This document shows, one piece after another, positions 1 through 64,000 of a stretch of 64,000 nt of DNA. The stretch covers positions 149,736 through 213,735 of the forward strand of contig DATJPT010000014.1 in the NCBI GenBank assembly GCA_035506275.1, given 5' to 3'. Both the position numbers and the translations under genes were made by a program. This stretch comes from Bacteroidota bacterium. GTDB lineage: Bacteria > Bacteroidota > Ignavibacteria > UBA10030 > UBA8401. The first letter of the stretch is position 1, and each line of letters starts with the position of its first letter. The notes below the pieces were generated by a model. It was given only the letters and a program-made list of their open reading frames with translations, searched no databases and had not been told where the DNA came from.

Positions 1-97
1 CGGTTCTTTTTGCTCTCTCAATGCCGGCGCGGAGCAACGTGAGTGAGATCGATATTCGTCCTACAATAAACCCAAGATCATAGCAGCATTAATAAGC

Positions 98-1096
98 ATG
101 GATCTGTTTGACATCACGATCATTGGCGGCGGTCCGGTAGGGCTCTTCGCTTCATTCTACGCCGGCCTTCGCCACATGAAGACGAAAATTATTGACGCGC
201 TCCCCGAGCTAGGGGGGCAGCTCACGGCACTGTATCCCGAGAAGTACATCTATGATGTCGCTGGCTTTCCAAAGGTGGTCGCAAAGGACCTTGCGAAAAA
301 CCTCATCGAGCAGGGCCTCCATCATGGCCCGAGCGTTTGCTTGAGCGAAAAAGTTGAATCGCTCCGGCCGGATGAAGTCGATGGGCAGCAACTATTAAGA
401 TTGTTGACGCACAACGGGGGAGAACATGATACAAAGGCGCTTCTTCTGACCGTTGGCATAGGAGCTTTTGTTCCGCGAAGGCTTGACTTGGCCGGAATAG
501 AAAAATTTGAGAACACCCATGTCCACTACTTTGTGAAGGACAAGTCGGTTTTCAAGGGAAAAAAACTATTGATTGTCGGAGGGGGCGACAGTGCGGTCGA
601 CTGGGCGCTCAATTTGCAGGACACCGCAAAACACATTACGCTCATTCACCGAAGGGATGAATTTCGGGCTCATGAAGACAGCGTTAAAAAATTGATGTCT
701 TCTCAAGCGGACGTCAAGCTCTGGTTTGAGGTCGATTCGGTGAAGGGGGGCTCCTCAATCGAGGAAGTCGTCATAAGGAACAACCGGACGAGCGAATCGG
801 AAACGTTGAAAGTCGACCATCTTCTTCTTAATTTAGGCTTTGTCGCCAGCCTTGGTCCCCTTCGCGATTGGGGATTGGAAATCGAAAAAGGAGATATTAA
901 AGTGACGACCAAGATGGAGACCAATATTCCCGGCATTTACGCTGCCGGCGATATCGCGACCTTTCCTGGAAAGTTGAAGCTCATTGCGACCGGATTCGGA
1001 GAAGCGGCGATAGCCGTGAACAATATCAAGGCATTCATCGACCCGAAGGCAAGATTTTTCCCCGGCCACAGCAGCGATTTGAAATCGAAAAAGTAA
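98..1096 (+). CDS. Ferredoxin--NADP reductase, thioredoxin-reductase-like type
   Basis: A 332-residue FAD flavoprotein of the thioredoxin-reductase fold. The FAD dinucleotide-binding GGGPVG lies at residues 10-15, the NADPH site GGGDSA at 161-166, followed by HRRDEFR at 184-190, which typically binds the NADP 2'-phosphate; the C-terminal FAD motif reads GIYAAGD. The CxxC redox pair of true thioredoxin reductases is absent, which is what separates the type 2 ferredoxin-NADP reductases of Chlorobi, Bacillus and relatives. It should pass electrons between ferredoxin and NADP(H) in the cytoplasm. No strong Shine-Dalgarno precedes the ATG. The next gene starts 3 bases after the stop, so the two are probably co-transcribed. 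Confidence 0.9.
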   Translation: MDLFDITIIGGGPVGLFASFYAGLRHMKTKIIDALPELGGQLTALYPEKYIYDVAGFPKVVAKDLAKNLIEQGLHHGPSVCLSEKVESLRPDEVDGQQLLRLLTHNGGEHDTKALLLTVGIGAFVPRRLDLAGIEKFENTHVHYFVKDKSVFKGKKLLIVGGGDSAVDWALNLQDTAKHITLIHRRDEFRAHEDSVKKLMSSQADVKLWFEVDSVKGGSSIEEVVIRNNRTSESETLKVDHLLLNLGFVASLGPLRDWGLEIEKGDIKVTTKMETNIPGIYAAGDIATFPGKLKLIATGFGEAAIAVNNIKAFIDPKARFFPGHSSDLKSKK

Positions 1097-1099
1097 ACG

Positions 1100-2056
1100 A
1101 TGCAAGCCCGTCACCAGCTTCTGATCACCTATTCGCTGACGCCCAATCAGCTGCAGAAGATTAATGATGTCTCTCCGCTTATCGAAGTTCACTACCATCC
1201 TCGTCTTGACGAAGCCGAGAAACAATTCCACTCCGCGGAAATCCTGTTCGGGGATATTCCGCGGGATCAATTTTTGTCGATGCCGCGCCTCCGGTGGGTG
1301 CAAATATCCACCGTTGGCGCTGACCGATTTTTGTATCCGGAACTCCTTCAAAGTGACGTTACGCTCTGTTGTTCCAGAGGGATGCACAAATATCAGATGA
1401 CCGAGCTCCTCTTCGGCGTCATGATATCGATCGCCAGAAAGCTGTATTCGTACCACGACCTTCAGAAAGACCGCGAGTGGACGGGAACGCTGATCAGAGA
1501 ATCGGACGTCATTATCGGCAAGACGCTCGGCATCGCCGGACTAGGCTCGATAGGAAGCACAATGGCGAGGGTGGGAAAGTCGTTCGGCATGAGGGTTATC
1601 GGTACAAAGCGGACTCCGGAACCGGTGGAATTCGTCGACAGGGTGATGGCCCCGTTCCAACTGCGTGAAATGCTGGCCGACGCGGATCATGTCGTCAACG
1701 TCACCCCGCTGACACCGCTGACTACAAAGATGTTCGGCGAAAAAGAATTCGCTGTGATGAAACCGAGTGCGGTGTTCTATAATTTTGGCAGAGGGGCGTC
1801 AGTGGACGGGGAGGCGCTTCTTAAGGCGCTGGAACAGGGGACGATTAAAGCTGCCGCACTCGACACGTTTGAAGAAGAACCCTTACCGAAAAATAACCAA
1901 CTCTGGAGCGCCAAGAATATTTTCATCACTCCTCATATCGGCGGTCCGATTCCTCATTATTACCATCTCCTCACAGAAATATTTATCGAAAATTTGCGAT
2001 TGTTTCTCGACGGCAAGCCGCTCTCGACCGTCGTCGACAAAGTAAAAGGATACTAG
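1100..2056 (+). CDS. D-2-hydroxyacid dehydrogenase (NAD/NADP-dependent)
   Basis: A 318-residue protein of the D-isomer 2-hydroxyacid dehydrogenase family. The Rossmann motif GLGSIG is at residues 147-152. The catalytic Arg (R231 in FGRG), Glu (EEPLP near 260) and His (H279 in TPHIGG) of the family are all present. The residues after the second Rossmann strand (GTKR) could favour NADP, which is an inference. The substrate cannot be read from sequence; glyoxylate, hydroxypyruvate or other 2-oxoacids are possible. It follows the ferredoxin-NADP reductase with a 3-base gap and converges with the next, minus-strand gene. Confidence 0.85.
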   Translation: MQARHQLLITYSLTPNQLQKINDVSPLIEVHYHPRLDEAEKQFHSAEILFGDIPRDQFLSMPRLRWVQISTVGADRFLYPELLQSDVTLCCSRGMHKYQMTELLFGVMISIARKLYSYHDLQKDREWTGTLIRESDVIIGKTLGIAGLGSIGSTMARVGKSFGMRVIGTKRTPEPVEFVDRVMAPFQLREMLADADHVVNVTPLTPLTTKMFGEKEFAVMKPSAVFYNFGRGASVDGEALLKALEQGTIKAAALDTFEEEPLPKNNQLWSAKNIFITPHIGGPIPHYYHLLTEIFIENLRLFLDGKPLSTVVDKVKGY

Positions 2057-2124
2057 CGCGGTACCGCAGAAGACGCAGCCACTGCGCCGGCAGAAGGTCG
2101 TGTTTCCCGCAGGTGCGCTGAACT

Positions 2125-2622
2125 CTAAGACCGGTCGCGGGGGCTTGTGCCTTCCATGTGCGGGTGCCTGCCGGCAAAACGGCGCGTCCGCATGTGGGCC
2201 ATCGCTTCTGTGCGAAGAACCTTGCGCCATTCTTTTTGCTGTTCGGGTGTCAAGATCTTATTCGCTTCGAACCAGCCGTTCAGTTTGTTGACGTGGAGCG
2301 CACTTTCGTTCGCTGAGACCTCGTTTATTTTTTTCTCGATCGCTTCTTGATCGGGCGAATCGGACGAGAGAAGACGGCTAAGCTCGAGCCTTGAGAGCGC
2401 CAGTTGTGAACGGAGTTCAATGGCCTTTTTGTCGGTGTGGTACCGGATATCCTTTAACTGGTTTTTCTGGTCGTCGGTTAGCTTCATCCGGGCCATGGGA
2501 TTATCTCGTTCCATACGCATGTGCTCTCTCGGTTTATTCGCCGGGGGCTCGGACGATCGTTCTTGAGCGTTAGCGATGACCGTGATCGAGGCGATGAGCA
2601 TCGCGGCTAAGATTTGTTTCAT
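2125..2622 (-). CDS. Spy/CpxP-like periplasmic protein
   Basis: A 165-residue protein with a cleavable signal peptide (MKQILAAMLIASITVIANA, cut near AQ). The mature part is mostly charged helix with the LTxxQ-type repeats of the Spy/CpxP/ZraP group: LTDDQKNQLKDI near residue 48 and LTPEQQKEWRKV near 124. Such proteins act as periplasmic chaperones or metal/envelope-stress sensors. The C-terminus is rich in Met, His and Arg. A good ribosome site (AAAGGAG) precedes the ATG on the minus strand. It is divergent from the TPR lipoprotein gene, with a very short intergenic space. Confidence 0.7.
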   Translation of the reverse strand: MKQILAAMLIASITVIANAQERSSEPPANKPREHMRMERDNPMARMKLTDDQKNQLKDIRYHTDKKAIELRSQLALSRLELSRLLSSDSPDQEAIEKKINEVSANESALHVNKLNGWFEANKILTPEQQKEWRKVLRTEAMAHMRTRRFAGRHPHMEGTSPRDRS

Positions 2623-2703
2623 AAAGACTCCTTTCGCAATAACATGAATTGGATGATATCTCTATGACAACGCCTTCAGGATGGAAGTTTAACCGAACTG
2701 TTC

Positions 2704-2732
2704 TTGAAAAAGAATCATCTTTTGAGTATCTT
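2704..2732 (+). promoter_or_regulatory. Candidate promoter of the TPR lipoprotein gene
   Basis: TTGAAA at 2704-2709, a 17-base spacer and TATCTT at 2727-2732. Transcription would start near 2739, just before the ATG codons at 2742 and 2754, giving an almost leaderless mRNA. This is a pattern match only; it supports the shorter start chosen for the downstream gene. Confidence 0.35.
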
Positions 2733-2741
2733 ACTGCCACC

Positions 2742-4865
2742 ATGAGCACAATCATGCGCCGACCTTATCTTTTATTCCTTGCTGTTTTACTTTTCTCTCT
2801 TCAGGGGTGCGCAGTTTATAATAGCGGCGTCAGTTTTATCAATCAACGGTATATCAATACCGTAGCCTATTTCAATACATACTACAACGCCGAGACCGCA
2901 TTCGCTGATGCTGAAAAAGATGTCCTCGCGGCACAGGCGCTGGAATTGGGAAGACCCGTTCCTCTCGTAACGGAAGCTCCACTCTCTCAGAACGCCAAGG
3001 ATAAATTCAATCTCGCGATCGAAAAAGCATCCAAATTGCTGACGTTCTACCCGACAAGCAAGTGGGTGGAAAACGCGCTGCTGATGATCGGAAAATCATA
3101 TTTCTATTTAGGGGATGACCTAAAATCGCAACGGAAATTTCTCGAGCTCTTCGCAAAATTTCCCGACAGCGATTTTCGCTTCGAGGCGGAATGGCTGTAT
3201 GGGCGTTCTCTTCTCCGTCAAAAACGGTACAGTGAGGGGCTCCAGTCGCTCGAACGTCTTTACCAGGATGCTGTCGATAAGAAAGAAAAAAAGGTCGCCG
3301 GACTAGCTTCCCTCTCGATCGGCCGGTATTATCATCACAATCTGGATTACGACCAAGCCGTCACAAACTATCGGCGGTCGGTGGAAACCTCGAACGATGG
3401 AGCGGTGAATGCTGAGACTGAACTGCAAGCCGGGTATTGCTATGTCGCGCTCGGAGATACAGAGAAGGCTTCGCAGGCGTTTACCGCCGTCGACGATTTC
3501 GACCCTGAGTATGCAACGTCGTTCGCAGCGAAATTCGAGAACATCAAGATTCTGATCTCGGAGCGCCAATACGACGAGGCGTTGCGGCGGCTGGAGGCTT
3601 TACTGAGCAATGCTAAAAATCTCGAGAATTTTCCCAAAATTCAGCTTGAAATCGGGTTGCTCTATGTCGCTCAGGGGAAGATCCCGGATGCAGTTTCCAA
3701 GCTTTCATTTGTTGATACGACCTACGCTAAAACAGACGAATCGGCGAGGGCTTACCATACGCTCGGGAAGATCTATGAAACGATTCAGGTCGATTATGCA
3801 AAAGCCGCACTGAATTACAACAAAGCGAAACTTGAGTATCCTGCCTCTCTCATTACTGCCGATGCTTCGAAAAAATCGGATGCACTGACAAAATACTTTA
3901 TCATCTATTCCGATCTTTCCCGATGCGACAGCCTTATTGCCCTGACGAAGAAAAACAGACTGAAACGGGATTCGTTGCTTCTCGCTGCGGACACCGTTCG
4001 CGCTGCTGATAGCGCATTGGCAATCCTTCAGAAAGGGAATGTTGTTCCCGATTCGAGCATCGATATTCAAAAAATGCAGGCTCGGCGGGATTCAATAGCA
4101 AGGGCTGACTCGCTTAAAAGGGACGCTTACGCGCGGTTGTTCGCGACAGAAACGCAAAGCATGGATTCTCTTCGCCAGATCATTGTGAAGGATCATTTCG
4201 AGCTGGCAGGAATATTCTTTTTGGAATTGGAACGACAGGACTCTGCTCTGTATTGGTATCAACAGGTGATTGACGAAGGTAAGAAAACCGACTTTGCTCC
4301 GCGAGCGTTGTTCACGCTGGCTGAGGTATTAAAAACAGGGGGCAAGAGCGGAAAAGAGGCGGCCGATTCAATTTACGCAGAGGTTATTTCACGGTACCCG
4401 GATTCGCAGTACGCACAGGAGTCGCGGAGGATGCTCGGCATTCCCTTGCTTGTCGTCAAAAAAGATTCTGCTGAGGCATTGTATCTCCATGCAGAGCCGT
4501 ACTTCGAGACCTCTCACGCGGATAGCGCACTGCCGTTGTTGTATAAGATTGTTCAGGAGGACCAATCATCCCCGTATTGCCCCAAGGCGTTGTATACGAT
4601 CGGCTGGATTTACGAAAATAAAATGAATAAAGTAGACAGTGCAAGCGCCGTGTACAGGCGGTTACTGGCTGTTTATCCCGCTTCTCAATTTGCACTTGCT
4701 GTCAAACCGAAAATTCAGGAAGAGGATAATCAACGTCGCGAAGTTGAGAAGAAGGCGGCCGCGGAAGCAGCACAGAAAAAGAAAAAAGAAGAAGCGGACA
4801 AAAAGAACGCCAGTGCACCGAAAGACGCTAAACCGGCTCCTAATCCAGCGAAGTTTCAACCGTAG
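2742..4865 (+). CDS. TPR-repeat lipoprotein, PorW/SprE-like
   Basis: An outer-envelope lipoprotein of about 707 residues. An upstream ATG at 2649 is in frame, but the lipoprotein signal (MRRPYLLFLAVLLFSLQGC, lipobox LQGC) begins only at the ATGs at 2742/2754, so one of these is the start. After the Cys, the motif YINTVAYFNTYYNA resembles the start of the PorW/SprE lipoproteins of the type IX secretion machinery. TPR-like helices follow through most of the protein, with a long Asp/Ser/Lys-rich insert around nucleotides 4000-4150, and a Lys/Ala/Pro-rich tail. PorW assignment is by N-terminal resemblance; a general TPR assembly lipoprotein is the alternative. No other T9SS gene is in the window. 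Confidence 0.65.
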   Translation: MSTIMRRPYLLFLAVLLFSLQGCAVYNSGVSFINQRYINTVAYFNTYYNAETAFADAEKDVLAAQALELGRPVPLVTEAPLSQNAKDKFNLAIEKASKLLTFYPTSKWVENALLMIGKSYFYLGDDLKSQRKFLELFAKFPDSDFRFEAEWLYGRSLLRQKRYSEGLQSLERLYQDAVDKKEKKVAGLASLSIGRYYHHNLDYDQAVTNYRRSVETSNDGAVNAETELQAGYCYVALGDTEKASQAFTAVDDFDPEYATSFAAKFENIKILISERQYDEALRRLEALLSNAKNLENFPKIQLEIGLLYVAQGKIPDAVSKLSFVDTTYAKTDESARAYHTLGKIYETIQVDYAKAALNYNKAKLEYPASLITADASKKSDALTKYFIIYSDLSRCDSLIALTKKNRLKRDSLLLAADTVRAADSALAILQKGNVVPDSSIDIQKMQARRDSIARADSLKRDAYARLFATETQSMDSLRQIIVKDHFELAGIFFLELERQDSALYWYQQVIDEGKKTDFAPRALFTLAEVLKTGGKSGKEAADSIYAEVISRYPDSQYAQESRRMLGIPLLVVKKDSAEALYLHAEPYFETSHADSALPLLYKIVQEDQSSPYCPKALYTIGWIYENKMNKVDSASAVYRRLLAVYPASQFALAVKPKIQEEDNQRREVEKKAAAEAAQKKKKEEADKKNASAPKDAKPAPNPAKFQP

Positions 4866-4892
4866 GAACACACGAATGCAATACAGGAATTC

Positions 4893-5660
4893 ATGATTCA
4901 AGAGCAGGCGCGGATCTCCTCTGTCAGGGAAATCGCCCCAAATATTTTCCAGCTTTCCTTTTTCTCACCGGTCATTTCTCTTGCCGCGCTTCCCGGGCAA
5001 TTTGTCAACGTTAAACCGGAAGGCTCCGCAGCCCCTTTGCTGCGCCGTCCCTTCAGTATTTTTTCAATCGAAGAGGGGATGGTTTCTATAATCTTTAATG
5101 TGGTAGGAATCGGGACGCGGCTGCTGTCTGAAAAGAAGACCGGTGAAACACTCGACGTGCTTGGCCCATTGGGGAAGGGGACTTTTCCTTTTACGGACGA
5201 CGACTACGAAACTGCCGTGCTGGTGGCCGGCGGACTTGGCGTAGCGGCATTGCCTTTCTTGACTTCCCGGTTGCGTGGATTTAAACAAATCATGACGTTT
5301 CTTGGCGCACGTTCCTCGCAATCTATCGTTCGGCTCGGCCTGGACAATATTCAAATCGCAACCGACGACGGCAGTGAGGGTTTCCACGGTACGGTGGTCG
5401 ACGTGGTGAAGCAATGTGTGGATGCGCAGACGATCCGGCGCCCGCGGATTTTTGCCTGCGGTCCGACGCCGATGATGCGATCCCTGGCGGCGTATGCCAA
5501 CGGAATCAACGTCCCGTGCTATCTCGCGTTGGAGTGTGAAATGGCATGCGGTATCGGCCTTTGCCAAGGGTGTCCAGTCGAAACAACGACAGAAGAGAAA
5601 AAATATCGACTCGTCTGCAAGGACGGACCCGTCTTCGATTCTAGGGAAATTGTTTTCTAG
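4893..5660 (+). CDS. pyrK: Dihydroorotate dehydrogenase B, electron transfer subunit
   Basis: A 255-residue FAD and [2Fe-2S] protein that passes electrons from PyrD to NAD in pyrimidine biosynthesis. The FAD-binding RRPFSI motif is at 51-56, the NAD-binding region GGLGVAALP in the middle, and the iron-sulfur cysteines C219, C224, C227 and C242 at the C-terminus in the PyrK spacing. pyrD follows after 3 bases, so this is the heterodimer pair of a class 1B enzyme. Length is normal for the family. Confidence 0.93.
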   Translation: MIQEQARISSVREIAPNIFQLSFFSPVISLAALPGQFVNVKPEGSAAPLLRRPFSIFSIEEGMVSIIFNVVGIGTRLLSEKKTGETLDVLGPLGKGTFPFTDDDYETAVLVAGGLGVAALPFLTSRLRGFKQIMTFLGARSSQSIVRLGLDNIQIATDDGSEGFHGTVVDVVKQCVDAQTIRRPRIFACGPTPMMRSLAAYANGINVPCYLALECEMACGIGLCQGCPVETTTEEKKYRLVCKDGPVFDSREIVF

Positions 5661-5663
5661 ACT

Positions 5664-6605
5664 ATGGAAGAATCTTTTTCGGTAAGAACCCTAAGATTCA
5701 AGAATCGGTTCTTTGTCGCCTCCGGTACATTTGGGTATGGCGATGAAGTGTCGGATATCGTAGCGTTGGAGAGGCTGGGAGGGATTATGACAAAATCCCT
5801 TTCACTCAAGCCGCGCGACGGTAATCCTCCGCCGCGCATCACAGAGACTGCGAGTGGGATGCTGAATTCGATTGGACTGGCAAATATTGGAGTCCGGAAA
5901 TTCATCGAAGAAAAGGTTCCGCTCCTTCAAAAGCACACGTGCGCCGTAATCGCAAATATTGCTGCAAGCTCTGTTGAAGAATACTGTGCCGTGCTCGAAC
6001 TGCTTGAACCGCAGCGACGCGTCGACGGGTTTGAAATAAATGTGTCCTGCCCGAATGTGAAAGAAGGAGGACTAAGTTTCGGGACTGACATTGGGAAAGT
6101 CGCCCTCATCACAAAAGAGCTCAGGAAGCGGACGCAGAAGCCGCTGATCATGAAGCTTACTCCGAATGTTACGCATATTTCGGATTTTGCGCGCGCCGCG
6201 GAAGCCGAAGGGGCCGACGCAGTATCAGTCATTAATACGCTTATCGGTATGGCGGTCAATATCAGGACCAGAAAGCCGAAGTTGTCGACGGTGACGGGGG
6301 GCTTATCCGGCCCGGCGATCAAACCGATTGCCCTGGCAAAAGTTTTTGAGGTCAGCAAAGCGGTGAAGATTCCGGTCTTCGGAATCGGCGGTATTGCCGG
6401 GTGGGAAGACGCAGTGGAGTTCTTCCTCGTTGGGGCAAGCGCCGTCCAAATAGGCACACAGAATTTTGTCAACCCGGCCACGGCGGTCGAAATATCGAAA
6501 GGTGTCGCCGAGTATTGCGCGGCGCATTCGATAAGGGATATTTCGCAACTGGTTGGCGGCCTGAACGCCGACTCGAGCGCTTCCGTCATTCAGAGCTGGC
6601 TTTGA
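5664..6605 (+). CDS. pyrD: Dihydroorotate dehydrogenase B, catalytic subunit
   Basis: A 313-residue FMN TIM-barrel enzyme that oxidises dihydroorotate to orotate. The catalytic Cys of class 1 enzymes is C129 in NVSCPN. FMN phosphate-binding segments include VTGGLSGPAIKP and FGIGGIAGWEDA. Its position directly after pyrK identifies the NAD-linked 1B type. It shares its fold with PreA at 20963, but lacks the ferredoxin domain of that catabolic enzyme. Confidence 0.95.
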   Translation: MEESFSVRTLRFKNRFFVASGTFGYGDEVSDIVALERLGGIMTKSLSLKPRDGNPPPRITETASGMLNSIGLANIGVRKFIEEKVPLLQKHTCAVIANIAASSVEEYCAVLELLEPQRRVDGFEINVSCPNVKEGGLSFGTDIGKVALITKELRKRTQKPLIMKLTPNVTHISDFARAAEAEGADAVSVINTLIGMAVNIRTRKPKLSTVTGGLSGPAIKPIALAKVFEVSKAVKIPVFGIGGIAGWEDAVEFFLVGASAVQIGTQNFVNPATAVEISKGVAEYCAAHSIRDISQLVGGLNADSSASVIQSWL

Positions 6606-6632
6606 TTTCTACCATACTGCCGATCATCCCCC

Positions 6633-7937
6633 GTGCTTCAAACACGCTCAACACTCAATTATCTGTACGGACTCCAGACCTTCGGGATAAAGCTTGGACT
6701 GCGTAACATCCGCGCATTACTTCGTTTTTGCAACGATCCTCATCAACGCTTTCGCTCCGTTCATATTGCTGGAACGAACGGGAAGGGTTCGACGTCGGCA
6801 ATGATCGCGGCAGTGCTTCAGGCTGCCGGCTACCGCACCGGGCTGTACACGTCTCCGCATCTTTTGCAATTCAACGAGCGGATCCGTATTAACGGCAGGA
6901 TGATCTCCGATGCCGACCTTGTCCGATACACCGAATTTTTTCGTCCGAAAATCGACGCGACGCGGGCGACATTCTTTGAAGCAACCACCGCAATCGCTTT
7001 CAAATATTTTGCCGATAACAAGGTTGATGTCGCGGTTGTCGAGACGGGAATGGGGGGGAGGCTTGATGCGACGAATGTTCTTGTTCCTGAGGTGTCCGTG
7101 ATCACCTCGATCTCCAAAGACCACACGCAGCATCTCGGAAATTCTCTGACCAGGATCGCTATTGAAAAAGGGGGGATCATTAAACGAGGCAGAGGATGTG
7201 TTGTCGGAGCTATGAGCCGGCGCCCTTTACAGGAATTGAAGAACATTGCGCGGCAGCGAGGTTCCGAATTGATCACAACGGAAAATCTCCATGCTGCTTG
7301 GAAGGATTCTGGGCACTCTGGTATTGGTTCGATTAGCATGAGTACTGCTGCATCGTCCTTCAGCGATCTTCGCACCCCACTCCTTGGAAGATACCAGTTG
7401 GAGAATATAAAAGTGGCGGTCACTGCCTTAGAATATTTGCGGTCAAGAGAGATAACAATCCCGAACGTTGCAGTTCGTCGCGGCATCGAAGAGGTGCACC
7501 GCTTAACAGGGATTCGGGGACGCTTCGAGATCCTTCGGGAACGCCCCTTGGTAATTCTCGACGTGGGCCACAACCCCAGCGCTGTTGCCGCAACGATTGG
7601 TTCGTTGGCAGCCTTCTCCTACCGGAAACTTGTGCTTGTTTTTGGCGTCATGAAGGATAAGGATTTTCGTTCGATGATCCGAAAGCTGGCTTCATTGAAA
7701 CCGATTGTTTTTGCAGTCCAGCCCCAGATCGAGAGAGCGTTGTCTCCTGAAGTTATTGCCGAGGAATTCCGGAAGCTGAAATGCCGCGCCCGTTCATGCA
7801 ACGATGTCGGCGAAGGAATTCGGCTGGCAATGCGAACTCAAACAAAAGATGATTTGTTGTTAGTGTGCGGTTCGCATTATGTCGCCGGGGAGGCGTTGGA
7901 GGCTCTTCTAAAGATCGTCCGGCGAAAAAGTCCTTGA
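6633..7937 (+). CDS. folC: Folylpolyglutamate synthase / dihydrofolate synthase
   Basis: A 434-residue Mur-ligase-family enzyme that adds glutamate to folates. The ATP loop GTNGKGST is at about residues 48-55, and the family motif DVGHNPSA lies near residue 310. The reading frame starts with GTG at 6633, 27 bases after the pyrD stop; no in-frame ATG fits the conserved N-terminus (LNYLYGLQ). Probably the last gene of the pyrK-pyrD-folC unit, since a strong promoter for rho overlaps its stop codon. Confidence 0.92.
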   Translation: MLQTRSTLNYLYGLQTFGIKLGLRNIRALLRFCNDPHQRFRSVHIAGTNGKGSTSAMIAAVLQAAGYRTGLYTSPHLLQFNERIRINGRMISDADLVRYTEFFRPKIDATRATFFEATTAIAFKYFADNKVDVAVVETGMGGRLDATNVLVPEVSVITSISKDHTQHLGNSLTRIAIEKGGIIKRGRGCVVGAMSRRPLQELKNIARQRGSELITTENLHAAWKDSGHSGIGSISMSTAASSFSDLRTPLLGRYQLENIKVAVTALEYLRSREITIPNVAVRRGIEEVHRLTGIRGRFEILRERPLVILDVGHNPSAVAATIGSLAAFSYRKLVLVFGVMKDKDFRSMIRKLASLKPIVFAVQPQIERALSPEVIAEEFRKLKCRARSCNDVGEGIRLAMRTQTKDDLLLVCGSHYVAGEALEALLKIVRRKSP

Positions 7938-7962
7938 CAATAATGGCATTTACCTCTATATT
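7934..7962 (+). promoter_or_regulatory. rho promoter
   Basis: TTGACA at 7934-7939, a 17-base spacer, then TATATT at 7957-7962. The -10 continues as TATATTTG (7957-7964), which also matches the TAnnTTTG element of Bacteroidota promoters. It overlaps the folC stop codon. The implied transcript has a 5' leader of about 170 bases (7969-8140) before rho, in which I see no clear open frame or aptamer; rho genes are often self-attenuated, so the leader may be regulatory. Confidence 0.65.
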
Positions 7963-8140
7963 TGAACCAATAAGGTAGGCTCTTGTTTTCGGTTAACACT
8001 TCTAGATTACCTCGTTTGTTGCCAATTATCAGACCTTAAGCATTCAAGCATCGGTACTATTTTGAGGCCCGTTTAGCCACTGTGACAGTTCGCTCTCCTC
8101 GAGTTCATTAATCAAATTTTTTTGAAGGGATATTTCCATC

Positions 8141-9394
8141 ATGCCAATGGACATTTCAGAATTGAAGTCCAAGAAAATTGCTGACCTTAATCAGATCGCC
8201 AAGGATCTCAGCATTTCCGGCTACAGTGATTTGCGCAAGCAGGAATTAATTTTTAAGATTTTGGAAGCCCAGACTGAAAAGGACGGCCTCACCTTCAGCA
8301 AGGGGGTTCTTGAAGTCTTGCCCGACGGCTACGGTTTTCTGAGGTCCGTCGATTATAACTACCTCCCTTCCCCCGACGACATCTACGTCTCCCCATCACA
8401 AATCAAGAAATTCAGTCTGCGTACAGGAGACACGGTGAGCGGTCAGGTTCGTCCTCCGAAAGAAGGGGAGCGGTTTTTCGCCTTGCTGCGCGTTGAGGCA
8501 GTGAACGACGAGAATCCTGATACGATCCGCGACAGGGTGCTTTTTGACAACCTGACGCCGTTGTATCCCAACGAGCGGATCAAGCTCGAAACGGCCCCCG
8601 GCGAATACGCGATGAGGATCCTCGATCTGCTGTCGCCCATCGGAAAAGGGCAGCGCGGTATGATCGTATCCCCGCCCAAGGCCGGCAAAACGGTCCTTCT
8701 GCAAAAAATGGCGAACAGCATTACACGGAATCATCCCGACGTCAAGCTGATGATGCTCCTTATTGATGAGCGTCCGGAAGAAGTGACGGATATGGAACGC
8801 TCGGTGAGTGCGGAGGTGGTGGCATCGACGTTTGACGAGCCGCCGGAGCGCCACGTCCAGGTGTCGGATATGGTGCTTGAAAAAGCGAAGCGGTTGGTCG
8901 AAGCAAAACACGACGTTGTTATTCTTCTTGACAGTATCACACGCCTTGCCCGTGCTCATAATACCGTTGTTCCACACTCGGGTAAAATCCTCTCCGGCGG
9001 CGTCGACGCGAACGCATTGCACAGGCCCAAGAGGTTTTTCGGCGCGGCTAGAAATATTGAAGAAGGAGGCAGCCTGACGATCATCGCTACGGCTCTCGTG
9101 GAGACGGGGAGCAGGATGGATGAGGTCATTTTTGAAGAATTTAAGGGGACGGGCAACATGGAAATCGTGCTCGACCGCAAGCTGAGCGATAAACGGATCT
9201 TCCCGGCGGTCGACGTCAACAGGTCCGGAACCCGCAAGGAAGAAATTCTCATGGGCGAGGATGAACTGAACCGTGTGTGGATACTGAGAAAATTCCTGAG
9301 CGAGTTCACCCCCGTCGAAGCGATGGAATTCCTTCTCGAAAAGATGCGGGGAACAAAGGAAAATAAGGATTTCCTTAAATCGATGAATAGTTGA
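8141..9394 (+). CDS. rho: Transcription termination factor Rho
   Basis: A 417-residue hexameric RNA helicase. The N-terminal Rho_N helical domain occupies residues 1-45, followed by the cold-shock-like RNA-binding domain ([10 protein letters not shown], 60-69). The ATPase has PPKAGKT at 178-184, a Walker B in [10 protein letters not shown], the R-loop with [20 protein letters not shown], and RSGTRKEE near the end. It is the short form, without the long N-terminal insertion common in Bacteroidia and Actinobacteria. The start at 8141 has GAAGGGA about 10 bases upstream; a second ATG at 8147 is possible. Confidence 0.97.
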
Positions 9395-9418
9395 TGTTGC
9401 AGCCGGCGGGCATAATTT

Positions 9419-9453
9419 AAAAACATCCCTGGATTCTTTCGGGATGTTTTTTT
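9419..9453 (+). terminator. Intrinsic terminator after rho
   Basis: A hairpin of AAACATCCC and GGGATGTTT (9421-9429 with 9440-9449), with an 11-base loop and a run of T after the stem. It separates rho from the following lyase gene. The A-tract on the 5' side could make it partly bidirectional. Confidence 0.85.
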
Positions 9454-9468
9454 ATTTCAACGGAGAGC

Positions 9469-10638
9469 ATGGGAAAACACATACGGACGCGGAGCATACA
9501 TTCGGGGGAAGACAGGGAGCGTTCGAATAGAGGCATTCCGCCGTCGATCGCATTGACATCGACGTATTTCTTTAAGAATGTCGAAGAATTGCAGCGCCAC
9601 AAGGATCAAACCGATCCGCGTGAAGAATACGGCCGATACCACAATCCAACCCGCGCGGTCGCAGAACGGAAGCTCGCCGACCTCGAAGGGGCGGCCGATG
9701 CCCTCGTCTGCTCGTCCGGCATGTACGCGATTGCAATAACTCTGCTCAGGATCCTCAAACCGGGCGACCATCTTCTCGTTCTCGACGAATTGTATCACAG
9801 GACGCAGGATCTTTGTTCGTCGCTCCTGACAAAATTCGGCGTTGAAGTTTCTGTTGTCAAGAACTGCAGCATCGATTCGCTCCGATCGTCCATCAGGCCC
9901 AATACGCGTCTGTTTCTTTTCGAAACTCCCACGAACCCTCACCTTTACGTCCAGGACCTTGAAGCAATTGCCGCCGTCTGCAAAGAGCATAAGGTGAAGA
10001 CAATGGTCGATGCGACATTTGCCTCGCCGATCAATGTGCGGCCGCTGAGCTTCGGCATCGACATTGTTATTCACAGCTGCACAAAATATCTTGCTGGGCA
10101 TAACGACATTCTTGCGGGGGTGATCCTTTCGCGAAAGTCGATCATCGAATCCGTTCGCGAGCTTCATTTTACCATCGGCGGTACCTTGGATGCGCATTCC
10201 GCGTACCTGTTGACGCGAGGATTGAAGACGCTTCCATTGCGCGTTGGTCATCAGAATACATCTGCCGAAGCGATCGCTAATTTTCTTTCTTCCCGCTCCG
10301 AAATAAAAAAAGTATTCTACCCTTCACTTCCGTCACAGCCCAATCAGCAAGTGGCGCTAAAACAAATGAGCGGTTTTGGAGGCGTTGTCTCTTTCGACCT
10401 CGGTTCCGCAGTCCGCGCCAAAACATTTGTCGATGCGCTCTCCATTCCCTACATCGCTCCAAGCTTCGGAGGGACAGAAAGCCTTGTCATTCCGTATGCA
10501 GTTGTTGTTCCCCCCACACCGCAAGAATTAGCATCGGGAAATGTTCCAATCGAACCGGGTTTGGTTCGGCTTTCCGTCGGATTAGAAGAACGGGATGACC
10601 TGATCGAGGATCTCGCCATTGCGTTGAAATCGCTTTAG
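9469..10638 (+). CDS. Cys/Met metabolism PLP-dependent lyase
   Basis: A 389-residue enzyme of the cystathionine gamma-synthase / methionine gamma-lyase family (fold type I). YGRYHNPTR near residue 60 and SSGMYAI near 90 are family PLP-phosphate and substrate elements, and the Schiff-base Lys lies in HSCTKYLAGHND near residue 208. Sequence does not decide between cystathionine synthase/lyase, O-acetylhomoserine sulfhydrylase and methionine gamma-lyase. It sits only 17 bases after the rho terminator. The following acyl-CoA genes would suit a lyase producing 2-oxobutyrate, but that is an inference. Confidence 0.85.
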   Translation: MGKHIRTRSIHSGEDRERSNRGIPPSIALTSTYFFKNVEELQRHKDQTDPREEYGRYHNPTRAVAERKLADLEGAADALVCSSGMYAIAITLLRILKPGDHLLVLDELYHRTQDLCSSLLTKFGVEVSVVKNCSIDSLRSSIRPNTRLFLFETPTNPHLYVQDLEAIAAVCKEHKVKTMVDATFASPINVRPLSFGIDIVIHSCTKYLAGHNDILAGVILSRKSIIESVRELHFTIGGTLDAHSAYLLTRGLKTLPLRVGHQNTSAEAIANFLSSRSEIKKVFYPSLPSQPNQQVALKQMSGFGGVVSFDLGSAVRAKTFVDALSIPYIAPSFGGTESLVIPYAVVVPPTPQELASGNVPIEPGLVRLSVGLEERDDLIEDLAIALKSL

Positions 10639-10685
10639 AAGTCCAGTTTTGCCTTTTCCATTGAAGAGTTGTATTTTACCGGAAA

Positions 10686-11873
10686 ATGAGCCTTATGAAC
10701 GATGTTGTTGTCGTCAGCGCATGCCGGACACCGATTGGGTCGTTCTGCGGAGCGTTAAGTTCGCTTACAGCGCCGAGACTCGGCGCCGTTGTGATCGAAG
10801 AATCACTGCGCCGTGGAGCGATCTCTAAAGACGCCGTCGATGAAGTCATCTTGGGAAATGTTCTGACGGCGGGGGAAGGGCAGGCTCCCGCGCGGCAGGC
10901 AGCGATCTATGCCGGACTTCCACCATCGGTTGAATGCTTGACCATCAACAAGGTGTGCGGTTCGGGAATGAAAGCCATTATGCTCGGCGCTCAGGCAATA
11001 CAGCTTGAAGATGCCGATGTCGTCGTTGCGGGCGGGATGGAGAGCATGTCGAACACTCCGTACCTGCTGGAAAAAGTTCGTACGGGATATAAAATGGGGA
11101 ACGCGGAGCTGGTCGATTCGATGATCAGGGATGGATTGTGGGATGCCTATAATAATTTCCATATGGGAAATGCGGCAGAGCTGTGCGCTAGAGAATGCGC
11201 CGTTCCGCGCGAAGCCCAGGATCAGTATGCTATTCTCAGCTACCGACGGGCGCAGGAATCCCAGCGGCAGGGGCGTTTTCTTGAAGAAATTATAAGGGTC
11301 GGTATTCCTCAAAAAAGCGGCGAAATGCTGTTCGTCGAAGAAGACGAAGATCCGAAAAAGACTAATTTCGATAGAATTCCTCAGCTGAAGCCGGCGTTTC
11401 AAAAAGACGGAACCGTGACAGCTGCGAATTCTTCAAAAATAAACGATGGAGCGGCTGCGGTTCTTCTCATGTCGGCGGAAAGAGCACGCGCCCTTGGGCT
11501 CAGGCCTCTTGCGAAGATCGTAGCGAGTTCATCTGCTGCGAAAAAGCCGGAATGGTTCACAACCGCTCCGGCCGATGTCATTCCCAAAGTGCTGAAAAAG
11601 GCCGGGCTGACCATGGACCAGGTCGATTTGTTTGAGATCAACGAAGCATTTGCGGTCGTACCGCTTGCTGTCAATAAACTTCTTGGAATTGATGTCGCGA
11701 AGGTCAATGTCAATGGAGGAGCGGTTGCCATGGGGCATCCGATCGGCGCGAGCGGTGCGCGCATCGTTGTTACGTTGATTCACGCTTTGAAGCAGAGAAA
11801 TTTGAAGCGGGGATTGGCGGCAATTTGTATCGGCGGCGGGGAAGCGAGCGGGATTGTTCTGGAGCTTTCCTAA
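10686..11873 (+). CDS. Acetyl-CoA C-acyltransferase (thiolase)
   Basis: A 395-residue thiolase. The nucleophilic Cys is C91 in [10 protein letters not shown]; the His is in [17 protein letters not shown] and the second Cys in [12 protein letters not shown] at the C-terminus. Length and motifs match the biosynthetic/acetoacetyl-CoA thiolase group. An in-frame ATG at 10695 is an alternative start. It begins an apparent operon with the 3-hydroxyacyl-CoA and acyl-CoA dehydrogenases. Confidence 0.93.
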
Positions 11874-11896
11874 TTTCATCAAAAGAAAAAAAATAT

Positions 11897-12760
11897 ATGA
11901 ACATTAAATCTGTCGCGGTCATCGGCGCCGGGACGATGGGAAACGGCATCGCTCACGTGTTTGCTCAATACGGCTATAACGTCGTTTTCAATGATATCAG
12001 CAAGGAGCTGATCGAACGGGGATTGAAAACCATCGCGTTGAACCTGGACCGGCTCGTGAAAAAAGGAACGCTTACCGGCGATCAGAAAACAGCAGCCCTC
12101 GGCCGGATCGCAGTTTCGGAGTCGCTGCCGGAGGCGGTTCGCGCCTCCGATCTCGTCATTGAGGCTGCGACGGAAAACAAAAAGATCAAACTGGATATAT
12201 TTAAGACGATAGCCGGAGCGGCACCGCAGACGGCCATCCTCGCTTCGAACACCTCGTCGATCTCGATCACGGAAATCGCCGCTGCAACAAACTGTCCCGA
12301 CCGCGTCATCGGAATGCATTTTATGAACCCCGTACCTGTCATGAAGCTCGTCGAGATCATTCGAGGGCTCTCGACATCGGATCACACTTTCCAGGCGGCA
12401 AAAGATGCCGCCGTGTCGCTTGAAAAAACGCCGGTTGAGGTGAATGATTTCCCCGGCTTTATTTCAAACAGGGTTTTGCTGCCCATGCTGAACGAGGCCA
12501 TGTATTGCGTGATGGAAGGAGTGGCGGCGCCCGAGGCCGTCGATACGGTCATGAAACTTGGAATGAATCATCCGATGGGGCCGCTCGCGCTGGCAGATTT
12601 TATCGGCCTTGATGTGTGTTTATCGATCATGAATGTACTTCATGAAGGGCTTGGCGATTCCAAGTATCGTCCCTGTCCGCTGCTAAAAAAAATGGTCGCG
12701 GCAGGGCACCTCGGGAGAAAAACTGGGAAAGGATTTTATGACTATTCTTCGAATACCTGA
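11897..12760 (+). CDS. 3-hydroxybutyryl-CoA dehydrogenase
   Basis: A 287-residue enzyme that interconverts 3-hydroxyacyl-CoA and 3-oxoacyl-CoA with NAD. The Rossmann motif [11 protein letters not shown] starts at residue 10; ASNTSSIS and [16 protein letters not shown] are the family substrate segments, and the C-terminal domain has PGFISNR and [11 protein letters not shown]. The frame is open further upstream, but the conserved protein begins at the ATG at 11897, just after the thiolase stop. No enoyl-CoA hydratase gene accompanies it here. Confidence 0.93.
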
Positions 12761-12812
12761 CACCCGGTCTTAACAACGTATCCATTCCGATCACCTCAAT
12801 CAAATCGAACCG

Positions 12813-13952
12813 ATGGACTTCAACCTGACTGAAACACAAAAGATGATCCGCGATACGGCACGTCAATTCGCTCAGGATGAATTGGCGGCAAGCGCGGAAT
12901 TACGCGACGAGAAGGAGGAGTTTCCATATGATGCCGTGAAGAAACTCGGTGAGTTGGGGTTTATGGGAATGATGGTCCCGGAACAATACGCCGGGGCAGG
13001 GCTCGACACGGTGAGTTACTCGCTTGCCGTCGAAGAAATTTCCCGGGTCGATGCTTCATGCGGCGTGATTATGTCGGTAAATAATTCCCTCGTGTGCTAC
13101 GGTATCAACGAATTCGGGACTGAAGAACAAAAGCAGAACTATCTGAAACCGCTGGCTTCAGGGAAAAAGCTGGGTGCATTTGCCCTCTCGGAACCGGAAG
13201 CCGGCAGTGATGCGACAAATCAGCATACGCAGGCAGTGCGCGACGGCGATTATTATATCCTGAACGGAATCAAGAATTGGATCACAAACGGCTATAACGC
13301 CGACTTCGTTTTGGTCATGGCTGCAACCGATTCCGCAAAAGGGAGTAAGGGGATCAGCACGTTCATTGTCGAGAAAGGGATGCCCGGATTTTCCGTCGGC
13401 AAGAAAGAGCGAAAGCTGGGCATACGAAGCTCCGATACGGTGTCGATTGCTTTTCAAGATGTTCGCGTCCCCGCCGCCAACAGAATAGGCGATGAGGGAT
13501 TCGGGTTCAAATTTGCGATGAAGACGTTGGACGGCGGACGCATCGGCATCGCTTCGCAAGCAGTGGGTATCGCACAGGCAAGCCTGGATGCCGCGGTAAA
13601 ATATTCGAAAGAGCGTAAAGCGTTCGATCAGCCCCTCTCGAATTTACAGGCTATCCAGTTCAAGATTGCAGACATGGCGACTGAGGTCGATGCCGCTCGT
13701 TTGTTGACGCTGCGTGCAGCGGCCGTCAAAGATTCCGGAGAGAGGTTCACGCAGCCAGCGGCCATGGCGAAGCTTTTTGCCTCGAAAGTTGCTGTTCAAT
13801 GCGCGCTCGAAGCAATTCAAATTCACGGCGGTTATGGTTACATCCGCGAATATCGCGTCGAGCGCTATTTGCGCGATGCGAAAATCACGGAAATTTATGA
13901 AGGGACCTCGGAAATCCAGCGCATTGTCATTGCCCGATCCCTGTTGCAGTAA
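12813..13952 (+). CDS. Acyl-CoA dehydrogenase, short-chain/butyryl-CoA type
   Basis: A 379-residue FAD flavoprotein. It has the family signatures GAFALSEPEAGSD (near residue 125), the helix LGIRSSDT, and the C-terminal QIHGGYGYIREYRVER and EIYEGTSEIQ, where the Glu of YEGTS is the catalytic base of short-chain enzymes. It takes the alpha-beta hydrogens from acyl-CoA, probably passing electrons to ETF, which is not in the window. Its neighbours form a partial beta-oxidation/butanoate set. Confidence 0.94.
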   Translation: MDFNLTETQKMIRDTARQFAQDELAASAELRDEKEEFPYDAVKKLGELGFMGMMVPEQYAGAGLDTVSYSLAVEEISRVDASCGVIMSVNNSLVCYGINEFGTEEQKQNYLKPLASGKKLGAFALSEPEAGSDATNQHTQAVRDGDYYILNGIKNWITNGYNADFVLVMAATDSAKGSKGISTFIVEKGMPGFSVGKKERKLGIRSSDTVSIAFQDVRVPAANRIGDEGFGFKFAMKTLDGGRIGIASQAVGIAQASLDAAVKYSKERKAFDQPLSNLQAIQFKIADMATEVDAARLLTLRAAAVKDSGERFTQPAAMAKLFASKVAVQCALEAIQIHGGYGYIREYRVERYLRDAKITEIYEGTSEIQRIVIARSLLQ

Positions 13953-14064
13953 AGACGTACGATAAAGCTGTTTCCGCACTTTCGGTTGTAGGGCTTGTCG
14001 CCATGCAGGCGGCGGGCTGATGCCAAAATTTCATCCAAGAATAATAAATCCGGAGGAGGATGCC

Positions 14065-15573
14065 ATGCCATCCAGAGCGGATATCGTTGCTTCATCGCTG
14101 CAAGAGGCCTTTTTGTCAAAGACAAAAAGGTTGAACAATTACGTCGGCGGAGGCTGGGTTGAACCGAATGGCGCAGAATATCTTCCCGTGATGAATCCCT
14201 CCATCGGTGAGCAGATCGCCGAGGTGCCGATTTCCACGGCAAGGGATGTTGATGCCGCGGCGGCGGCTGCGAGTAATGCATTTCAAACATGGTCCTCAGT
14301 GCCGATCAAGGAGCGTGCGGAGGTATTCTATCGTTACAAAAATCTATTGGAGAAAAATGCAGGGGATCTAGCGGCGTTGGTGCACGAGGAAAACGGCAAG
14401 ACGATGAGTGAGGCAAATGCGGAAATTGATAAGTCCATCGAAGTGACCGAATTTGCCTGTTCAATGCCGCAGCTTGTGCCGGGGGAGATATTGGAGGTAA
14501 GCAAAGGCGTAGAATGCCGGATCGACCGGTATCCGCTTGGTGTTGTCGCGAGTATTACGCCTTTTAACTTTCCATCCATGGTTCCGAACTGGACGATTCC
14601 TAACGTGTTGGTATTGGGAAATACCATGATCCTCAAGCCGTCAGAGCAAGTACCCTTGAGCGCATGTAAGATCGCCGAGATGCTGAAAGAGGCCGGGCTT
14701 CCGGATGGCGTGTTTAATATCGTTCACGGGACGCAGGGGGTCGTCGAGGCAATTTGCGACCATTCGGGCATTCAAGCGGTTTCGTTTGTCGGTTCAACCA
14801 GAGTTGCGAAGATCGTTTATACGCGAGCGACCTCTCATTTAAAACGGGCGCTCTGCTTGGGAGGGGCAAAGAATCATCTTGTCGTTCTCCCCGATGCGAA
14901 CGAGGAGATGACCGCCTCGAATGTCGCGGCATCGATGAGCGGATGCGCCGGCCAGCGCTGCATGGCTGCATCGGCAATGATCGCCGTCGGCAATGTTGAC
15001 AGGATCATCCAAGCATTATGCGCCGAAGCGCGAAAGATCGTTCCGGGGAAAAATCTCGGCGCCGTCATTTCCCAGAAGGCCAAAGTGAGGATCGAAGGCT
15101 ACATCAGCGACGCTGAAAAACAAGGAGCCAGGATACTTGTGGACGGACGGAACGCCGTTGTGCCAGGAAAAGAAAAGGGCTTTTATGTCGGACCGACGAT
15201 CATCGACTTTGTCCGGCCAGAGATGCGCATCGCACAGGAAGAAGTATTTGGTCCGGTCCTTGCCGTCATTCGGGCCAAAACAGTTGACGATGCAATTGCC
15301 ATTGAGAATAATTCTCCGTATGGAAACGCCGCATCGGTGTTTACGCAAAGCGGCGGAACGGCGAAATATTTTGCCGAACGGGCAAGCGCCGGAATGGTCG
15401 GCGTCAATATCGGGGTGCCGGTTCCGAGAGAACCGTTTTCTTTCGGCGGATGGAACGAATCCAAATTCGGCTCGGGAGATATAACAGGAAAAAGCTCGAT
15501 CGAATTCTTTTCAAAATTGAAAAAGACAACGGTAAAATGGAATCCAGAGTCGAAAGTCAACTGGATGAGTTGA
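14065..15573 (+). CDS. mmsA: CoA-acylating (methyl)malonate-semialdehyde dehydrogenase
   Basis: A 502-residue aldehyde dehydrogenase. The start is set at the ATG at 14065, which has CGGAGGAGG 5-13 bases upstream; an in-frame ATG at 14020 lacks one. TPFNFPSMVPNW and the active-site GQRCMA are diagnostic of the CoA-acylating MMSDH group, rather than ordinary aldehyde dehydrogenases. It turns malonate semialdehyde or methylmalonate semialdehyde into acetyl-CoA or propionyl-CoA with release of CO2. These semialdehydes are what the pyrimidine-degradation island at 16328-25948 would yield after transamination. Confidence 0.93.
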   Translation: MPSRADIVASSLQEAFLSKTKRLNNYVGGGWVEPNGAEYLPVMNPSIGEQIAEVPISTARDVDAAAAAASNAFQTWSSVPIKERAEVFYRYKNLLEKNAGDLAALVHEENGKTMSEANAEIDKSIEVTEFACSMPQLVPGEILEVSKGVECRIDRYPLGVVASITPFNFPSMVPNWTIPNVLVLGNTMILKPSEQVPLSACKIAEMLKEAGLPDGVFNIVHGTQGVVEAICDHSGIQAVSFVGSTRVAKIVYTRATSHLKRALCLGGAKNHLVVLPDANEEMTASNVAASMSGCAGQRCMAASAMIAVGNVDRIIQALCAEARKIVPGKNLGAVISQKAKVRIEGYISDAEKQGARILVDGRNAVVPGKEKGFYVGPTIIDFVRPEMRIAQEEVFGPVLAVIRAKTVDDAIAIENNSPYGNAASVFTQSGGTAKYFAERASAGMVGVNIGVPVPREPFSFGGWNESKFGSGDITGKSSIEFFSKLKKTTVKWNPESKVNWMS

Positions 15574-15618
15574 AATGATGGTCAGTTCAAAAATTCTTCA
15601 CGGAGCGGTAAATAGCCA

Positions 15619-16302
15619 ATGACCGCTTGCTGTCATAATTCGGCCGCGTGCGTGGCGACAGATAAGTTCTTCTCAAAGTGGTCGAAGAAATATGCGAAAC
15701 GTTTTCGCAAAACCGGCCTTGAGAGAACGCAGGAATATTTGTTGGAAGGCATCCGGAAGGAGCCGGTCGTTTCAAAAAGACTCCTCGATATCGGCTGCGG
15801 TGTCGGTTCACTTCATCTAACCCTGTTGCGTGAGGGGGCCGCCGCAGTTGTCGGCGTTGACATGTCTAACGGCATGCTGGAGCAGGCAAAAAAACTGGCA
15901 GGGGAAAATCATCTGGAAGGGAGGGCCGAATATATCCTCGGCGATTTTGTTGCCGAATCAAAAGCGATTCAGGAAGCTGATATAACCATGCTGGACAAGG
16001 TCGTTTGCTGCTACGAAGATTACCGAACGCTTATAAATGCGTCCACGAGCAAGACGAAAGCAATTTATGCCCTCAGCCATCCTAAGGACAGCCTCATCAT
16101 GAGATGCATTTTTACGCTGCAGATCCTTGTCTTAAAATTGTTCCGGAGTTCTTTTCATCCCTTTTGGCACAACTGGAATGATGTGCAAAAGGCTATTATC
16201 GATCAAGGGTTTCATTTGCTGTATTCAAACTCAACGATCGCATGGCAAGTGCTCGTCTATAAAAGAACCGATTCTTCTCCTCTCATTGTTTCCAAGTTGT
16301 AG
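15619..16302 (+). CDS. Class I SAM-dependent methyltransferase
   Basis: A 227-residue protein with motif I LLDIGCGVGSL near residue 55 and the acidic end of strand 2 in VVGVDMSNGM. The N-terminus is Cys-rich (CCHNSAACVATDKFFSKW) and the next part FRKTGLERTQEYLLEGI resembles a family of methyltransferases annotated near Mg-protoporphyrin O-methyltransferases. The substrate is unknown. It is separated from mmsA by 45 bases and converges on the NCS1 transporter gene. Confidence 0.75.
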   Translation: MTACCHNSAACVATDKFFSKWSKKYAKRFRKTGLERTQEYLLEGIRKEPVVSKRLLDIGCGVGSLHLTLLREGAAAVVGVDMSNGMLEQAKKLAGENHLEGRAEYILGDFVAESKAIQEADITMLDKVVCCYEDYRTLINASTSKTKAIYALSHPKDSLIMRCIFTLQILVLKLFRSSFHPFWHNWNDVQKAIIDQGFHLLYSNSTIAWQVLVYKRTDSSPLIVSKL

Positions 16303-16327
16303 TCACTCCCCATCGAATTCCGCGATA

Positions 16328-17818
16328 CTATTTCTTCCTGAGAACAAGCACTGCGTACACCGCGAATGCAACAATAAATCCAATGAACCATGCGTAACTG
16401 TACATATTCATCAGTAATGATCCGGCTGATGCCGGGTCGATGATCTTCACTGTGCCGAGAAAGCCAGGTACGCTTGGGGCTATACCTAGCACGAGTGCCG
16501 CAATTGCTGCACGGTTAAATCCATTTGAATAACTATATTCTCCCTCCGCCTTATAGAGATCGATAGGATGCAGAACGGTGTGCCGGATGACAAAGTAATC
16601 GCATATTAATATCCCCCCGATCGGTCCGAGAAGGGCAGAATATCCGACTAACCAGGTGAAAATATAGCCGTTCGGGTCTGCAACAAGTTTCCATGGTTGA
16701 ATGATGATTCCTATGATCCCGGTGATCAACCCGCCGATTCGGAAGGTGATTTTTGAAGGCCAGAGGTTTGCAAAATCGTTCGCCGGGCTGACCACATTCG
16801 CCGCAAGATTTGTCGCCAAAGTCGCCAGACATAAAGCGAACAATGAAACGAGGAGCACGAGGGGATTCGTAAAACGAGAAATCAGGACAACCGGGTCCCA
16901 GATCGGAAACCCGCCATAGATCACGATCGTCGCCGATGTGACAGCGACGCCGATGAACGAGTACAATGCCATCGTTGCGGGCAGGCCGATCGCCTGTCCG
17001 AGCATCTGATCGCGCTGCGTCCGCGAATAACGTGTAAAATCCGGAATGTTCAACGACAGCGTTGCCCAGAAACCGATCATGCCGGTCAAAGAAGGGAAAA
17101 ATACGGACCAGAATCGTCCTTCCTTCAATCCACCATGCACGAACTGCGATGGCTGCGAAAGCATCGGTCCGAAACCTCCTGCCTGATAGTACGCCCATGC
17201 GAGCAAAACCAGGCCTAAGATGATGAGCAGCGGAGCCTTGATGTTGAGAAGGAACCGAATCGAATCGATCCCTTTGTAGATCACGAGCATGTTGATTCCC
17301 CAGAAGAATAAAAAGCAGATCAGCTGGGGAGTGTTGATTCCGGCGAACCATGGGGGGAGCGCATCCCACGACGGAACATAGATCGTAACCATTTTATAGA
17401 TCGCCCAGCCGCCGATCCAGCTTTGAATGCCGAACCATCCGCACGCGACAAATGCGCGGAGCAATGCCGGAATGTTGGCGCCGCGTGTGCCAAACGACGC
17501 GCGGCAATAGACGGGGAAGGGGATGCCGTACTTCGTGCCGGCATGGGCGTTGAGAATCATCGGGATCAACACGATCACGTTGCCGAGAAAAACCGTGAGG
17601 ACCGCTTCGTACCAATTCATTCCCTCTGAAATGAGGGACGAGGCAAGCATGTAGGTCGGAATGCACGCCGACATAGAAATCCACAACGCCGCAATATCAT
17701 AGGTCCCCCACTTGCGGTCTGAGATTTTTGTCGGCGCAATATCGTCGTTGATCAGCGAACTGTCCGCTGCGGGCGAGATGTCGACTTCGACAATTTGAGA
17801 ATGTAATGGGTCGCGCAT
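16328..17818 (-). CDS. NCS1-family nucleobase/hydantoin:cation symporter
   Basis: A 496-residue integral membrane protein with about twelve hydrophobic segments. The N-terminal cytoplasmic part is acidic; the segment WGTYDIAALWISMSACIPTYMLASSLI is typical of the start of NCS1 permeases for uracil, allantoin, hydantoins or cytosine. It closes the minus-strand pyrimidine island, where uracil, thymine or dihydropyrimidines are the likely cargo (inference from context). Upstream lies a DUF1761 gene 28 bases away in the same direction. Confidence 0.88.
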   Translation of the reverse strand: MRDPLHSQIVEVDISPAADSSLINDDIAPTKISDRKWGTYDIAALWISMSACIPTYMLASSLISEGMNWYEAVLTVFLGNVIVLIPMILNAHAGTKYGIPFPVYCRASFGTRGANIPALLRAFVACGWFGIQSWIGGWAIYKMVTIYVPSWDALPPWFAGINTPQLICFLFFWGINMLVIYKGIDSIRFLLNIKAPLLIILGLVLLAWAYYQAGGFGPMLSQPSQFVHGGLKEGRFWSVFFPSLTGMIGFWATLSLNIPDFTRYSRTQRDQMLGQAIGLPATMALYSFIGVAVTSATIVIYGGFPIWDPVVLISRFTNPLVLLVSLFALCLATLATNLAANVVSPANDFANLWPSKITFRIGGLITGIIGIIIQPWKLVADPNGYIFTWLVGYSALLGPIGGILICDYFVIRHTVLHPIDLYKAEGEYSYSNGFNRAAIAALVLGIAPSVPGFLGTVKIIDPASAGSLLMNMYSYAWFIGFIVAFAVYAVLVLRKK

Positions 17819-17845
17819 CGTGTTTTGTTCACCAAGGAGGCCGTA

Positions 17846-18286
17846 TTACATTGCTTCTTCTTTTTCCCAGAGCCCTCTATGCCACACCGTTAACATGATT
17901 CCTCCGAGCACAAAATTGACAAGCTGATAACTGCTGTCGACCGCCCAGAGTGCCCACGGCTGCATTTGATAGCGATTGGTGATCCCCATGATCGTTGCGA
18001 CGAATCCGAACCAATTCCAAAATCCAACCATTGCCCCCTCGACGACGGTCCTCGCTTTTGCATAAGCAAGGGCATGAATGAGCACCCAGCAGAGGACAAG
18101 ATAAGCAAGAAAGGTCAGGCCGTACGATTTCCACGGGCTCATCTTCGCCGCCATCTCCATCGTAATGCCGGTCAGTTGCATCCACTTCGTTCCAAAAAGG
18201 ATAGGCGAATACCAGACCGCCCCTAAGATAAACTGGATGAAGGCTACAACCAAAACTGCAACGAAGTTAATTTTAGGCCTTTCCAT
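17846..18286 (-). CDS. DUF1761 membrane protein
   Basis: A 146-residue protein with four predicted membrane helices. The motif LGAVWYSPILFGTKWM near residue 22 is the hallmark of DUF1761, and GFWNWFGFVATI and YQLVNFVLGGIMLTVW follow. The function of the family is unknown. It lies between the NCS1 transporter and dihydropyrimidinase genes in the same direction, so it may help transport or envelope handling of the same compounds; that is speculation from context. Confidence 0.75.
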   Translation of the reverse strand: MERPKINFVAVLVVAFIQFILGAVWYSPILFGTKWMQLTGITMEMAAKMSPWKSYGLTFLAYLVLCWVLIHALAYAKARTVVEGAMVGFWNWFGFVATIMGITNRYQMQPWALWAVDSSYQLVNFVLGGIMLTVWHRGLWEKEEAM

Positions 18287-18347
18287 TCATGACCTCCGAC
18301 ATAGGTTTGTTGATCACTCTATGAGTAGGCGGAAACAACCGTCGCGA

Positions 18348-19733
18348 TTATCTCCATGCCCCAGCGTAGGTATCCCGTTTGATGAATGTTCCGCGTCCAA
18401 CGTTGCCGAGCCATTTTCCCTTATCGACGATTATTTCTCCCCGCGAGAGCACAGTCTCGGCATCCCCCTTGACCTTGAATCCTTCAAACATCGAATAGTC
18501 GACGCGCATATGATGAGACGCTGCTGAGATAGTGATTTCTTTGTTTGGATCCCAGATAACGATGTCGGCATCGCTCCCGACTGCGATCGTTCCCTTCCGC
18601 GGATAGAGGCCAAACATTTTTGCCGGCGTCGCCGCAACCAGCTCGACCCAGCGATTCAGAGAGATCCGTTTTTGATTGACGCCGTGATGATGAAGGAGCT
18701 GCAACCTGTTTTCCACGCCGGGGCCGCCGTTCGGAATCTTGGCAAAGCTGTCGCGCCCTAACTCCTTTTGCTCTTTGAAACAGAAGGGACAATGATCTGT
18801 AGAAACAACCTGAAGAGTATTTTTCTTCAATCCTTCCCACAGTTTGTCCTGATGCCATTTTTCTCGAAGCGGGGGAGTGAAAACGAATTTTGCTCCTTCA
18901 AAATTCGGACGGTCGAGGTCCTCTACGGAGAGGAGGAGATATTGCGGACAGGTTTCTGCGAACACAGGGACCCCTTTGTCGCGTGCTTCCGAGACTTTTT
19001 CCAGCGCATCGGCGGAAGAAAGATGAACAATGTAGACGGGAGATCCGGCCATCTGAGCAAGCGCGATCGCTCTGTTGACGGCCTCGCTTTCGGCCGTCGT
19101 CGGCCTGGTCAGGGCGTGATAGATGGGAGCAGTTTTGCCCTCGGCAAGGGCTTTTTGAATGAAGAGATCTATGACGCCTCCGTTCTCTGCGTGCATACAG
19201 ACGAGTGCCCCGTTATTGCCGGTCTGCCGCATCGCTCGGAAAATTGTGGCATCGTCGACCATCAGAACGTTCGGATACGCCATAAAAAGCTTGAAGCTTG
19301 TGACTCCTTCGCGGACCATCTCGTTCATGTCCTCAAGGTGGGCCTCCGGCAGATCTGTAATGATCATGTGAAGGCTGAAGTCGATCGTGGCTTTTTCCCC
19401 CTTTTTCCACCAAACGTCGAGCGCGTCCCGCATCTTCGTCCCTTTGGATTGGATGGCAAAATCGATGATGCAGGTTGTTCCGCCGAATGCTGCGGCACGC
19501 GTGCCCGTTTCAAAATCATCGCTCGAGGTTGTTCCTCCAAACGGCATATCCATGTGCGTATGAACATCGACCCCTCCCGGAATTACATACCTGTCCTTTG
19601 CATCGATGACGGCATCGGCGCGCATCGGAAGATTTGTGCCGATCGCCGTGATCTTGTCCTTTTCGACGTAGACATCGGCTGTGTAATCCTGCTCGGCTGT
19701 AACGATGCGTCCGTTCTTGATTAATGTTGACAT
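18348..19733 (-). CDS. hydA: Dihydropyrimidinase (D-hydantoinase)
   Basis: A 461-residue cyclic amidohydrolase that opens dihydrouracil/dihydrothymine to N-carbamoyl-beta-amino acids. All metal ligands are present: H58 and H60 (DVHTH), the carboxylated K148 (SFKLFMAYPN), H181 (MHAENG), H237 (VHLSS) and D313 (STDHCPF). Length and the QxPQYLLL-like region (TCPQYLLLSVEDL) fit dihydropyrimidinase rather than allantoinase or dihydroorotase. The neighbours PreTA and beta-ureidopropionase support the pyrimidine role. Confidence 0.94.
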   Translation of the reverse strand: MSTLIKNGRIVTAEQDYTADVYVEKDKITAIGTNLPMRADAVIDAKDRYVIPGGVDVHTHMDMPFGGTTSSDDFETGTRAAAFGGTTCIIDFAIQSKGTKMRDALDVWWKKGEKATIDFSLHMIITDLPEAHLEDMNEMVREGVTSFKLFMAYPNVLMVDDATIFRAMRQTGNNGALVCMHAENGGVIDLFIQKALAEGKTAPIYHALTRPTTAESEAVNRAIALAQMAGSPVYIVHLSSADALEKVSEARDKGVPVFAETCPQYLLLSVEDLDRPNFEGAKFVFTPPLREKWHQDKLWEGLKKNTLQVVSTDHCPFCFKEQKELGRDSFAKIPNGGPGVENRLQLLHHHGVNQKRISLNRWVELVAATPAKMFGLYPRKGTIAVGSDADIVIWDPNKEITISAASHHMRVDYSMFEGFKVKGDAETVLSRGEIIVDKGKWLGNVGRGTFIKRDTYAGAWR

Positions 19734-19761
19734 GAACGACTCCTGCTCTGTTTAGTGAAGT

Positions 19762-20436
19762 TCACGCTTGAGCTTCGTTAGGGCTTATCTGCTGCTTGAA
19801 GATCGATTCAATCGATTCCCTTTGATCCGGAGGGAGGGAGATCGTTGCTGTCCTTCGCCACGAGGTTTTAAAGTTGAGGATAAGATTATTTTCACGCTCG
19901 CCGGCCCATCGGTACGAAGAAATATCGTTCCATCGAAAGAGGGTATAGGTATCGAGGATCCCATGTTGCCGCAGTTCTACTTTGCCAAAGATCGGGGATG
20001 CAAAGTATAAAATGACGGCGACAAAGAATATAAGTTCAGCACATGCCTCACGTGTAAAATGCCTTTGGATGATGGTCAATGCTGCCAGGATCGCGAACAT
20101 GCCTGCGGTCGTCATGCCGGAGATCCTCTTGCTTTGAGCGCGCGGAATACCGTCGTGCAGCAACGCCCCTGCTTTTTTCTTAACAAAGGGGTAACTTGCG
20201 ATCAATCCGAACAGGACCGCCGCAAGGAGGGTTGAAGCAACAGTGAATAAAGTATCTGAATCCAGAGGGGAAGAACTGGGATGCATAAGAATCCCTCCGC
20301 CCGTTGCAAGTAAGGCGATGCCTGTTCCGATGAACATTCCGCGTTGCGAAGGATATTGCGTCATCGTCTTGCCGCGGAACGCGTAACCGAGCGACCAGAT
20401 ACCGGTAATCAACGAAAAATAAGTAAGCCAGGTCAT
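19762..20436 (-). CDS. DUF5673-like membrane protein
   Basis: A 224-residue protein with about five hydrophobic segments and a C-terminal soluble part, GKVELRQHGILD..FRWNDISSYRW, that looks like a PH-like/DUF5673 domain placed behind membrane helices. The function is unknown. It lies 28 bases before hydA, in the same direction, and just after the broken small membrane gene, so it is probably part of the same transcript. Confidence 0.6.
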   Translation of the reverse strand: MTWLTYFSLITGIWSLGYAFRGKTMTQYPSQRGMFIGTGIALLATGGGILMHPSSSPLDSDTLFTVASTLLAAVLFGLIASYPFVKKKAGALLHDGIPRAQSKRISGMTTAGMFAILAALTIIQRHFTREACAELIFFVAVILYFASPIFGKVELRQHGILDTYTLFRWNDISSYRWAGERENNLILNFKTSWRRTATISLPPDQRESIESIFKQQISPNEAQA

Positions 20437-20448
20437 AAGGATTTCTTT

Positions 20449-20876
20449 TTACCTCCGGGACGTTTCTGTGGGCTTGCATTCATAGATGCTTGCAATGATC
20501 GCTCCGGCAGCGAGGGTCCCGACAATTCCGTAGATCGTGAAAAACCAGGCATAGGCATAGGAAAATCCTCTTATGAAAAGATGCAGCATAATCCACGTCG
20601 GGAAATTAATGAGGATTCCGGCAGAGAGGCCGAACATTGCTCCTCCTTTCCGATGAGGCGTGATCATATTTGCCACCCGGCGGTACACTCATGCAAGGAC
20701 GAATACCGTCATGAAATCGCCAAGGATAAACCGGAAGGGTCGATTGTTTGAATAATCACGCCCGTATGTTTGGCGTAAAACATCGGCGTCATGATGATTC
20801 CCTGAAATAGGTGATCGATAATGGTCATAACCACGCCGCAGACGCTTCCTGCTACCCAAAACTTGCTGCTGTTCAT
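20449..20876 (-). pseudogene. Broken small membrane protein gene (two fragments)
   Basis: Two adjoining minus-strand fragments look like one four-helix membrane protein of about 135 residues. The 5' part (20709-20876) starts MNSSKFWVAGSVCGVV and stops after 55 codons at a TGA. The 3' part, in another frame to 20449, continues with VYRRVANM..GGAMFGLSAGILINFP and ends IASIYE. To join them needs a frame change near 20710-20720 and removal of a second TGA just before VYRR. The FGL-x-AG-x(3)-P and final AxxY pattern is common in small DUF1761-like proteins. Alternatively the 3' part is its own small gene starting at ATG 20637, which has GGAGG in front. Confidence 0.5.
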
Positions 20877-20962
20877 GACGATCCCTTACGATGAATTGAC
20901 GGGATAAAGAATTTAACAGGACGAGTTTTGGTTACATCGGACAGTGAACGGAATGACGGGTT

Positions 20963-22273
20963 TCAGTGAATTTCGATTCCGTGCTTTTGCTGAAATTGCC
21001 TTAGCGCTTCCCAGGTCAGCGGCTGAGGCATCTGCTTCATCAGTTCATTCCAGGTAATTTCTTCAGAGCCGTCGTCGAGCCGCACCATCGAGATACATTT
21101 TTCGACCGGGCAGACGATGAAACAGAGCCGGCATCCAACGCAATCCGATTCACGTACTTTCGGCTGGGTTTTTCCGTTGTGCGGAAGAAGGTCGATACAT
21201 TGATGCGCGGAATCGTTGCAGGCGATGTAACAGAGGTTGCATTGTATGCATTTTGATTCGTCGATGCGTGCCGCGGCTTTATAGAGAAGGTTGAGACTGC
21301 CGAAATCGGACATGCATCGTAACGACTTTCCGCGAACCTCCTCGAGGGTCCGAACGTTCTTTTCCTCCATCCAATTCGTCAATCCTTCGATCAAGTCGTC
21401 GATAACGCGGAACCCATAGTGCATTACCGCGGTGCAGACCTGTACCGAAGAAGCTCCAAGGAGGATGAATTCGAGCGCATCCCTCCAGGTCGAAATTCCT
21501 CCGATGGCGGAGATCGGGAGATTGATTTCCGGGTCAGAGGCGATTTGCGAAACCATGTTCAGGGCGATCGGTTTTACAGCAGGGCCGGCGTATCCGCCGT
21601 GCCCGCCTTTGCCGTCCACGGAAGGATTCAGCTCGAACGTATCAAGGTCAACTCCCATGATCGTGTTGATCGTGTTGATAAGGGAGATGCCGTCAGCGTT
21701 TCCTCTTTTCGCTGCGCGGCCGGGAAAGCGGATGTCGGAAACATTCGGCGTCAGCTTGACGAGAACGGGAATTGTCGAGACCTCGGTGACCCAATCGGTG
21801 ATCATCGTACAATACTCCGGCACCTGCCCGACGGCGGAGCCCATGCCTCGTTCGCTCATGCCGTGAGGGCAGCCATAATTCAGTTCAATGCCGTCGCACC
21901 CGGTGTCGATCGCCCGCTTGACGATGTCATGCCAGGTTTCCCGTTTTGATTCAACCATCAACGAGGCAATGACGGCCCGGTCGGGCCACAACTTCTTCGT
22001 CTCGGCGATCTCGCGCAAATTGACCTCGACCGGCCGGTCGCTGATAAGTTCGATGTTGTTGAGTCCGAGAATCTTTTGGCCGTTGAAGTCGATCGCGCCG
22101 TAGCGATTGACGACGTTCATGACGGGCTCCCCGATCGTTTTCCACACCGCGCCTCCCCAGCCGGCTTCAAATGCTTTGCAAACCTGGTAGGCAGAATTGG
22201 TCGGCGGGGCCGATGCAAGCCAGAAAGGGTTCGGCGACTTGATTCCGCCGCAATCTATCGAAAGGTCGACCAT
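20963..22273 (-). CDS. preA: NAD-dependent dihydropyrimidine dehydrogenase, subunit PreA
   Basis: A 436-residue subunit that reduces uracil and thymine to dihydro forms. Residues 1-310 form a dihydroorotate-dehydrogenase-like FMN barrel (ELNYGCPHG, SAIGGISTWRDALEF). The C-terminal part carries two [4Fe-4S] ferredoxin clusters: CIQCNLCYIAC and CVGCRLCFIVCPVEKC. This domain order is that of PreA and of the C-terminal half of mammalian DPD. preT lies 7 bases upstream, in the same direction. Confidence 0.94.
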   Translation of the reverse strand: MVDLSIDCGGIKSPNPFWLASAPPTNSAYQVCKAFEAGWGGAVWKTIGEPVMNVVNRYGAIDFNGQKILGLNNIELISDRPVEVNLREIAETKKLWPDRAVIASLMVESKRETWHDIVKRAIDTGCDGIELNYGCPHGMSERGMGSAVGQVPEYCTMITDWVTEVSTIPVLVKLTPNVSDIRFPGRAAKRGNADGISLINTINTIMGVDLDTFELNPSVDGKGGHGGYAGPAVKPIALNMVSQIASDPEINLPISAIGGISTWRDALEFILLGASSVQVCTAVMHYGFRVIDDLIEGLTNWMEEKNVRTLEEVRGKSLRCMSDFGSLNLLYKAAARIDESKCIQCNLCYIACNDSAHQCIDLLPHNGKTQPKVRESDCVGCRLCFIVCPVEKCISMVRLDDGSEEITWNELMKQMPQPLTWEALRQFQQKHGIEIH

Positions 22274-22280
22274 TAATAAA

Positions 22281-23630
22281 TCACTTTTTGACCGTTAAGA
22301 ATTTATCGATGCCATGCGCCGCCCGTTTGCCGTCGGCAGCGGCGTTGACAACTTCCTTTCCCCCGTTGATGCAGTCCCCGCCCGCGAAAAATTTTGGATT
22401 GCCGGTCTGGAATGTTTCGGGATCGACCTGCACTTTTCCGCCTTCTATTTTCACCTGAGGAATGCTTGCGAGAAAATTTTCTTCGGTCGTTTGCCCCACT
22501 GCCTTGATGACCATGTCCACCGGAAGCCGGAATTCAGATCCGGGAATTTGCAACGGGAGGCGTTTTCCTTTATTGTCGGGTTCACCCAATTTCATTTTTA
22601 CGCATTCAATGGCTTCAACGTGGGTCGACCCAATGATCTGTTTAGGCGCCGTGAGGAAATGGAAGGCGATGCCGTCGCTTTTTGCCAGCTCGAATTCGAA
22701 ATCATATGCCGACATTTCTTCTCTGCTTCGGCGGTAGATGATCATCACCTGTTCGGCGCCGAGACGCTTTGCCTCGGTGGCTGCGTCAATTGCGGTATTT
22801 CCCGCCCCGATAACAGCCACGCGTTTTGCAATGTCGACGGAATTCCATTTTCGTGATGTGACCTTTTCTATGAAACGCAGCGCATCATGAACTCCCTGCA
22901 AATCTTCACCGGGGATCCGAAGACGAGCAGCAATTTTCAATCCGACGCCGAGGAAGACCGCATCGTGAATCTCTGTCAGCTGATCCACCGACAGGGCTTC
23001 GCCGATCGCCATCCCTGTTTTTATGCGCACGCCGAGATGTTCGACAATTTTTGTTTCATTCAAGCTGTCTTGCCTCGTCACCTTGTATGGAGCAATACCC
23101 CAAGTATCGAGCCCGCCCGGCTCGCTTCTAGCTTCATAAATCGTAACATCATATCCCATCAACGCCAGCTCTGCGGCACACGCTAACCCTGCAGGACCGG
23201 CGCCGACCACTCCCACCGACCTTCCGTTATTTGAGGCTGGCGTGAAGAGCGTTGGCATGCCCCGGTCCACGTACCAATCCATTGCATACCGCTGCAGCCG
23301 TCCGATTTGGATCGGTTGTTCGCCCCGCGCGTTATAGACGCACGCCCCCTCGCACAATTCTTCGACGGGGCAGGCTTTCGCACAGGTCAACGCCACCCAA
23401 TTCGACGAGAGGATGGTCTTTGCCGAACCTTTGAGATTTCCCGTCGCGATTTTTTTTATGAACGTCGGAATGTCGATGTGCGTCGGGCAGGCTTTCATGC
23501 ATGGAGAATCGAAACAGTAGAGGCAGCGGTCAGCCTCGGCAACGGCGGAATTCGGCGAAAGGGGGGGATGCAGCTCAGCGAAATTTTTTTCGTACTCTTC
23601 GGCGGAAAGTTTCAACGCAAGGTTGTTCAT
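22281..23630 (-). CDS. preT: NAD-dependent dihydropyrimidine dehydrogenase, subunit PreT
   Basis: A 449-residue FAD/Fe-S protein of the glutamate-synthase-small-subunit family. The N-terminus carries the Fe-S cysteines CLYCFDSPCMKACP and CAKACPVEELCEGAC; FAD binds at GAGPAGLAC and NAD(P)H at GAGNTAIDAA. The C-terminal FAD motif reads FAGGDCINGGKEVVNA. It feeds electrons from NADH to PreA. Direct coupling to preA (7-base gap) and the catabolic neighbours distinguish it from GltD. Confidence 0.92.
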   Translation of the reverse strand: MNNLALKLSAEEYEKNFAELHPPLSPNSAVAEADRCLYCFDSPCMKACPTHIDIPTFIKKIATGNLKGSAKTILSSNWVALTCAKACPVEELCEGACVYNARGEQPIQIGRLQRYAMDWYVDRGMPTLFTPASNNGRSVGVVGAGPAGLACAAELALMGYDVTIYEARSEPGGLDTWGIAPYKVTRQDSLNETKIVEHLGVRIKTGMAIGEALSVDQLTEIHDAVFLGVGLKIAARLRIPGEDLQGVHDALRFIEKVTSRKWNSVDIAKRVAVIGAGNTAIDAATEAKRLGAEQVMIIYRRSREEMSAYDFEFELAKSDGIAFHFLTAPKQIIGSTHVEAIECVKMKLGEPDNKGKRLPLQIPGSEFRLPVDMVIKAVGQTTEENFLASIPQVKIEGGKVQVDPETFQTGNPKFFAGGDCINGGKEVVNAAADGKRAAHGIDKFLTVKK

Positions 23631-23658
23631 TGGACAATCCGTTCTTCTATGACATTCC

Positions 23659-24993
23659 TCATTCCGAGCATTGTTCGTCTGCCAACTTCAGCGCATCATC
23701 AAATGCGTCCATTGCCAGGTCTATTTCTTCCTTCGTGATGATAAGAGGAGGGGCGATCACAAAATGGCTCACCCACGCCTGGACGAACACGCCCTTTTTC
23801 ATCATTTCCATGTTCACCTTCTCTACGAGCAAAGGGGCGCCGCTGATTTTGTCCTTATACGAATTGAACGGTTCCTTCGTTTTTTGGCTTTTCACGAGAT
23901 CGATCGCCCAAAATAATCCGATCCCTCGCACCTCGCCGATCGAGCGATGGTGGGCCTTAAGGCCCTGAAGCCTTGAACCCAGGTATGCGCCCGTCTCATT
24001 CGCACGATGCACAAGGTCGAGCCGTTTCACCTCATTGATCGCGGCGATGGCCGGAGCAAGCGTCAAAGGATGAGCTTCGTACGTATGTCCGTGGGAAAAA
24101 TAATGATCGTCGAAATAATCGGCAATTTTTTTTGTCGTTGCGCAAAGGCCTAAAGGAACGTAGGCCGTTGTTATTCCTTTTGCCGTTGTGAGAATATCCG
24201 GTTTGACATCCCAATGATCCATCGCGAACCACTTGCCCGTTCGTCCCCATCCGCTCATGACCTCATCTGCGATGAGCAGAACATTGTGCTTATCGCAGAT
24301 TTGCCGGAGCCGGGGGATGTATTCGTTCGGTGGAATTAGTACGCCGTTGGTCCCGACGACCGGCTCAACGATGACTGCAGCCACGTCGCTCTCATTTTCG
24401 ATCATATGGTCAACATATTCCACGCAGGCGACGCCACACTCCGGATAGGTGTGGTGAAGGGGGCAACGATAACAATTGACTTCGGGGGCGAAGATGACCC
24501 CCGGAATTTTTCCAGAGGGTTCCATTGCCCAGCGGCGCGGGTCGCCTGTCGCCGCGATCGAACCCATGGTCGAGCCGTGGTAGGAGTGATACCGCGCGAT
24601 GATTTTTGTTTTCCCCGTGTACATCCGGGCTATCTTGAACGCCGCTTCGTTCGCTTCAGTGCCCGACGTCGTGAAGAAGAATTTTTCAAGCCCCTTTGGG
24701 AGAACTTCGAGGAGAAGCTTGCTCAATTCTGCGCGCACGTCTGTCGCAAACCCAGGGGCAATGTACGGAAGCCGCCGCGCCTGGTCCTCAATGGCCTTGA
24801 TGACGGCTTTATTCTTGTGTCCCAGCGTTACGCACATCAGCTGTGAGGAAAAATCCAAATATTTTTTCCCGCTCGCATCGGTAAAGTAGCATCCTTCTGC
24901 ATCCACGACATGCAGCGGCTTCCAACCTTTCTGGAACCTCCATGTTCCAAAAGTATTCCTTGCAGTGATGTCTGCTATTTCCTGAGAAGTCAT
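23659..24993 (-). CDS. Class III aminotransferase, probable beta-alanine transaminase
   Basis: A 444-residue fold-type-I PLP enzyme. The Schiff-base Lys is in LTTAKGITTAYVPLG, preceded by the PLP-binding Asp in LLIADEVMSGWGRTG; TSGTEANEAAFKIAR binds the cofactor phosphate. A Cys-containing insert (CYRCPLHHTYPECGVACVEYV) follows the substrate region. Within this cluster, the expected substrates are beta-alanine and 3-aminoisobutyrate, giving the semialdehydes used by the mmsA product. Taurine- or other omega-amino-acid transaminases are close relatives, so the specificity is inferred from context. Confidence 0.85.
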   Translation of the reverse strand: MTSQEIADITARNTFGTWRFQKGWKPLHVVDAEGCYFTDASGKKYLDFSSQLMCVTLGHKNKAVIKAIEDQARRLPYIAPGFATDVRAELSKLLLEVLPKGLEKFFFTTSGTEANEAAFKIARMYTGKTKIIARYHSYHGSTMGSIAATGDPRRWAMEPSGKIPGVIFAPEVNCYRCPLHHTYPECGVACVEYVDHMIENESDVAAVIVEPVVGTNGVLIPPNEYIPRLRQICDKHNVLLIADEVMSGWGRTGKWFAMDHWDVKPDILTTAKGITTAYVPLGLCATTKKIADYFDDHYFSHGHTYEAHPLTLAPAIAAINEVKRLDLVHRANETGAYLGSRLQGLKAHHRSIGEVRGIGLFWAIDLVKSQKTKEPFNSYKDKISGAPLLVEKVNMEMMKKGVFVQAWVSHFVIAPPLIITKEEIDLAMDAFDDALKLADEQCSE

Positions 24994-25075
24994 TTTGAAA
25001 TAATTCCTTCGTGCCTTGACCCAAAATCACAAATCGGAATTCTCAATTTCTAATTCGTGATCATTCATTGTCTTT

Positions 25076-25948
25076 CTATCTTTCTTCTGCGATCTCTTTA
25101 TACGATTCGGGCCGCCGGTCTCTGAAAAACTGCCAGACTGAGCGGACTTCCTTGATCATGTCGAGGTCTAATTCGGCAACCACCAGTTCTGTTTTGTCTC
25201 TGCTGGCCTGCGCAATGATCTTTCCGCGAGGATTGCAAAAATAGCTCTTTCCATAAAACTCGCCGATATTCCACGGGGGTTCGGTCCCGACTCTATTGAT
25301 CGCTCCGACAAAATAGCCGTTTGCTACTGCATGGGCGGGTTGCTCAAGTTCCCAGAGATATTCTGATAATCCAGCAACTGTCGCAGATGGATTGAATACT
25401 ATTTCCGCCCCATTCAACCCCAGAATCCGCGCCCCTTCAGGAAAATGCCTGTCGTAGCATATATAAATGCCGATATCCGCATGTCTCGTTTTGAAAACAG
25501 GGTAGCCGAGGTTGCCCGGCTTAAAATAGAATTTTTCCCAAAATCCGGGGTCGACCTGCGGGATGTGATGCTTTCTGTATTTCCCAAGGTACTCCCCGCC
25601 TGCGTCGATCACCGCGGCGGTGTTATAGTAGATCCCGGTCATTTCTTCCTCATAAATGGGGACGACCATTACCATCGAATATTTCTTTGCGTACTGCTGC
25701 ATCAGTTTGACCGTAGGCCCGTCCGGAATTTTCTCTACCATGGCATACCACTTTGTCTTTTGCTCGGCGCAGAAATACGGGCCGAAGAAAATCTCCTGAA
25801 GGCAGAGAATCTGCACCCCTTTTTTTCCCGCTTCTTCAATAAGGGCGACATGCTTGTCGATCATCGATTTTTTTATCGTCTCAATCGGCTTTTCGGTCGA
25901 TTCGGAAATTGAGCACTGTATAAGTCCCCCTTTCACAATGCGAGGCAT
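25076..25948 (-). CDS. Beta-ureidopropionase (N-carbamoyl-beta-alanine amidohydrolase)
   Basis: A 290-residue carbon-nitrogen hydrolase. The catalytic triad is E52 (LCLQEIFFGPYF), K126 (YRKHHIP) and C164 (YICYDRHFP). It is expected to release ammonia and CO2 from N-carbamoyl-beta-alanine or N-carbamoyl-3-aminoisobutyrate, the products of dihydropyrimidinase. N-carbamoylputrescine amidase is a related alternative, but the neighbours favour the pyrimidine route. It is the first gene of the island, with a good promoter about 50 bases upstream. Confidence 0.9.
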   Translation of the reverse strand: MPRIVKGGLIQCSISESTEKPIETIKKSMIDKHVALIEEAGKKGVQILCLQEIFFGPYFCAEQKTKWYAMVEKIPDGPTVKLMQQYAKKYSMVMVVPIYEEEMTGIYYNTAAVIDAGGEYLGKYRKHHIPQVDPGFWEKFYFKPGNLGYPVFKTRHADIGIYICYDRHFPEGARILGLNGAEIVFNPSATVAGLSEYLWELEQPAHAVANGYFVGAINRVGTEPPWNIGEFYGKSYFCNPRGKIIAQASRDKTELVVAELDLDMIKEVRSVWQFFRDRRPESYKEIAEER

Positions 25949-26007
25949 GCTGACTCCTTCCTTCGGCTGCAGATGTCAATCATCAAAACATTGGGATGGC
26001 TGGGGAA

Positions 26008-26036
26008 ATAGTAATCACAATTTTGTTGATTGTCAA
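26008..26036 (-). promoter_or_regulatory. Promoter of the pyrimidine-catabolism island
   Basis: On the minus strand, TTGACA (26031-26036), a 17-base spacer and TACTAT (26008-26013). The start point would be near 26000, about 50 bases before the beta-ureidopropionase ATG. The spacer holds an inverted repeat, AATCA (26013-26017) and TGATT (26027-26031), which could bind a repressor; no regulator gene is nearby. Confidence 0.55.
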
Positions 26037-26060
26037 GGAGTTACGGGGTTTTTTGCCGGC

Positions 26061-26089
26061 TTGTTTTTGAGACGACTATTGTTTACCTT
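26061..26089 (+). promoter_or_regulatory. Candidate lemA promoter
   Basis: TTGTTT at 26061-26066, 17 bases, TACCTT at 26084-26089, pointing away from the pyrimidine island. A clear ribosome site AAGGAG follows at 26125-26130 before the lemA ATG. The divergent promoters are about 25 bases apart. Confidence 0.4.
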
Positions 26090-26140
26090 GTCTTGCAAGC
26101 AAGTAATCAACCGTGTGTTTAAGCAAGGAGAATATTTTCA

Positions 26141-26749
26141 ATGAAATCAAAAGGTCTCGTCGTCGCGTTATCGATCATCGGGGGAATCCTTCTTGTTGGA
26201 ATTTTGACGGTGATGTGGGGAGTTGGAGTCTACAATAAACTTGTCGCAATGAACGAAGGAGTGAATGGCGCATGGTCGCAGGTCCAAAATCAGTATCAGA
26301 GGCGGTTCGATCTGATACCGAACCTCGTTGAGACCGTTAAAGGGTATGCGACTCACGAAAAGGAGACGTTAGAGCAGGTTGTCGAAGCGCGCGCAAAAGT
26401 TGGTCAAATGACAATATCTCCGGAAGTCCTGAAAAACCCCCAGGCGTTTCAGATGTTCGAGAAAGCTCAAGGGGATCTGACAGCTGCGCTATCCCGCCTC
26501 ATGGTCGTCACGGAGAATTATCCGAACCTCAAAGCGAACGAAAATTTTCTCCAACTGCAGGCTCAGTTAGAAGGAACTGAAAATCGCATAGCGGTCGAGC
26601 GGAAGCATTTCAACGAGGTGGTTCAGGGCTATAACACTGCGATCAAAACCATCCCGACCTCTTTGATCGCCGGATTCGGCGGATTCGGTCCCAAAGCCTA
26701 TTTCCAGGCACAAACTGGCGCAGAAGAAGCGCCCAAAGTAAAATTCTAG
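26141..26749 (+). CDS. lemA: LemA family protein
   Basis: A 202-residue membrane-anchored protein. An N-terminal helix (residues 7-28) is followed by the LemA core: NEGVNGAWSQVQNQYQRRFDLIPNLVETVKGY, NLKANENFLQLQAQLEGTENRIAVER and FNEVVQGYNTAIKTIPTSLIAG. The function of LemA proteins is unclear; they are usually paired with TPM-domain proteins, as here. The AAGGAG site 10 bases before the ATG supports the start. Confidence 0.93.
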   Translation: MKSKGLVVALSIIGGILLVGILTVMWGVGVYNKLVAMNEGVNGAWSQVQNQYQRRFDLIPNLVETVKGYATHEKETLEQVVEARAKVGQMTISPEVLKNPQAFQMFEKAQGDLTAALSRLMVVTENYPNLKANENFLQLQAQLEGTENRIAVERKHFNEVVQGYNTAIKTIPTSLIAGFGGFGPKAYFQAQTGAEEAPKVKF

Positions 26750-26778
26750 GAACGGCGAGAGCTCTCACTCATCATTCA

Positions 26779-27534
26779 ATGGCAAGACAGAACCTTTTTA
26801 TCCTCTTTCTATTGTTTCTGATCGCAGTGCTCCCGCTGCGGGCGCAGGAATTATCGGTACCGCAGCTGCACGAACATGTCACCGATTTTACCAACACGCT
26901 GGAATATTCCGAATGGCGCGCCCTGGAAAATGAGTTAAAGCAGTTCGAAGACAGCACGTCTACGCAAATTGCCGTCGTCATCATCCCTTCGTTGCAAGGG
27001 AATGACATTACCGACTTCTCGCTGAAAATTGCAGAAGCGAACAAGATCGGTAGGAAAGGAAAGGACAACGGTCTTCTGATCCTGATCGCCAAGAATGATA
27101 AAGAGATCAGGTTCGAGGTCGGTTACGGTCTCGAGGGATCGTTGCCCGATGCGTTGTGCGATCAGATCATCCGGAATGTGATGCGTCCGCGGTTCCGCGA
27201 AGGGGATTTTTACGGCGGTATTGGCGCGGCGGTCGAAGATGTCATCAAGGCAACGAAGGGGGAATACAAAGCAGAGCCTCGTTCGAAATATAAGATCACA
27301 AATTTCGGCGGCGTACTGCTGGCGATTATCTTGTTCTTTGTCTTTGGCACATCCATGTTCGGCGGCAGACGCCGGTACGGTATTTCATCGCGCGGTTACT
27401 ATCGCTCAGGATATTGGGGAGGAGGATTCGGGGGCGGGGGATTTTTCGGCGGGGGAGGCTTTGGCGGTGGCGGCGGGGGATGGTCCGGCGGCGGCGGTTC
27501 ATTCGGCGGCGGCGGCGCAAGCGGAAGCTGGTAA
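26779..27534 (+). CDS. TPM-domain protein with glycine-rich tail (YgcG-like)
   Basis: A 251-residue exported protein. A signal peptide ([17 protein letters not shown]) leads to a TPM domain (residues about 25-160: [57 protein letters not shown]). A single membrane helix (about 180-198) is followed by a tail made almost wholly of Gly with Phe, Trp and Ser, ending GGGASGSW. Such tails are usual in this family. It forms the common lemA-TPM pair and may act in membrane protein quality control, which is an inference. Confidence 0.88.
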
Positions 27535-27571
27535 GTGGTCTATCACCCCCACGCACAACGCGCAGGTTAGA

Positions 27572-28585
27572 ATGTTAATCGTGATGAAGCTCGACGCGTC
27601 CCGGAAAGAAATCGGCGCGGTAAAAGAAAAAATATCCTCCCTCGGTTTTTCCCCTCATGAGATCCCCGGAGTCCAGCGCGTTGCCATCGGCATCACGGGG
27701 AATAAGGGAAAAGTAGACCCGGAAAATTTTCTGACGCTTTCCGGAGTGATCGATGTCATCTCAGTCTCTAAGCCGTTCAAACTTGTCAGCAGGGAATTCA
27801 AGCCAGAGTCCACGATTGTCGATGTAGGGGGTTCTGGTTTCGGCGGAGAAGAACTCAACGTTATTGCCGGCCCATGCTCGGTGGAGAGCAGGGGGCAGAT
27901 TTTGGAAATTGCATCGCTGATCAAAGAATCGGGGGCTCGTTTTTTGCGGGGAGGGGCCTTCAAACCGAGAACTTCACCGTATGCTTTTCAAGGATTGAAG
28001 CTGGAGGGGCTGGAGTATCTCAAAGAAGCTGCGGAAACCACCGGCTTGAAGGTTGTGACGGAGGTGAAGGATACGGAGACCCTCGAAGTGGTTTCAGAAC
28101 ATTCCGACGTTTTGCAGATCGGCGCTCGAAACATGTATAATTTTTCCCTCCTCGAGCGGGTGGGCGAGTCGGGCAAGCCGGTGTTGTTGAAACGGGGCCT
28201 TTCCGCGACGATCGAAGAATTGCTCATGGCCGCCGAATACATCCTGTCCAAGGGAAACTACAACGTCATCCTTTGCGAGCGCGGGATCAGGACATTCGAA
28301 ACGTACACGCGGAATACCCTCGATCTCAACGCCATTCCGGTCATAAAAAAATTATCTCATTTGCCGATGATCGTCGATCCGAGTCACGGAACAGGAGCTT
28401 GGGATTTAGTCTCGCCGATGGCGCTTGCCGCAATTGCGGCAGGTGCGGATGGACTGATGATGGAAGTTCATACACATCCCGACCAAGCGATGTCCGATGG
28501 ATTTCAATCGTTGAAACCCGACACGTTTTTGAAGTTGATGAAAAAGGTTGGAGAAATTGCGCAGATTGTCGGACGAAGACTGTAA
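27572..28585 (+). CDS. aroF: 3-deoxy-7-phosphoheptulonate synthase (DAHP synthase)
   Basis: A 337-residue shikimate-pathway enzyme of the type I-beta group. The N-terminal ferredoxin-like domain (residues 1-75) precedes the TIM barrel with the signatures IAGPCSVES (metal-binding Cys), [12 protein letters not shown], and [10 protein letters not shown]. The frame stays open far upstream, over the end of the TPM gene, but the conserved protein starts at ATG 27572 (MLIVMK). Another Met at residue 5 is an alternative. Confidence 0.93.
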
Positions 28586-28600
28586 CAATCTCCCTTATTT

Positions 28601-31174
28601 ATGCCGTTAAAGCGACGCCCGAAACATCGTGCATCAAAGTATGGCACCAACCGGCCATTGGGCCAAAGGGATAGTATTGTTCGGACGAATAAACTCTTCG
28701 AACTTTTCGTCCATCTGGCGGAAAAAATATTTGACGGTCAGAAGGCTGGGAGGATCTCTGAGGGAGTTATTTCGTCTTTCTTAGCGCAGGTTTTGCATGG
28801 CGTTGACGGAGTTGCTGCGGCATTGTATAGCATCGATGGCGATGTGATCCGGCTGGCGGGAGAATATGCTTATCCAAAACGGTTTCGTCATTTGCTTGTA
28901 CAATATCGACTCCGTGACTCTCATCTCAAAAAGGTTGTACGGAGAAAGAAAGCGGTCGTCACAACATTTGAGAATGAAAAAATATTTCCGCCTCAGTCCG
29001 GTCTTCCTGCCCGATTTCGCTCGCTTCCTGTCGTCGAGATCCCGGTCCTCGACGGCCGCCGTGTAGCTGGTGTTGTAGAACTCGTCGGCGTTTCCCTTGC
29101 CGGGCTCGTCGGGATGGAAGAACTTTTCTTCGAAAAACTGAGCCGGTTTTCCCTTCCGCTTCTTCACGCCTTCTCTGAGAAAAAATCGCGGCGGATAGAA
29201 TCCCCCCAATATGAACCGATCATCGAAGGGATGGCAGACGGAGTCGTCATCGTCCGCGACTTGAGGATCCTTTACGTCAATGCCGCTCTAAGAAGTATGT
29301 TCGGGTACGACAGCGCTGCTCCTCTTCTCAATAAGAGCATAGAGACGATCATCGCTCCGGAGGATCGGGAGCGGGTCATCGAGAGAAGCAGGAGCAGGAG
29401 CGAAGGGAAAAATGTCCCCTCACGCTATGAATACAAGGCTATGAGAAAAAACGGGACATTGTTCGATGTTGAGGTGGTGGTCAGCGCTGTTCCGTATGAG
29501 GGGGGACAGGCTGTCGTGGCGCTGCACAGGGATATCACGCTGAAACGGGCCATTGAAAAAGAACTGCAGCAGTCCGAACAGATGTTCCGCAATGTGATCG
29601 ACGGTGTGCTCACGGTCGGCGATGCGCTCGTTCTCACGAACCTCGAAGGAAAAGTTCTGCAGGTGAACAACGAGTTTGAACGGCTGACGGGCATCAAAAA
29701 ATCCGATGCGATCGGAAAAGAATTTCCGTACGAATGGCTTCTCGACGAAGAGATGGCCCGTTACGTGCTGTGGATAAAAGAACTTCGGGAGAAGAAGAGC
29801 CTCCGGGACTTCGATATTCATTGGAAAGATACGGGCGGGAAAATGATCTCCGTCAGCATGAACACGACGCTGCTTTACAATGCGCTCAATCGCCCCGTCG
29901 CCATGATGAACATGGCACGCGACATCAGCGAGCGAAAGAACCTGGAAGAGATCAACCGCCTTCAGCTTGAACGGCTTCGCGTGCTGTATGAACTGAGCAG
30001 GACACTCACGTCGCTTCTCAAAATTAACGAAATTGCAGATGCCGTATACCGGCACCTCGTCGAGGTCCTTCCGTTCGACGCTTTTTTCATAGACCTCTTT
30101 GAGGAAACGACCGGAACGGTGCGGAACATTATATGCTACGACACCATCAACGAGAAAAAAGTAAAGGTCCAACCGGACAAAGGAGAAAGTGCGATTCGTC
30201 CGGGAACCGGGATCGCAAAAGTGATCGAGGCGAGACAATCACTTCTTGAAAACCGGGAAGCGGACTCTCCGGAGCCGGTGCGCCATCCGTTCGGCGACAA
30301 GGGCCGGCGCTCGCTCTCGCTCCTATACATTCCGATGTTCTCGAGGGAAAAAACGATAGGCGTTCTGTCGATACAAAGTTATACGCCGAATCTCTACAAG
30401 GAATCGCACATTCGTCTTCTTGAAAGTTTTGCGAACCTGGCCGCCATTGCATTCGAAAAGGCCAAGCTCTACGAAGAGACAATCTCAAAGTCGATCCAGC
30501 TCCAAAATCGGAATAAAGAGCTGGACGATTTCACCTACGTTGTCTCCCACGATTTGAAGGAGCCGTTGATCACCGTCGAGGGGTACAGCAGGATTCTCCT
30601 CAAAGATCATGTGCAAGACAAGAACAGCGCTGCCTCAGAATACATTCAATCGATCATTCAGTCGTGCTCCAGAATGAAAGGGTTGATCGATGACCTTCTG
30701 GTGCTCTCCCGCGTTTCGCGTTTTTCGGAACTCACGGAAACGGTCTCGCTGAATGATGTGATCAACGAAGTCCTTGATGATTTGAAATTTTCGATCCAGG
30801 AAAAGCGTGCAGAGATTGTGGCTCCCCGGGGCGAGTTTTCGTATCAATGCAATCCGACTCAAATCAAACTTGTGCTGCGGAATCTTATCTCGAATGGGAT
30901 CAAGTTTAACAGCGATGAACGCCCCTTTGTCAAGATCACCATCGAGGAAAACGAAAAAAGGGTTCTTATTTCTGTCCAAGACAACGGCATCGGCATCGAA
31001 AAAAAGTTTTTTGACAAGATATTTGTTATCTTTCAACGATTGAACACCGATCACGAGGGCAGCGGAGCCGGCCTGGCGATCGTCAAAAAGATCGTTGAGC
31101 TCTACCAAGGGCAAATCTGGCTTGAATCGGAGATCGGGAAAGGGACGACGTTCTATGTTTCCTTGCCCAAATAA
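28601..31174 (+). CDS. Multi-sensor soluble histidine kinase (GAF-PAS-PAS-GAF)
   Basis: An 857-residue kinase with no membrane helix. Domains in order: a GAF-like domain (about 35-195), PAS (205-325, VVIVRDLRILYVNAALRSMFGY), PAS (330-450), a second GAF (465-635), the dimerisation domain with phospho-His H650 (YVVSHDLKEPL), and the ATPase with N box (LVLRNLISNGIKFN), G1 (DNGIGI) and G2 (GSGAGLAIVKKI). The FTYVVSHDLKEPL H-box is of the phytochrome-like kinase group. The ligand is unknown. It follows aroF by 15 bases and precedes a response regulator. No Shine-Dalgarno is evident, so the start is uncertain. Confidence 0.9.
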   Translation: MPLKRRPKHRASKYGTNRPLGQRDSIVRTNKLFELFVHLAEKIFDGQKAGRISEGVISSFLAQVLHGVDGVAAALYSIDGDVIRLAGEYAYPKRFRHLLVQYRLRDSHLKKVVRRKKAVVTTFENEKIFPPQSGLPARFRSLPVVEIPVLDGRRVAGVVELVGVSLAGLVGMEELFFEKLSRFSLPLLHAFSEKKSRRIESPQYEPIIEGMADGVVIVRDLRILYVNAALRSMFGYDSAAPLLNKSIETIIAPEDRERVIERSRSRSEGKNVPSRYEYKAMRKNGTLFDVEVVVSAVPYEGGQAVVALHRDITLKRAIEKELQQSEQMFRNVIDGVLTVGDALVLTNLEGKVLQVNNEFERLTGIKKSDAIGKEFPYEWLLDEEMARYVLWIKELREKKSLRDFDIHWKDTGGKMISVSMNTTLLYNALNRPVAMMNMARDISERKNLEEINRLQLERLRVLYELSRTLTSLLKINEIADAVYRHLVEVLPFDAFFIDLFEETTGTVRNIICYDTINEKKVKVQPDKGESAIRPGTGIAKVIEARQSLLENREADSPEPVRHPFGDKGRRSLSLLYIPMFSREKTIGVLSIQSYTPNLYKESHIRLLESFANLAAIAFEKAKLYEETISKSIQLQNRNKELDDFTYVVSHDLKEPLITVEGYSRILLKDHVQDKNSAASEYIQSIIQSCSRMKGLIDDLLVLSRVSRFSELTETVSLNDVINEVLDDLKFSIQEKRAEIVAPRGEFSYQCNPTQIKLVLRNLISNGIKFNSDERPFVKITIEENEKRVLISVQDNGIGIEKKFFDKIFVIFQRLNTDHEGSGAGLAIVKKIVELYQGQIWLESEIGKGTTFYVSLPK

Positions 31175-31232
31175 TCGCCGCAGGCCCCTCGCTGGCAGCG
31201 ATCACCATCAACCATAAGGAAACGGCAGTACG

Positions 31233-31922
31233 GTGGAATCCAGTGCAGTGAAAGAACGGATCAATATTTTAATGATCGAGGACAACGACGACTTCGGCAA
31301 ACTCGTTGAACTTTATTTGTCCCATCATCCGGATTACATTTTTAATCTCGTATGGAAGAAGAGCGGCGAAGAGGGGCTCAGCGAATTCGACGCGAACTCA
31401 AACTACCACGTCATCTTGATGGATTACAACCTGCCGGGGATAAACGGCGTTGAGGTGACCAGTGCTTTGGTGCAGCGCGGCATCACCGTCCCGATCGTCT
31501 TTATTACCGTGAACCGCGATTTCAACCTTGCCGTCGAGACAATGAAGCTCGGCGTGGAAGATTTTCTTGTGAAGGAAGAGATCTCGACGCCGGTTCTGCC
31601 GAGAACGATCGTCAGCGTGCTGGAGCGTGTGCGATTGCGGCAGCAATTGTCCGCCCTTGAAATCAGCAGTCAAAGGATCGAAGCGATCCAGGAGTTGGTG
31701 CTGGGCATCAGCCAGGATCTCGTGACGCCCCTCGATGCGATGAAGAAGAATGTCGATGTCCTGATGCGCAGTCAGGTTGCGACGGACATGAAGATGTACC
31801 TCCGCATCATCAATGAGAATGTCGAGCGGATGCAGCTGAAGCTGAGCCGTTTGAAATCACTGAAAGAGGATAAGACGGTTCAGTATATCAAGAACATCAA
31901 AATGATCGATATCTCCGACTAA
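31233..31922 (+). CDS. Response regulator with a histidine-kinase-like C-terminal region
   Basis: A 229-residue protein. Residues 10-125 form a receiver domain: acidic pocket E16/D17, acceptor D64 (ILMDYNLPG), switch Thr in FITVN and Lys in FLVKEE. No DNA-binding domain follows. Instead, residues 145-210 are helical and align by eye with a kinase dimerisation (HisKA) helix pair: LVLGISQDLVTPLDAMKKNVDVLM, in which Q161 stands where kinases have the phospho-His. No ATPase domain follows. It is the probable partner of the kinase just upstream (58-base gap). Confidence 0.8.
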   Translation: MESSAVKERINILMIEDNDDFGKLVELYLSHHPDYIFNLVWKKSGEEGLSEFDANSNYHVILMDYNLPGINGVEVTSALVQRGITVPIVFITVNRDFNLAVETMKLGVEDFLVKEEISTPVLPRTIVSVLERVRLRQQLSALEISSQRIEAIQELVLGISQDLVTPLDAMKKNVDVLMRSQVATDMKMYLRIINENVERMQLKLSRLKSLKEDKTVQYIKNIKMIDISD

Positions 31923-31934
31923 CCGGAAACTCGT

Positions 31935-32393
31935 ATGGCGTTATTTTCCAGTCATCCATTGTTGACCGAAGCTGAGCGTAAGAAGATCGCGGCGACCATC
32001 GCCGAGGTGGAACAAGGAACCGAAGGAGAGATCCGGGTCGGTATCCGAAAAAGGAGGGCGTGGGGCGAACGGAAATTGACGCTCCATCAATTCGCGCTCA
32101 AAAATTTCTATGAGCATGGAATGGACAAGACGAAGCACAAGAACGGAGTGCTCCTGTTTTTCTCGATGAGTGAACGTTCATTCCAAATCATCGCGGATGA
32201 GGGGATCCATAACAAAGTGACCGATCGGTACTGGGATGATCTGGCTGCTTCGATGACCGGCCACTTTAAGGAGAAGCGCTTCTGCGACGGCATTTGCGAA
32301 GCGGTGAAAGAGGTGGGGAAAAAGCTGCGTGAGGAATTTCCGCGCACCTCCAACGACACAGACGAATTGCCGAATGACGTGTCAATAACGTAA
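31935..32393 (+). CDS. Cytoplasmic TPM-domain protein
   Basis: A 152-residue protein consisting of a TPM domain alone: TEAERKKIAATIAEVEQGTEGEIRVGI, KNGVLLFFSMSERSFQIIADEGI and MTGHFKEKRFCDGICEAVKEVGKKL. There is neither a signal peptide nor a membrane helix, unlike the TPM protein at 26779. The charged tail is unstructured. Its position between a response regulator (12 bases before) and an amidase (23 bases after) suggests an operon. Confidence 0.8.
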   Translation: MALFSSHPLLTEAERKKIAATIAEVEQGTEGEIRVGIRKRRAWGERKLTLHQFALKNFYEHGMDKTKHKNGVLLFFSMSERSFQIIADEGIHNKVTDRYWDDLAASMTGHFKEKRFCDGICEAVKEVGKKLREEFPRTSNDTDELPNDVSIT

Positions 32394-32416
32394 TTGCGAT
32401 TGAGAAATCGAATAGT

Positions 32417-33277
32417 ATGAAGTTGAGAGTAGCCGTTGCCCAGGTTGATGCGGCCGTCGGCAACGTGGAAAAGAACATCGTGCGCCACGTCGCTTTCGTT
32501 AAAAAGGCGATTGCGAAAAAGGCCGACATCGTCGTTTTCCCGGAATTGAGTCTTACCGGCTATTCGGTGCGGGACCTCAATTGGGATCTGGCGATCAATG
32601 TCGCCAGGCCGGATATTCTCAATCCCCTTTTAAGGCTCAGCAAGTCGATCACGGTCATTGCAGGCGGAGTCGAGGAGCGGAAGAATTTTGGCCTCTACAA
32701 TTCTGCTTTCGTGATGGAAGACGGAAAGATCTTTTCCGGCCATCAAAAAATTTATCCGCCGACCTACGGCATGTTCGAGGAAATGCGCTACTTCAGCCAG
32801 GGGACGAGCGCGCGCTGCTTCAACTCCAAACATGGCCGGCTCGGCATTTTGATCTGCGAAGATTTGTGGCACATTTCACTTCCGTATATTCTCGCGAGCG
32901 ACGGGGCGGAGGTCCTCATTACGATTGCTGCAAGTCCGACGCGAATTTCCGGCGCTTCGGAAAAGCTTCCGTCGGCGACCATCAACAGTGAACATCACAA
33001 AGCGTACGCGCGGCTTCTCAGCTCATATCTCGTTTTTTGCAATCGAGTCGGGATCGAGGACGGCATCAATTTCTGGGGAGGGTCGGAAATCGTCGACCCG
33101 TCCGGCGAGATCATCGCATCCGCAAAATTATTTGATGAAGACTTGATCTTCGCCGATTTAGATGAAGATGCTGTCCGGCGGGCGCGCCGCCTATCACGGC
33201 ACTTTGTCGATGAATCGATCGATTTTACCGTTGAGCAATTGCGGCGCGTGCGAGACAGCAGGAAAGAGCAGGAGTAG
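32417..33277 (+). CDS. Carbon-nitrogen hydrolase (nitrilase superfamily)
   Basis: A 286-residue amidase with the Glu-Lys-Cys triad at E43 (VVFPELSLTGY), K111 (HQKIYPPTYGMF) and C147 (LICEDLWH). The motifs SLTGYSVRDL and GHQKIYPPTYGMFEE resemble the glutaminase domain of glutamine-dependent NAD synthetase, but no synthetase domain follows, so it is a free amidase. The substrate is unknown. It differs clearly from the beta-ureidopropionase at 25076. Confidence 0.85.
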   Translation: MKLRVAVAQVDAAVGNVEKNIVRHVAFVKKAIAKKADIVVFPELSLTGYSVRDLNWDLAINVARPDILNPLLRLSKSITVIAGGVEERKNFGLYNSAFVMEDGKIFSGHQKIYPPTYGMFEEMRYFSQGTSARCFNSKHGRLGILICEDLWHISLPYILASDGAEVLITIAASPTRISGASEKLPSATINSEHHKAYARLLSSYLVFCNRVGIEDGINFWGGSEIVDPSGEIIASAKLFDEDLIFADLDEDAVRRARRLSRHFVDESIDFTVEQLRRVRDSRKEQE

Positions 33278-33343
33278 GTCGGTTGAAAGTGCCTCGAGGT
33301 TTCGCTACCTTTCAATGAAAATGATTTTGTGGAGCGGTGTGCT

Positions 33344-34198
33344 ATGAATACGATGAAGACAGCGTTCTTAATGACGCTGATGATGGTGCTCTTGCTTCTG
33401 ATCGGCGAAGCATTCGGCGGAGGACAGGGATTAGTTCTCGCGTTCATGTTCTCACTCCTCATGAATTTTGGCATGTATTGGTTCTCGGATAAAGTTGTGC
33501 TCATGATGTACCATGCAAAAGAAGTGACTGAAATGGAAGAGCCGCGACTGGTCCAGATGATAAGGAAATTGGCCGCGCAGGCACAGCTTCCGATGCTGAA
33601 CGTATATATCATTCCCGATGAAACGCCGAATGCCTTTGCCACCGGCCGGAATCCGTCTCATGCTGCGATTGCCGTCACTTCGGGAATACTTAAACTGCTC
33701 AACGATGATGAGTTGGAAGGCGTGCTTTCGCACGAGCTAGCCCATGTCAAGCACAGGGATATGCTGACCGGAACCATCGTTGCAGCGATGGTCGGGACTA
33801 TCACGTTCATTGCCAGGATGGCCGGCTGGGCTATGATGTTCTCAGGCGGACGGCGCGATGAGAGAAATTCCGGGAACGGACTATCTGAGCTCCTGCTCCT
33901 CATCCTCGCGCCGATCGCGGCGGTCCTCCTTCAGCTTGCGATCTCGCGTTCTCGCGAATTTGCCGCGGATGCCGGCGGTTCAACGATTAGCGGCAAGCCT
34001 CGGAGCCTGGCAAACGCATTAAAGAAACTTGAACAGGGATCGGAACGCACCGCTCTGGAAAATGCCGGACCGGCGACCGCACACATGTTTATTGTCAACC
34101 CTCTTCGAAGCGGGGGCATTATGAAATTATTTTCAACCCATCCGCCGATAGAAGAACGCATTGAGCGGCTGGAAGAGATCGCCGTCCACGGAATGTGA
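33344..34198 (+). CDS. htpX: M48 membrane metalloprotease HtpX
   Basis: A 284-residue zinc protease of the inner membrane that helps clear damaged membrane proteins. Two N-terminal helices (residues 5-48) precede the zinc site HELAH at 130-134; further helices (about 150-200) and the third ligand region EFAAD follow. An open frame continues back to a GTG at 33329, but the ATG at 33344 has GGAG at a good distance and gives the usual N-terminus. Confidence 0.92.
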   Translation: MNTMKTAFLMTLMMVLLLLIGEAFGGGQGLVLAFMFSLLMNFGMYWFSDKVVLMMYHAKEVTEMEEPRLVQMIRKLAAQAQLPMLNVYIIPDETPNAFATGRNPSHAAIAVTSGILKLLNDDELEGVLSHELAHVKHRDMLTGTIVAAMVGTITFIARMAGWAMMFSGGRRDERNSGNGLSELLLLILAPIAAVLLQLAISRSREFAADAGGSTISGKPRSLANALKKLEQGSERTALENAGPATAHMFIVNPLRSGGIMKLFSTHPPIEERIERLEEIAVHGM

Positions 34199-34220
34199 GT
34201 CTAGGAGCAAAGGAGAGCAT

Positions 34221-35513
34221 ATGGAGACCAACGAAAACCTTAATTACAAAGAACCTGCGCCGATCACGGATAAAGAGAATCCGTTCGAATCGATGATGGA
34301 ACGGTTTGATGTCGCAGCAGAACTTCTCGGCTTGGAGAAGGGTGTTTACGAATATCTGAAGACCCCGGTGAAGCAGATCACCGTCTCCATCCCCATCCAA
34401 ATGGACAACGGAGAGATCGAGGTATTTGAAGGCTACCGCGTCATTCACAATGATATTCTCGGTCCTTCAAAAGGAGGATTGCGGTTCGCCCCGGATGTCA
34501 ACCTCGACGAGGTCAAAGCCCTTGCCGCCTGGATGACCTGGAAATGCTCCGTCGTTGATATCCCGTTCGGAGGCGCGAAAGGGGGCGTTCGTTGTGATCC
34601 GTCCAAGCTGACGCCGGTCGAACTCGAGAAGGTCACGCGGCGCTACACGGCGAACATGCTCGATATTTTTGGAGAGGATAAGGATATACCGGCGCCGGAT
34701 ATGGGAACGAACGAACAGATCATGGCGTGGATCATGGACACGTACAGCATGCACATGAAGCGGACGGCAACCGGCGTGGTGACAGGGAAACCGCTCATCA
34801 TCGGCGGTTCGTTGGGCAGACGCGAGGCCACCGGCCGCGGCGTCATGATGGTCACCATTGGCGCGATGGAAAAAATAAAATTGAAACCCAAGGAGACGGC
34901 GGTCGTAGTCCAGGGTTTCGGCAACGTCGGTTCTGTTTCGGCCCAGCTTCTTCAGCAGCAGGGATGCAAAATTGTCGGCATCGGCGACGTGACCGGAGGG
35001 TACTACAACAAACGGGGGATCGATGTCGAAAAGGCGATCGAGTGGACGAAGGCGCATAAAGTACTGAACGGTTTTCCCAATGCGGAGAAGATCACGCAAT
35101 CGGATCTGCTTGAGCTCGATTGCGACGTACTTGTTCCGGCGGCAAAGGAAGACCAGATCACGGCCCGGAATGCTCCAAAAATAAAGGCAAAGATCATCGC
35201 GGAAGGTGCGAACGGTCCGACGACTGCAAAAGCCGACCCCATCCTGAAGGATAAGGGCATCATCGTCATCCCGGACATTCTTGCAAACGCCGGAGGGGTC
35301 ACCGTTTCGTATTTTGAATGGGTTCAGGATCGAGTCGGATATTTTTGGTCCATCGATCGCGTGAATCGAAGGCTGGAAAGAATGATGACGTCGGCATTCA
35401 ATGCTGTCTACGAGACGGCGGAACACTACAAAGTCTCTCTCCGAATCGGCGCTTACATCTTGGCGATCGACAAGGTTGCGAAAACATTAAAAGTCCGCGG
35501 AATCTACGCTTGA
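34221..35513 (+). CDS. Glu/Leu/Phe/Val dehydrogenase, probable glutamate dehydrogenase
   Basis: A 430-residue enzyme. The start at ATG 34221 has AAAGGAGAG in front; longer in-frame starts overlap htpX. GPSKGGLRFAPDVNLDEVKALAAWMTWK has the substrate and catalytic Lys region, followed by PFGGAKGG, the catalytic Asp in PAPDMGTNE, and the nucleotide-binding GFGNVGS. The length and GGSLGRREATGRG motif fit hexameric glutamate dehydrogenases. It links 2-oxoglutarate and ammonia with glutamate; cofactor preference cannot be read with certainty. Confidence 0.92.
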   Translation: METNENLNYKEPAPITDKENPFESMMERFDVAAELLGLEKGVYEYLKTPVKQITVSIPIQMDNGEIEVFEGYRVIHNDILGPSKGGLRFAPDVNLDEVKALAAWMTWKCSVVDIPFGGAKGGVRCDPSKLTPVELEKVTRRYTANMLDIFGEDKDIPAPDMGTNEQIMAWIMDTYSMHMKRTATGVVTGKPLIIGGSLGRREATGRGVMMVTIGAMEKIKLKPKETAVVVQGFGNVGSVSAQLLQQQGCKIVGIGDVTGGYYNKRGIDVEKAIEWTKAHKVLNGFPNAEKITQSDLLELDCDVLVPAAKEDQITARNAPKIKAKIIAEGANGPTTAKADPILKDKGIIVIPDILANAGGVTVSYFEWVQDRVGYFWSIDRVNRRLERMMTSAFNAVYETAEHYKVSLRIGAYILAIDKVAKTLKVRGIYA

Positions 35514-36139
35514 GCATCCCGGTAAAGCTGATCCTTGCTGCCATTGTCTGCTTTATGCCATCGGCAATGCCCCAGACTGTTCGTGCGGAGGGCATCCCCC
35601 GGACGAATGAAGAAATTTTAACGATGCTGTCAAAGCAGGCAGCCGACGATTTTTGCGAGGCAGTGAACATTCCCGATACCACCGCTCTTGACGTGATCGA
35701 AGAGAGCGGAGAAGTGAATCGCTTCTTCTTTCCGCCCTTGCTTGAGGCGTTTCGCCGGCACTTTACTTTGCTCTATACCCGGAGCGGCGTTTCAAGCGTT
35801 GAGCTGCGGATTTCCGGCGCGCAGGCAGCCGTTCATTACGGCCAATCCTTCTCCGATGGTTTTTTTTCTGCACGAAAATGCTCGAGAGAGCTGAGTGTCT
35901 CATTCAGATTCTCCGCGATTCGAGCCGCCGACGGCAAGGTTCTGTTGTCGGCGACACACGCCCGGGCGTTTTCGGATACGGTGAATGTTGACGAGATTTC
36001 AAAATTACAGGAATCCAGCAAACAGGTCGCCAGTGCGTCGCTCCCCGAACGGTCGGCATTTGAGCGCTTCATTGCGCCCCTCATTATTGCCGGGGCAGCG
36101 GGAGTAGCGGTCTATCTGTTCTTTACCATAAGAAGCTAA
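35510..36139 (+). CDS. Hypothetical exported protein with C-terminal membrane helix
   Basis: About 209 residues, not recognised. The most likely start is TTG at 35510, whose last two bases overlap the TGA of the glutamate dehydrogenase gene (TTGA). This gives a good signal peptide (SIPVKLILAAIVCFMPSAMPQTVRA). The mature part is mixed alpha/beta, with no metal-site pattern, and it ends with a membrane helix (FIAPLIIAGAAGVAVYLFFTI) and IRS. The CapA-like gene follows after 6 bases. A protein exposed to the periplasm and held by its C-terminus is the simplest reading. Confidence 0.6.
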   Translation: MSIPVKLILAAIVCFMPSAMPQTVRAEGIPRTNEEILTMLSKQAADDFCEAVNIPDTTALDVIEESGEVNRFFFPPLLEAFRRHFTLLYTRSGVSSVELRISGAQAAVHYGQSFSDGFFSARKCSRELSVSFRFSAIRAADGKVLLSATHARAFSDTVNVDEISKLQESSKQVASASLPERSAFERFIAPLIIAGAAGVAVYLFFTIRS

Positions 36140-36145
36140 TTCGCG

Positions 36146-37219
36146 ATGTACAGACGAAACCGTGCAGCCGTGTATTTGGTCCGGGCAGGATGGTCTGCGG
36201 TAGTGGTCTTTTCTATCGTTGTTGCACCGCGGTACCTCGGTATCCGCTCTGTGAGGAGGGCTGAAGTTCCATCGATCCGGACGGTGACGCTGCTGGCGTT
36301 CGGTGATGTCAACCTTGGGAGGATGGTCGGTCAGAGAATACTGAGTGGCGACCTTAATTACCCTTTCCGCAATATTTCGTTGCAGAGAGATTCTGCTGAG
36401 ATCGTGTTTGCCAATCTCGAGAGCCAGCTGTCCGATCAAAAAGGGGAAACTCAGGATCCGGTCCATAATTTGATTTTTACGGGACCGCCGAACGGCGGCC
36501 GCACGCTCGCGAATTTCGGTTTGGCTTACGTTTCGACGGCAAATAATCACGCGTATGACTACGGGAAGCGGGCGTTGCTGGAAACGCTCGACCACCTGGA
36601 TCAGGAGAACATAGGGCATTTCGGCACCGCGCGCTCGCCGCGCGCCCTTTATGAACCGCTAATGGTCGAAAAAAATGGAATTCGGTTTGCCTTCTTTGCC
36701 GTAACGGACCTGATGAATTTCAAACATGGGTGGCACGATTATGTCGCGGTCACGGACTCTAGTAAATTATTTCCGGCGATCCGAGAGGCGGCGGCGTCCG
36801 CGGATGTCGTGGTGTTGAGCGTGCACGGCGGAGATGAATACAGCGATATTCCGATGCGGCGATTGACGGCATTCGAGGAGGAGAGCATTGCTCAAGGGGT
36901 GACGATCGTACTCGGTCATCACCCGCACGTGCCGTACGGCATCCGTCATGTCGGCAAAGGATACATCATTCATTCGCTTGGTAATTTTGTCTTTTATCAG
37001 CCGCAATTATTTTGGACGCAGCTGAGCTTCGCGGTAACAATAGTAGTGGAAAAAAAAAGCGACACGACGGCTGTTTCATCCGTTGAATGTATTCCCCTGC
37101 AGGCGGGATATCAGCCGTCGGTCTTGACGGATTCGGGGAATGTGAACCGGCTGTTATCGCGAATGCAATCATTATCCAATATTCCAATTATCTTGTCACG
37201 AAGAGGCGTTCTCCATTGA
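36146..37219 (+). CDS. CapA-family metallophosphatase-like protein
   Basis: A 357-residue protein of the CapA (poly-gamma-glutamate biosynthesis) family. After an N-terminal signal anchor (AGWSAVVVFSIVVA), the calcineurin-like fold shows FGDVNLGRMVG, the FANLESQLSD region, STANNHAYDYG, LSVHGGDEY and LGHHPHVPYGI, where Asp, Asn and His are the expected metal ligands. Free-standing CapA proteins are common; without capBC, a role in envelope polymer handling is only a guess. Its stop codon overlaps the TTG start of bamD. Confidence 0.82.
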   Translation: MYRRNRAAVYLVRAGWSAVVVFSIVVAPRYLGIRSVRRAEVPSIRTVTLLAFGDVNLGRMVGQRILSGDLNYPFRNISLQRDSAEIVFANLESQLSDQKGETQDPVHNLIFTGPPNGGRTLANFGLAYVSTANNHAYDYGKRALLETLDHLDQENIGHFGTARSPRALYEPLMVEKNGIRFAFFAVTDLMNFKHGWHDYVAVTDSSKLFPAIREAAASADVVVLSVHGGDEYSDIPMRRLTAFEEESIAQGVTIVLGHHPHVPYGIRHVGKGYIIHSLGNFVFYQPQLFWTQLSFAVTIVVEKKSDTTAVSSVECIPLQAGYQPSVLTDSGNVNRLLSRMQSLSNIPIILSRRGVLH

Positions 37220-38031
37220 AGAAATTATTTGTTGTTGCAGCGATAAGTTGTTTGTTGATGGTAGAGGTGAACGGATGCGGGTCGAGCAAAGAAGCCGAGT
37301 TTTATACGGCCGAGGAGCGGTTTGCCGAAGCCATGAAGAAATTCCACCGGGAAGATTATCTTGACGCCGTCGAAGACTTCAAGAATGTGACCGTTCAGTT
37401 CCCGGGGAGCGCGTATGCGGACAGCGCGCAGTTCTTTATGGGGGAATGCCGGTATCTCAGGGAAGAATATATACTCGCAGCAGCGGAATATGACCTTCTC
37501 ATCCGGACGATGTCGTCCAGTCCGCTTGTTCTGCGCGCGCGATACATGAAAGCGATGTCGAACTATGAGCTCTCCCCGAAATCCGAGCTTGATCAAAAGT
37601 TCACAAAAGAAGCGATCGACGATTTTCAGTCGTTCATCGAATATTATCCGACGGACTCGCTCGCAAAAGTCTCTGCAGCAAAGATCGTTGAACTCAACAA
37701 CAAGCTAGCAAAGAAGGAATACGATAACGGAAAGTTGTATCTCCGGCTTGAATACTTCAAGTCAGCGATCGCCTATTTCGATCTGGTGCTCGACCGGTAT
37801 CATGACAGCGATTACGCCGACGACGCACTGCTCGGAAAAGCGACCGCGTTAAGGGAACGTCATGACTACGCGGCGGCTCTTGACGCCGTTAATTTATTCT
37901 TTCAAAAATATCCGGCAAGTCGATTGAAGAGCGACGCGGAAACGCTCAAGGCTGCGATCGAGGCCGACCTTGCCGCGCCAAAGCCGGCGCCGAAAAAATC
38001 AATGGGACTCTCGACGAATACGGGCCAATGA
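37216..38031 (+). CDS. bamD: Outer membrane assembly lipoprotein BamD
   Basis: A 271-residue TPR lipoprotein of the BAM machine that inserts beta-barrels in the outer membrane. The start is TTG 37216, overlapping the CapA stop as TTGA; this yields a lipoprotein signal ending in the lipobox VNGC, while earlier in-frame starts lie within the CapA gene and give no signal. TPR repeats follow: AMKKFHREDYLDAVEDFKNV, FMGECRYLREEYILAAAEYDLLI, and LDRYHDSDYADDALLGKATAL. The C-terminus is Ala/Pro/Lys-rich. Confidence 0.85.
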   Translation: MKKLFVVAAISCLLMVEVNGCGSSKEAEFYTAEERFAEAMKKFHREDYLDAVEDFKNVTVQFPGSAYADSAQFFMGECRYLREEYILAAAEYDLLIRTMSSSPLVLRARYMKAMSNYELSPKSELDQKFTKEAIDDFQSFIEYYPTDSLAKVSAAKIVELNNKLAKKEYDNGKLYLRLEYFKSAIAYFDLVLDRYHDSDYADDALLGKATALRERHDYAAALDAVNLFFQKYPASRLKSDAETLKAAIEADLAAPKPAPKKSMGLSTNTGQ

Positions 38032-38513
38032 AGGAAGAATCGTTTTCAGTCAAGCATTCGCAGGTTGAGATGACGCAGCTCGTGCTGCCGAACGACACCA
38101 ACCAGCTCGGCAATCTCCTCGGCGGTCAGCTGATGCACTGGATCGATCTGGCCGCGGCGATTGCGGCGGCAAGGCATTCCAAGCGTGTGTGTGTAACGGC
38201 GTCCGTTGACGAGCTCAACTTTATTCATCCGGTCAAAGAAGGAGAGGTCGTCATCCTTCGCGCGTCCGTCAACTGCGTATTTCACACCTCGATGGAAGTC
38301 GGCGTGAAAGTATTTTGCGAAAATTTACTTACCGGTGCTCTCGTCCATGCAAATTCTGCCTACCTGACGTTTGTTTCCATCGACGGCAGCGGCACACCGG
38401 TTCCGGTGCCCCGCCTGCGCCCAGAGAGCGATGATGAACGGAGGCGGTTTGCGGATGCAACACGGCGTCGTGAAGAGAGGCTTCGGCGTCGGTCGAAGAA
38501 GGGCAATGAATAA
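38028..38513 (+). CDS. Acyl-CoA thioesterase (YciA/hotdog type)
   Basis: A 161-residue single-hotdog thioesterase. The catalytic Asp is in GGQLMHWIDLAAAIAA, with ASVDELNFIHPVKEGE in the second half, as in YciA/acyl-CoA thioester hydrolases. The C-terminal 30 residues are mainly Arg and Glu. The ATG overlaps the bamD stop as ATGA, so translation is probably coupled. Confidence 0.88.
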   Translation: MKEESFSVKHSQVEMTQLVLPNDTNQLGNLLGGQLMHWIDLAAAIAAARHSKRVCVTASVDELNFIHPVKEGEVVILRASVNCVFHTSMEVGVKVFCENLLTGALVHANSAYLTFVSIDGSGTPVPVPRLRPESDDERRRFADATRRREERLRRRSKKGNE

Positions 38514-40791
38514 GGCTTCCGTCGAACGCCGCTTCAGCGCGGCGAATGTTTTGTCGTTCCCCCCCCGCTCTCCGAGAAGTGCCTTCAACCAAATCCTTGT
38601 GGCAGTGCTGACCTGCGGCGCAATTGCGATTGCCCAGCAGCGGACGACGGCGGCCTTGGGGACGGTAACTTCCACCTCGCTGCCGTTCGCTCCGTCGCTT
38701 GCTGTCTTGATGCATTTTAATGCCGACCCGCATCCGGACATTCTCTGTTTTGACCAGGCAAGCCAGCATCTTGTCGTTTTGGTCAATAAAGGCGATGGCA
38801 TCTCGTTCGATTGTGTCTCTCTGGGCCCTTCGACGGACGTCACGTTCCTGGCCGCAAAGGATCTCAACAACGACGGCAAGGACGATATCGTCATAGTGCA
38901 TCGACAAACCAGCCAGGTTGAAGTATGGCTGAGTACGCCGAACGACACCGTGTATCGTAGCACGAAGTACAACGTCAATTTCTATCCTGAAAAAGTACTT
39001 CTTGCGGATATTGACAATGACAGCACGACCGATATTCTCTGTTTCGGAAAATTATCGTCCGGCATCTCGGTCCTGTTGGGCAACAAGGACGGGACATTTA
39101 GAGAAAAAAATCTTATCCTTCCCGAGATCCCCGTTGTCGATGCATCTGTTGTGAAACTTAACGACGATGATTTCCCGGACATTGTCGTTCATAATTGGCT
39201 GACGAATGAAATGGTGTTCTATTACGGCATGGGGGATTTGCAATTCGCAGAACAAAATATTGTTTCCTTCGACAAGGACACGGTCGCCGTTGTGTTCGGG
39301 GATTTCAACAGAGATCACGTGCTCGATTATGCGGTGGCCTCGTCCATGACCCGATCGCTCCGTTTTTTTGCCGGCGACGGCATGGCTTCCTATTTTCAGT
39401 ATCAGAGCCTTGATTTCAATCATGCAATCGGCGAACTCTTGGCGGCGCCGGTCTCCTCACGTCTCTCGCCCGATGTTGTAGCCGTCGATGATCTTGGCGG
39501 GACGTTCAGCGTCTTTTCCAACCAGGGAGATGGGACGTTTTACGACGACGTTGTGTTTGGCTGCACATCCGACAACCGGATCACTCTTGTCGGCGACATC
39601 GATGGCGACGGATGGAACGATGTGCTTGTGATTGACCCGTCGCGGCGAATGATGACGTGTTATTGGAACGCAAAGAAAAAACTTGCGGCACCGAGGGAGA
39701 ACGCGGCTCTCTCGGGCGAGGTATCGTTTGCGGTAGGGAAGCATCCTCTTGGCCTTGTTGTCGGCGATTTCAACAACGACGGATATGATGACGTGGCAGT
39801 TGTTGACAGCGCGTCGTCATCTCTTTCGCTCTTGTATAGTTCGCCGCCCGGCCGGATGTCGGGCCAGATCGGCATTCCAACTGTTGAACGTCCGACTGCG
39901 GTCCGGCTGTATGCGAAGAACGATACTTCCGTGACGTTCCTCCTGACGCATGAATCGATCGCCAAAGTGTCGGTCCTCACGCTTTCTCAGGCACAACAGC
40001 CTGCCGTGCGCAAGGCCGCTGTTTCGTATACGTACGCGATTGCAACGGCGGAAAATCCAAGAGTGTTTCTGCCCGACGCGGCGTTGCAAAATAAGTCGAT
40101 CGAATTCTACGTGTTTTCAAGCGCGAAACAGCGCTCGCTCTCATACTTCAGGCAAGTCTCGGGGACAAAATTTGTCGAACGGAACATCAAACCGATCATT
40201 CCGGAGAGGATCCTTGCAGGGTCCGTCAATGATTTTAACGGCGACGGCCTGCCGGACCTGGCATATATCTATTTTGACAGCCAGGCTCTTCATTATACTC
40301 TCGGCATCACGTTCAGCGATTCAGCAGGCCAGTACCGCGGCAAAACCCTGTCATATGTCTTCCCCGATTCTGCGATGAAGCGGTGTTCCATGGCGTTTGC
40401 CGACGTGAACGGTGACAACATTCCCGATTGCATCCTTTACACGGCGCCGATGAACAACATCCGAATTGCTCTCGGAAAAGGAGCCGGCCGGTTCGGTGAG
40501 TTCTTTTCGGTCGCTGATGGGATTGAGATTGTCAATCCCGAGCATCTCCAGATCATCGATTTCGACGGAGACGGGATCAACGACATCATGGTTTTGGACG
40601 ATAAGACATCGGAGCTTTTTTTCCTCAAAGGAAAAGGAAACGGGAAATTTTTGCCGCGCACCTTTCTTATGGACATGCCGCAAGAGACGACGTTCAGATT
40701 CGGTGACTTCAACGGAGACGGCGTGCTGGACATTGTTTACAGCAATCCAGCAGAAAATCTTGTTACGTTCTATTTTGTCAATCGGCGGTAG
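38506..40791 (+). CDS. FG-GAP/VCBS repeat protein, exported beta-propeller
   Basis: A protein of about 761 residues. The start at ATG 38506 overlaps the thioesterase stop by 8 bases; earlier Met codons lie inside that gene. A signal-like helix (FNQILVAVLTCGAIAIAQQ) follows a basic stretch. The mature part contains at least nine calcium-binding-type FG-GAP repeats of the D-x-N/D-x-D-x-x-x-D kind: DLNNDGKDD, DIDNDSTTD, DFNRDHVLD, DIDGDGWND, DFNNDGYDD, DFNGDGLPD, DVNGDNIPD, DFDGDGIND and DFNGDGVLD. This fits one or more integrin-like propellers. No C-terminal type IX sorting signal is apparent. Confidence 0.82.
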   Translation: MNKASVERRFSAANVLSFPPRSPRSAFNQILVAVLTCGAIAIAQQRTTAALGTVTSTSLPFAPSLAVLMHFNADPHPDILCFDQASQHLVVLVNKGDGISFDCVSLGPSTDVTFLAAKDLNNDGKDDIVIVHRQTSQVEVWLSTPNDTVYRSTKYNVNFYPEKVLLADIDNDSTTDILCFGKLSSGISVLLGNKDGTFREKNLILPEIPVVDASVVKLNDDDFPDIVVHNWLTNEMVFYYGMGDLQFAEQNIVSFDKDTVAVVFGDFNRDHVLDYAVASSMTRSLRFFAGDGMASYFQYQSLDFNHAIGELLAAPVSSRLSPDVVAVDDLGGTFSVFSNQGDGTFYDDVVFGCTSDNRITLVGDIDGDGWNDVLVIDPSRRMMTCYWNAKKKLAAPRENAALSGEVSFAVGKHPLGLVVGDFNNDGYDDVAVVDSASSSLSLLYSSPPGRMSGQIGIPTVERPTAVRLYAKNDTSVTFLLTHESIAKVSVLTLSQAQQPAVRKAAVSYTYAIATAENPRVFLPDAALQNKSIEFYVFSSAKQRSLSYFRQVSGTKFVERNIKPIIPERILAGSVNDFNGDGLPDLAYIYFDSQALHYTLGITFSDSAGQYRGKTLSYVFPDSAMKRCSMAFADVNGDNIPDCILYTAPMNNIRIALGKGAGRFGEFFSVADGIEIVNPEHLQIIDFDGDGINDIMVLDDKTSELFFLKGKGNGKFLPRTFLMDMPQETTFRFGDFNGDGVLDIVYSNPAENLVTFYFVNRR

Positions 40792-40839
40792 GCCGGCCGT
40801 GAGGTCCATGGTGCGTCATTATTCATGTAAATTCGTCCG

Positions 40840-41490
40840 ATGAAAAAAATCGTCCTCACTGCAGAGTCCGTTTCGAAAGTATTTAACCGGCGGGTGATTT
40901 TCGATGATGTTTCCTTTTCGGTGACACAGACTCAAGCTGTTGCGATTACCGGAAAAAATGGATCCGGCAAGTCGACGCTCGCGAAGATCGTCTGTGCGAT
41001 CCTTACCCCGACCGCAGGGCAAATCGCCTGTTCAATCGATGATGCCCACATCGTTCCGGAAAAAATATATCGCCATATCGGATTAGTATCGCCGTATATC
41101 ATGATGTATGAGGAGTTCTCGGGGATTGAAAACCTTTCCGTCTTCGGCCGGATCAGGAACCTGCCTGAACGGTCGTTTGAAGAGGCCGAATCGCTGCTGA
41201 AGAAATTCGGCATCTACGAGCGGCGTAATGACGAGGTTCGAACATACTCGTCCGGGATGAAACAACGGCTGAAGTATGCCGCGGCACTGCTTCATCATCC
41301 GGAGATCCTTGTCCTGGATGAACCGACCGCAAACCTCGACGAAGAAGGCGTTGAGGTCGTCCGCGATACGATGCGTATTCAAAAAGAGAACGGGATCCTC
41401 ATTATTGCCACAAATGATAAGGAGGATCTGGAATATGCCGACTATCGCGTCGACCTTGCAATAAACGGGAAAAAGAGAGGACAGCCTTGA
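40840..41490 (+). CDS. ccmA: Heme exporter ATP-binding protein CcmA
   Basis: A 216-residue ABC ATPase. Walker A is GKNGSGKST (residues about 38-46), the signature YSSGMKQRL and Walker B ILVLDEPTANLD. It forms, with CcmB and CcmC, the complex that releases holo-CcmE in cytochrome c maturation. The identification rests on being followed by ccmB, C, D, E and F. It begins 49 bases after the FG-GAP gene. Confidence 0.88.
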   Translation: MKKIVLTAESVSKVFNRRVIFDDVSFSVTQTQAVAITGKNGSGKSTLAKIVCAILTPTAGQIACSIDDAHIVPEKIYRHIGLVSPYIMMYEEFSGIENLSVFGRIRNLPERSFEEAESLLKKFGIYERRNDEVRTYSSGMKQRLKYAAALLHHPEILVLDEPTANLDEEGVEVVRDTMRIQKENGILIIATNDKEDLEYADYRVDLAINGKKRGQP

Positions 41491-41524
41491 ATGTCGCCCC
41501 GCAAAATCGTATGTTGAGAGTGCC

Positions 41525-42199
41525 GTGAAATCCCTGTTGATCCCGTCATACTACATTTTCATCAAAGATGTACATTCAGAGCTGCGCACGCGATACGCGT
41601 TAAATGCGCTCTTCATGTTCGTGGTTACGGCTCTGTCAATTATCCTTTTTTCGCTCGGAAGCGAATCGATCAGCCAGGACGTGCTCGCCGGGATTCTTTG
41701 GGTGATCATTTTCTTCTCCAGCATGTCGGGGCTATCGCGGACCTTTGTCAGCGAAGAGGAACGGGGGACAGTGCTGACCCTGCAGCTCATCGCGTCGCCG
41801 ACCCCGATCTATCTCGGCAAGCTGCTGTTCAACGGAATCCTTACGCTGGCCCTTAATGCTGTTATCTCGATACTCTACATCCTCCTGATCAATAATTTTG
41901 TCATCGCGTCGGCGGACATCTTTTGGACCACAATTCTCCTCGGCAGTCTCGCGATCGCCAGTTCATCGACGATCATTGCAGCGATCATCGCAAAAGCGAA
42001 CACAAAAGGGACGCTGTACCCTGTTCTTTCATTCCCCATTATGCTGCCGATGCTCATCACGGTGATCAAGGCAACGCAGCTTTCTGTTGAAGGCGCTTTT
42101 TTTACCGAGGCGCTCGGAGAGTTTCAGATCCTGATATCGTATACCGTCGTTATTATCGCCGTGTCCGTCGTTCTTTTTGAATTTGTCTGGAAGGATTAG
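41525..42199 (+). CDS. ccmB: Heme exporter protein CcmB
   Basis: A 224-residue membrane protein with six hydrophobic segments. SGLSRTFVSEEERGTVLTLQLIASPTPIYLGKLLFN is the CcmB signature between the second and third helices. Translation appears to start at GTG 41525. It is the permease partner of CcmA. Confidence 0.9.
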   Translation: MKSLLIPSYYIFIKDVHSELRTRYALNALFMFVVTALSIILFSLGSESISQDVLAGILWVIIFFSSMSGLSRTFVSEEERGTVLTLQLIASPTPIYLGKLLFNGILTLALNAVISILYILLINNFVIASADIFWTTILLGSLAIASSSTIIAAIIAKANTKGTLYPVLSFPIMLPMLITVIKATQLSVEGAFFTEALGEFQILISYTVVIIAVSVVLFEFVWKD

Positions 42200-42205
42200 C
42201 ACATC

Positions 42206-42910
42206 ATGACCAAGCTAGTGATCGCAAAGGCAGGGCTTGTTGTATGGCTGACCATCGTCATCATCGCGGGTTTTGCGATGCCGATGGTGGCGGCCCCTCA
42301 GCAATGGTACGAACTGCCGATCATTCCCGCGCTCGAAGAGAAGGCGAGGATAATATTCTTCCACGTTCCGATGTCGTGGACGACGCTGGTGGCATTCATT
42401 GCCTCGACGGTGTACGGCATCATGTATCTCAAAACAAAAAAACTCGATTACGACCTCCGGTCGGTGTCCGCCGCCGGGTTGGGGACAATGTTCTGCATCC
42501 TTGCGACCGTGACCGGTTCGATATGGGCGAAATTCAATTGGGGATCATTCTGGAATTGGGATCCGCGTGAAACTTCAATCTTCGTTTTATTGTTAATCTA
42601 TGGAGCGTATTTTGCGCTGCGTTCGGCCGTTGACGTAGAGGAAAAAAGAGCCACGCTGGCAGCGGTGTACTCGATCATTGCAGGGGTCACCGCACCGTTC
42701 TTTATTTTCGTCATGCCCCGGATCATGACAGGGCTTCATCCGGGGGCCAAGGGGGATGAAGGGGGTTCGACGCCAGTCGCTCAGCTTCATATGCCGGCGA
42801 ATATGCGGGTGGTATTTTTCGCTTCGATCATCGGATTCACCGTTTTGTATTTCTGGATGTTTAACCTCAGAGTTCGGTACGCCAGGCTTGAAGCGGCGTC
42901 ACAACACTAA
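42206..42910 (+). CDS. ccmC: Heme exporter protein CcmC
   Basis: A 234-residue membrane protein of the heme-handling superfamily. The tryptophan-rich WWD motif reads WGSFWNWDPRETS at about residues 111-123; periplasmic His residues that should hold heme are in FFHVPMSW (near 51) and in the AQLHMP segment (near 193). It loads heme onto CcmE. Confidence 0.93.
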   Translation: MTKLVIAKAGLVVWLTIVIIAGFAMPMVAAPQQWYELPIIPALEEKARIIFFHVPMSWTTLVAFIASTVYGIMYLKTKKLDYDLRSVSAAGLGTMFCILATVTGSIWAKFNWGSFWNWDPRETSIFVLLLIYGAYFALRSAVDVEEKRATLAAVYSIIAGVTAPFFIFVMPRIMTGLHPGAKGDEGGSTPVAQLHMPANMRVVFFASIIGFTVLYFWMFNLRVRYARLEAASQH

Positions 42911-42925
42911 TAAGGAGCATCGACC

Positions 42926-43057
42926 GTGGAGTTTCTCGCACAGAATCAATTGTATATCGTCATGAGCATCGTGCTCATCATTTGGTTCGGGTTTGTCTTT
43001 TACCTGTTCCGGCTCGACGGCAAAATCAGCAAGCTCGAAAAGAGCCTGCGAAAGTGA
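42926..43057 (+). CDS. ccmD: CcmD-like small membrane protein
   Basis: A 43-codon gene that is easily missed. GTG at 42926 has AAGGAG upstream; the product has one membrane helix (YIVMSIVLIIWFGFVFYLF) followed by a short charged tail, RLDGKISKLEKSLRK. Its place between ccmC and ccmE and this topology match CcmD, which joins CcmABC and CcmE. No conserved residues could be checked in so short a protein. Confidence 0.8.
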   Translation: MEFLAQNQLYIVMSIVLIIWFGFVFYLFRLDGKISKLEKSLRK

Positions 43058-43067
43058 GGAGGATTTC

Positions 43068-43457
43068 GTGAAAGCAAAGATCATTGTCGCGGCAGTCGTT
43101 GTCGTCGCGTTTGTCATCTTCGGCGCGGTCTCTTTTTTGGACAGCAATGTCGAGTATACCGATTTTGCAAAGGCCGAAAAGACTGCGAAAAAAGTTCAGG
43201 TGAAGGGGGAGTGGGTGAAGGAAAAAGAGACTCAGTTCGACGCAAAAGCCGGGCAGTTCATTTTCTACATGCGCGACGACAGCCAGCGGGAAGCGAAAGT
43301 GATTCTCGACGGGGCGAAGCCGAACAACTTCGAGCTGGCGAAGAGCGTGGTCGCGAAGGGAAGGTACAAGGATGGTTGTTTCCATGCCACGGAACTTCTC
43401 ACAAAGTGTCCGTCTAAATACGAAGGCGATGCGTCGGCTGTTCAAAAAACATTGTAA
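43068..43457 (+). CDS. ccmE: Heme chaperone CcmE, CxxxY type
   Basis: A 129-residue protein. GTG at 43068 has GAGGAGG just upstream; a longer frame from 42993 would overlap ccmD and break the N-terminal anchor (AKIIVAAVVVVAFVIFGAV). The OB-fold core follows (VQVKGEWVKE, FIFYMRDDSQREAKVILDG, VVAKGRY). In the heme-binding region LLTKCPSKYEG, C114 and Y118 form CxxxY, where the usual protein has HxxxY. This Cys variant is known from some archaea and deltaproteobacteria and binds heme through Cys. Confidence 0.88.
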   Translation: MKAKIIVAAVVVVAFVIFGAVSFLDSNVEYTDFAKAEKTAKKVQVKGEWVKEKETQFDAKAGQFIFYMRDDSQREAKVILDGAKPNNFELAKSVVAKGRYKDGCFHATELLTKCPSKYEGDASAVQKTL

Positions 43458-43484
43458 TTCATTCAACGGAGCAGGGACAACGGA

Positions 43485-45797
43485 ATGATCGGCAGTATCA
43501 TCATCAAGGTCGCTTTCGGGGCATCGCTGAGCGCGGTGCTCTTTTATTATTTGGACCACCGGAAGCATTCGGAACGCTTTCTGCTGTTTGCGCGCTCTGC
43601 GTATCTGACAGCTGTCGCCGGGATGGTCGGCGCAGCGGGACTCTTGATCTATTTTATCATGACGCATCAGTTTAATTATGCGTATGTCTGGAATTACAGC
43701 TCCACCGACCTGCCGGGACCGCTCCTCTTCTCGACCTTTTATGCAGGGCAGGAAGGAAGTTTCTCCCTCTGGGCTTTTTACACCAGCATCGTCGGGCTTG
43801 CGTTGATGTGGTACTCATCGCGGAAAGGGTACGAACCGGAACTGATGGTGATTTATTCCGCCATCCTCTCGTTTCTCTTCTTGATGCTCATCCTCAAAAA
43901 TCCGTTCATGTACATCTGGGACCTTTTCCCGAAAGACCTGATTCACACCGGCCCCGTCCCCTCGAACATCGCCAATTATGTCTGGATCGATCAAGCCAAA
44001 GGAATCTGGGCGCAGTATCCGAATGAAGGGAAAGGGCTGAATCCGCTTCTTCAGAATTATTGGATGGTGATTCATCCGCAGGTCCTGTTCATCGGGTTCA
44101 CTTCAATGTCGGTTCCGTTCGCGTATGCCGTGGCAGGGATGCTGAAACGCGACTATGTGAGCTGGATACGAGTTTCAACTCCGTGGACGGTGTTCGGAGC
44201 AATGGTGCTGGGAACGGGAGTCATCATGGGCGGCTTCTGGGCTTATGAGACGCTTGGATGGGGAGGGTACTGGGGATGGGATCCCGTCGAGAATTCTTCG
44301 CTCGTGCCGTGGCTTGTGTGCGTTGCCTCGATCCACACTATGTTGTCACAGCGAAGAAGCGGAAGCTTCATCAAGACAAATTTCGTCCTGAGCATATTGT
44401 GCTTCATCATGGTGCTGTATTCTACCTTCTTGACCCGAAGCGGCGTACTCGGGGATACCTCCGTACATTCGTTTGTTGAACCGGGAATGATGGTTTATTG
44501 GATGCTTCTTGCCGGCCTATTTCTTTTTGCGGCGATCGGATTCGGCCTGTTCTTTGTCCGCATGAAAGAGATGCCGAAGGTCCCCGTTGAACACAGCATC
44601 TTGTCGCGCGAATTCGCGCTATTTCTTGGTGCATCGGCCATTGTTTTCGCGGCAATGTTCATTGTCATCGGGACATCGTCCCCTATCATTACCGGCCTTC
44701 TGAAGGGAAAAGTCTCGGCGGTCGATTCCTCCTACTATGTCACGACGACTCTTCCGCTGGGAATTTTTATCGCCCTCATGGCCGGCATCGGGCAGCTCCT
44801 CTGGTGGAAGAATTCGGACACGGAATCGCTTCTTAAGAGCCTTCGCATTCCAACGTTCCTCGCCCTCATCCTGACGGCGGTTTCCTATTTTATCGGTGCG
44901 CATCATGTTACAATGCTGATCTTCATTTTCGCCTCTTCGTTCGCTCTTTTCACGAACATCACTGTTGGATTAAGAATTTTCAAAGGGAACCCGAAAATGG
45001 CCGGGGGAGCCATTGCGCATATCGGCTTGGCGTTGATGTTTTTGGGGTTTGTCTCGTCGGCGAAATATGATGATAAAGAGACCATCTCTCTGGAACAGGG
45101 AAAGAAAGTCGAGGCGCTCGGTTATTCGATGCGTTATATCGGATACCATCCGATCGAGCGGGGACGGTTTGCGTTTGACGTCGAAGTAGAAAAAGGGGAT
45201 CAGAAATTCATCGTTGCGCCGGTGATGTTCAACAGCAAGGAGAGCGAAGGATTGATGAGGAATCCGGATATCATCAACCTGATGACGAAAGATTTCTACG
45301 TCTCGCCCCTTTCGTTAGAAAGCCCGGATTCGAAGAATGAGCAGGAGTTGACCATCGGGAAAGATGAAGTCCAAAAATTCCAGGACATGTCGATCAGCTA
45401 TCTCGGATACGCCTTCAACTCATCCCCAGAGAAGGGCAACGTCGTCTCGGTCTCTCTCGATGTTACCCGAAGCAATAAGACATACCACTTGACGCCGGAG
45501 ATGCACAACGAGAGGGGAAAGGTGAGTTATGTCCCCGCATCGCTGCCGAATACAGATATTTCTTTTACGATCAAAGGGATGGGATTAGGGAACGGCGGAA
45601 GGGGAAAATCTTCGATTACCATCATTGTCAGCACGCCGCTGGCTGCGGGGCAGCCTCAGAAGAGCGAAACGTTGATTGTTGAAGCAAGCGTCAAACCGTT
45701 CATCAACCTCGTATGGATCGGAACGATAACGCTTGTCGCCGGATTTTTGATTACGATCGTTCGGAGAGCAAGCGAGGCGAGAAGGAATACAACGTGA
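43485..45797 (+). CDS. ccmF: Cytochrome c heme lyase CcmF
   Basis: A 770-residue membrane protein with about fifteen helices. The WWD motif is WGGYWGWDPVENSSLVPW; FIGFTSMSVPFAYAVAG and FLTRSGVLGDTSVHSF are further heme-handling superfamily motifs. A large periplasmic domain lies at residues 540-740, before the last helix. It attaches heme to apocytochromes. No ccmG or ccmH follows; the operon ends against convergent minus-strand genes 6 bases away. Confidence 0.94.
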   Translation: MIGSIIIKVAFGASLSAVLFYYLDHRKHSERFLLFARSAYLTAVAGMVGAAGLLIYFIMTHQFNYAYVWNYSSTDLPGPLLFSTFYAGQEGSFSLWAFYTSIVGLALMWYSSRKGYEPELMVIYSAILSFLFLMLILKNPFMYIWDLFPKDLIHTGPVPSNIANYVWIDQAKGIWAQYPNEGKGLNPLLQNYWMVIHPQVLFIGFTSMSVPFAYAVAGMLKRDYVSWIRVSTPWTVFGAMVLGTGVIMGGFWAYETLGWGGYWGWDPVENSSLVPWLVCVASIHTMLSQRRSGSFIKTNFVLSILCFIMVLYSTFLTRSGVLGDTSVHSFVEPGMMVYWMLLAGLFLFAAIGFGLFFVRMKEMPKVPVEHSILSREFALFLGASAIVFAAMFIVIGTSSPIITGLLKGKVSAVDSSYYVTTTLPLGIFIALMAGIGQLLWWKNSDTESLLKSLRIPTFLALILTAVSYFIGAHHVTMLIFIFASSFALFTNITVGLRIFKGNPKMAGGAIAHIGLALMFLGFVSSAKYDDKETISLEQGKKVEALGYSMRYIGYHPIERGRFAFDVEVEKGDQKFIVAPVMFNSKESEGLMRNPDIINLMTKDFYVSPLSLESPDSKNEQELTIGKDEVQKFQDMSISYLGYAFNSSPEKGNVVSVSLDVTRSNKTYHLTPEMHNERGKVSYVPASLPNTDISFTIKGMGLGNGGRGKSSITIIVSTPLAAGQPQKSETLIVEASVKPFINLVWIGTITLVAGFLITIVRRASEARRNTT

Positions 45798-45802
45798 GAG
45801 GT

Positions 45803-46150
45803 TTATTTGCAGCATTCTGCTAAATTTTCGTACGCTGTCGAATCCCGCTTGACCTTGTCTGCGTCATAACCGGCCCCGCTGATCGCCAGTTCAATCTTAT
45901 TAACGTCGAGTTTTGCAGCGACAAATTTCACCGTTGCACTCTTTCTCTCAAGATCAATTTCGGAGTTCTCGATGCCGTCGACGGAAGCAAGAGCGGTTGT
46001 TATCGTCTTGACGCAGGTCTTGCATTTCAACGTCGGGAGCTGAATTGTTGCAACCGCAATGCTCCCTGTTGATCGTTTTTCCTCCGGCTGTTTTCCGCAT
46101 CCGACCATCAACACCAACGTCAAACCGATTAAGCGTGTGCTCGTCCTCAT
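45803..46150 (-). CDS. HMA-domain lipoprotein (periplasmic metal carrier)
   Basis: About 115 residues. The start chosen (ATG 46150) overlaps the stop of the preceding gene as ATGA; a Met 5 codons earlier is possible. A lipoprotein signal ends with lipobox LMVGC. The mature part is one heavy-metal-associated domain with the CxxC site in LKCKTCVKTI, followed by DGIENSEIDLERKSATVKF; the C-terminus ends in a Cys pair (ECCK). It should bind Cu(I) or a similar metal in the periplasm and lies last in the copper operon. Confidence 0.82.
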   Translation of the reverse strand: MRTSTRLIGLTLVLMVGCGKQPEEKRSTGSIAVATIQLPTLKCKTCVKTITTALASVDGIENSEIDLERKSATVKFVAAKLDVNKIELAISGAGYDADKVKRDSTAYENLAECCK

Positions 46151-46827
46151 ATTCTCAATTTCCAATCTTCAACAAGCCTGGTGCTGATTTTAATTTCGCC
46201 GTTGACGATCTCGCTTGGGATCGGGTCTGGAGGATACTTCTGGCATGAGCCGCTGACTCCCTCAAGGTTTGAAAAATTCCATCGGGTGCCGCAATTGTCG
46301 CACACCAACTCCTTGGATTCAGTATGGAAGCTCTGGGAGTTGCATGGATCGCACATGGCTATCGACGTCACCAGCTTTCCCTGGGGGTTGACGTACGCCA
46401 TCAATTCAACCTTTTTGGTCTTTCCCTCATACGTGAAACCGACCATTTTCTTCTCGAGTACGTCAGTCAGCGAAATAATGATGAATCCATTCTCAACCCG
46501 CGAACGTACCGGGATCATGGTCAGCTTGACGCCGTCGTAGGTTTGCGGACTTGAAACGGTCGGTTGGTTATGGATGACCGGGTGCTCGCCGCCAGGAAGG
46601 CTGTTGACAAAAGCGACCCCCATTCCCACGAGCAGCAGAAGGCCGATCGAGGAATAAGCTGCTTTTGCCTTGGAACTCATCCCTTTTCTCCCCTCGACAG
46701 TAGCCGTGGAAGGGAGGCCGGTTTTTACGGGTACAGCCGATGCCGACGGCACCGCAACTTTTTCCCCGCAATAAGGACAGAATGATACGCCCTCTTGTAA
46801 ATCTCTGCCGCACGAAGCGCACTTCAT
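46147..46827 (-). CDS. Zinc-ribbon/DUF2318 membrane protein
   Basis: A 226-residue protein. An N-terminal zinc ribbon (CASCGRDLQEGVSFCPYCG, residues 3-21) is followed by a Ser/Val-rich linker, a membrane helix (SSIGLLLLVGMGVAFVNSL, about 55-75) and an external domain resembling DUF2318, with MCDPCNSQSFH and VCDNCGTRWNF, i.e. two CxxC pairs and a His. DUF2318 proteins are thought to take part in metal or iron-sulfur handling at the membrane. It is coupled by ATGA to the HMA lipoprotein. Confidence 0.75.
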   Translation of the reverse strand: MKCASCGRDLQEGVSFCPYCGEKVAVPSASAVPVKTGLPSTATVEGRKGMSSKAKAAYSSIGLLLLVGMGVAFVNSLPGGEHPVIHNQPTVSSPQTYDGVKLTMIPVRSRVENGFIIISLTDVLEKKMVGFTYEGKTKKVELMAYVNPQGKLVTSIAMCDPCNSQSFHTESKELVCDNCGTRWNFSNLEGVSGSCQKYPPDPIPSEIVNGEIKISTRLVEDWKLRI

Positions 46828-46876
46828 TCAAAGGCTCTCGCTATGAACAGTCGGTTAGTTTGCATACAAAAGAATA

Positions 46877-47077
46877 TTATTTTTGTTCAGATTCCTTTTT
46901 GGTATCTGTTTTGTTGCTGCTGTCCTTCTTATCGCTTTTATTGCACTTCATATCGCAGCAGCAGCTTTTCTCCTGATGTTTGTGCTTTGTGGATTTTTTG
47001 GCACTGGCATTGGCCGATGAGAATCCGGCGGTTAAGACAAACAGTACGGCAATAACAAGAGCGGAGTATTTTTTCAT
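46877..47077 (-). CDS. Small exported Cys/Lys/His-rich peptide
   Basis: A 66-residue protein. A clear signal peptide (KKYSALVIAVLFVLTAGFSSANA) leads to a mature part of about 40 residues, mostly Lys, Ser and Asp, with KHKHQEKSCCCDMKC in the centre. Three adjacent Cys, a fourth Cys, His and Met make it a likely metal binder in the periplasm. I do not recognise a family. It lies between cusA (90 bases upstream) and the DUF2318 gene, in the same direction. Confidence 0.65.
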   Translation of the reverse strand: MKKYSALVIAVLFVLTAGFSSANASAKKSTKHKHQEKSCCCDMKCNKSDKKDSSNKTDTKKESEQK

Positions 47078-47166
47078 GGTATCTGCCCTAAAAGTTTAAT
47101 AGGTGAATAATATCAAACAGAACGCCGTGAAGCAAGGTTAAGTTCCTTCAAAACCGTCCGATGATG

Positions 47167-50100
47167 CTAATGTTCGGCCATTGGAGCGTCGTGCATCAGG
47201 CCTTTCTCTATTTTATGAGATTTCCATAAAAAATAGATGACCGGATAGATCGCAAGCTCCATCAGAACGGATGTTACCACGCCGCCGACCATGGGAGCGG
47301 CGATTCTTTTCATAACGTCGGCGCCGGTGCCGTTGCTCCACATGATCGGCAAAAGGCCGGCGATGATGACGGACGCGGTCATGATCTTGGGCCTCACCCG
47401 TTTCACGGCTCCATGGTGAATCGCATCCTTGAGGTCCTGCAAGCCTCGCATCTTGCCTTTTTTTGTCCATTCATCGACCGCCTGATCGAGATACAACAGC
47501 ATCACAACCCCGGTTTCAGCATCCAATCCCGCGAGCGCAATAATGCCGAGCCATACGGCGACGCTGAGATTATATCCGAGGACATAGATGAGCCAGAACG
47601 CGCCGACCAACGAGAAGGGGACTGCGAGAAAAACAATTGCGACCTTGACGAAAGAACGCGTATTCAGATATATGATGATGAAGATAATAAAGAGAGTCAG
47701 CGGTATAACCAACATGAGACGTTGCTGGGCGTGCTCCATGTATTCATATTCTCCGCTCCATACAATGTTGTATCCGGAAGGGAAGGAAACATTTTGGGAG
47801 ACGATGCGTTTGGCAGTTTTCACGTACGAGCCGACGTCGACGCCTTTAACGTCGACGTAGACCCACGCATTCGGCCGGGTATTCTCGCTGCGTATAACCA
47901 TTGGTCCCTTGCTGGTGGTGATCGTTGCAAGCTGAGCCATCGGAACTTGTTCGCCTGTCGGGGCGGCGACGAGGACGCGGTTCAATGCGTCAACGTTATC
48001 TCGCAGCTCGCGGCTGTACCGAAGGCTTACAGGGTATCGTTCGAGTCCTTCAACGGTGCTGGTAATGCTCATTCCTCCGATTGCAGTTTGTATGACGCTT
48101 TCAATATCTCCGACGGAAATTCCATAGCGAGCCGCTTCTTTGCGGTTGATCTCCACATCGAGATAATTTCCTCCGATGGATCGTTCCGCAAATGCGCTTG
48201 AGGTCCCGGGGACAGTGCGCATCACCGATTCGACCTCAATGCCGAGTTTTTGCAATATCGAAAGGTCAGGGCCGGATATTTTAATCCCAACCGGGGTCTT
48301 AATCCCGGTACTCAGCATGTCGGTGCGGGTTTTGATCGGCATTGTCCACGCATTAGTTACTCCGGGGAATTGGATGGCGCGGTCCATTTCGTCGATCAGT
48401 TTCTGCGTGGTCATTCCTGGAGGCCACGCGGATTCGGGTCTGAGCGTAATGATCGTCTCGATCATGTCGAGCCCTGCCGGGTCGGTCGCTGATTCGGCGC
48501 GGCCGATCTTTCCGAAAACATTTTGCACTTCCGGGAACTGCCGGAGGATTTTATCCGTCTGCTGAAGCAGATCGCGTGCTTTTGTGATTGAAATCCCCGG
48601 CATCGTCGTCGGCATGTACAGTATGTCCCCCTCGTTCAACGGCGGCATGAATTCCGAACCGATGTGCTCGAAGGGAAAAACCGTCACGCACACAAGAAGC
48701 AATGCCGCACCGATGATCCATTTGTTGAACCGGATGACGAACTCGACGACGGGCGTATAGAGTCTGATGAGAAACCGATTGATCGGATTTTGTTCTTCGG
48801 GCATGATCTTTCCCCTCACCCAATATCCCATCAGAATCGGAACGATGGTAATCGAGAGGATCGCGGCTGCAGCCATCGAATACGTCTTGGTGAACGCAAG
48901 CGGCCGGAATAGCCGGCCTTCCTGATCTTCCAGAGTAAAGACAGGGATGAAAGAAACGGTGATCACGAGAAGTGAATAGAAGAGGGCAGGACCGACTTCC
49001 TTTGAAGCATCGGCGATGACATCCCAATGATCGCGCCGTTGTTCCGGGGATTTCTCGTTTTCTCGCTCAAGATGCTTATGCGCATTTTCGATCATGATGA
49101 TGGCTGCATCGACCATGGCGCCGACGGCAATTGCAATGCCGCCGAGGGACATGATGTTGGCGTTGATTCCCTGCCATTTCATAATGATAAATGAGATCAT
49201 GATGGCCGTCGGCAGGGTGAAGACGGCTACAAACGCACTGCGCACATGAAGAAGAAAAATGATGCAGACGAGCGCAACGATCATGATCTCCTCAACCAGC
49301 TTTTCCTTCAACGTCTCGATCGCCCTCTCAATCAATCCAGAGCGGTCGTACACCGTCGTTATCGTTACGTCAGATGGAAGACCTTGCTTCAATTCATCGA
49401 GTTTCTTCTTTACGTTCTCTATTACCTTCAATGCATTCTGGCCGTACCGCATGACCACGATTCCGCCGACCACTTCTCCTTCGCCGTTGCTCTCGGCGAG
49501 CCCGCGTCTCATCAACGGACCGATTGCGACATCCGCCACATCCTGAAGATAGACCGGCGTGCCGCTTTTCTTGTCCACTATCAGAGGAATGGTTTTGATG
49601 TCCTCAATTGATTTTATGTATCCTAGCCCCCGCACCATGAATTCCGTCTCTCCCATCTCGACAACTTCGCCGCCGACGTCGTTGTTCGAATTCGAAATTG
49701 CCGTCTCGACCATTTTGAGCGGAATATTGTATGCAGCCAGCTTGACCGGATCGACGGTGACCTGATATTCCTTGACAAACCCTCCGACGCTCGCAACTTC
49801 CGCTACTCCTTCGAGGGAAGAGAGCTGATACTTCAAATACCAATCCTGGTATGAACGGAGCTCTTGCAGCGAGTGTTTATCCGAACAGAGCGTGTATTCG
49901 AAGACCCATCCAACACCGGTAGCGTCCGGTCCGAGGGTCGGAACGACATCTTTCGGCAGACGTTTCTGCGCATAGTTCAGGTATTCGAGGACCCGGCTTC
50001 GCGCCCAGTAGACATCCGTGCCGTCCTCGAAAATGACATAGACGAGGGAGTATCCAAAGAACGAATAGCCGCGTACAACTTTTGCGCCGGGGACGGAAAC

Positions 50101-50319
50101 CAAAGCTGTGGTCAACGGGTAGGTCACCTGGTCTTCCACGATTCTCGGCGATTGGCCGGCGTAATCGCAGTAGACGATCACTTGGACATCGCTTAAATCA
50201 GGAATCGCGTCGATGGGTATGTGCAGCATCGAGTAACATCCAAGACCAATCAGAAAAACGACAGCGAGGATGACAAAGAACTTATTGCGTATCGAGGCGT
50301 CAATGATCTTTTGCAGCAT
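47167..50319 (-). CDS. cusA: Copper/silver RND efflux pump, inner membrane subunit
   Basis: A 1050-residue heavy-metal-efflux RND transporter with twelve helices. The proton-relay region GAMVDAAIIMIENAHKHLE is as in CusA. The three Met of the metal site of CusA are conserved by position: in YMPTTMPGI, DMIETI and DMLSTGIKTPVG. This favours Cu(I)/Ag(I) over the divalent-ion CzcA type. The tail is short and ends DAPMAEH. It works with the adaptor and TolC-like protein upstream. Confidence 0.93.
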   Translation of the reverse strand: MLQKIIDASIRNKFFVILAVVFLIGLGCYSMLHIPIDAIPDLSDVQVIVYCDYAGQSPRIVEDQVTYPLTTALVSVPGAKVVRGYSFFGYSLVYVIFEDGTDVYWARSRVLEYLNYAQKRLPKDVVPTLGPDATGVGWVFEYTLCSDKHSLQELRSYQDWYLKYQLSSLEGVAEVASVGGFVKEYQVTVDPVKLAAYNIPLKMVETAISNSNNDVGGEVVEMGETEFMVRGLGYIKSIEDIKTIPLIVDKKSGTPVYLQDVADVAIGPLMRRGLAESNGEGEVVGGIVVMRYGQNALKVIENVKKKLDELKQGLPSDVTITTVYDRSGLIERAIETLKEKLVEEIMIVALVCIIFLLHVRSAFVAVFTLPTAIMISFIIMKWQGINANIMSLGGIAIAVGAMVDAAIIMIENAHKHLERENEKSPEQRRDHWDVIADASKEVGPALFYSLLVITVSFIPVFTLEDQEGRLFRPLAFTKTYSMAAAAILSITIVPILMGYWVRGKIMPEEQNPINRFLIRLYTPVVEFVIRFNKWIIGAALLLVCVTVFPFEHIGSEFMPPLNEGDILYMPTTMPGISITKARDLLQQTDKILRQFPEVQNVFGKIGRAESATDPAGLDMIETIITLRPESAWPPGMTTQKLIDEMDRAIQFPGVTNAWTMPIKTRTDMLSTGIKTPVGIKISGPDLSILQKLGIEVESVMRTVPGTSSAFAERSIGGNYLDVEINRKEAARYGISVGDIESVIQTAIGGMSITSTVEGLERYPVSLRYSRELRDNVDALNRVLVAAPTGEQVPMAQLATITTSKGPMVIRSENTRPNAWVYVDVKGVDVGSYVKTAKRIVSQNVSFPSGYNIVWSGEYEYMEHAQQRLMLVIPLTLFIIFIIIYLNTRSFVKVAIVFLAVPFSLVGAFWLIYVLGYNLSVAVWLGIIALAGLDAETGVVMLLYLDQAVDEWTKKGKMRGLQDLKDAIHHGAVKRVRPKIMTASVIIAGLLPIMWSNGTGADVMKRIAAPMVGGVVTSVLMELAIYPVIYFLWKSHKIEKGLMHDAPMAEH

Positions 50320-50357
50320 ATCAATATTCCTTCATGAATGAACTGCAGCCACAGAAC

Positions 50358-50438
50358 TTATTTGGTACCAAACGAAATATACTGCTGCGGCGTGCATTTG
50401 AATGTTTCCATGTTGTCAACGCCGCAGAAATAATATTT
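50358..50438 (-). pseudogene. Severed 3' end of the CusB YHS domain
   Basis: Directly after the TAA that ends cusB (50439-50441), the same frame continues for 26 codons, KYYFCGVDNMETFKCTP.., to a second TAA at 50358-50360. Joined with the last residues before the stop (VDPVCG..LSFVCNG), this completes a YHS-type metal-binding domain, with its second Cys in YYFC. Only one codon prevents the full reading. It is either a recent nonsense mutation, a read-through site or a base error. Confidence 0.75.
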
Positions 50439-52016
50439 TTACCCGTTACAGACGAACGAGAGTTCGTCGCTGCCGTCGGCTTGCAATCCACACACGGGAT
50501 CGACAGCCGGTTGACCGGGCTTTATTATCGCCGTGGAGTTGTTCTTTGACCCATCCGTTGAACTACGCTTGTGATTGATTGCTGTCTCCCGTCTTCTTTG
50601 ATCTGTATTCTTTCTTTCCCCATCATCCATTCGTGATCCAGACTTCGTCGTATCGCTTTCCTGATGTCCATTCATCGACCGCAGAGCCGCTTTAAGATTG
50701 CTCTCCGAGTCGATGAGGAATTGCGATGATGTAACGACACGCTCTCCTTCGTTTACTCCAGAAAGAATTTCTACATACCCCGCAGATTCGACGCCCGTTT
50801 TCACGTCCCGCGGAGCAAAATAGCCGCCCCCGAGCGCGACGACAACGACGCTCCGCTCGCCAGAGCGGATGACCGCCCGTTCTGGCACCGCCACGTTTTT
50901 GATTTCAACAGGAGACGTGAGATTGATCGACGCGTACATCCCCGGTTTGAGCTTAGTGCCGGCCGGGTTGTGAACTTTGACCCGCACTTTCGCCGTTTTT
51001 GTTTCCGTGCCCAGGTAAGGATAAATATAGTCGACGGCCCCGGTGAACGATTTGCCGGGGATATAAGAAAGTTGGATCTCGGCCTTTTGTCCGACTTGTA
51101 CCCAGGGCAATTCATATTGATAAATATCTGCCAGCACCCAAACTGAGGAAAGGTCTGCAATTTTATAGAGAGTCATCCCTGCCATCACATTTTGTCCCTG
51201 AAGCACCATCTCGTCAGTGACCACGCCATCAACGGGGGAGACGATCGTCATTGTTTTCTTCGGCGTGCCTCGCTCTTCCAATGCTTTGATTTCGCTTTCG
51301 GGAATATCCCAATACAGAAGGCGTTGTCTGGAGCTTTGGACCAGTTCGTCGGCTTCCTTTCGCGCCTCGGGCACATTCGAGTTCTGCAACTCCTTTTGGT
51401 ATTGGATGGCCTGAAGATACTCTTGCTGTGTGCCGACAAGCTCCGGGCTGTAAAGGTCCATCAGCGCTTCCCCCTTACGAACCTCCTGGCCGGAATAGTC
51501 AACATTCAGATGTTCGACATAGCCCATCACTTTCGTGGAGACCGAATAAACTTTTGTCTCGTCATAATCAATTTTACCTGTTGCGCGAATTGTCCTGGCA
51601 AGGCTTCTCGTTTTCACTACTTCTGTGGTCACGCCGATATTCTGCATTGTGACCGGATCGATATGAATCGCGCCCGAATCGGACTCCCCCTCATAGACGG
51701 GCACAAGATCCATTCCGCAATCGGGGGCCTTGCCCGGCTTGTCGGAGGTGTACCATGGATGCATCGGATCTTTGTAGTAGGCTATTTTCTTTGATCCGTC
51801 GCTTGTCGGAGATCCGGAATACACCGGCACAAAGTCCATTCCATCGGGACCTTTCTTCGGTGTTGGGGACGTATTCCGGGAATTCATCGGGTCTCGGTAG
51901 TAAAGAATTTTCCTCCCGTTGGCTGAATCAAATTTATCAGGGGAATGAAAAGCGAGCCAGCCGGCTCCGAGGCCGAGAAGAATGCAAACGCTTGCTGTTA
52001 TTATGGTATTTCTCAT
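50439..52016 (-). CDS. cusB: Copper/silver efflux periplasmic adaptor with metal-binding domains
   Basis: A 525-residue membrane-fusion protein. After an N-terminal signal anchor come two heavy-metal-binding domains of the YYRDPMNSRNTSPTPKKGPDGMDFVPVY type (about residues 33-67 and 75-109). The adaptor then has a lipoyl-like half (KVMGYVEHLNVDYSGQEVRKGEAL), a helical hairpin, the second lipoyl half (SPVDGVVTDEMVLQGQNV) and beta-barrel domains. The C-terminal 70 residues are a charged linker and the start of a YHS domain (DPVCG), which is cut by TAA at 50439-50441. Confidence 0.9.
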   Translation of the reverse strand: MRNTIITASVCILLGLGAGWLAFHSPDKFDSANGRKILYYRDPMNSRNTSPTPKKGPDGMDFVPVYSGSPTSDGSKKIAYYKDPMHPWYTSDKPGKAPDCGMDLVPVYEGESDSGAIHIDPVTMQNIGVTTEVVKTRSLARTIRATGKIDYDETKVYSVSTKVMGYVEHLNVDYSGQEVRKGEALMDLYSPELVGTQQEYLQAIQYQKELQNSNVPEARKEADELVQSSRQRLLYWDIPESEIKALEERGTPKKTMTIVSPVDGVVTDEMVLQGQNVMAGMTLYKIADLSSVWVLADIYQYELPWVQVGQKAEIQLSYIPGKSFTGAVDYIYPYLGTETKTAKVRVKVHNPAGTKLKPGMYASINLTSPVEIKNVAVPERAVIRSGERSVVVVALGGGYFAPRDVKTGVESAGYVEILSGVNEGERVVTSSQFLIDSESNLKAALRSMNGHQESDTTKSGSRMDDGERKNTDQRRRETAINHKRSSTDGSKNNSTAIIKPGQPAVDPVCGLQADGSDELSFVCNG

Positions 52017-52040
52017 GACGCCAATTTCCTTATTGATAAG

Positions 52041-53324
52041 TCACTGAATGTTTTCTGAAATGTGAGGAATGTCAAGACCGACCGCTTGTTCCAATTCCGC
52101 CTCGCTCGCCATGTAGTTCATCACCGCCATGTGGTAAGCCAATTTTGTCATCAGCTGCATCCGGTAAGCATCGATCACCATCAGGAATTCCGTCTTGCCG
52201 GTCTCATATTCGGATAAGGTCGCCTGAAGGGTCTGTTCTGCTTGTGGGATGCTTGTGCTTTTATAAAGGAGCACCAGGTCATAATTCGATTGGACCTTGA
52301 CCAGTGCGTTCTGAACTTCAAACGAAACCATGTTTTGCATGCTGGCAAGGTCATTCTCGGCCTTGCGCACATGGAGTTCATTCTCCTGAACCTTTGCCGT
52401 GTATTTCCCGCTGGACCAAAATGCAAGCGGAATATTAACCCCGATCATCGCATCCCAGAAATCATTCTTCGTATTCGACAAATTTTTGTACGTCACACGC
52501 GCCATGATGTCCGGGTAGTACTCCCGCTGGGATTCTGTCAATTCCGCTTTGTTCATTCCGATGTTGAAGTTCATTCCTTTTAATTCAGGACGGTTTTCGA
52601 GAGCCAGAGGACGGAGCTGGTCAAATGTCCATCGGGGCTGTGTGATTTCTGCATCAGGGATCCGTCCAAGCGGGGCGTTTGCCTGTCTGCTGAGAATCGT
52701 ATTGATCATCGATTCGTCGCTCTTTTTTTCTTTTTCGAGAGTAACAGCTTCATTAACGAGGGACGATAGTTCCGTTTGCCCCCGTAAAATGTCCGCCTGC
52801 TTTCCCAATCCGACTTCATATTGTTTGCGGGCGATCTCTGTAAATTTCTTCACTAATTCCTGATTCTCTGCATTTACCTGAATTTGACGCTGGACATGGA
52901 AGAGTTCGTAATACGCCGATTTCAAGTCGCGGATAATTCGTCTTTCCAATGCTTTGTATTCTTGGCCGGCCATTCCTGCGATGTTTTCAGCAGATTCGCC
53001 CATCGAAGAGAGTTTCCCCGGGAAGGGAATCATCTGCTGGATGAAGTAGTCTGTTTCCATCCCGTTTTTTATCGGATCGGGGAATGACTGGATCGGCGTT
53101 TGGAAAAACTCGATTCCAACCTGAGGAGCTTCCCACGACGTCGCTTGATCTCTTTTTGTTCCGGCCGCCGCCGTTTCGTTCCTGGCAGCGCGAAGCTGAG
53201 GGTTATTTTGCAGTGCTTCAACGACAAGATCGTCCAGATTGAGAAGTGTCAGATCTTGTGCTTGTACTATGCCCACGACCACGAGGCAAAGCGGGGCAAT
53301 AGCTTTTCTGATGCATCGATGCAT
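52041..53324 (-). CDS. TolC-family outer membrane efflux protein
   Basis: A 427-residue outer-membrane factor with signal peptide (APLCLVVVGIVQAQ). Helical repeats typical of the family include ALQNNPQLRAARNETAAAGTKRDQA and YEVGLGKQADILRGQTELSSL, and the second half repeats as YETGKTEFLMVIDAYRMQLM. It is the outer channel of the Cus-type pump; cusB starts 25 bases downstream. A good ribosome site (AAAAGGAG) stands before the ATG. Confidence 0.9.
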   Translation of the reverse strand: MHRCIRKAIAPLCLVVVGIVQAQDLTLLNLDDLVVEALQNNPQLRAARNETAAAGTKRDQATSWEAPQVGIEFFQTPIQSFPDPIKNGMETDYFIQQMIPFPGKLSSMGESAENIAGMAGQEYKALERRIIRDLKSAYYELFHVQRQIQVNAENQELVKKFTEIARKQYEVGLGKQADILRGQTELSSLVNEAVTLEKEKKSDESMINTILSRQANAPLGRIPDAEITQPRWTFDQLRPLALENRPELKGMNFNIGMNKAELTESQREYYPDIMARVTYKNLSNTKNDFWDAMIGVNIPLAFWSSGKYTAKVQENELHVRKAENDLASMQNMVSFEVQNALVKVQSNYDLVLLYKSTSIPQAEQTLQATLSEYETGKTEFLMVIDAYRMQLMTKLAYHMAVMNYMASEAELEQAVGLDIPHISENIQ

Positions 53325-53473
53325 TCGGGAACTCCTTTTTTCCGTTATTGTAGTACAATCGCTTCTTCACCGACATCCCTGAAGAGCGAACTCAAGCGCG
53401 GAGAAAGATAAACAGTGCAGGGTTGTATCCGAGCCCGCGCTCCGAATAACCTTACACTAGACGGAAGTTCCGG

Positions 53474-53926
53474 TTAAATGAGAAATGTGGAATTGAGAAT
53501 GCACTTCTCTCCGAAAAATGGAGAGAAATGAGAATGGATGGGAAGAGACTGGAGAGATGATCTTGAAGGAGCATCGGAAAAAATTGACCGCAAAAAAAGT
53601 GGAGCCGGAGAACTAGTGCCTGCAGAGTGTGTTCTGCTTTCTTTTTCAACAACAGCGGAGAGGTTGGCCAGTCCCCCCGCTAGTGATGAAAAATGACAGT
53701 CGGCCGGATTCCCAACTATTGCCACTTCTCCGCTGCGATTCTTTGAAGTCCCATGTCCGGCGTCTTTAGCGCAGCATTCCATCGCATGCGACGACTTCAT
53801 GGTGCATTGGCGAACAACCGCGGTAAAACCTGAGTTGGCCAGAATGAACAGGGCGAGAAATATCCGGCAGATAAAAATATTATGTTTGGAAACAATAGCC
53901 ATAGCTGCAATTGAATTCTTCAACAA
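53474..53926 (-). CDS. Hypothetical small protein upstream of the copper operon
   Basis: Up to 150 residues, not recognised; ATG at 53926 or 53902 may be the start. A hydrophobic stretch (IFICRIFLALFILANSGFTAVV) looks like a signal or anchor. Soon after it comes CTMKSSHAMECCAKDAGH, with three Cys, two Met and two His, then a low-complexity Ser/Pro/Phe/His-rich tail. Its position, 150 bases before tolC in the same direction, and its possible ligands suggest a copper-related role, which is weak inference. Confidence 0.45.
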   Translation of the reverse strand: MLKNSIAAMAIVSKHNIFICRIFLALFILANSGFTAVVRQCTMKSSHAMECCAKDAGHGTSKNRSGEVAIVGNPADCHFSSLAGGLANLSAVVEKESRTHSAGTSSPAPLFLRSIFSDAPSRSSLQSLPIHSHFSPFFGEKCILNSTFLI

Positions 53927-54033
53927 TCATGCCATTGGAGAGGTTCCTAATTCGGCAAAAACTGAGCTTTTGAGTCCGAAATTACGAACCTTTCCATTGG
54001 GTTTTGCAGGAATGCAAACCACTTTACGCTGTC

Positions 54034-54753
54034 TCAAACCTTAAGGCTAAAGAACGAATCGATCCCAACCGGCTCTACGGAAAAAAAGGGTTCGCCATAC
54101 GCGGCATTAATAAGGCTTCCAAAGTGCATGTCCCGGGCTTTGATGGATTCGAGGAACAATTTGGACGATAACAGCGTCTCCCGTTCTTTGCTGTGAGGGT
54201 TGTAAAATTGTGATTCAAACGACGACAGCGCTTTTGTTTTTGTTTCATAGACATCTGAAACGTCGACGATGAACGACGGCGCAAACTCGTACTTCTGCAT
54301 GTAGTGATAACATTTCTTGGGGCGGAATGGCTCCTGCTTTTTTCCGTTTGATCTTGTCGGGATTTTTTCGAGGCCGGCAAGAAACCATGCCTCACGGCAG
54401 AGTCTGTTGGCGTGTTCGTGGTCCGGGTGCCGTTCGAGCCAGTGGGGGAAGATGACGACTGTTGGCTGAACGGTGCGAAGGATCTCTATCACTTCAGTGA
54501 TATTTTTCCGATTGACCTCGATGTTGCCATCCGGTATCCTGAGATTCTCCCTGAATTCAACGCCGAGAATTTCTGCCGACCTTGCGGCCTCCTGCTTTCG
54601 AAGTGATTTTGACCCACGCGTTCCGAGTTCGCCCTGGGTCAAATCCAGAATAGCGACCTTTTTGCCCGCTTTGACAAGCTTGGCAATCGTTGCAGCGCAC
54701 GCCAGTTCAACATCATCGGGATGAGCGCCAATTGCTAAAACATCGAGTTTCAT
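54034..54753 (-). CDS. bshB1: Bacillithiol biosynthesis deacetylase BshB1
   Basis: A 239-residue PIG-L/LmbE-type zinc deacetylase that removes acetyl from GlcNAc-malate. The start at ATG 54753 gives MKLDVLAIGAHPDD, with H11, D13 and D14 as zinc-site residues; LDLTQGELGTRGS and HWLERHPDHEHA are the other signatures. The frame is open further upstream, but the family begins here. BshA and BshC are not in the window. It is divergent from xseA. Confidence 0.9.
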   Translation of the reverse strand: MKLDVLAIGAHPDDVELACAATIAKLVKAGKKVAILDLTQGELGTRGSKSLRKQEAARSAEILGVEFRENLRIPDGNIEVNRKNITEVIEILRTVQPTVVIFPHWLERHPDHEHANRLCREAWFLAGLEKIPTRSNGKKQEPFRPKKCYHYMQKYEFAPSFIVDVSDVYETKTKALSSFESQFYNPHSKERETLLSSKLFLESIKARDMHFGSLINAAYGEPFFSVEPVGIDSFFSLKV

Positions 54754-54885
54754 GTTCCCTCTGGTGCCTATCAATATACATAAAGATGCGGTCTGGCGCA
54801 AAAGAAGGGAGGGGTGTTCGGATGAGATATTCTCAGCGCATTTTTGAGCATGATAAAAGCGCTCACCGAGATCCGTTCGGCATTT

Positions 54886-54913
54886 TTGAAATTCCAACAA
54901 TAAAAGCTATATT
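54886..54913 (+). promoter_or_regulatory. Candidate xseA promoter
   Basis: TTGAAA at 54886-54891, 16 bases, TATATT at 54908-54913. The expected start point, 6-7 bases further, falls on the A of the xseA ATG (54920), so the mRNA could be leaderless. There is no Shine-Dalgarno before this ATG, which agrees. Confidence 0.4.
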
Positions 54914-54919
54914 CTCAAT

Positions 54920-56125
54920 ATGCCTGCAGAAAAAAATATCGTGTCGGTTACCGAAATTACCCGCCGGATCAAAGGGGTTCTTGAAAAGGGTTTTAGTGAG
55001 ATTTGGGTGCAGGGGGAAATCTCCAATTGCAAGCTTCATTCTTCCGGCCATATGTATTTTACGCTGAAGGATGAGGGAGCGCAGTTATCTGCCGTCATGT
55101 GGCGCAGCCGGGTCGCGCAAATGCTCTTTCGTCCGGCCGATGGAATGAAGGTCATCGTTCGCGGCAATATTACCGTGTACGAACCGAGGGGAAATTATCA
55201 GATCGATTGCCTCCAACTTCAGCCTCTCGGCACGGGGGAATTACAACTTGCCTTCGACCGCCTTAAACAGAAGCTCCAAGCGGAAGGACTGTTTGCTGAG
55301 GATCATAAGAAGCCCCTTCCTCCGTATCCGCAGAAGATTGGGATTATAACGTCGCCGACGGGGGCCGCCATTCAGGATATTTTGAATGTTTTATCGCGCA
55401 GGTTTCCGGCCCTAGAAGTTATTGTCGTGCCGGTGAAAGTGCAAGGCATCGGTGCCGCTGATGAAATTGCGCAGGCAGTTCGAGACCTCAATGCGTTGCC
55501 GGATATCGATGTCATGATTGTCGGACGGGGAGGCGGATCGCTTGAAGATCTATGGGCGTTCAACGAGGAGGTCGTCGCACGCGCCATCTACGCATCCCGT
55601 ATTCCGGTCATCAGTGCGGTCGGGCATGAGGTGGACTTCAGCATGAGCGATTTCGTCGCCGACCTGCGCGCGCCCACTCCTTCAGCCGCCGCTGAAATGG
55701 TGGTGAAAGACCGGAATGAGATTATTGATATTCTACGTAATTTTTCCTATACTATTCAAAATCTGACGGCAAGCAGGATTCAATCAGCGAAAGAAAGAAT
55801 CCAATCCCTTCTCGGAAGCTATTCTTTCAATAAACCGCTCGATATGTTCCGCCAGCGCGGACAGCTTGTCGATGATTTGGAACATCGGCTTCACCGGAGC
55901 GTTGAGCACCGATTGGGGATGGTGCGGCAGCAAGCGGAATCGTTTGCCAAGCGGATTCAATCGATGGACCCCCAATTGGCGCTCAAACGCGGATACACGA
56001 TGGTGCTCCGCAACGGGAAGATCGTTCCAGCCGCGTCGCGGGTCTCGGAAAAAGACCGCATCACGGTTCGGTTTTTTGACGGTGACGCTGAATCGATAGT
56101 CGAATCAGTTCAGAAAAAGAAATGA
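54920..56125 (+). CDS. xseA: Exodeoxyribonuclease VII large subunit
   Basis: A 401-residue protein. The N-terminal OB fold (VTEITRRIKGVLEKGF, EISNCKLHSSGHMYFTLKD) is followed by the catalytic domain, with KKPLPPYPQKIGIITSPTGAAIQD, MIVGRGGGSLEDLWAFNEE and SAVGHEVDFSMSDFVADLRAPTPSAAAE, then a coiled-coil and the C-terminal ALKRGYTMV segment. With XseB it degrades single-stranded DNA to short oligonucleotides. Its stop overlaps xseB. Confidence 0.96.
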   Translation: MPAEKNIVSVTEITRRIKGVLEKGFSEIWVQGEISNCKLHSSGHMYFTLKDEGAQLSAVMWRSRVAQMLFRPADGMKVIVRGNITVYEPRGNYQIDCLQLQPLGTGELQLAFDRLKQKLQAEGLFAEDHKKPLPPYPQKIGIITSPTGAAIQDILNVLSRRFPALEVIVVPVKVQGIGAADEIAQAVRDLNALPDIDVMIVGRGGGSLEDLWAFNEEVVARAIYASRIPVISAVGHEVDFSMSDFVADLRAPTPSAAAEMVVKDRNEIIDILRNFSYTIQNLTASRIQSAKERIQSLLGSYSFNKPLDMFRQRGQLVDDLEHRLHRSVEHRLGMVRQQAESFAKRIQSMDPQLALKRGYTMVLRNGKIVPAASRVSEKDRITVRFFDGDAESIVESVQKKK

Positions 56126-56373
56126 AGAATGCGATGGCTTCTGCGAAGAAAGAGGGCGCGAAACGGACATTTGAGCAGTCTCTTGACCGGTTGGAGAAGA
56201 TTGTCGATTCGTTAGAGCGGGGGGAAACACCGCTCGAAAACGCTATCGAGTTGTATGAAGAAGGAATCGCGTTGTCCAAAGAGTGCATGGAGACACTGTC
56301 AAAAGCGGAGCTGAAGATCAAGAAGCTCAGCAAAGACATGAACAATAAGATCGAGTTGATGGATTTTGAATAG
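56122..56373 (+). CDS. xseB: Exodeoxyribonuclease VII small subunit
   Basis: An 83-residue helical protein with the family pattern FEQSLDRLEKIVDSLERGETPLENAIELYEEGIAL. The ATG overlaps the xseA stop (ATGA), and dxs follows after 11 bases, an order common in bacteria. Confidence 0.95.
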   Translation: MKNAMASAKKEGAKRTFEQSLDRLEKIVDSLERGETPLENAIELYEEGIALSKECMETLSKAELKIKKLSKDMNNKIELMDFE

Positions 56374-56384
56374 ACGAAACGCAC

Positions 56385-58328
56385 ATGGTAGAAACCGAAA
56401 CAAAATTTTTTCATAAGATCGATACCCCGCACGATCTGCGGCAGCTTGAAGTGAAAGATCTCCGGACTCTTTCGAAAGAGATCAGAGATTTCCTGGTCGA
56501 TTCGATCTCAAAAACCGGCGGACATCTCGGGGCAGGGCTGGGAGCGGTCGAGCTTGCCGTTGCCCTACATTATGTTTTTGATACGCCGAAGGACAAGCTG
56601 GTGTGGGATGTCGGCCATCAAGCGTACCCGCATAAGATCATCACCGGAAGAAAAAGCCGTTTTCATACGATCCGCCAGCTTCATGGCATCAGCGGATTTC
56701 TTAAACGAAGCGAGAGCGAGTACGACACGTTCGGCGCCGGTCACGCGAGCACGGCCATCTCTGCGGCTCTCGGCATAGCGACGGCGCGCGATTTCAAGCA
56801 TGAACACTATAAAGTTGTTGCCATCGTCGGCGATGGATCGTTGACCGGCGGCATGGCGTATGAGGCGATGAACAACGCCGGCTTGCTCAAGAAGGACATG
56901 ATCGTTGTTCTCAATGATAATCGGATGGTCTCACTCTCTTCGGTTGCGCCGAATCTCTGGTCGTTCCATAATTACTTTGCCGAAGTGTTGACTCATCCGA
57001 GCTATAACAAATTTAAGGCGAATGTCTGGGACTTGACCGGGAAACTGGACACCTTTGGCGACCGTCTTCGCTCGGTCGCTCAGAATGTTGAAAAAGGGTT
57101 GAAAGCGGTGATAACGCCGGGAATGTTGTTCGAGGCGCTTGGTTTTCGGTACTTCGGCCCCTTCAACGGGCATAATGTTGTCAAGCTGGTTGAAATTTTC
57201 CGGCATGTCAAGAACCTGAAGGGTCCGATCCTTATTCACACGATTACCGAAAAAGGAAAGGGATACGGACCTGCCGAGAAAGAGGCGACACGGCTCCATG
57301 GTGTAACGCCGTTCGATAAGGTCACGGGAATCTCTCCGAAAAACCCGAATGCTCCGCCGGCATTCACGTCAGTCTTCGGAGATGCGCTTGTCGAAGTGTG
57401 CCGGCAAAATGAAAAAGTCGTCGGCGTTACTGCTGCGATGCCCGATGGCACGGGTTTGACGGCACTGCAGAAGGCGATGCCCGAGCGGTTTTTTGACGTT
57501 GGGATCGCGGAGCAGCACGCGGTGACATTTGCGGCCGGACTTGCGACCGAGGGGTATATTCCTGTCACGGCAATTTATTCAACATTCCTGCAAAGAGCGT
57601 ACGATCAGATCATTCATGACGTCGCGCTTCAGAATCTTCATGTGGTTTTTGTCCTCGATAGGGGGGGGTTGGTCGGAGCTGACGGTCCCACGCACCATGG
57701 CGCGTTTGATCTGTCGTACCTCCGGTGTATTCCTGGCATGGTAGTGATGGCTCCAAAGGACGAAAACGAGTTGAGGGATATGCTGTTCACCGCCGTCGAA
57801 CATCGCGGCGGGCCGATCGCGTTGAGATATCCGCGCGGGAACGCGTTTGGATTTCCTTTGAAAAAGGAATTTGAAAGAATCGAAATCGGCAAGGGAGAAA
57901 TATTGCGCACGGGCAACGATGTTGCGATATTGACTCTCGGAACCATGGTCTACAATTCTCTCTCGGCGGCCGACCTCCTGGCTAAAGAGGGTATCTTGGC
58001 AGAAGTCGTGAACATGCGTTTTGTAAAGCCGATAGACCGGAAGCTGCTTGAACGGTTGGTGGAGAAATTTGACCGAATTGTGACGGTCGAAGAGAACACG
58101 ATGCAGGGGGGATTCGGCGCGGCGGTTCTCGAGACCCTTGCTTCCATGAATCACAGAAACGTCAGCGTGCACGTTCACGGCATCCCCGATGATTTTATCG
58201 AGCATGGAACGCCGAATGAACTCTACCAGATCGTAAAGCTTGATCCGCGCGGGATCGCAGGGGTCGTCAAAGAATTTTGCGAAGCTCATCCTTCGCACAA
58301 CAGAACTACAGAACGCCGGGCGTTGTAG
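56385..58328 (+). CDS. dxs: 1-deoxy-D-xylulose-5-phosphate synthase
   Basis: A 647-residue thiamine-diphosphate enzyme starting the MEP isoprenoid pathway. DVGHQAYPHKIITGR, the ThDP motif GDGSLTGGMAYEAMNNAG and FDVGIAEQHAVTFAAGLA with the conserved Glu are present, as is DRGGLVGADGPTHHGAFDLSYLR. Length is normal. It is the third gene of the xseA operon. Confidence 0.96.
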   Translation: MVETETKFFHKIDTPHDLRQLEVKDLRTLSKEIRDFLVDSISKTGGHLGAGLGAVELAVALHYVFDTPKDKLVWDVGHQAYPHKIITGRKSRFHTIRQLHGISGFLKRSESEYDTFGAGHASTAISAALGIATARDFKHEHYKVVAIVGDGSLTGGMAYEAMNNAGLLKKDMIVVLNDNRMVSLSSVAPNLWSFHNYFAEVLTHPSYNKFKANVWDLTGKLDTFGDRLRSVAQNVEKGLKAVITPGMLFEALGFRYFGPFNGHNVVKLVEIFRHVKNLKGPILIHTITEKGKGYGPAEKEATRLHGVTPFDKVTGISPKNPNAPPAFTSVFGDALVEVCRQNEKVVGVTAAMPDGTGLTALQKAMPERFFDVGIAEQHAVTFAAGLATEGYIPVTAIYSTFLQRAYDQIIHDVALQNLHVVFVLDRGGLVGADGPTHHGAFDLSYLRCIPGMVVMAPKDENELRDMLFTAVEHRGGPIALRYPRGNAFGFPLKKEFERIEIGKGEILRTGNDVAILTLGTMVYNSLSAADLLAKEGILAEVVNMRFVKPIDRKLLERLVEKFDRIVTVEENTMQGGFGAAVLETLASMNHRNVSVHVHGIPDDFIEHGTPNELYQIVKLDPRGIAGVVKEFCEAHPSHNRTTERRAL

Positions 58329-58357
58329 TTCATATTCGCTTATTGATATCGCCAACA

Positions 58358-59362
58358 ATGGAAAAAGCTAAAATCGGTATTGTTGGATTGGGTTGGATCG
58401 CACAGGTTTTTCATCTTCCTATCCTTACCAAAATCTCCGACGCGACGGTCCCGTGTGTATGTGACAAAGACAGGTCGCGTGCCCGCGCTCTTGCCGAGAA
58501 ATTCGGCATCAAACGCTATTATTCCGATGTGCAGGAAATGCTCCAGACGGAAGAACTCGATGCGGTCGATATTTGCACCACGACGAACGCCCACAAAGAT
58601 ATTGCGATCGCCTGTCTTGAAGCAAAGAAGGATATTTTCGTCGAAAAACCGATCGCCCGAAAATATCTGGAAGCGGTTGCGATCGCCGAGGCCGCCAAGA
58701 AGGCAAAAAAGAAGGTCATGGTCGGGATGAATAATCGCTTTCGGCCTGATACCATGATTTTGCGCAGTTTTATCGAGAATAATGATCTGGGAGAAGTGTT
58801 CTACGTAAAAGCCGGCTGGCTCAAGAAGCTTACCGATCAGAGCAGCTGGATGGGACATAAAGACAAATCAGGGGGCGGCGTTTTTCTCGACCTCGGGATC
58901 GTTATGCTCGACCTTGCGTTATGGATGACCGGATATCCGGAGGTCAAACGGGTAAATTCTTCGACATATTCTCACGCTACTCCCGGCGTCGAAGATTCTG
59001 CGTCTGTGTTTTTATTCATGAAGAACGGAGCAACGATCACCATCGAGGTAAGTTGGAGCTTTTATATCGAGAATGAGCTTTTTTATTGCAACATTTACGG
59101 CGATAAGGGGAGCGCAAAGCTCAATCCGTTGAAGATCCATCGCGAAATGCATGGAAGCATCGTCAACGTCACGCCGGGCAAGATCGACGACATCCAGAAT
59201 CTTTTCCGGCGCTCGTACGAAAATGAGTTGAAGCACTTTATCGGCGCCGTGCGGGGCATCCACCAAATCATCTCGACCGCGGACGAAGCGGTCCTCCGGA
59301 TGAGGATTGTCGACGCGATCTACAGCTCTGCGGCGAAAGGAAAAGAAATCTATTTTAAGTAA
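58358..59362 (+). CDS. Gfo/Idh/MocA family oxidoreductase
   Basis: A 334-residue NAD(P)-dependent oxidoreductase. The Rossmann start KIGIVGLGWIAQ follows the ATG at 58358; the signature EKPIA is near residue 101 and the substrate domain holds GGGVFLDLGIVMLDLALW, where the family has its Asp/His catalytic region. The substrate is probably a sugar or cyclitol but unknown. The frame extends upstream into dxs, which I take as chance. Confidence 0.88.
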   Translation: MEKAKIGIVGLGWIAQVFHLPILTKISDATVPCVCDKDRSRARALAEKFGIKRYYSDVQEMLQTEELDAVDICTTTNAHKDIAIACLEAKKDIFVEKPIARKYLEAVAIAEAAKKAKKKVMVGMNNRFRPDTMILRSFIENNDLGEVFYVKAGWLKKLTDQSSWMGHKDKSGGGVFLDLGIVMLDLALWMTGYPEVKRVNSSTYSHATPGVEDSASVFLFMKNGATITIEVSWSFYIENELFYCNIYGDKGSAKLNPLKIHREMHGSIVNVTPGKIDDIQNLFRRSYENELKHFIGAVRGIHQIISTADEAVLRMRIVDAIYSSAAKGKEIYFK

Positions 59363-59445
59363 GCCGGTTCAAAAAATCATGAGGACATCATGGAGCGTCG
59401 CAAGCGAGTCTGTGATGTCTCTTTTATTTCATGGCGGGATGATGC

Positions 59446-60531
59446 ATGAGCCGGAGTGACGATGAAAAATGGATGCGGCGGTGTTTTGCGCTCGCGGCGA
59501 AAGGGATAGGAAGGGTAAGTCCGAATCCCCTTGTCGGCGCTGTCATCGTTCGAAGCGGAAAACTGCTTGGGCAAGGTTATCATCAGAAAGTCGGCGGTGC
59601 GCACGCCGAAGTGAACGCACTTAACGATGCCCGAAGAAGACATTCCGACGTTCGAGGCGCGACGCTTTATGTGAATCTCGAACCGTGCGCACACTACGGA
59701 AAAACCCCGCCGTGTGCGGACGCGATCGTCCGGGCAGGCATTGGAAAAGTCGTTGCTGCGATGAAAGATCCAAACCCCCTTGTCGCGGGGAAAGGTTTTG
59801 TCATCCTTCGCATGGCTGGGATAAAACTGAGGATTGGTATTCTGAAGAATGATGCGCACATCCTCAACGAAAAATTTATGAAGTACATCACAACGGGTTC
59901 GCCCTTTGTGGCCTTGAAAGCCGCACAAACAAAGGACGGATTTATCGCCCGCGAGGATGGAAGTTCAAGATGGATATCGTCAAAAGCGTCACGCAGGTTT
60001 GTTCATCAACTTCGCGCCGAATATGATGCAGTTGTTGTCGGAGCGCGGACAGCGGCCGTTGATGATCCGAAACTGACCGTCCGCACCGTTAACGGAAGGA
60101 ATCCATTGAGGGTGTTGATCGACGGAAATCTCAGTGCTCCGGTCGACGCAGCGATATTCAGCGACAAAGATAGACAACGGACGATCGTCTTCTTTGGAAG
60201 AGGGAAAAAAGAGAAGGTGAAAATTCTGAAGGCCAAGGGGGTTCAATTGGTTCCGATGAAAAGCAGGAATGGCAGGATTGAGGTTAGGGACGTCCTATCG
60301 AAGGCAGCGGAGAGAGGGATAGCATCGCTCCTTGTGGAGGGGGGGCAATCAATCTATCGGCAATTTTTGGCGGCGCGGAAGGCAGACAAAATATATCTCT
60401 TTACTTCCCCCCAAAAGTTTCATCAGGGGCTTTTAACCTTTGGCCGTACTGTACCCCGTTTCAAGATAAGGCGAAAGCAAATACGTACTATAGGAGGGGA
60501 TGTCCTTACAGAAGGATACCTTTCCTATTAA
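59446..60531 (+). CDS. ribD: Bifunctional riboflavin deaminase/reductase RibD
   Basis: A 361-residue enzyme for two steps of riboflavin synthesis. The deaminase half (1-145) has the zinc site HAEVNAL (H53, catalytic E55) and PCAHYGKTPPC (C81, C90). The reductase half has SLDGKIA-type residues as TKDGFIA, SKASRRFVHQLRAEYDAVVVGARTAAVDDP and LLVEGGQSIYRQF. There is no FMN riboswitch in the 84 bases before it. ribE follows. Confidence 0.94.
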   Translation: MSRSDDEKWMRRCFALAAKGIGRVSPNPLVGAVIVRSGKLLGQGYHQKVGGAHAEVNALNDARRRHSDVRGATLYVNLEPCAHYGKTPPCADAIVRAGIGKVVAAMKDPNPLVAGKGFVILRMAGIKLRIGILKNDAHILNEKFMKYITTGSPFVALKAAQTKDGFIAREDGSSRWISSKASRRFVHQLRAEYDAVVVGARTAAVDDPKLTVRTVNGRNPLRVLIDGNLSAPVDAAIFSDKDRQRTIVFFGRGKKEKVKILKAKGVQLVPMKSRNGRIEVRDVLSKAAERGIASLLVEGGQSIYRQFLAARKADKIYLFTSPQKFHQGLLTFGRTVPRFKIRRKQIRTIGGDVLTEGYLSY

Positions 60532-60564
60532 CATCAATGACCAATGAAGGTAATTTGAATAATC

Positions 60565-61155
60565 ATGTTTACAGGAATTGTTGAAGAGATCGGCAAAGTT
60601 GTCTCGGTGAGGAACAGGCGTGATGGAATGCAGTTTGATATCGAGGCGAAGAAAGTGTCGTCCGGGCTGAAGGTCGACAACAGCATCGCTGTCAATGGGA
60701 CATGTTTAACGATAGTGCGGCGGAAGAAAAAAGTCCTTACATTCGACGCAGTAAAGGAAACGTTAACGAAAACCAGCTTGGGATCGCTGCATGTAGGCAG
60801 CAGCGTCAATCTTGAGCGGGCCGTATCGCTGAACCAGCGGCTGGGAGGGCACCTTGTTCAGGGGCACGTGGACACCACAGGAATCGTCATGAAGCGGACT
60901 GTGTTGAAGGCAAGTTGGATGTTTGCTGTACGTTTTCCGAAGAAATTTCGGAGATACCTTATTCCGGTGGGGTCGATTTCCGTTGACGGGGTAAGTTTGA
61001 CGGTCGCTCGTTTGCATGCGGACAACTTTGAAGTAGCCATCATACCGTACACTTATGAACACACCATTTTCCATGACTACCGGGAAGGGACAAAAGTCAA
61101 CCTCGAATTCGATCTTGTAGGAAAGTACATCGACTCTTTGCTTTGCAGGAATTGA
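60565..61155 (+). CDS. ribE: Riboflavin synthase, alpha subunit
   Basis: A 196-residue protein of two tandem lumazine-binding barrels. It begins with the hallmark MFTGIVEEIG; NSIAVNGTCLTI closes the first half, and RLGGHLVQGHVDTTG and ISVDGVSLTV belong to the second. It makes riboflavin from two lumazine molecules. It lies 33 bases after ribD. Confidence 0.95.
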   Translation: MFTGIVEEIGKVVSVRNRRDGMQFDIEAKKVSSGLKVDNSIAVNGTCLTIVRRKKKVLTFDAVKETLTKTSLGSLHVGSSVNLERAVSLNQRLGGHLVQGHVDTTGIVMKRTVLKASWMFAVRFPKKFRRYLIPVGSISVDGVSLTVARLHADNFEVAIIPYTYEHTIFHDYREGTKVNLEFDLVGKYIDSLLCRN

Positions 61156-61202
61156 TTCGGCTGGCACTTTTTGTCATACAGAGTATATTCCGATAAACGA
61201 AC

Positions 61203-61967
61203 ATGAAAGATATTTTTCGGTCGAAGGTAACAAGGATTGTTCTATGGATCGCAGGCGGACTTTTGTCCGTTGTGCTTGTACTGGATAACGTTATTCTCCC
61301 CTGGTATGTGAATCATGGCGGGACGCTGAGCGTTCCGGACGTCGTCGGTATGCCTGAAGCAGATGCCTTTCGCGTTATTGATTCATTGAACCTGGAAGCG
61401 AGGCAGGGCGATGTCCATCCGGACAAAGACTATCCGGAAGGCTATGTCGTCGGACAGAACCCTGCGCCGTCTCAGCTTGTGAAACCGCGCCGGCGTGTCT
61501 ACCTCACGATCAGCGGGGGAGAGCAGCTTGCGGTCGTACCCGATCTGAAGGGGCGCTCGGTGCGCGATACGAAGTTTGCTCTGGACCGAGTCGGGCTGAA
61601 GCTCGGGGCGGTCGTCAGGCAAATTTCAAAAGAATTCCCCGAGGGAACAATCATATCACAGGATGTGGTCCCAGGAGCGAAAGTGAAACGAGGGTTGTAT
61701 ATCGGTGTGACCGAAAGTACCGGAGAATCAATGGACAGCCTTGTTGTCCCGACCGTCATCGGCAAAACTCTGGCTGACGCTCAGAAGATCTTGGCTCTGA
61801 AGGGGTTCAAAGCAGGGACGATTACTTATCAGCCGAACGCCGACCTCCTGCCGAATACGGTCATTGGCCAGCTGCCGCGCGCTGGCGATATTTCCGGGTT
61901 CGGAAAGCCGATCGATCTTTTTGTCGCACAGGCACCCGAGAAAAAAGGATATGTCCCGGAACACTAG
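61203..61967 (+). CDS. PASTA-domain membrane protein
   Basis: A 254-residue protein. An N-terminal helix (IVLWIAGGLLSVVLVLDNVIL) anchors it; three PASTA domains follow outside, at about residues 38-105 (VPDVVGMPEADAFRVIDSLNLEA), 107-174 (VPDLKGRSVRDTKFALDRVGLKLG) and 178-250 (VPTVIGKTLADAQKILALKGFKAG). There is no kinase or transpeptidase domain, so it may sense or bind peptidoglycan by itself. The rpe gene follows after 4 bases. Confidence 0.88.
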   Translation: MKDIFRSKVTRIVLWIAGGLLSVVLVLDNVILPWYVNHGGTLSVPDVVGMPEADAFRVIDSLNLEARQGDVHPDKDYPEGYVVGQNPAPSQLVKPRRRVYLTISGGEQLAVVPDLKGRSVRDTKFALDRVGLKLGAVVRQISKEFPEGTIISQDVVPGAKVKRGLYIGVTESTGESMDSLVVPTVIGKTLADAQKILALKGFKAGTITYQPNADLLPNTVIGQLPRAGDISGFGKPIDLFVAQAPEKKGYVPEH

Positions 61968-61971
61968 GTCC

Positions 61972-62646
61972 ATGGAATCAAAAAAGCATTCGGTACTGAT
62001 CGCGCCTTCGATTCTTGCGGCGGACTTTGCAAACCTTGCCAAAGAGGTCGCGCTGGCGGAAAAAGGGGGAGCGGACCTTCTTCATCTCGACATCATGGAC
62101 GGTCACTTCGTTCCCAACATCAGTTTCGGTCCTGGCGTCGTGAAAACCGTCCATGCCTTGACGCCCCTTCCCCTTGATACCCATCTTATGATCGCCAACC
62201 CCGATCCCTATCTGGAAGTATTTCAACAGGCGGGAACAACGCGCCTCACCGTCCATGTGGAAGTGTGCAAGGATTTGAAGCGAACGGTCTCGACGATCCG
62301 GCAGCTCGGAATGAAGCCGGGGGTTTGTTTAAATCCGGCAACGCCCCTTTCAGCGCTGGAGGAGATATTGCCTGAAGCCGATTTGGTCCTCATCATGTCT
62401 GTGAACCCCGGATTCGGCGGACAAAAATTTCTTCCGCAGACCTTTCAAAAGATCCGAGACCTGAAACATATTATCTCATCACAGGGATTGCATCCGCTTA
62501 TTGAAGTCGATGGAGGAATTGATGTGGAGAACGCTCCGCTCCTTATTGATGCGGGGGCGGATGTCTTGGTATCCGGCACGGCCATATTCAAATCAAAAAA
62601 TATAGGCCGGGCCATCAGGAACCTGAGAGGGATCCCTGAACGATGA
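61972..62646 (+). CDS. rpe: Ribulose-phosphate 3-epimerase
   Basis: A 224-residue TIM-barrel enzyme of the pentose phosphate pathway. IAPSILAADF, LHLDIMDGHFVPNISFGP, the metal/His region LDTHLMI, MSVNPGFGGQKF and EVDGGID are all present. ATG 61972 comes just after the PASTA gene stop; longer frames overlap it. A strong terminator follows. Confidence 0.96.
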   Translation: MESKKHSVLIAPSILAADFANLAKEVALAEKGGADLLHLDIMDGHFVPNISFGPGVVKTVHALTPLPLDTHLMIANPDPYLEVFQQAGTTRLTVHVEVCKDLKRTVSTIRQLGMKPGVCLNPATPLSALEEILPEADLVLIMSVNPGFGGQKFLPQTFQKIRDLKHIISSQGLHPLIEVDGGIDVENAPLLIDAGADVLVSGTAIFKSKNIGRAIRNLRGIPER

Positions 62647-62685
62647 TGTAAAAAAACAGATCCACCCTGAAGCCTGGCTTCTCCC

Positions 62686-62724
62686 AACAAAAAGCCCCGT
62701 CATTCACTGACGGGGCTTTTTGTT
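62686..62724. terminator. Strong bidirectional terminator after rpe
   Basis: A perfect 17-bp inverted repeat (62686-62702 with 62708-62724), with AGCCCCGTCA/TGACGGGGCT in the stem and a 5-base loop, followed by a T run. The A-rich 5' arm would also give a T run on the other strand. It ends the xseA-to-rpe unit and isolates glnB. Confidence 0.93.
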
Positions 62725-62763
62725 CTATGGCAGGCGAAGATTTCTACCTTATTAAATAAAGAT

Positions 62764-62822
62764 ATTTGTCAAAAAACATTAAAAATGACTTGACAAATGA
62801 AAAATATGCATTATATTATAAT
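62764..62822 (+). promoter_or_regulatory. glnB promoter with overlapping inverted repeat
   Basis: TTGACA at 62790-62795, with TATATT at 62812-62817 (16-base spacer; TATAAT at 62817-62822 is a further match). The -35 is part of a perfect 9-bp inverted repeat, ATTTGTCAA (62764-62772) and TTGACAAAT (62790-62798), 17 bases apart, a possible two-half-site operator. The region is much richer in A/T than its surroundings. Confidence 0.6.
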
Positions 62823-62824
62823 GT

Positions 62825-63020
62825 CGCGATGCTTGAGCGGAATGCTGCCGTGAGGGGAGGGCGGCTTCCGCTGGTCCACCGGACGCGCACTGTAGGGCGC
62901 AGGCGGATATGGCGAGCATGCATTTATTGCCATCCCTTTAACGACACGGAGATGCCTATGAGTCAATATCGCTCGACCTAGTTTTGCAAAAAGAATACTT
63001 TTTTCACATCGTAAAAATAA
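62825..63020 (+). other. Long, probably structured leader of glnB
   Basis: About 195 bases between the promoter and glnB without a convincing gene. Short hairpins can be drawn: GCTGCC/GGCGGC (62844-62849 with 62860-62865), GCGC/GCGC (62885-62888 with 62897-62900) and ATGGC/GCCAT (62909-62913 with 62929-62933). The first 110 bases are G/C-rich, in contrast to both flanks. I recognise no known riboswitch. Confidence 0.35.
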
Positions 63021-63359
<339 letters not shown>

Positions 63360-63427
63360 TGCTGGCTTTCTTGCATTCGATATCACAGCAATGCACTTAT
63401 TTTAATCACATCGAAAAGGACTAGCTC

Positions 63428-64000
63428 ATGAAACAGATCTATTTTCTCTCTGCGGCTTTGACATTAATCGGAAGCATTTCATTCGCCGCCGACAGCACAT
63501 CAGCAGCGCCGGCGCCGGCCCCGATCACCTGGAGCGGGTTCGTCGACGCGTATTACAGCAAGAATTTCAACAGTCCTGCAACAGAGACGAACCAGTTGCG
63601 CAACTTCGACATCCAGGAGAACCAGTTCACGCTCTCCCTGGCCGAACTCGTCATCCAGAAGGCGGCCTCGCCGGTCGGCTTCCGCTTCGACCTCGACTTC
63701 GGCCCCACGAACGACCTTGTCCAGGGGGGAAACGGCAGCACGCTCAACGTCCTTCAACAGGGCTACCTCACCGCCGTCCTTCCGATCGGCCAGGGGCTGA
63801 CGGTCGATGTGGGGAAGTTCGTGACCCATATGGGGAATGAGGTGATCGAATCGAAGGATAACTGGAACTACAGCCGGTCGTTCCTCTTTGCTTATGCGAT
63901 TCCGTATTACCATACGGGGATCCGCTTGACCTATCCGGTCTCGACAGCCTTAAGCGCGACCGTTCATGTGCTCAACGGCTGGAACTCGACCATCGACAAC
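63428..64000 (+). CDS. BBP2-type outer-membrane porin, 5' part
   Basis: The first 191 codons; the gene runs past the window end. A signal peptide (MKQIYFLSAALTLIGSISFAA) and an Ala/Pro linker precede ITWSGFVDAYYSKNFN and amphipathic strands such as FRFDLDFGPTNDLV, LTVDVGKFVTHMGNEVIES and FAYAIPYYHTGIRLTYPV, which match the beta-barrel porin-2 (OmpL-like) family. AAAGGA lies before the ATG. Its place after glnB suggests nitrogen-linked expression, maybe for an ammonium or amino acid route. Confidence 0.8.
   Translation, partial: MKQIYFLSAALTLIGSISFAADSTSAAPAPAPITWSGFVDAYYSKNFNSPATETNQLRNFDIQENQFTLSLAELVIQKAASPVGFRFDLDFGPTNDLVQGGNGSTLNVLQQGYLTAVLPIGQGLTVDVGKFVTHMGNEVIESKDNWNYSRSFLFAYAIPYYHTGIRLTYPVSTALSATVHVLNGWNSTIDN

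Follow-up and report, generated by a model that had tools for sequence, protein, structure and literature searches.

A response regulator with a histidine-less DHp domain and a conserved C-terminal tail, and its histidine-bearing paralogue

Response regulators are classed by their output domain, and a DHp domain that comes without a kinase is usually filed as an incomplete kinase. Receiver-containing HisKA proteins without HATPase are already known in archaea, where response regulators of the layout REC-(PAS/GAF)n-HisKA, such as AF_1472, were described in 2018 (PMC5847659; here and below, papers are cited for the passages that concern these proteins). In its passages on the archaeal HATPase-less HisKA proteins, that paper proposes phosphoacceptor, phosphatase or protein-interaction roles for them, and states that none of the receiver-containing class had been studied experimentally. 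A named bin for HisKA proteins without HATPase exists in P2CS as 'incomplete' HK or 'phosphotransfer protein', but it is an annotation and not a family, and its phosphotransfer class leaves out receiver-bearing proteins (PMC2716373). LvrB of Leptospira (PDB 8vc9), a REC-DHp-CA kinase in which an N-terminal REC drives the DHp domain via a helical linker, is described as a prototype of receiver-controlled kinases (PMC13269768); a receiver can thus drive a DHp domain. Spo0B and ChpT are dimeric four-helix phosphotransferases of the DHp type, and ChpT, whose C-terminal domain is ATPase-like but atypical and whose His is active, is incapable of autophosphorylation with ATP (PMC3433190).

Here, we describe a protein encoded in the window (the whole stretch of DNA that was analysed, 64,000 nucleotides long) that fits the layout of REC plus HisKA without HATPase (Table 1). 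Its receiver matches PF00072 over residues 12-115 (Pfam scan, E 3.5e-18) and carries Asp64, as an earlier note made from the DNA letters had it. The same note placed a HisKA helix pair at residues 145-210, limits that prove right to a few residues: PF00512 aligns with residues 153-207, and in the AlphaFold2 model the receiver is followed by helices 121-179 and 184-212, predicted to form a hairpin as in DHp domains (21-sequence alignment; mean pLDDT 81.6, residues 216-229 below 50). The profile search and the structure prediction of the protein alone, which the note had proposed as checks, thus gave HisKA similarity and a helix hairpin. The full-length window protein scores E 2.5e-4 and 21.5 bits against PF00512, and its C-terminal 95 residues scanned alone E 2.9e-5 and 24.5 bits, both under the curated cut-off of 26.9 bits; all 21 members of the family alignment match the profile at E up to 0.1 (best E 2.7e-10), which rules out a chance resemblance to HisKA. 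That Gln161 takes the place of the phospho-acceptor His is confirmed by the alignment column, with Pro166 and Leu167 at positions +5 and +6. Pfam and whole-genome scans found no HATPase match in the frame, and a TPM-domain gene comes next, so the claim that no ATPase domain follows the helix pair also stands. Two features of a histidine kinase, the phospho-acceptor His and HATPase_c, are therefore both missing. A frameshifted or truncated kinase is ruled out, since the 42-row clade to which the protein belongs (see below) shares one end point; the next gene begins 12 bases on. The window genome holds 42 HisKA matches, of which 36 lie in frames that also have HATPase and six do not, the window protein being one of the six. 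An NCBIfam scan gave generic regulator matches only, far under their cut-offs.

Table 1. Positions in the window of the type A gene, its parts and its neighbours
Feature	Position	Strand	Basis or remark
Type A gene: REC, coiled-coil helix, His-less DHp, conserved tail	31233..31922	+	229 aa, GTG start
Receiver domain, residues about 8-118	31254..31586	+	D64 codon 31422-31424; PF00072
Linker helix, residues 121-150, running on into DHp helix 1	31593..31682	+	AlphaFold2 helix 121-179
Degenerate DHp/HisKA helix pair, residues 151-212	31683..31868	+	PF00512 at 153-207; predicted helices
Gln161 codon, phospho-acceptor His position	31713..31715	+	sequence and alignment column
Conserved C-terminal tail, residues 212-229	31866..31919	+	Y218 and M224 in 42/42 type A rows
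PAS/GAF histidine kinase, intact HisKA and HATPase, likely phosphodonor	28601..31174	+	Pfam
TPM-domain protein, next gene	31935..32393	+	PF04536 E 4.8e-19; putative role only
LemA-family protein, neighbour	26141..26749	+	PF04011 E 7.8e-62; putative role only
TPM-domain protein, neighbour	26779..27534	+	PF04536 E 9.1e-42; putative role only

Among the described systems, the archaeal class is alike in having a receiver and a HisKA domain without ATPase and in being proposed to dimerise and bind proteins, but it has PAS and/or GAF domains between REC and HisKA, and related HK-like proteins keep the His, in the account given in PMC5847659. Pfam gave no PAS or GAF match in the window protein, where a single helix joins REC directly to DHp; a conserved tail comes after, and the His is lost in its subfamily, type A. 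The earlier note knew of no standard name for this architecture, which is nearly right, except that the archaeal class had already been described. LvrB is a solved match across both REC and DHp (phmmer E 1.7e-7, residues 44-215; Foldseek E 2.7e-9) but, unlike the window protein, has an ATPase domain and is a kinase (PMC13269768). The ATPase-like domain and the active His of ChpT (PMC3433190) are both absent from type A, and the window protein has no counterpart of the bundle His found in Spo0B and ChpT, which the paralogue described next does have.

With the window protein as query, 60 related genomes yielded close orthologues as well as a set of weaker matches. An alignment of 30 of the former and 19 of the latter separated two subfamilies, the window-like type A and type B. 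In type B the sequence is VVTVCHEFNNPLAAIKIS, with the H-box intact and yet the ATPase also missing; the H-box is an invariant HEFNNPL, with the His in 30/30 rows. One type B relative (L051) reaches 29.3 bits against PF00512, over the cut-off, and the model of a type B relative has the same helix pair with a pLDDT of 86.5. The fetched loci contained 118 non-redundant ATPase-less ORFs, and the 105 with a receiver entered a tree; the 13 left out had no scored receiver or were too short, and include two fragments, a piece of type A (L163) and a piece of type B (L053). Type A (42 rows, support 100/98) and type B (30 rows, 100/100) are joined as sisters (98/84), and family f10 comes next outside the two (88/82, with the root placed at the midpoint only). 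Type A spans five families of the order and one family outside it.

The two sister clades differ in what they conserve. The His column holds His in all type B rows, in 10/10 f10 proteins and in 23/23 others, but in only 3/42 type A rows (L011, L016 and L024); at position 161 the nine commonest type A residues are Q9 K8 G6 D5 S3 H3 T3 N2 A2. Mean conservation in type A versus type B is 0.52 versus 0.98 for the H-box, 0.83 versus 0.28 for the tail and 0.67 versus 0.68 for REC. Beyond the H-box, residues 169-179 of helix 1 score 0.41 in type A, the worst conserved helix segment there, against 0.82 in type B. Position 159 is I/V/M and position 163 I/L/F/V in 42/42 type A rows, and P166 is kept in 39/42. 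Since the buried-type positions stay hydrophobic and the proline is kept, the fold is under selection, while the exposed acceptor face is free to vary.

No other part of the type A clade is as well conserved as the tail, at about residues 212-229, which was missed by the earlier note. Its motif is Y-x5-M-[IL]-D-L, within the type A consensus DKTVxYIKDIKMIDLS. Scored as Y-x(4,7)-[MI]-[IVLFM]-[DKN]-[LIFT] within the last 45 residues, the motif is present in 42/42 type A rows, the window protein included, in 0/30 type B rows, in 10/10 f10 proteins and in 19/23 others, the last figure being biased by the tail-bearing profiles with which these others were for the most part collected. All of the 30 type A loci that were gathered with the full-length protein have the tail. 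Type A has thus given up the His but not the tail, and type B the tail but not the His. As the outside relatives carry both, it is simplest to assume an ancestor that had both and a duplication after which each copy lost one, which suggests that an old protein with both functions was split into two specialised ones. That type A could instead be a decaying kinase remnant without function we find scarcely credible: the loss of His and ATPase and the freely varying H-box face would fit such decay, but it is contradicted by the tail motif kept in every row, by a receiver in which the four site residues checked are intact in 38/42 rows (D64 in 40, T92 in 41 and K114 in 40 of the 42), and by the spread over five families of the order and one beyond it.

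A search with the DHp and tail profile against solved sequences gave 34 matches, all of which stop at or before profile position 85 of 96, and the tail therefore has no match among them. Searches of an open-access library yielded no description of the conserved tail, of a bacterial REC-DHp-tail family, of the reciprocal A/B loss or of an ATPase-less DHp family of such kind, and a literal search there for the strings HEINNPL, HEFNNPL and HELNNPL gave no paper. VIA-align of the window protein matched receiver domains, so that the DHp part was not probed by it, and plasmid tblastn was dominated by ordinary response regulators.

What feeds the receiver is suggested by the gene neighbourhoods. A same-strand HATPase-bearing ORF lies upstream of type A in 32/42 rows, which makes this kinase the likely phosphodonor; in some rows a receiver-only gene stands between the two. 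No such ORF was seen in 9/42 rows, with 879 to 6260 bp of upstream DNA examined, and one row (L164) has too little upstream DNA to judge. The receiver site is damaged in four type A rows (L161, L083, L165 and L084), all with intact tails, and all four fall among the nine rows where no HATPase ORF was seen upstream (for independent rows the probability of this would be 0.0011; three of the four share one clade, which together with L084 makes about two independent events). For L161 and L165 the upstream DNA covers 879 and 1008 bp, and some of the positive rows have their HATPase about 1.0 kb away. That the receiver site sometimes erodes where no kinase ORF was seen, while the tail persists, has the direction expected if the kinase is the input and the tail the output. 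Across genomes, the kinase cluster upstream of type A ranges from about 690 to about 2015 aa (L070, L076, L078, L081 and similar loci).

The same neighbourhoods bear on the earlier note's proposal that the protein binds the dimerisation domain of the upstream kinase. The His-less DHp domain would pair with that domain, as heterodimer or decoy, and tune the kinase. The frequent linkage to a HATPase ORF speaks for such pairing, and kinase-binding accessory proteins do exist, as RocA binds CsrS (PMC6635533, in the part cited). However, the nine rows in which no such ORF was seen still keep the DHp region and the tail, the most conserved part is the tail and not the DHp surface, and the same tail occurs on His-bearing relatives that adjoin an NtrC-type gene (L184 and L185). 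As the main function of type A, we consider pairing with the kinase unsupported and unlikely. The note's other suggestion, an inert docking partner, fared better: an adaptor or docking role is favoured here over an enzymatic one.

DHp domains normally bind receivers, and a paper of 2000 on EnvZ reportedly belongs to the reports of phosphatase activity in ATPase-less DHp proteins. The phosphatase motif of DHp domains is E/D-x-x-T/N, and Asp162 and Thr165 of the window protein occupy its positions. It is conceivable that the type A domain binds receivers without chemistry, or has residual phosphatase activity, and so acts as a brake on an NtrC-type receiver or on one that we take to be Rcp1-like. 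The residue after the His position is E or D in 33/42 type A rows, and the receiver-only genes next to some type A genes would offer a target. The +4 position, however, varies (E8 T6 S6 A4 P4 L3 and other residues), so the motif is not kept across type A and we reject a phosphatase that acts through it; the poor conservation of residues 169-179 also speaks against such a role. We regard such a brake as improbable, to about the same degree as pairing with the kinase. A version of the kinase HK853 without its ATPase domain did show phosphatase activity in vitro (PMC7005713, as reported in the part cited), which counts in favour of a brake; on this precedent we would assign the chemistry to type B and not to type A.

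Type B genes lie at separate loci from type A genes and have different neighbours. At least one receiver protein is divergently encoded upstream in 27/30 type B rows; of the remaining rows, one has 304 bp only and two have no receiver protein in about 1.5 kb. In the examples read, one of these neighbours is CheY-like and another is a sigma-54 activator of the NtrC type. Type B is probably a Spo0B-like phosphotransferase, or else a phosphatase, that would work with these adjacent CheY-like and NtrC-type receivers; Spo0B and ChpT (PMC3433190) serve as the model. The His-bearing tail proteins of f10 and f57 (L185 and L184) adjoin a same-strand NtrC-type gene, and other His-bearing members adjoin a kinase (L176, L179, L182 and L186) or a receiver-only gene.

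Both types occur together in 41/60 genomes, while one genome holds A alone, one holds B alone and 17 hold neither, so that 58/60 have both or neither. Occurrence was judged from the scores with a type A query versus a type B query; for unfetched places and the type B of G005 the score alone decided, G013 and G043 hold type A fragments only, and the type A gene of G035 has internal stops. As these genomes share ancestry, the count describes an association of A and B and is not proof of partnership. Sister clades with reciprocal losses, found in the same genomes, would be expected if the ancestral module were rebuilt by a mixed dimer of A and B, with the His coming from one chain and the tail from the other. 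Given the confounding by ancestry and the different loci and neighbours of the two genes, we think such a dimer very unlikely. A bolder proposal, which we hold to be quite unlikely as a whole, is that duplication split chemistry (B) from tail docking (A), that A and B cooperate, possibly in a mixed four-helix dimer, that a two-component output can consist of a kinase scaffold that lacks catalysis and carries a docking tail, and that the class, present in two phyla or more, has gone unnoticed because its members were taken for broken kinases.

The reading we favour, with a somewhat better than even chance of being right, is that type A is a non-enzymatic, phosphorylation-gated dimeric adaptor, in which the neighbouring kinase feeds the receiver and the tail is the output. 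It is favoured by the conservation, the reciprocal loss, the tree, the pattern of receiver erosion and the predicted helix hairpin. We infer phosphorylation of the receiver, for which the PAS/GAF kinase of the adjacent upstream gene would be the usual donor. The signal would travel along the continuous helix into the DHp pair, whose fold is predicted and which would form a parallel four-helix dimer. With its phospho-acceptor site gone, the bundle may act as a scaffold only, altering the exposure or geometry of the near-invariant tail, which would then bind a partner. On this reading the protein originated by duplication of an ATPase-less REC-DHp-tail ancestor whose His was active, A keeping the tail and B the His. 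Alternatively, the tail could pack on its own bundle; no partner of the tail was found in this analysis, and the low confidence of the tail in the AlphaFold2 model also counts against the favoured reading. As selection preserves the tail better than the phosphorylation chemistry, we argue that the output of type A would be docking and not catalysis. The family shows that ATPase-less DHp proteins are conserved, in at least two reciprocal specialisations, and offers a natural experiment on what a DHp domain does once its chemistry is removed.

Genes for LemA, TPM, TPM, CN_hydrolase and M48 peptidase proteins flank the unit of kinase and type A gene in the window (26141-27534 and 31935-34198), and in f1 and f6 several genes of this set adjoin type A even without the kinase (L080, L083 and L084). 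As partners of the tail, the LemA and TPM proteins were set aside, their genes not lying beside type A in the fetched f2, f3 and f5 loci, and are kept as a lead.

Proteins of the ATPase-less REC-DHp-tail kind extend beyond types A and B. When 296 genomes of the phylum were searched with the A/B alignment, the f10 proteins were found to combine an intact His (ISHELNNPL) with the type A tail. The DHp and tail profile matches 116/245 genomes of the class at E up to 1e-9. Among the matches listed, many short frames are matched through the tail (positions 83-86 of 87), whereas in frames from about 500 aa upwards, which are presumably full kinases, the match stops at about 66-70. The class-wide examples that were fetched have the order receiver-DHp-tail, with the tail at or close to the C terminus; they include one more such protein of the window genome, L167. 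Proteins of the same kind, 231 and 240 aa long (L187 and L188), occur in another phylum (119 genomes, reached via an Acidobacteriia record). There, L189, L190, L191, L195, L197 and L206, of about 400-440 aa or more, join DHp and tail to other N-terminal regions, which gave no match to the REC profile, and some of the long proteins carry a variant tail, EDYADGSSILKLG.

Further ATPase-less HisKA proteins were seen in passing. Two in the window genome, L207 (G000:C18, about 138911) and L208 (G000:C6, about 158421), have no receiver and have hydrophobic, membrane-like N-terminal parts; one of them has KHRINNPL and the other QDAVNNPL, with Asp at the His position. L209 (G000:C6, about 337470), which has a receiver and AHHINNAL, is possibly another branch of the family; in it, a tail-like YAGDQDIIEI precedes one more helix-like stretch. 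The receiver-DHp proteins of L181, where two such genes stand in tandem, and of L116 have HHELNNPM, QHELNNPM or DHELNNPL, and their C-terminal ends differ from the tail described here.
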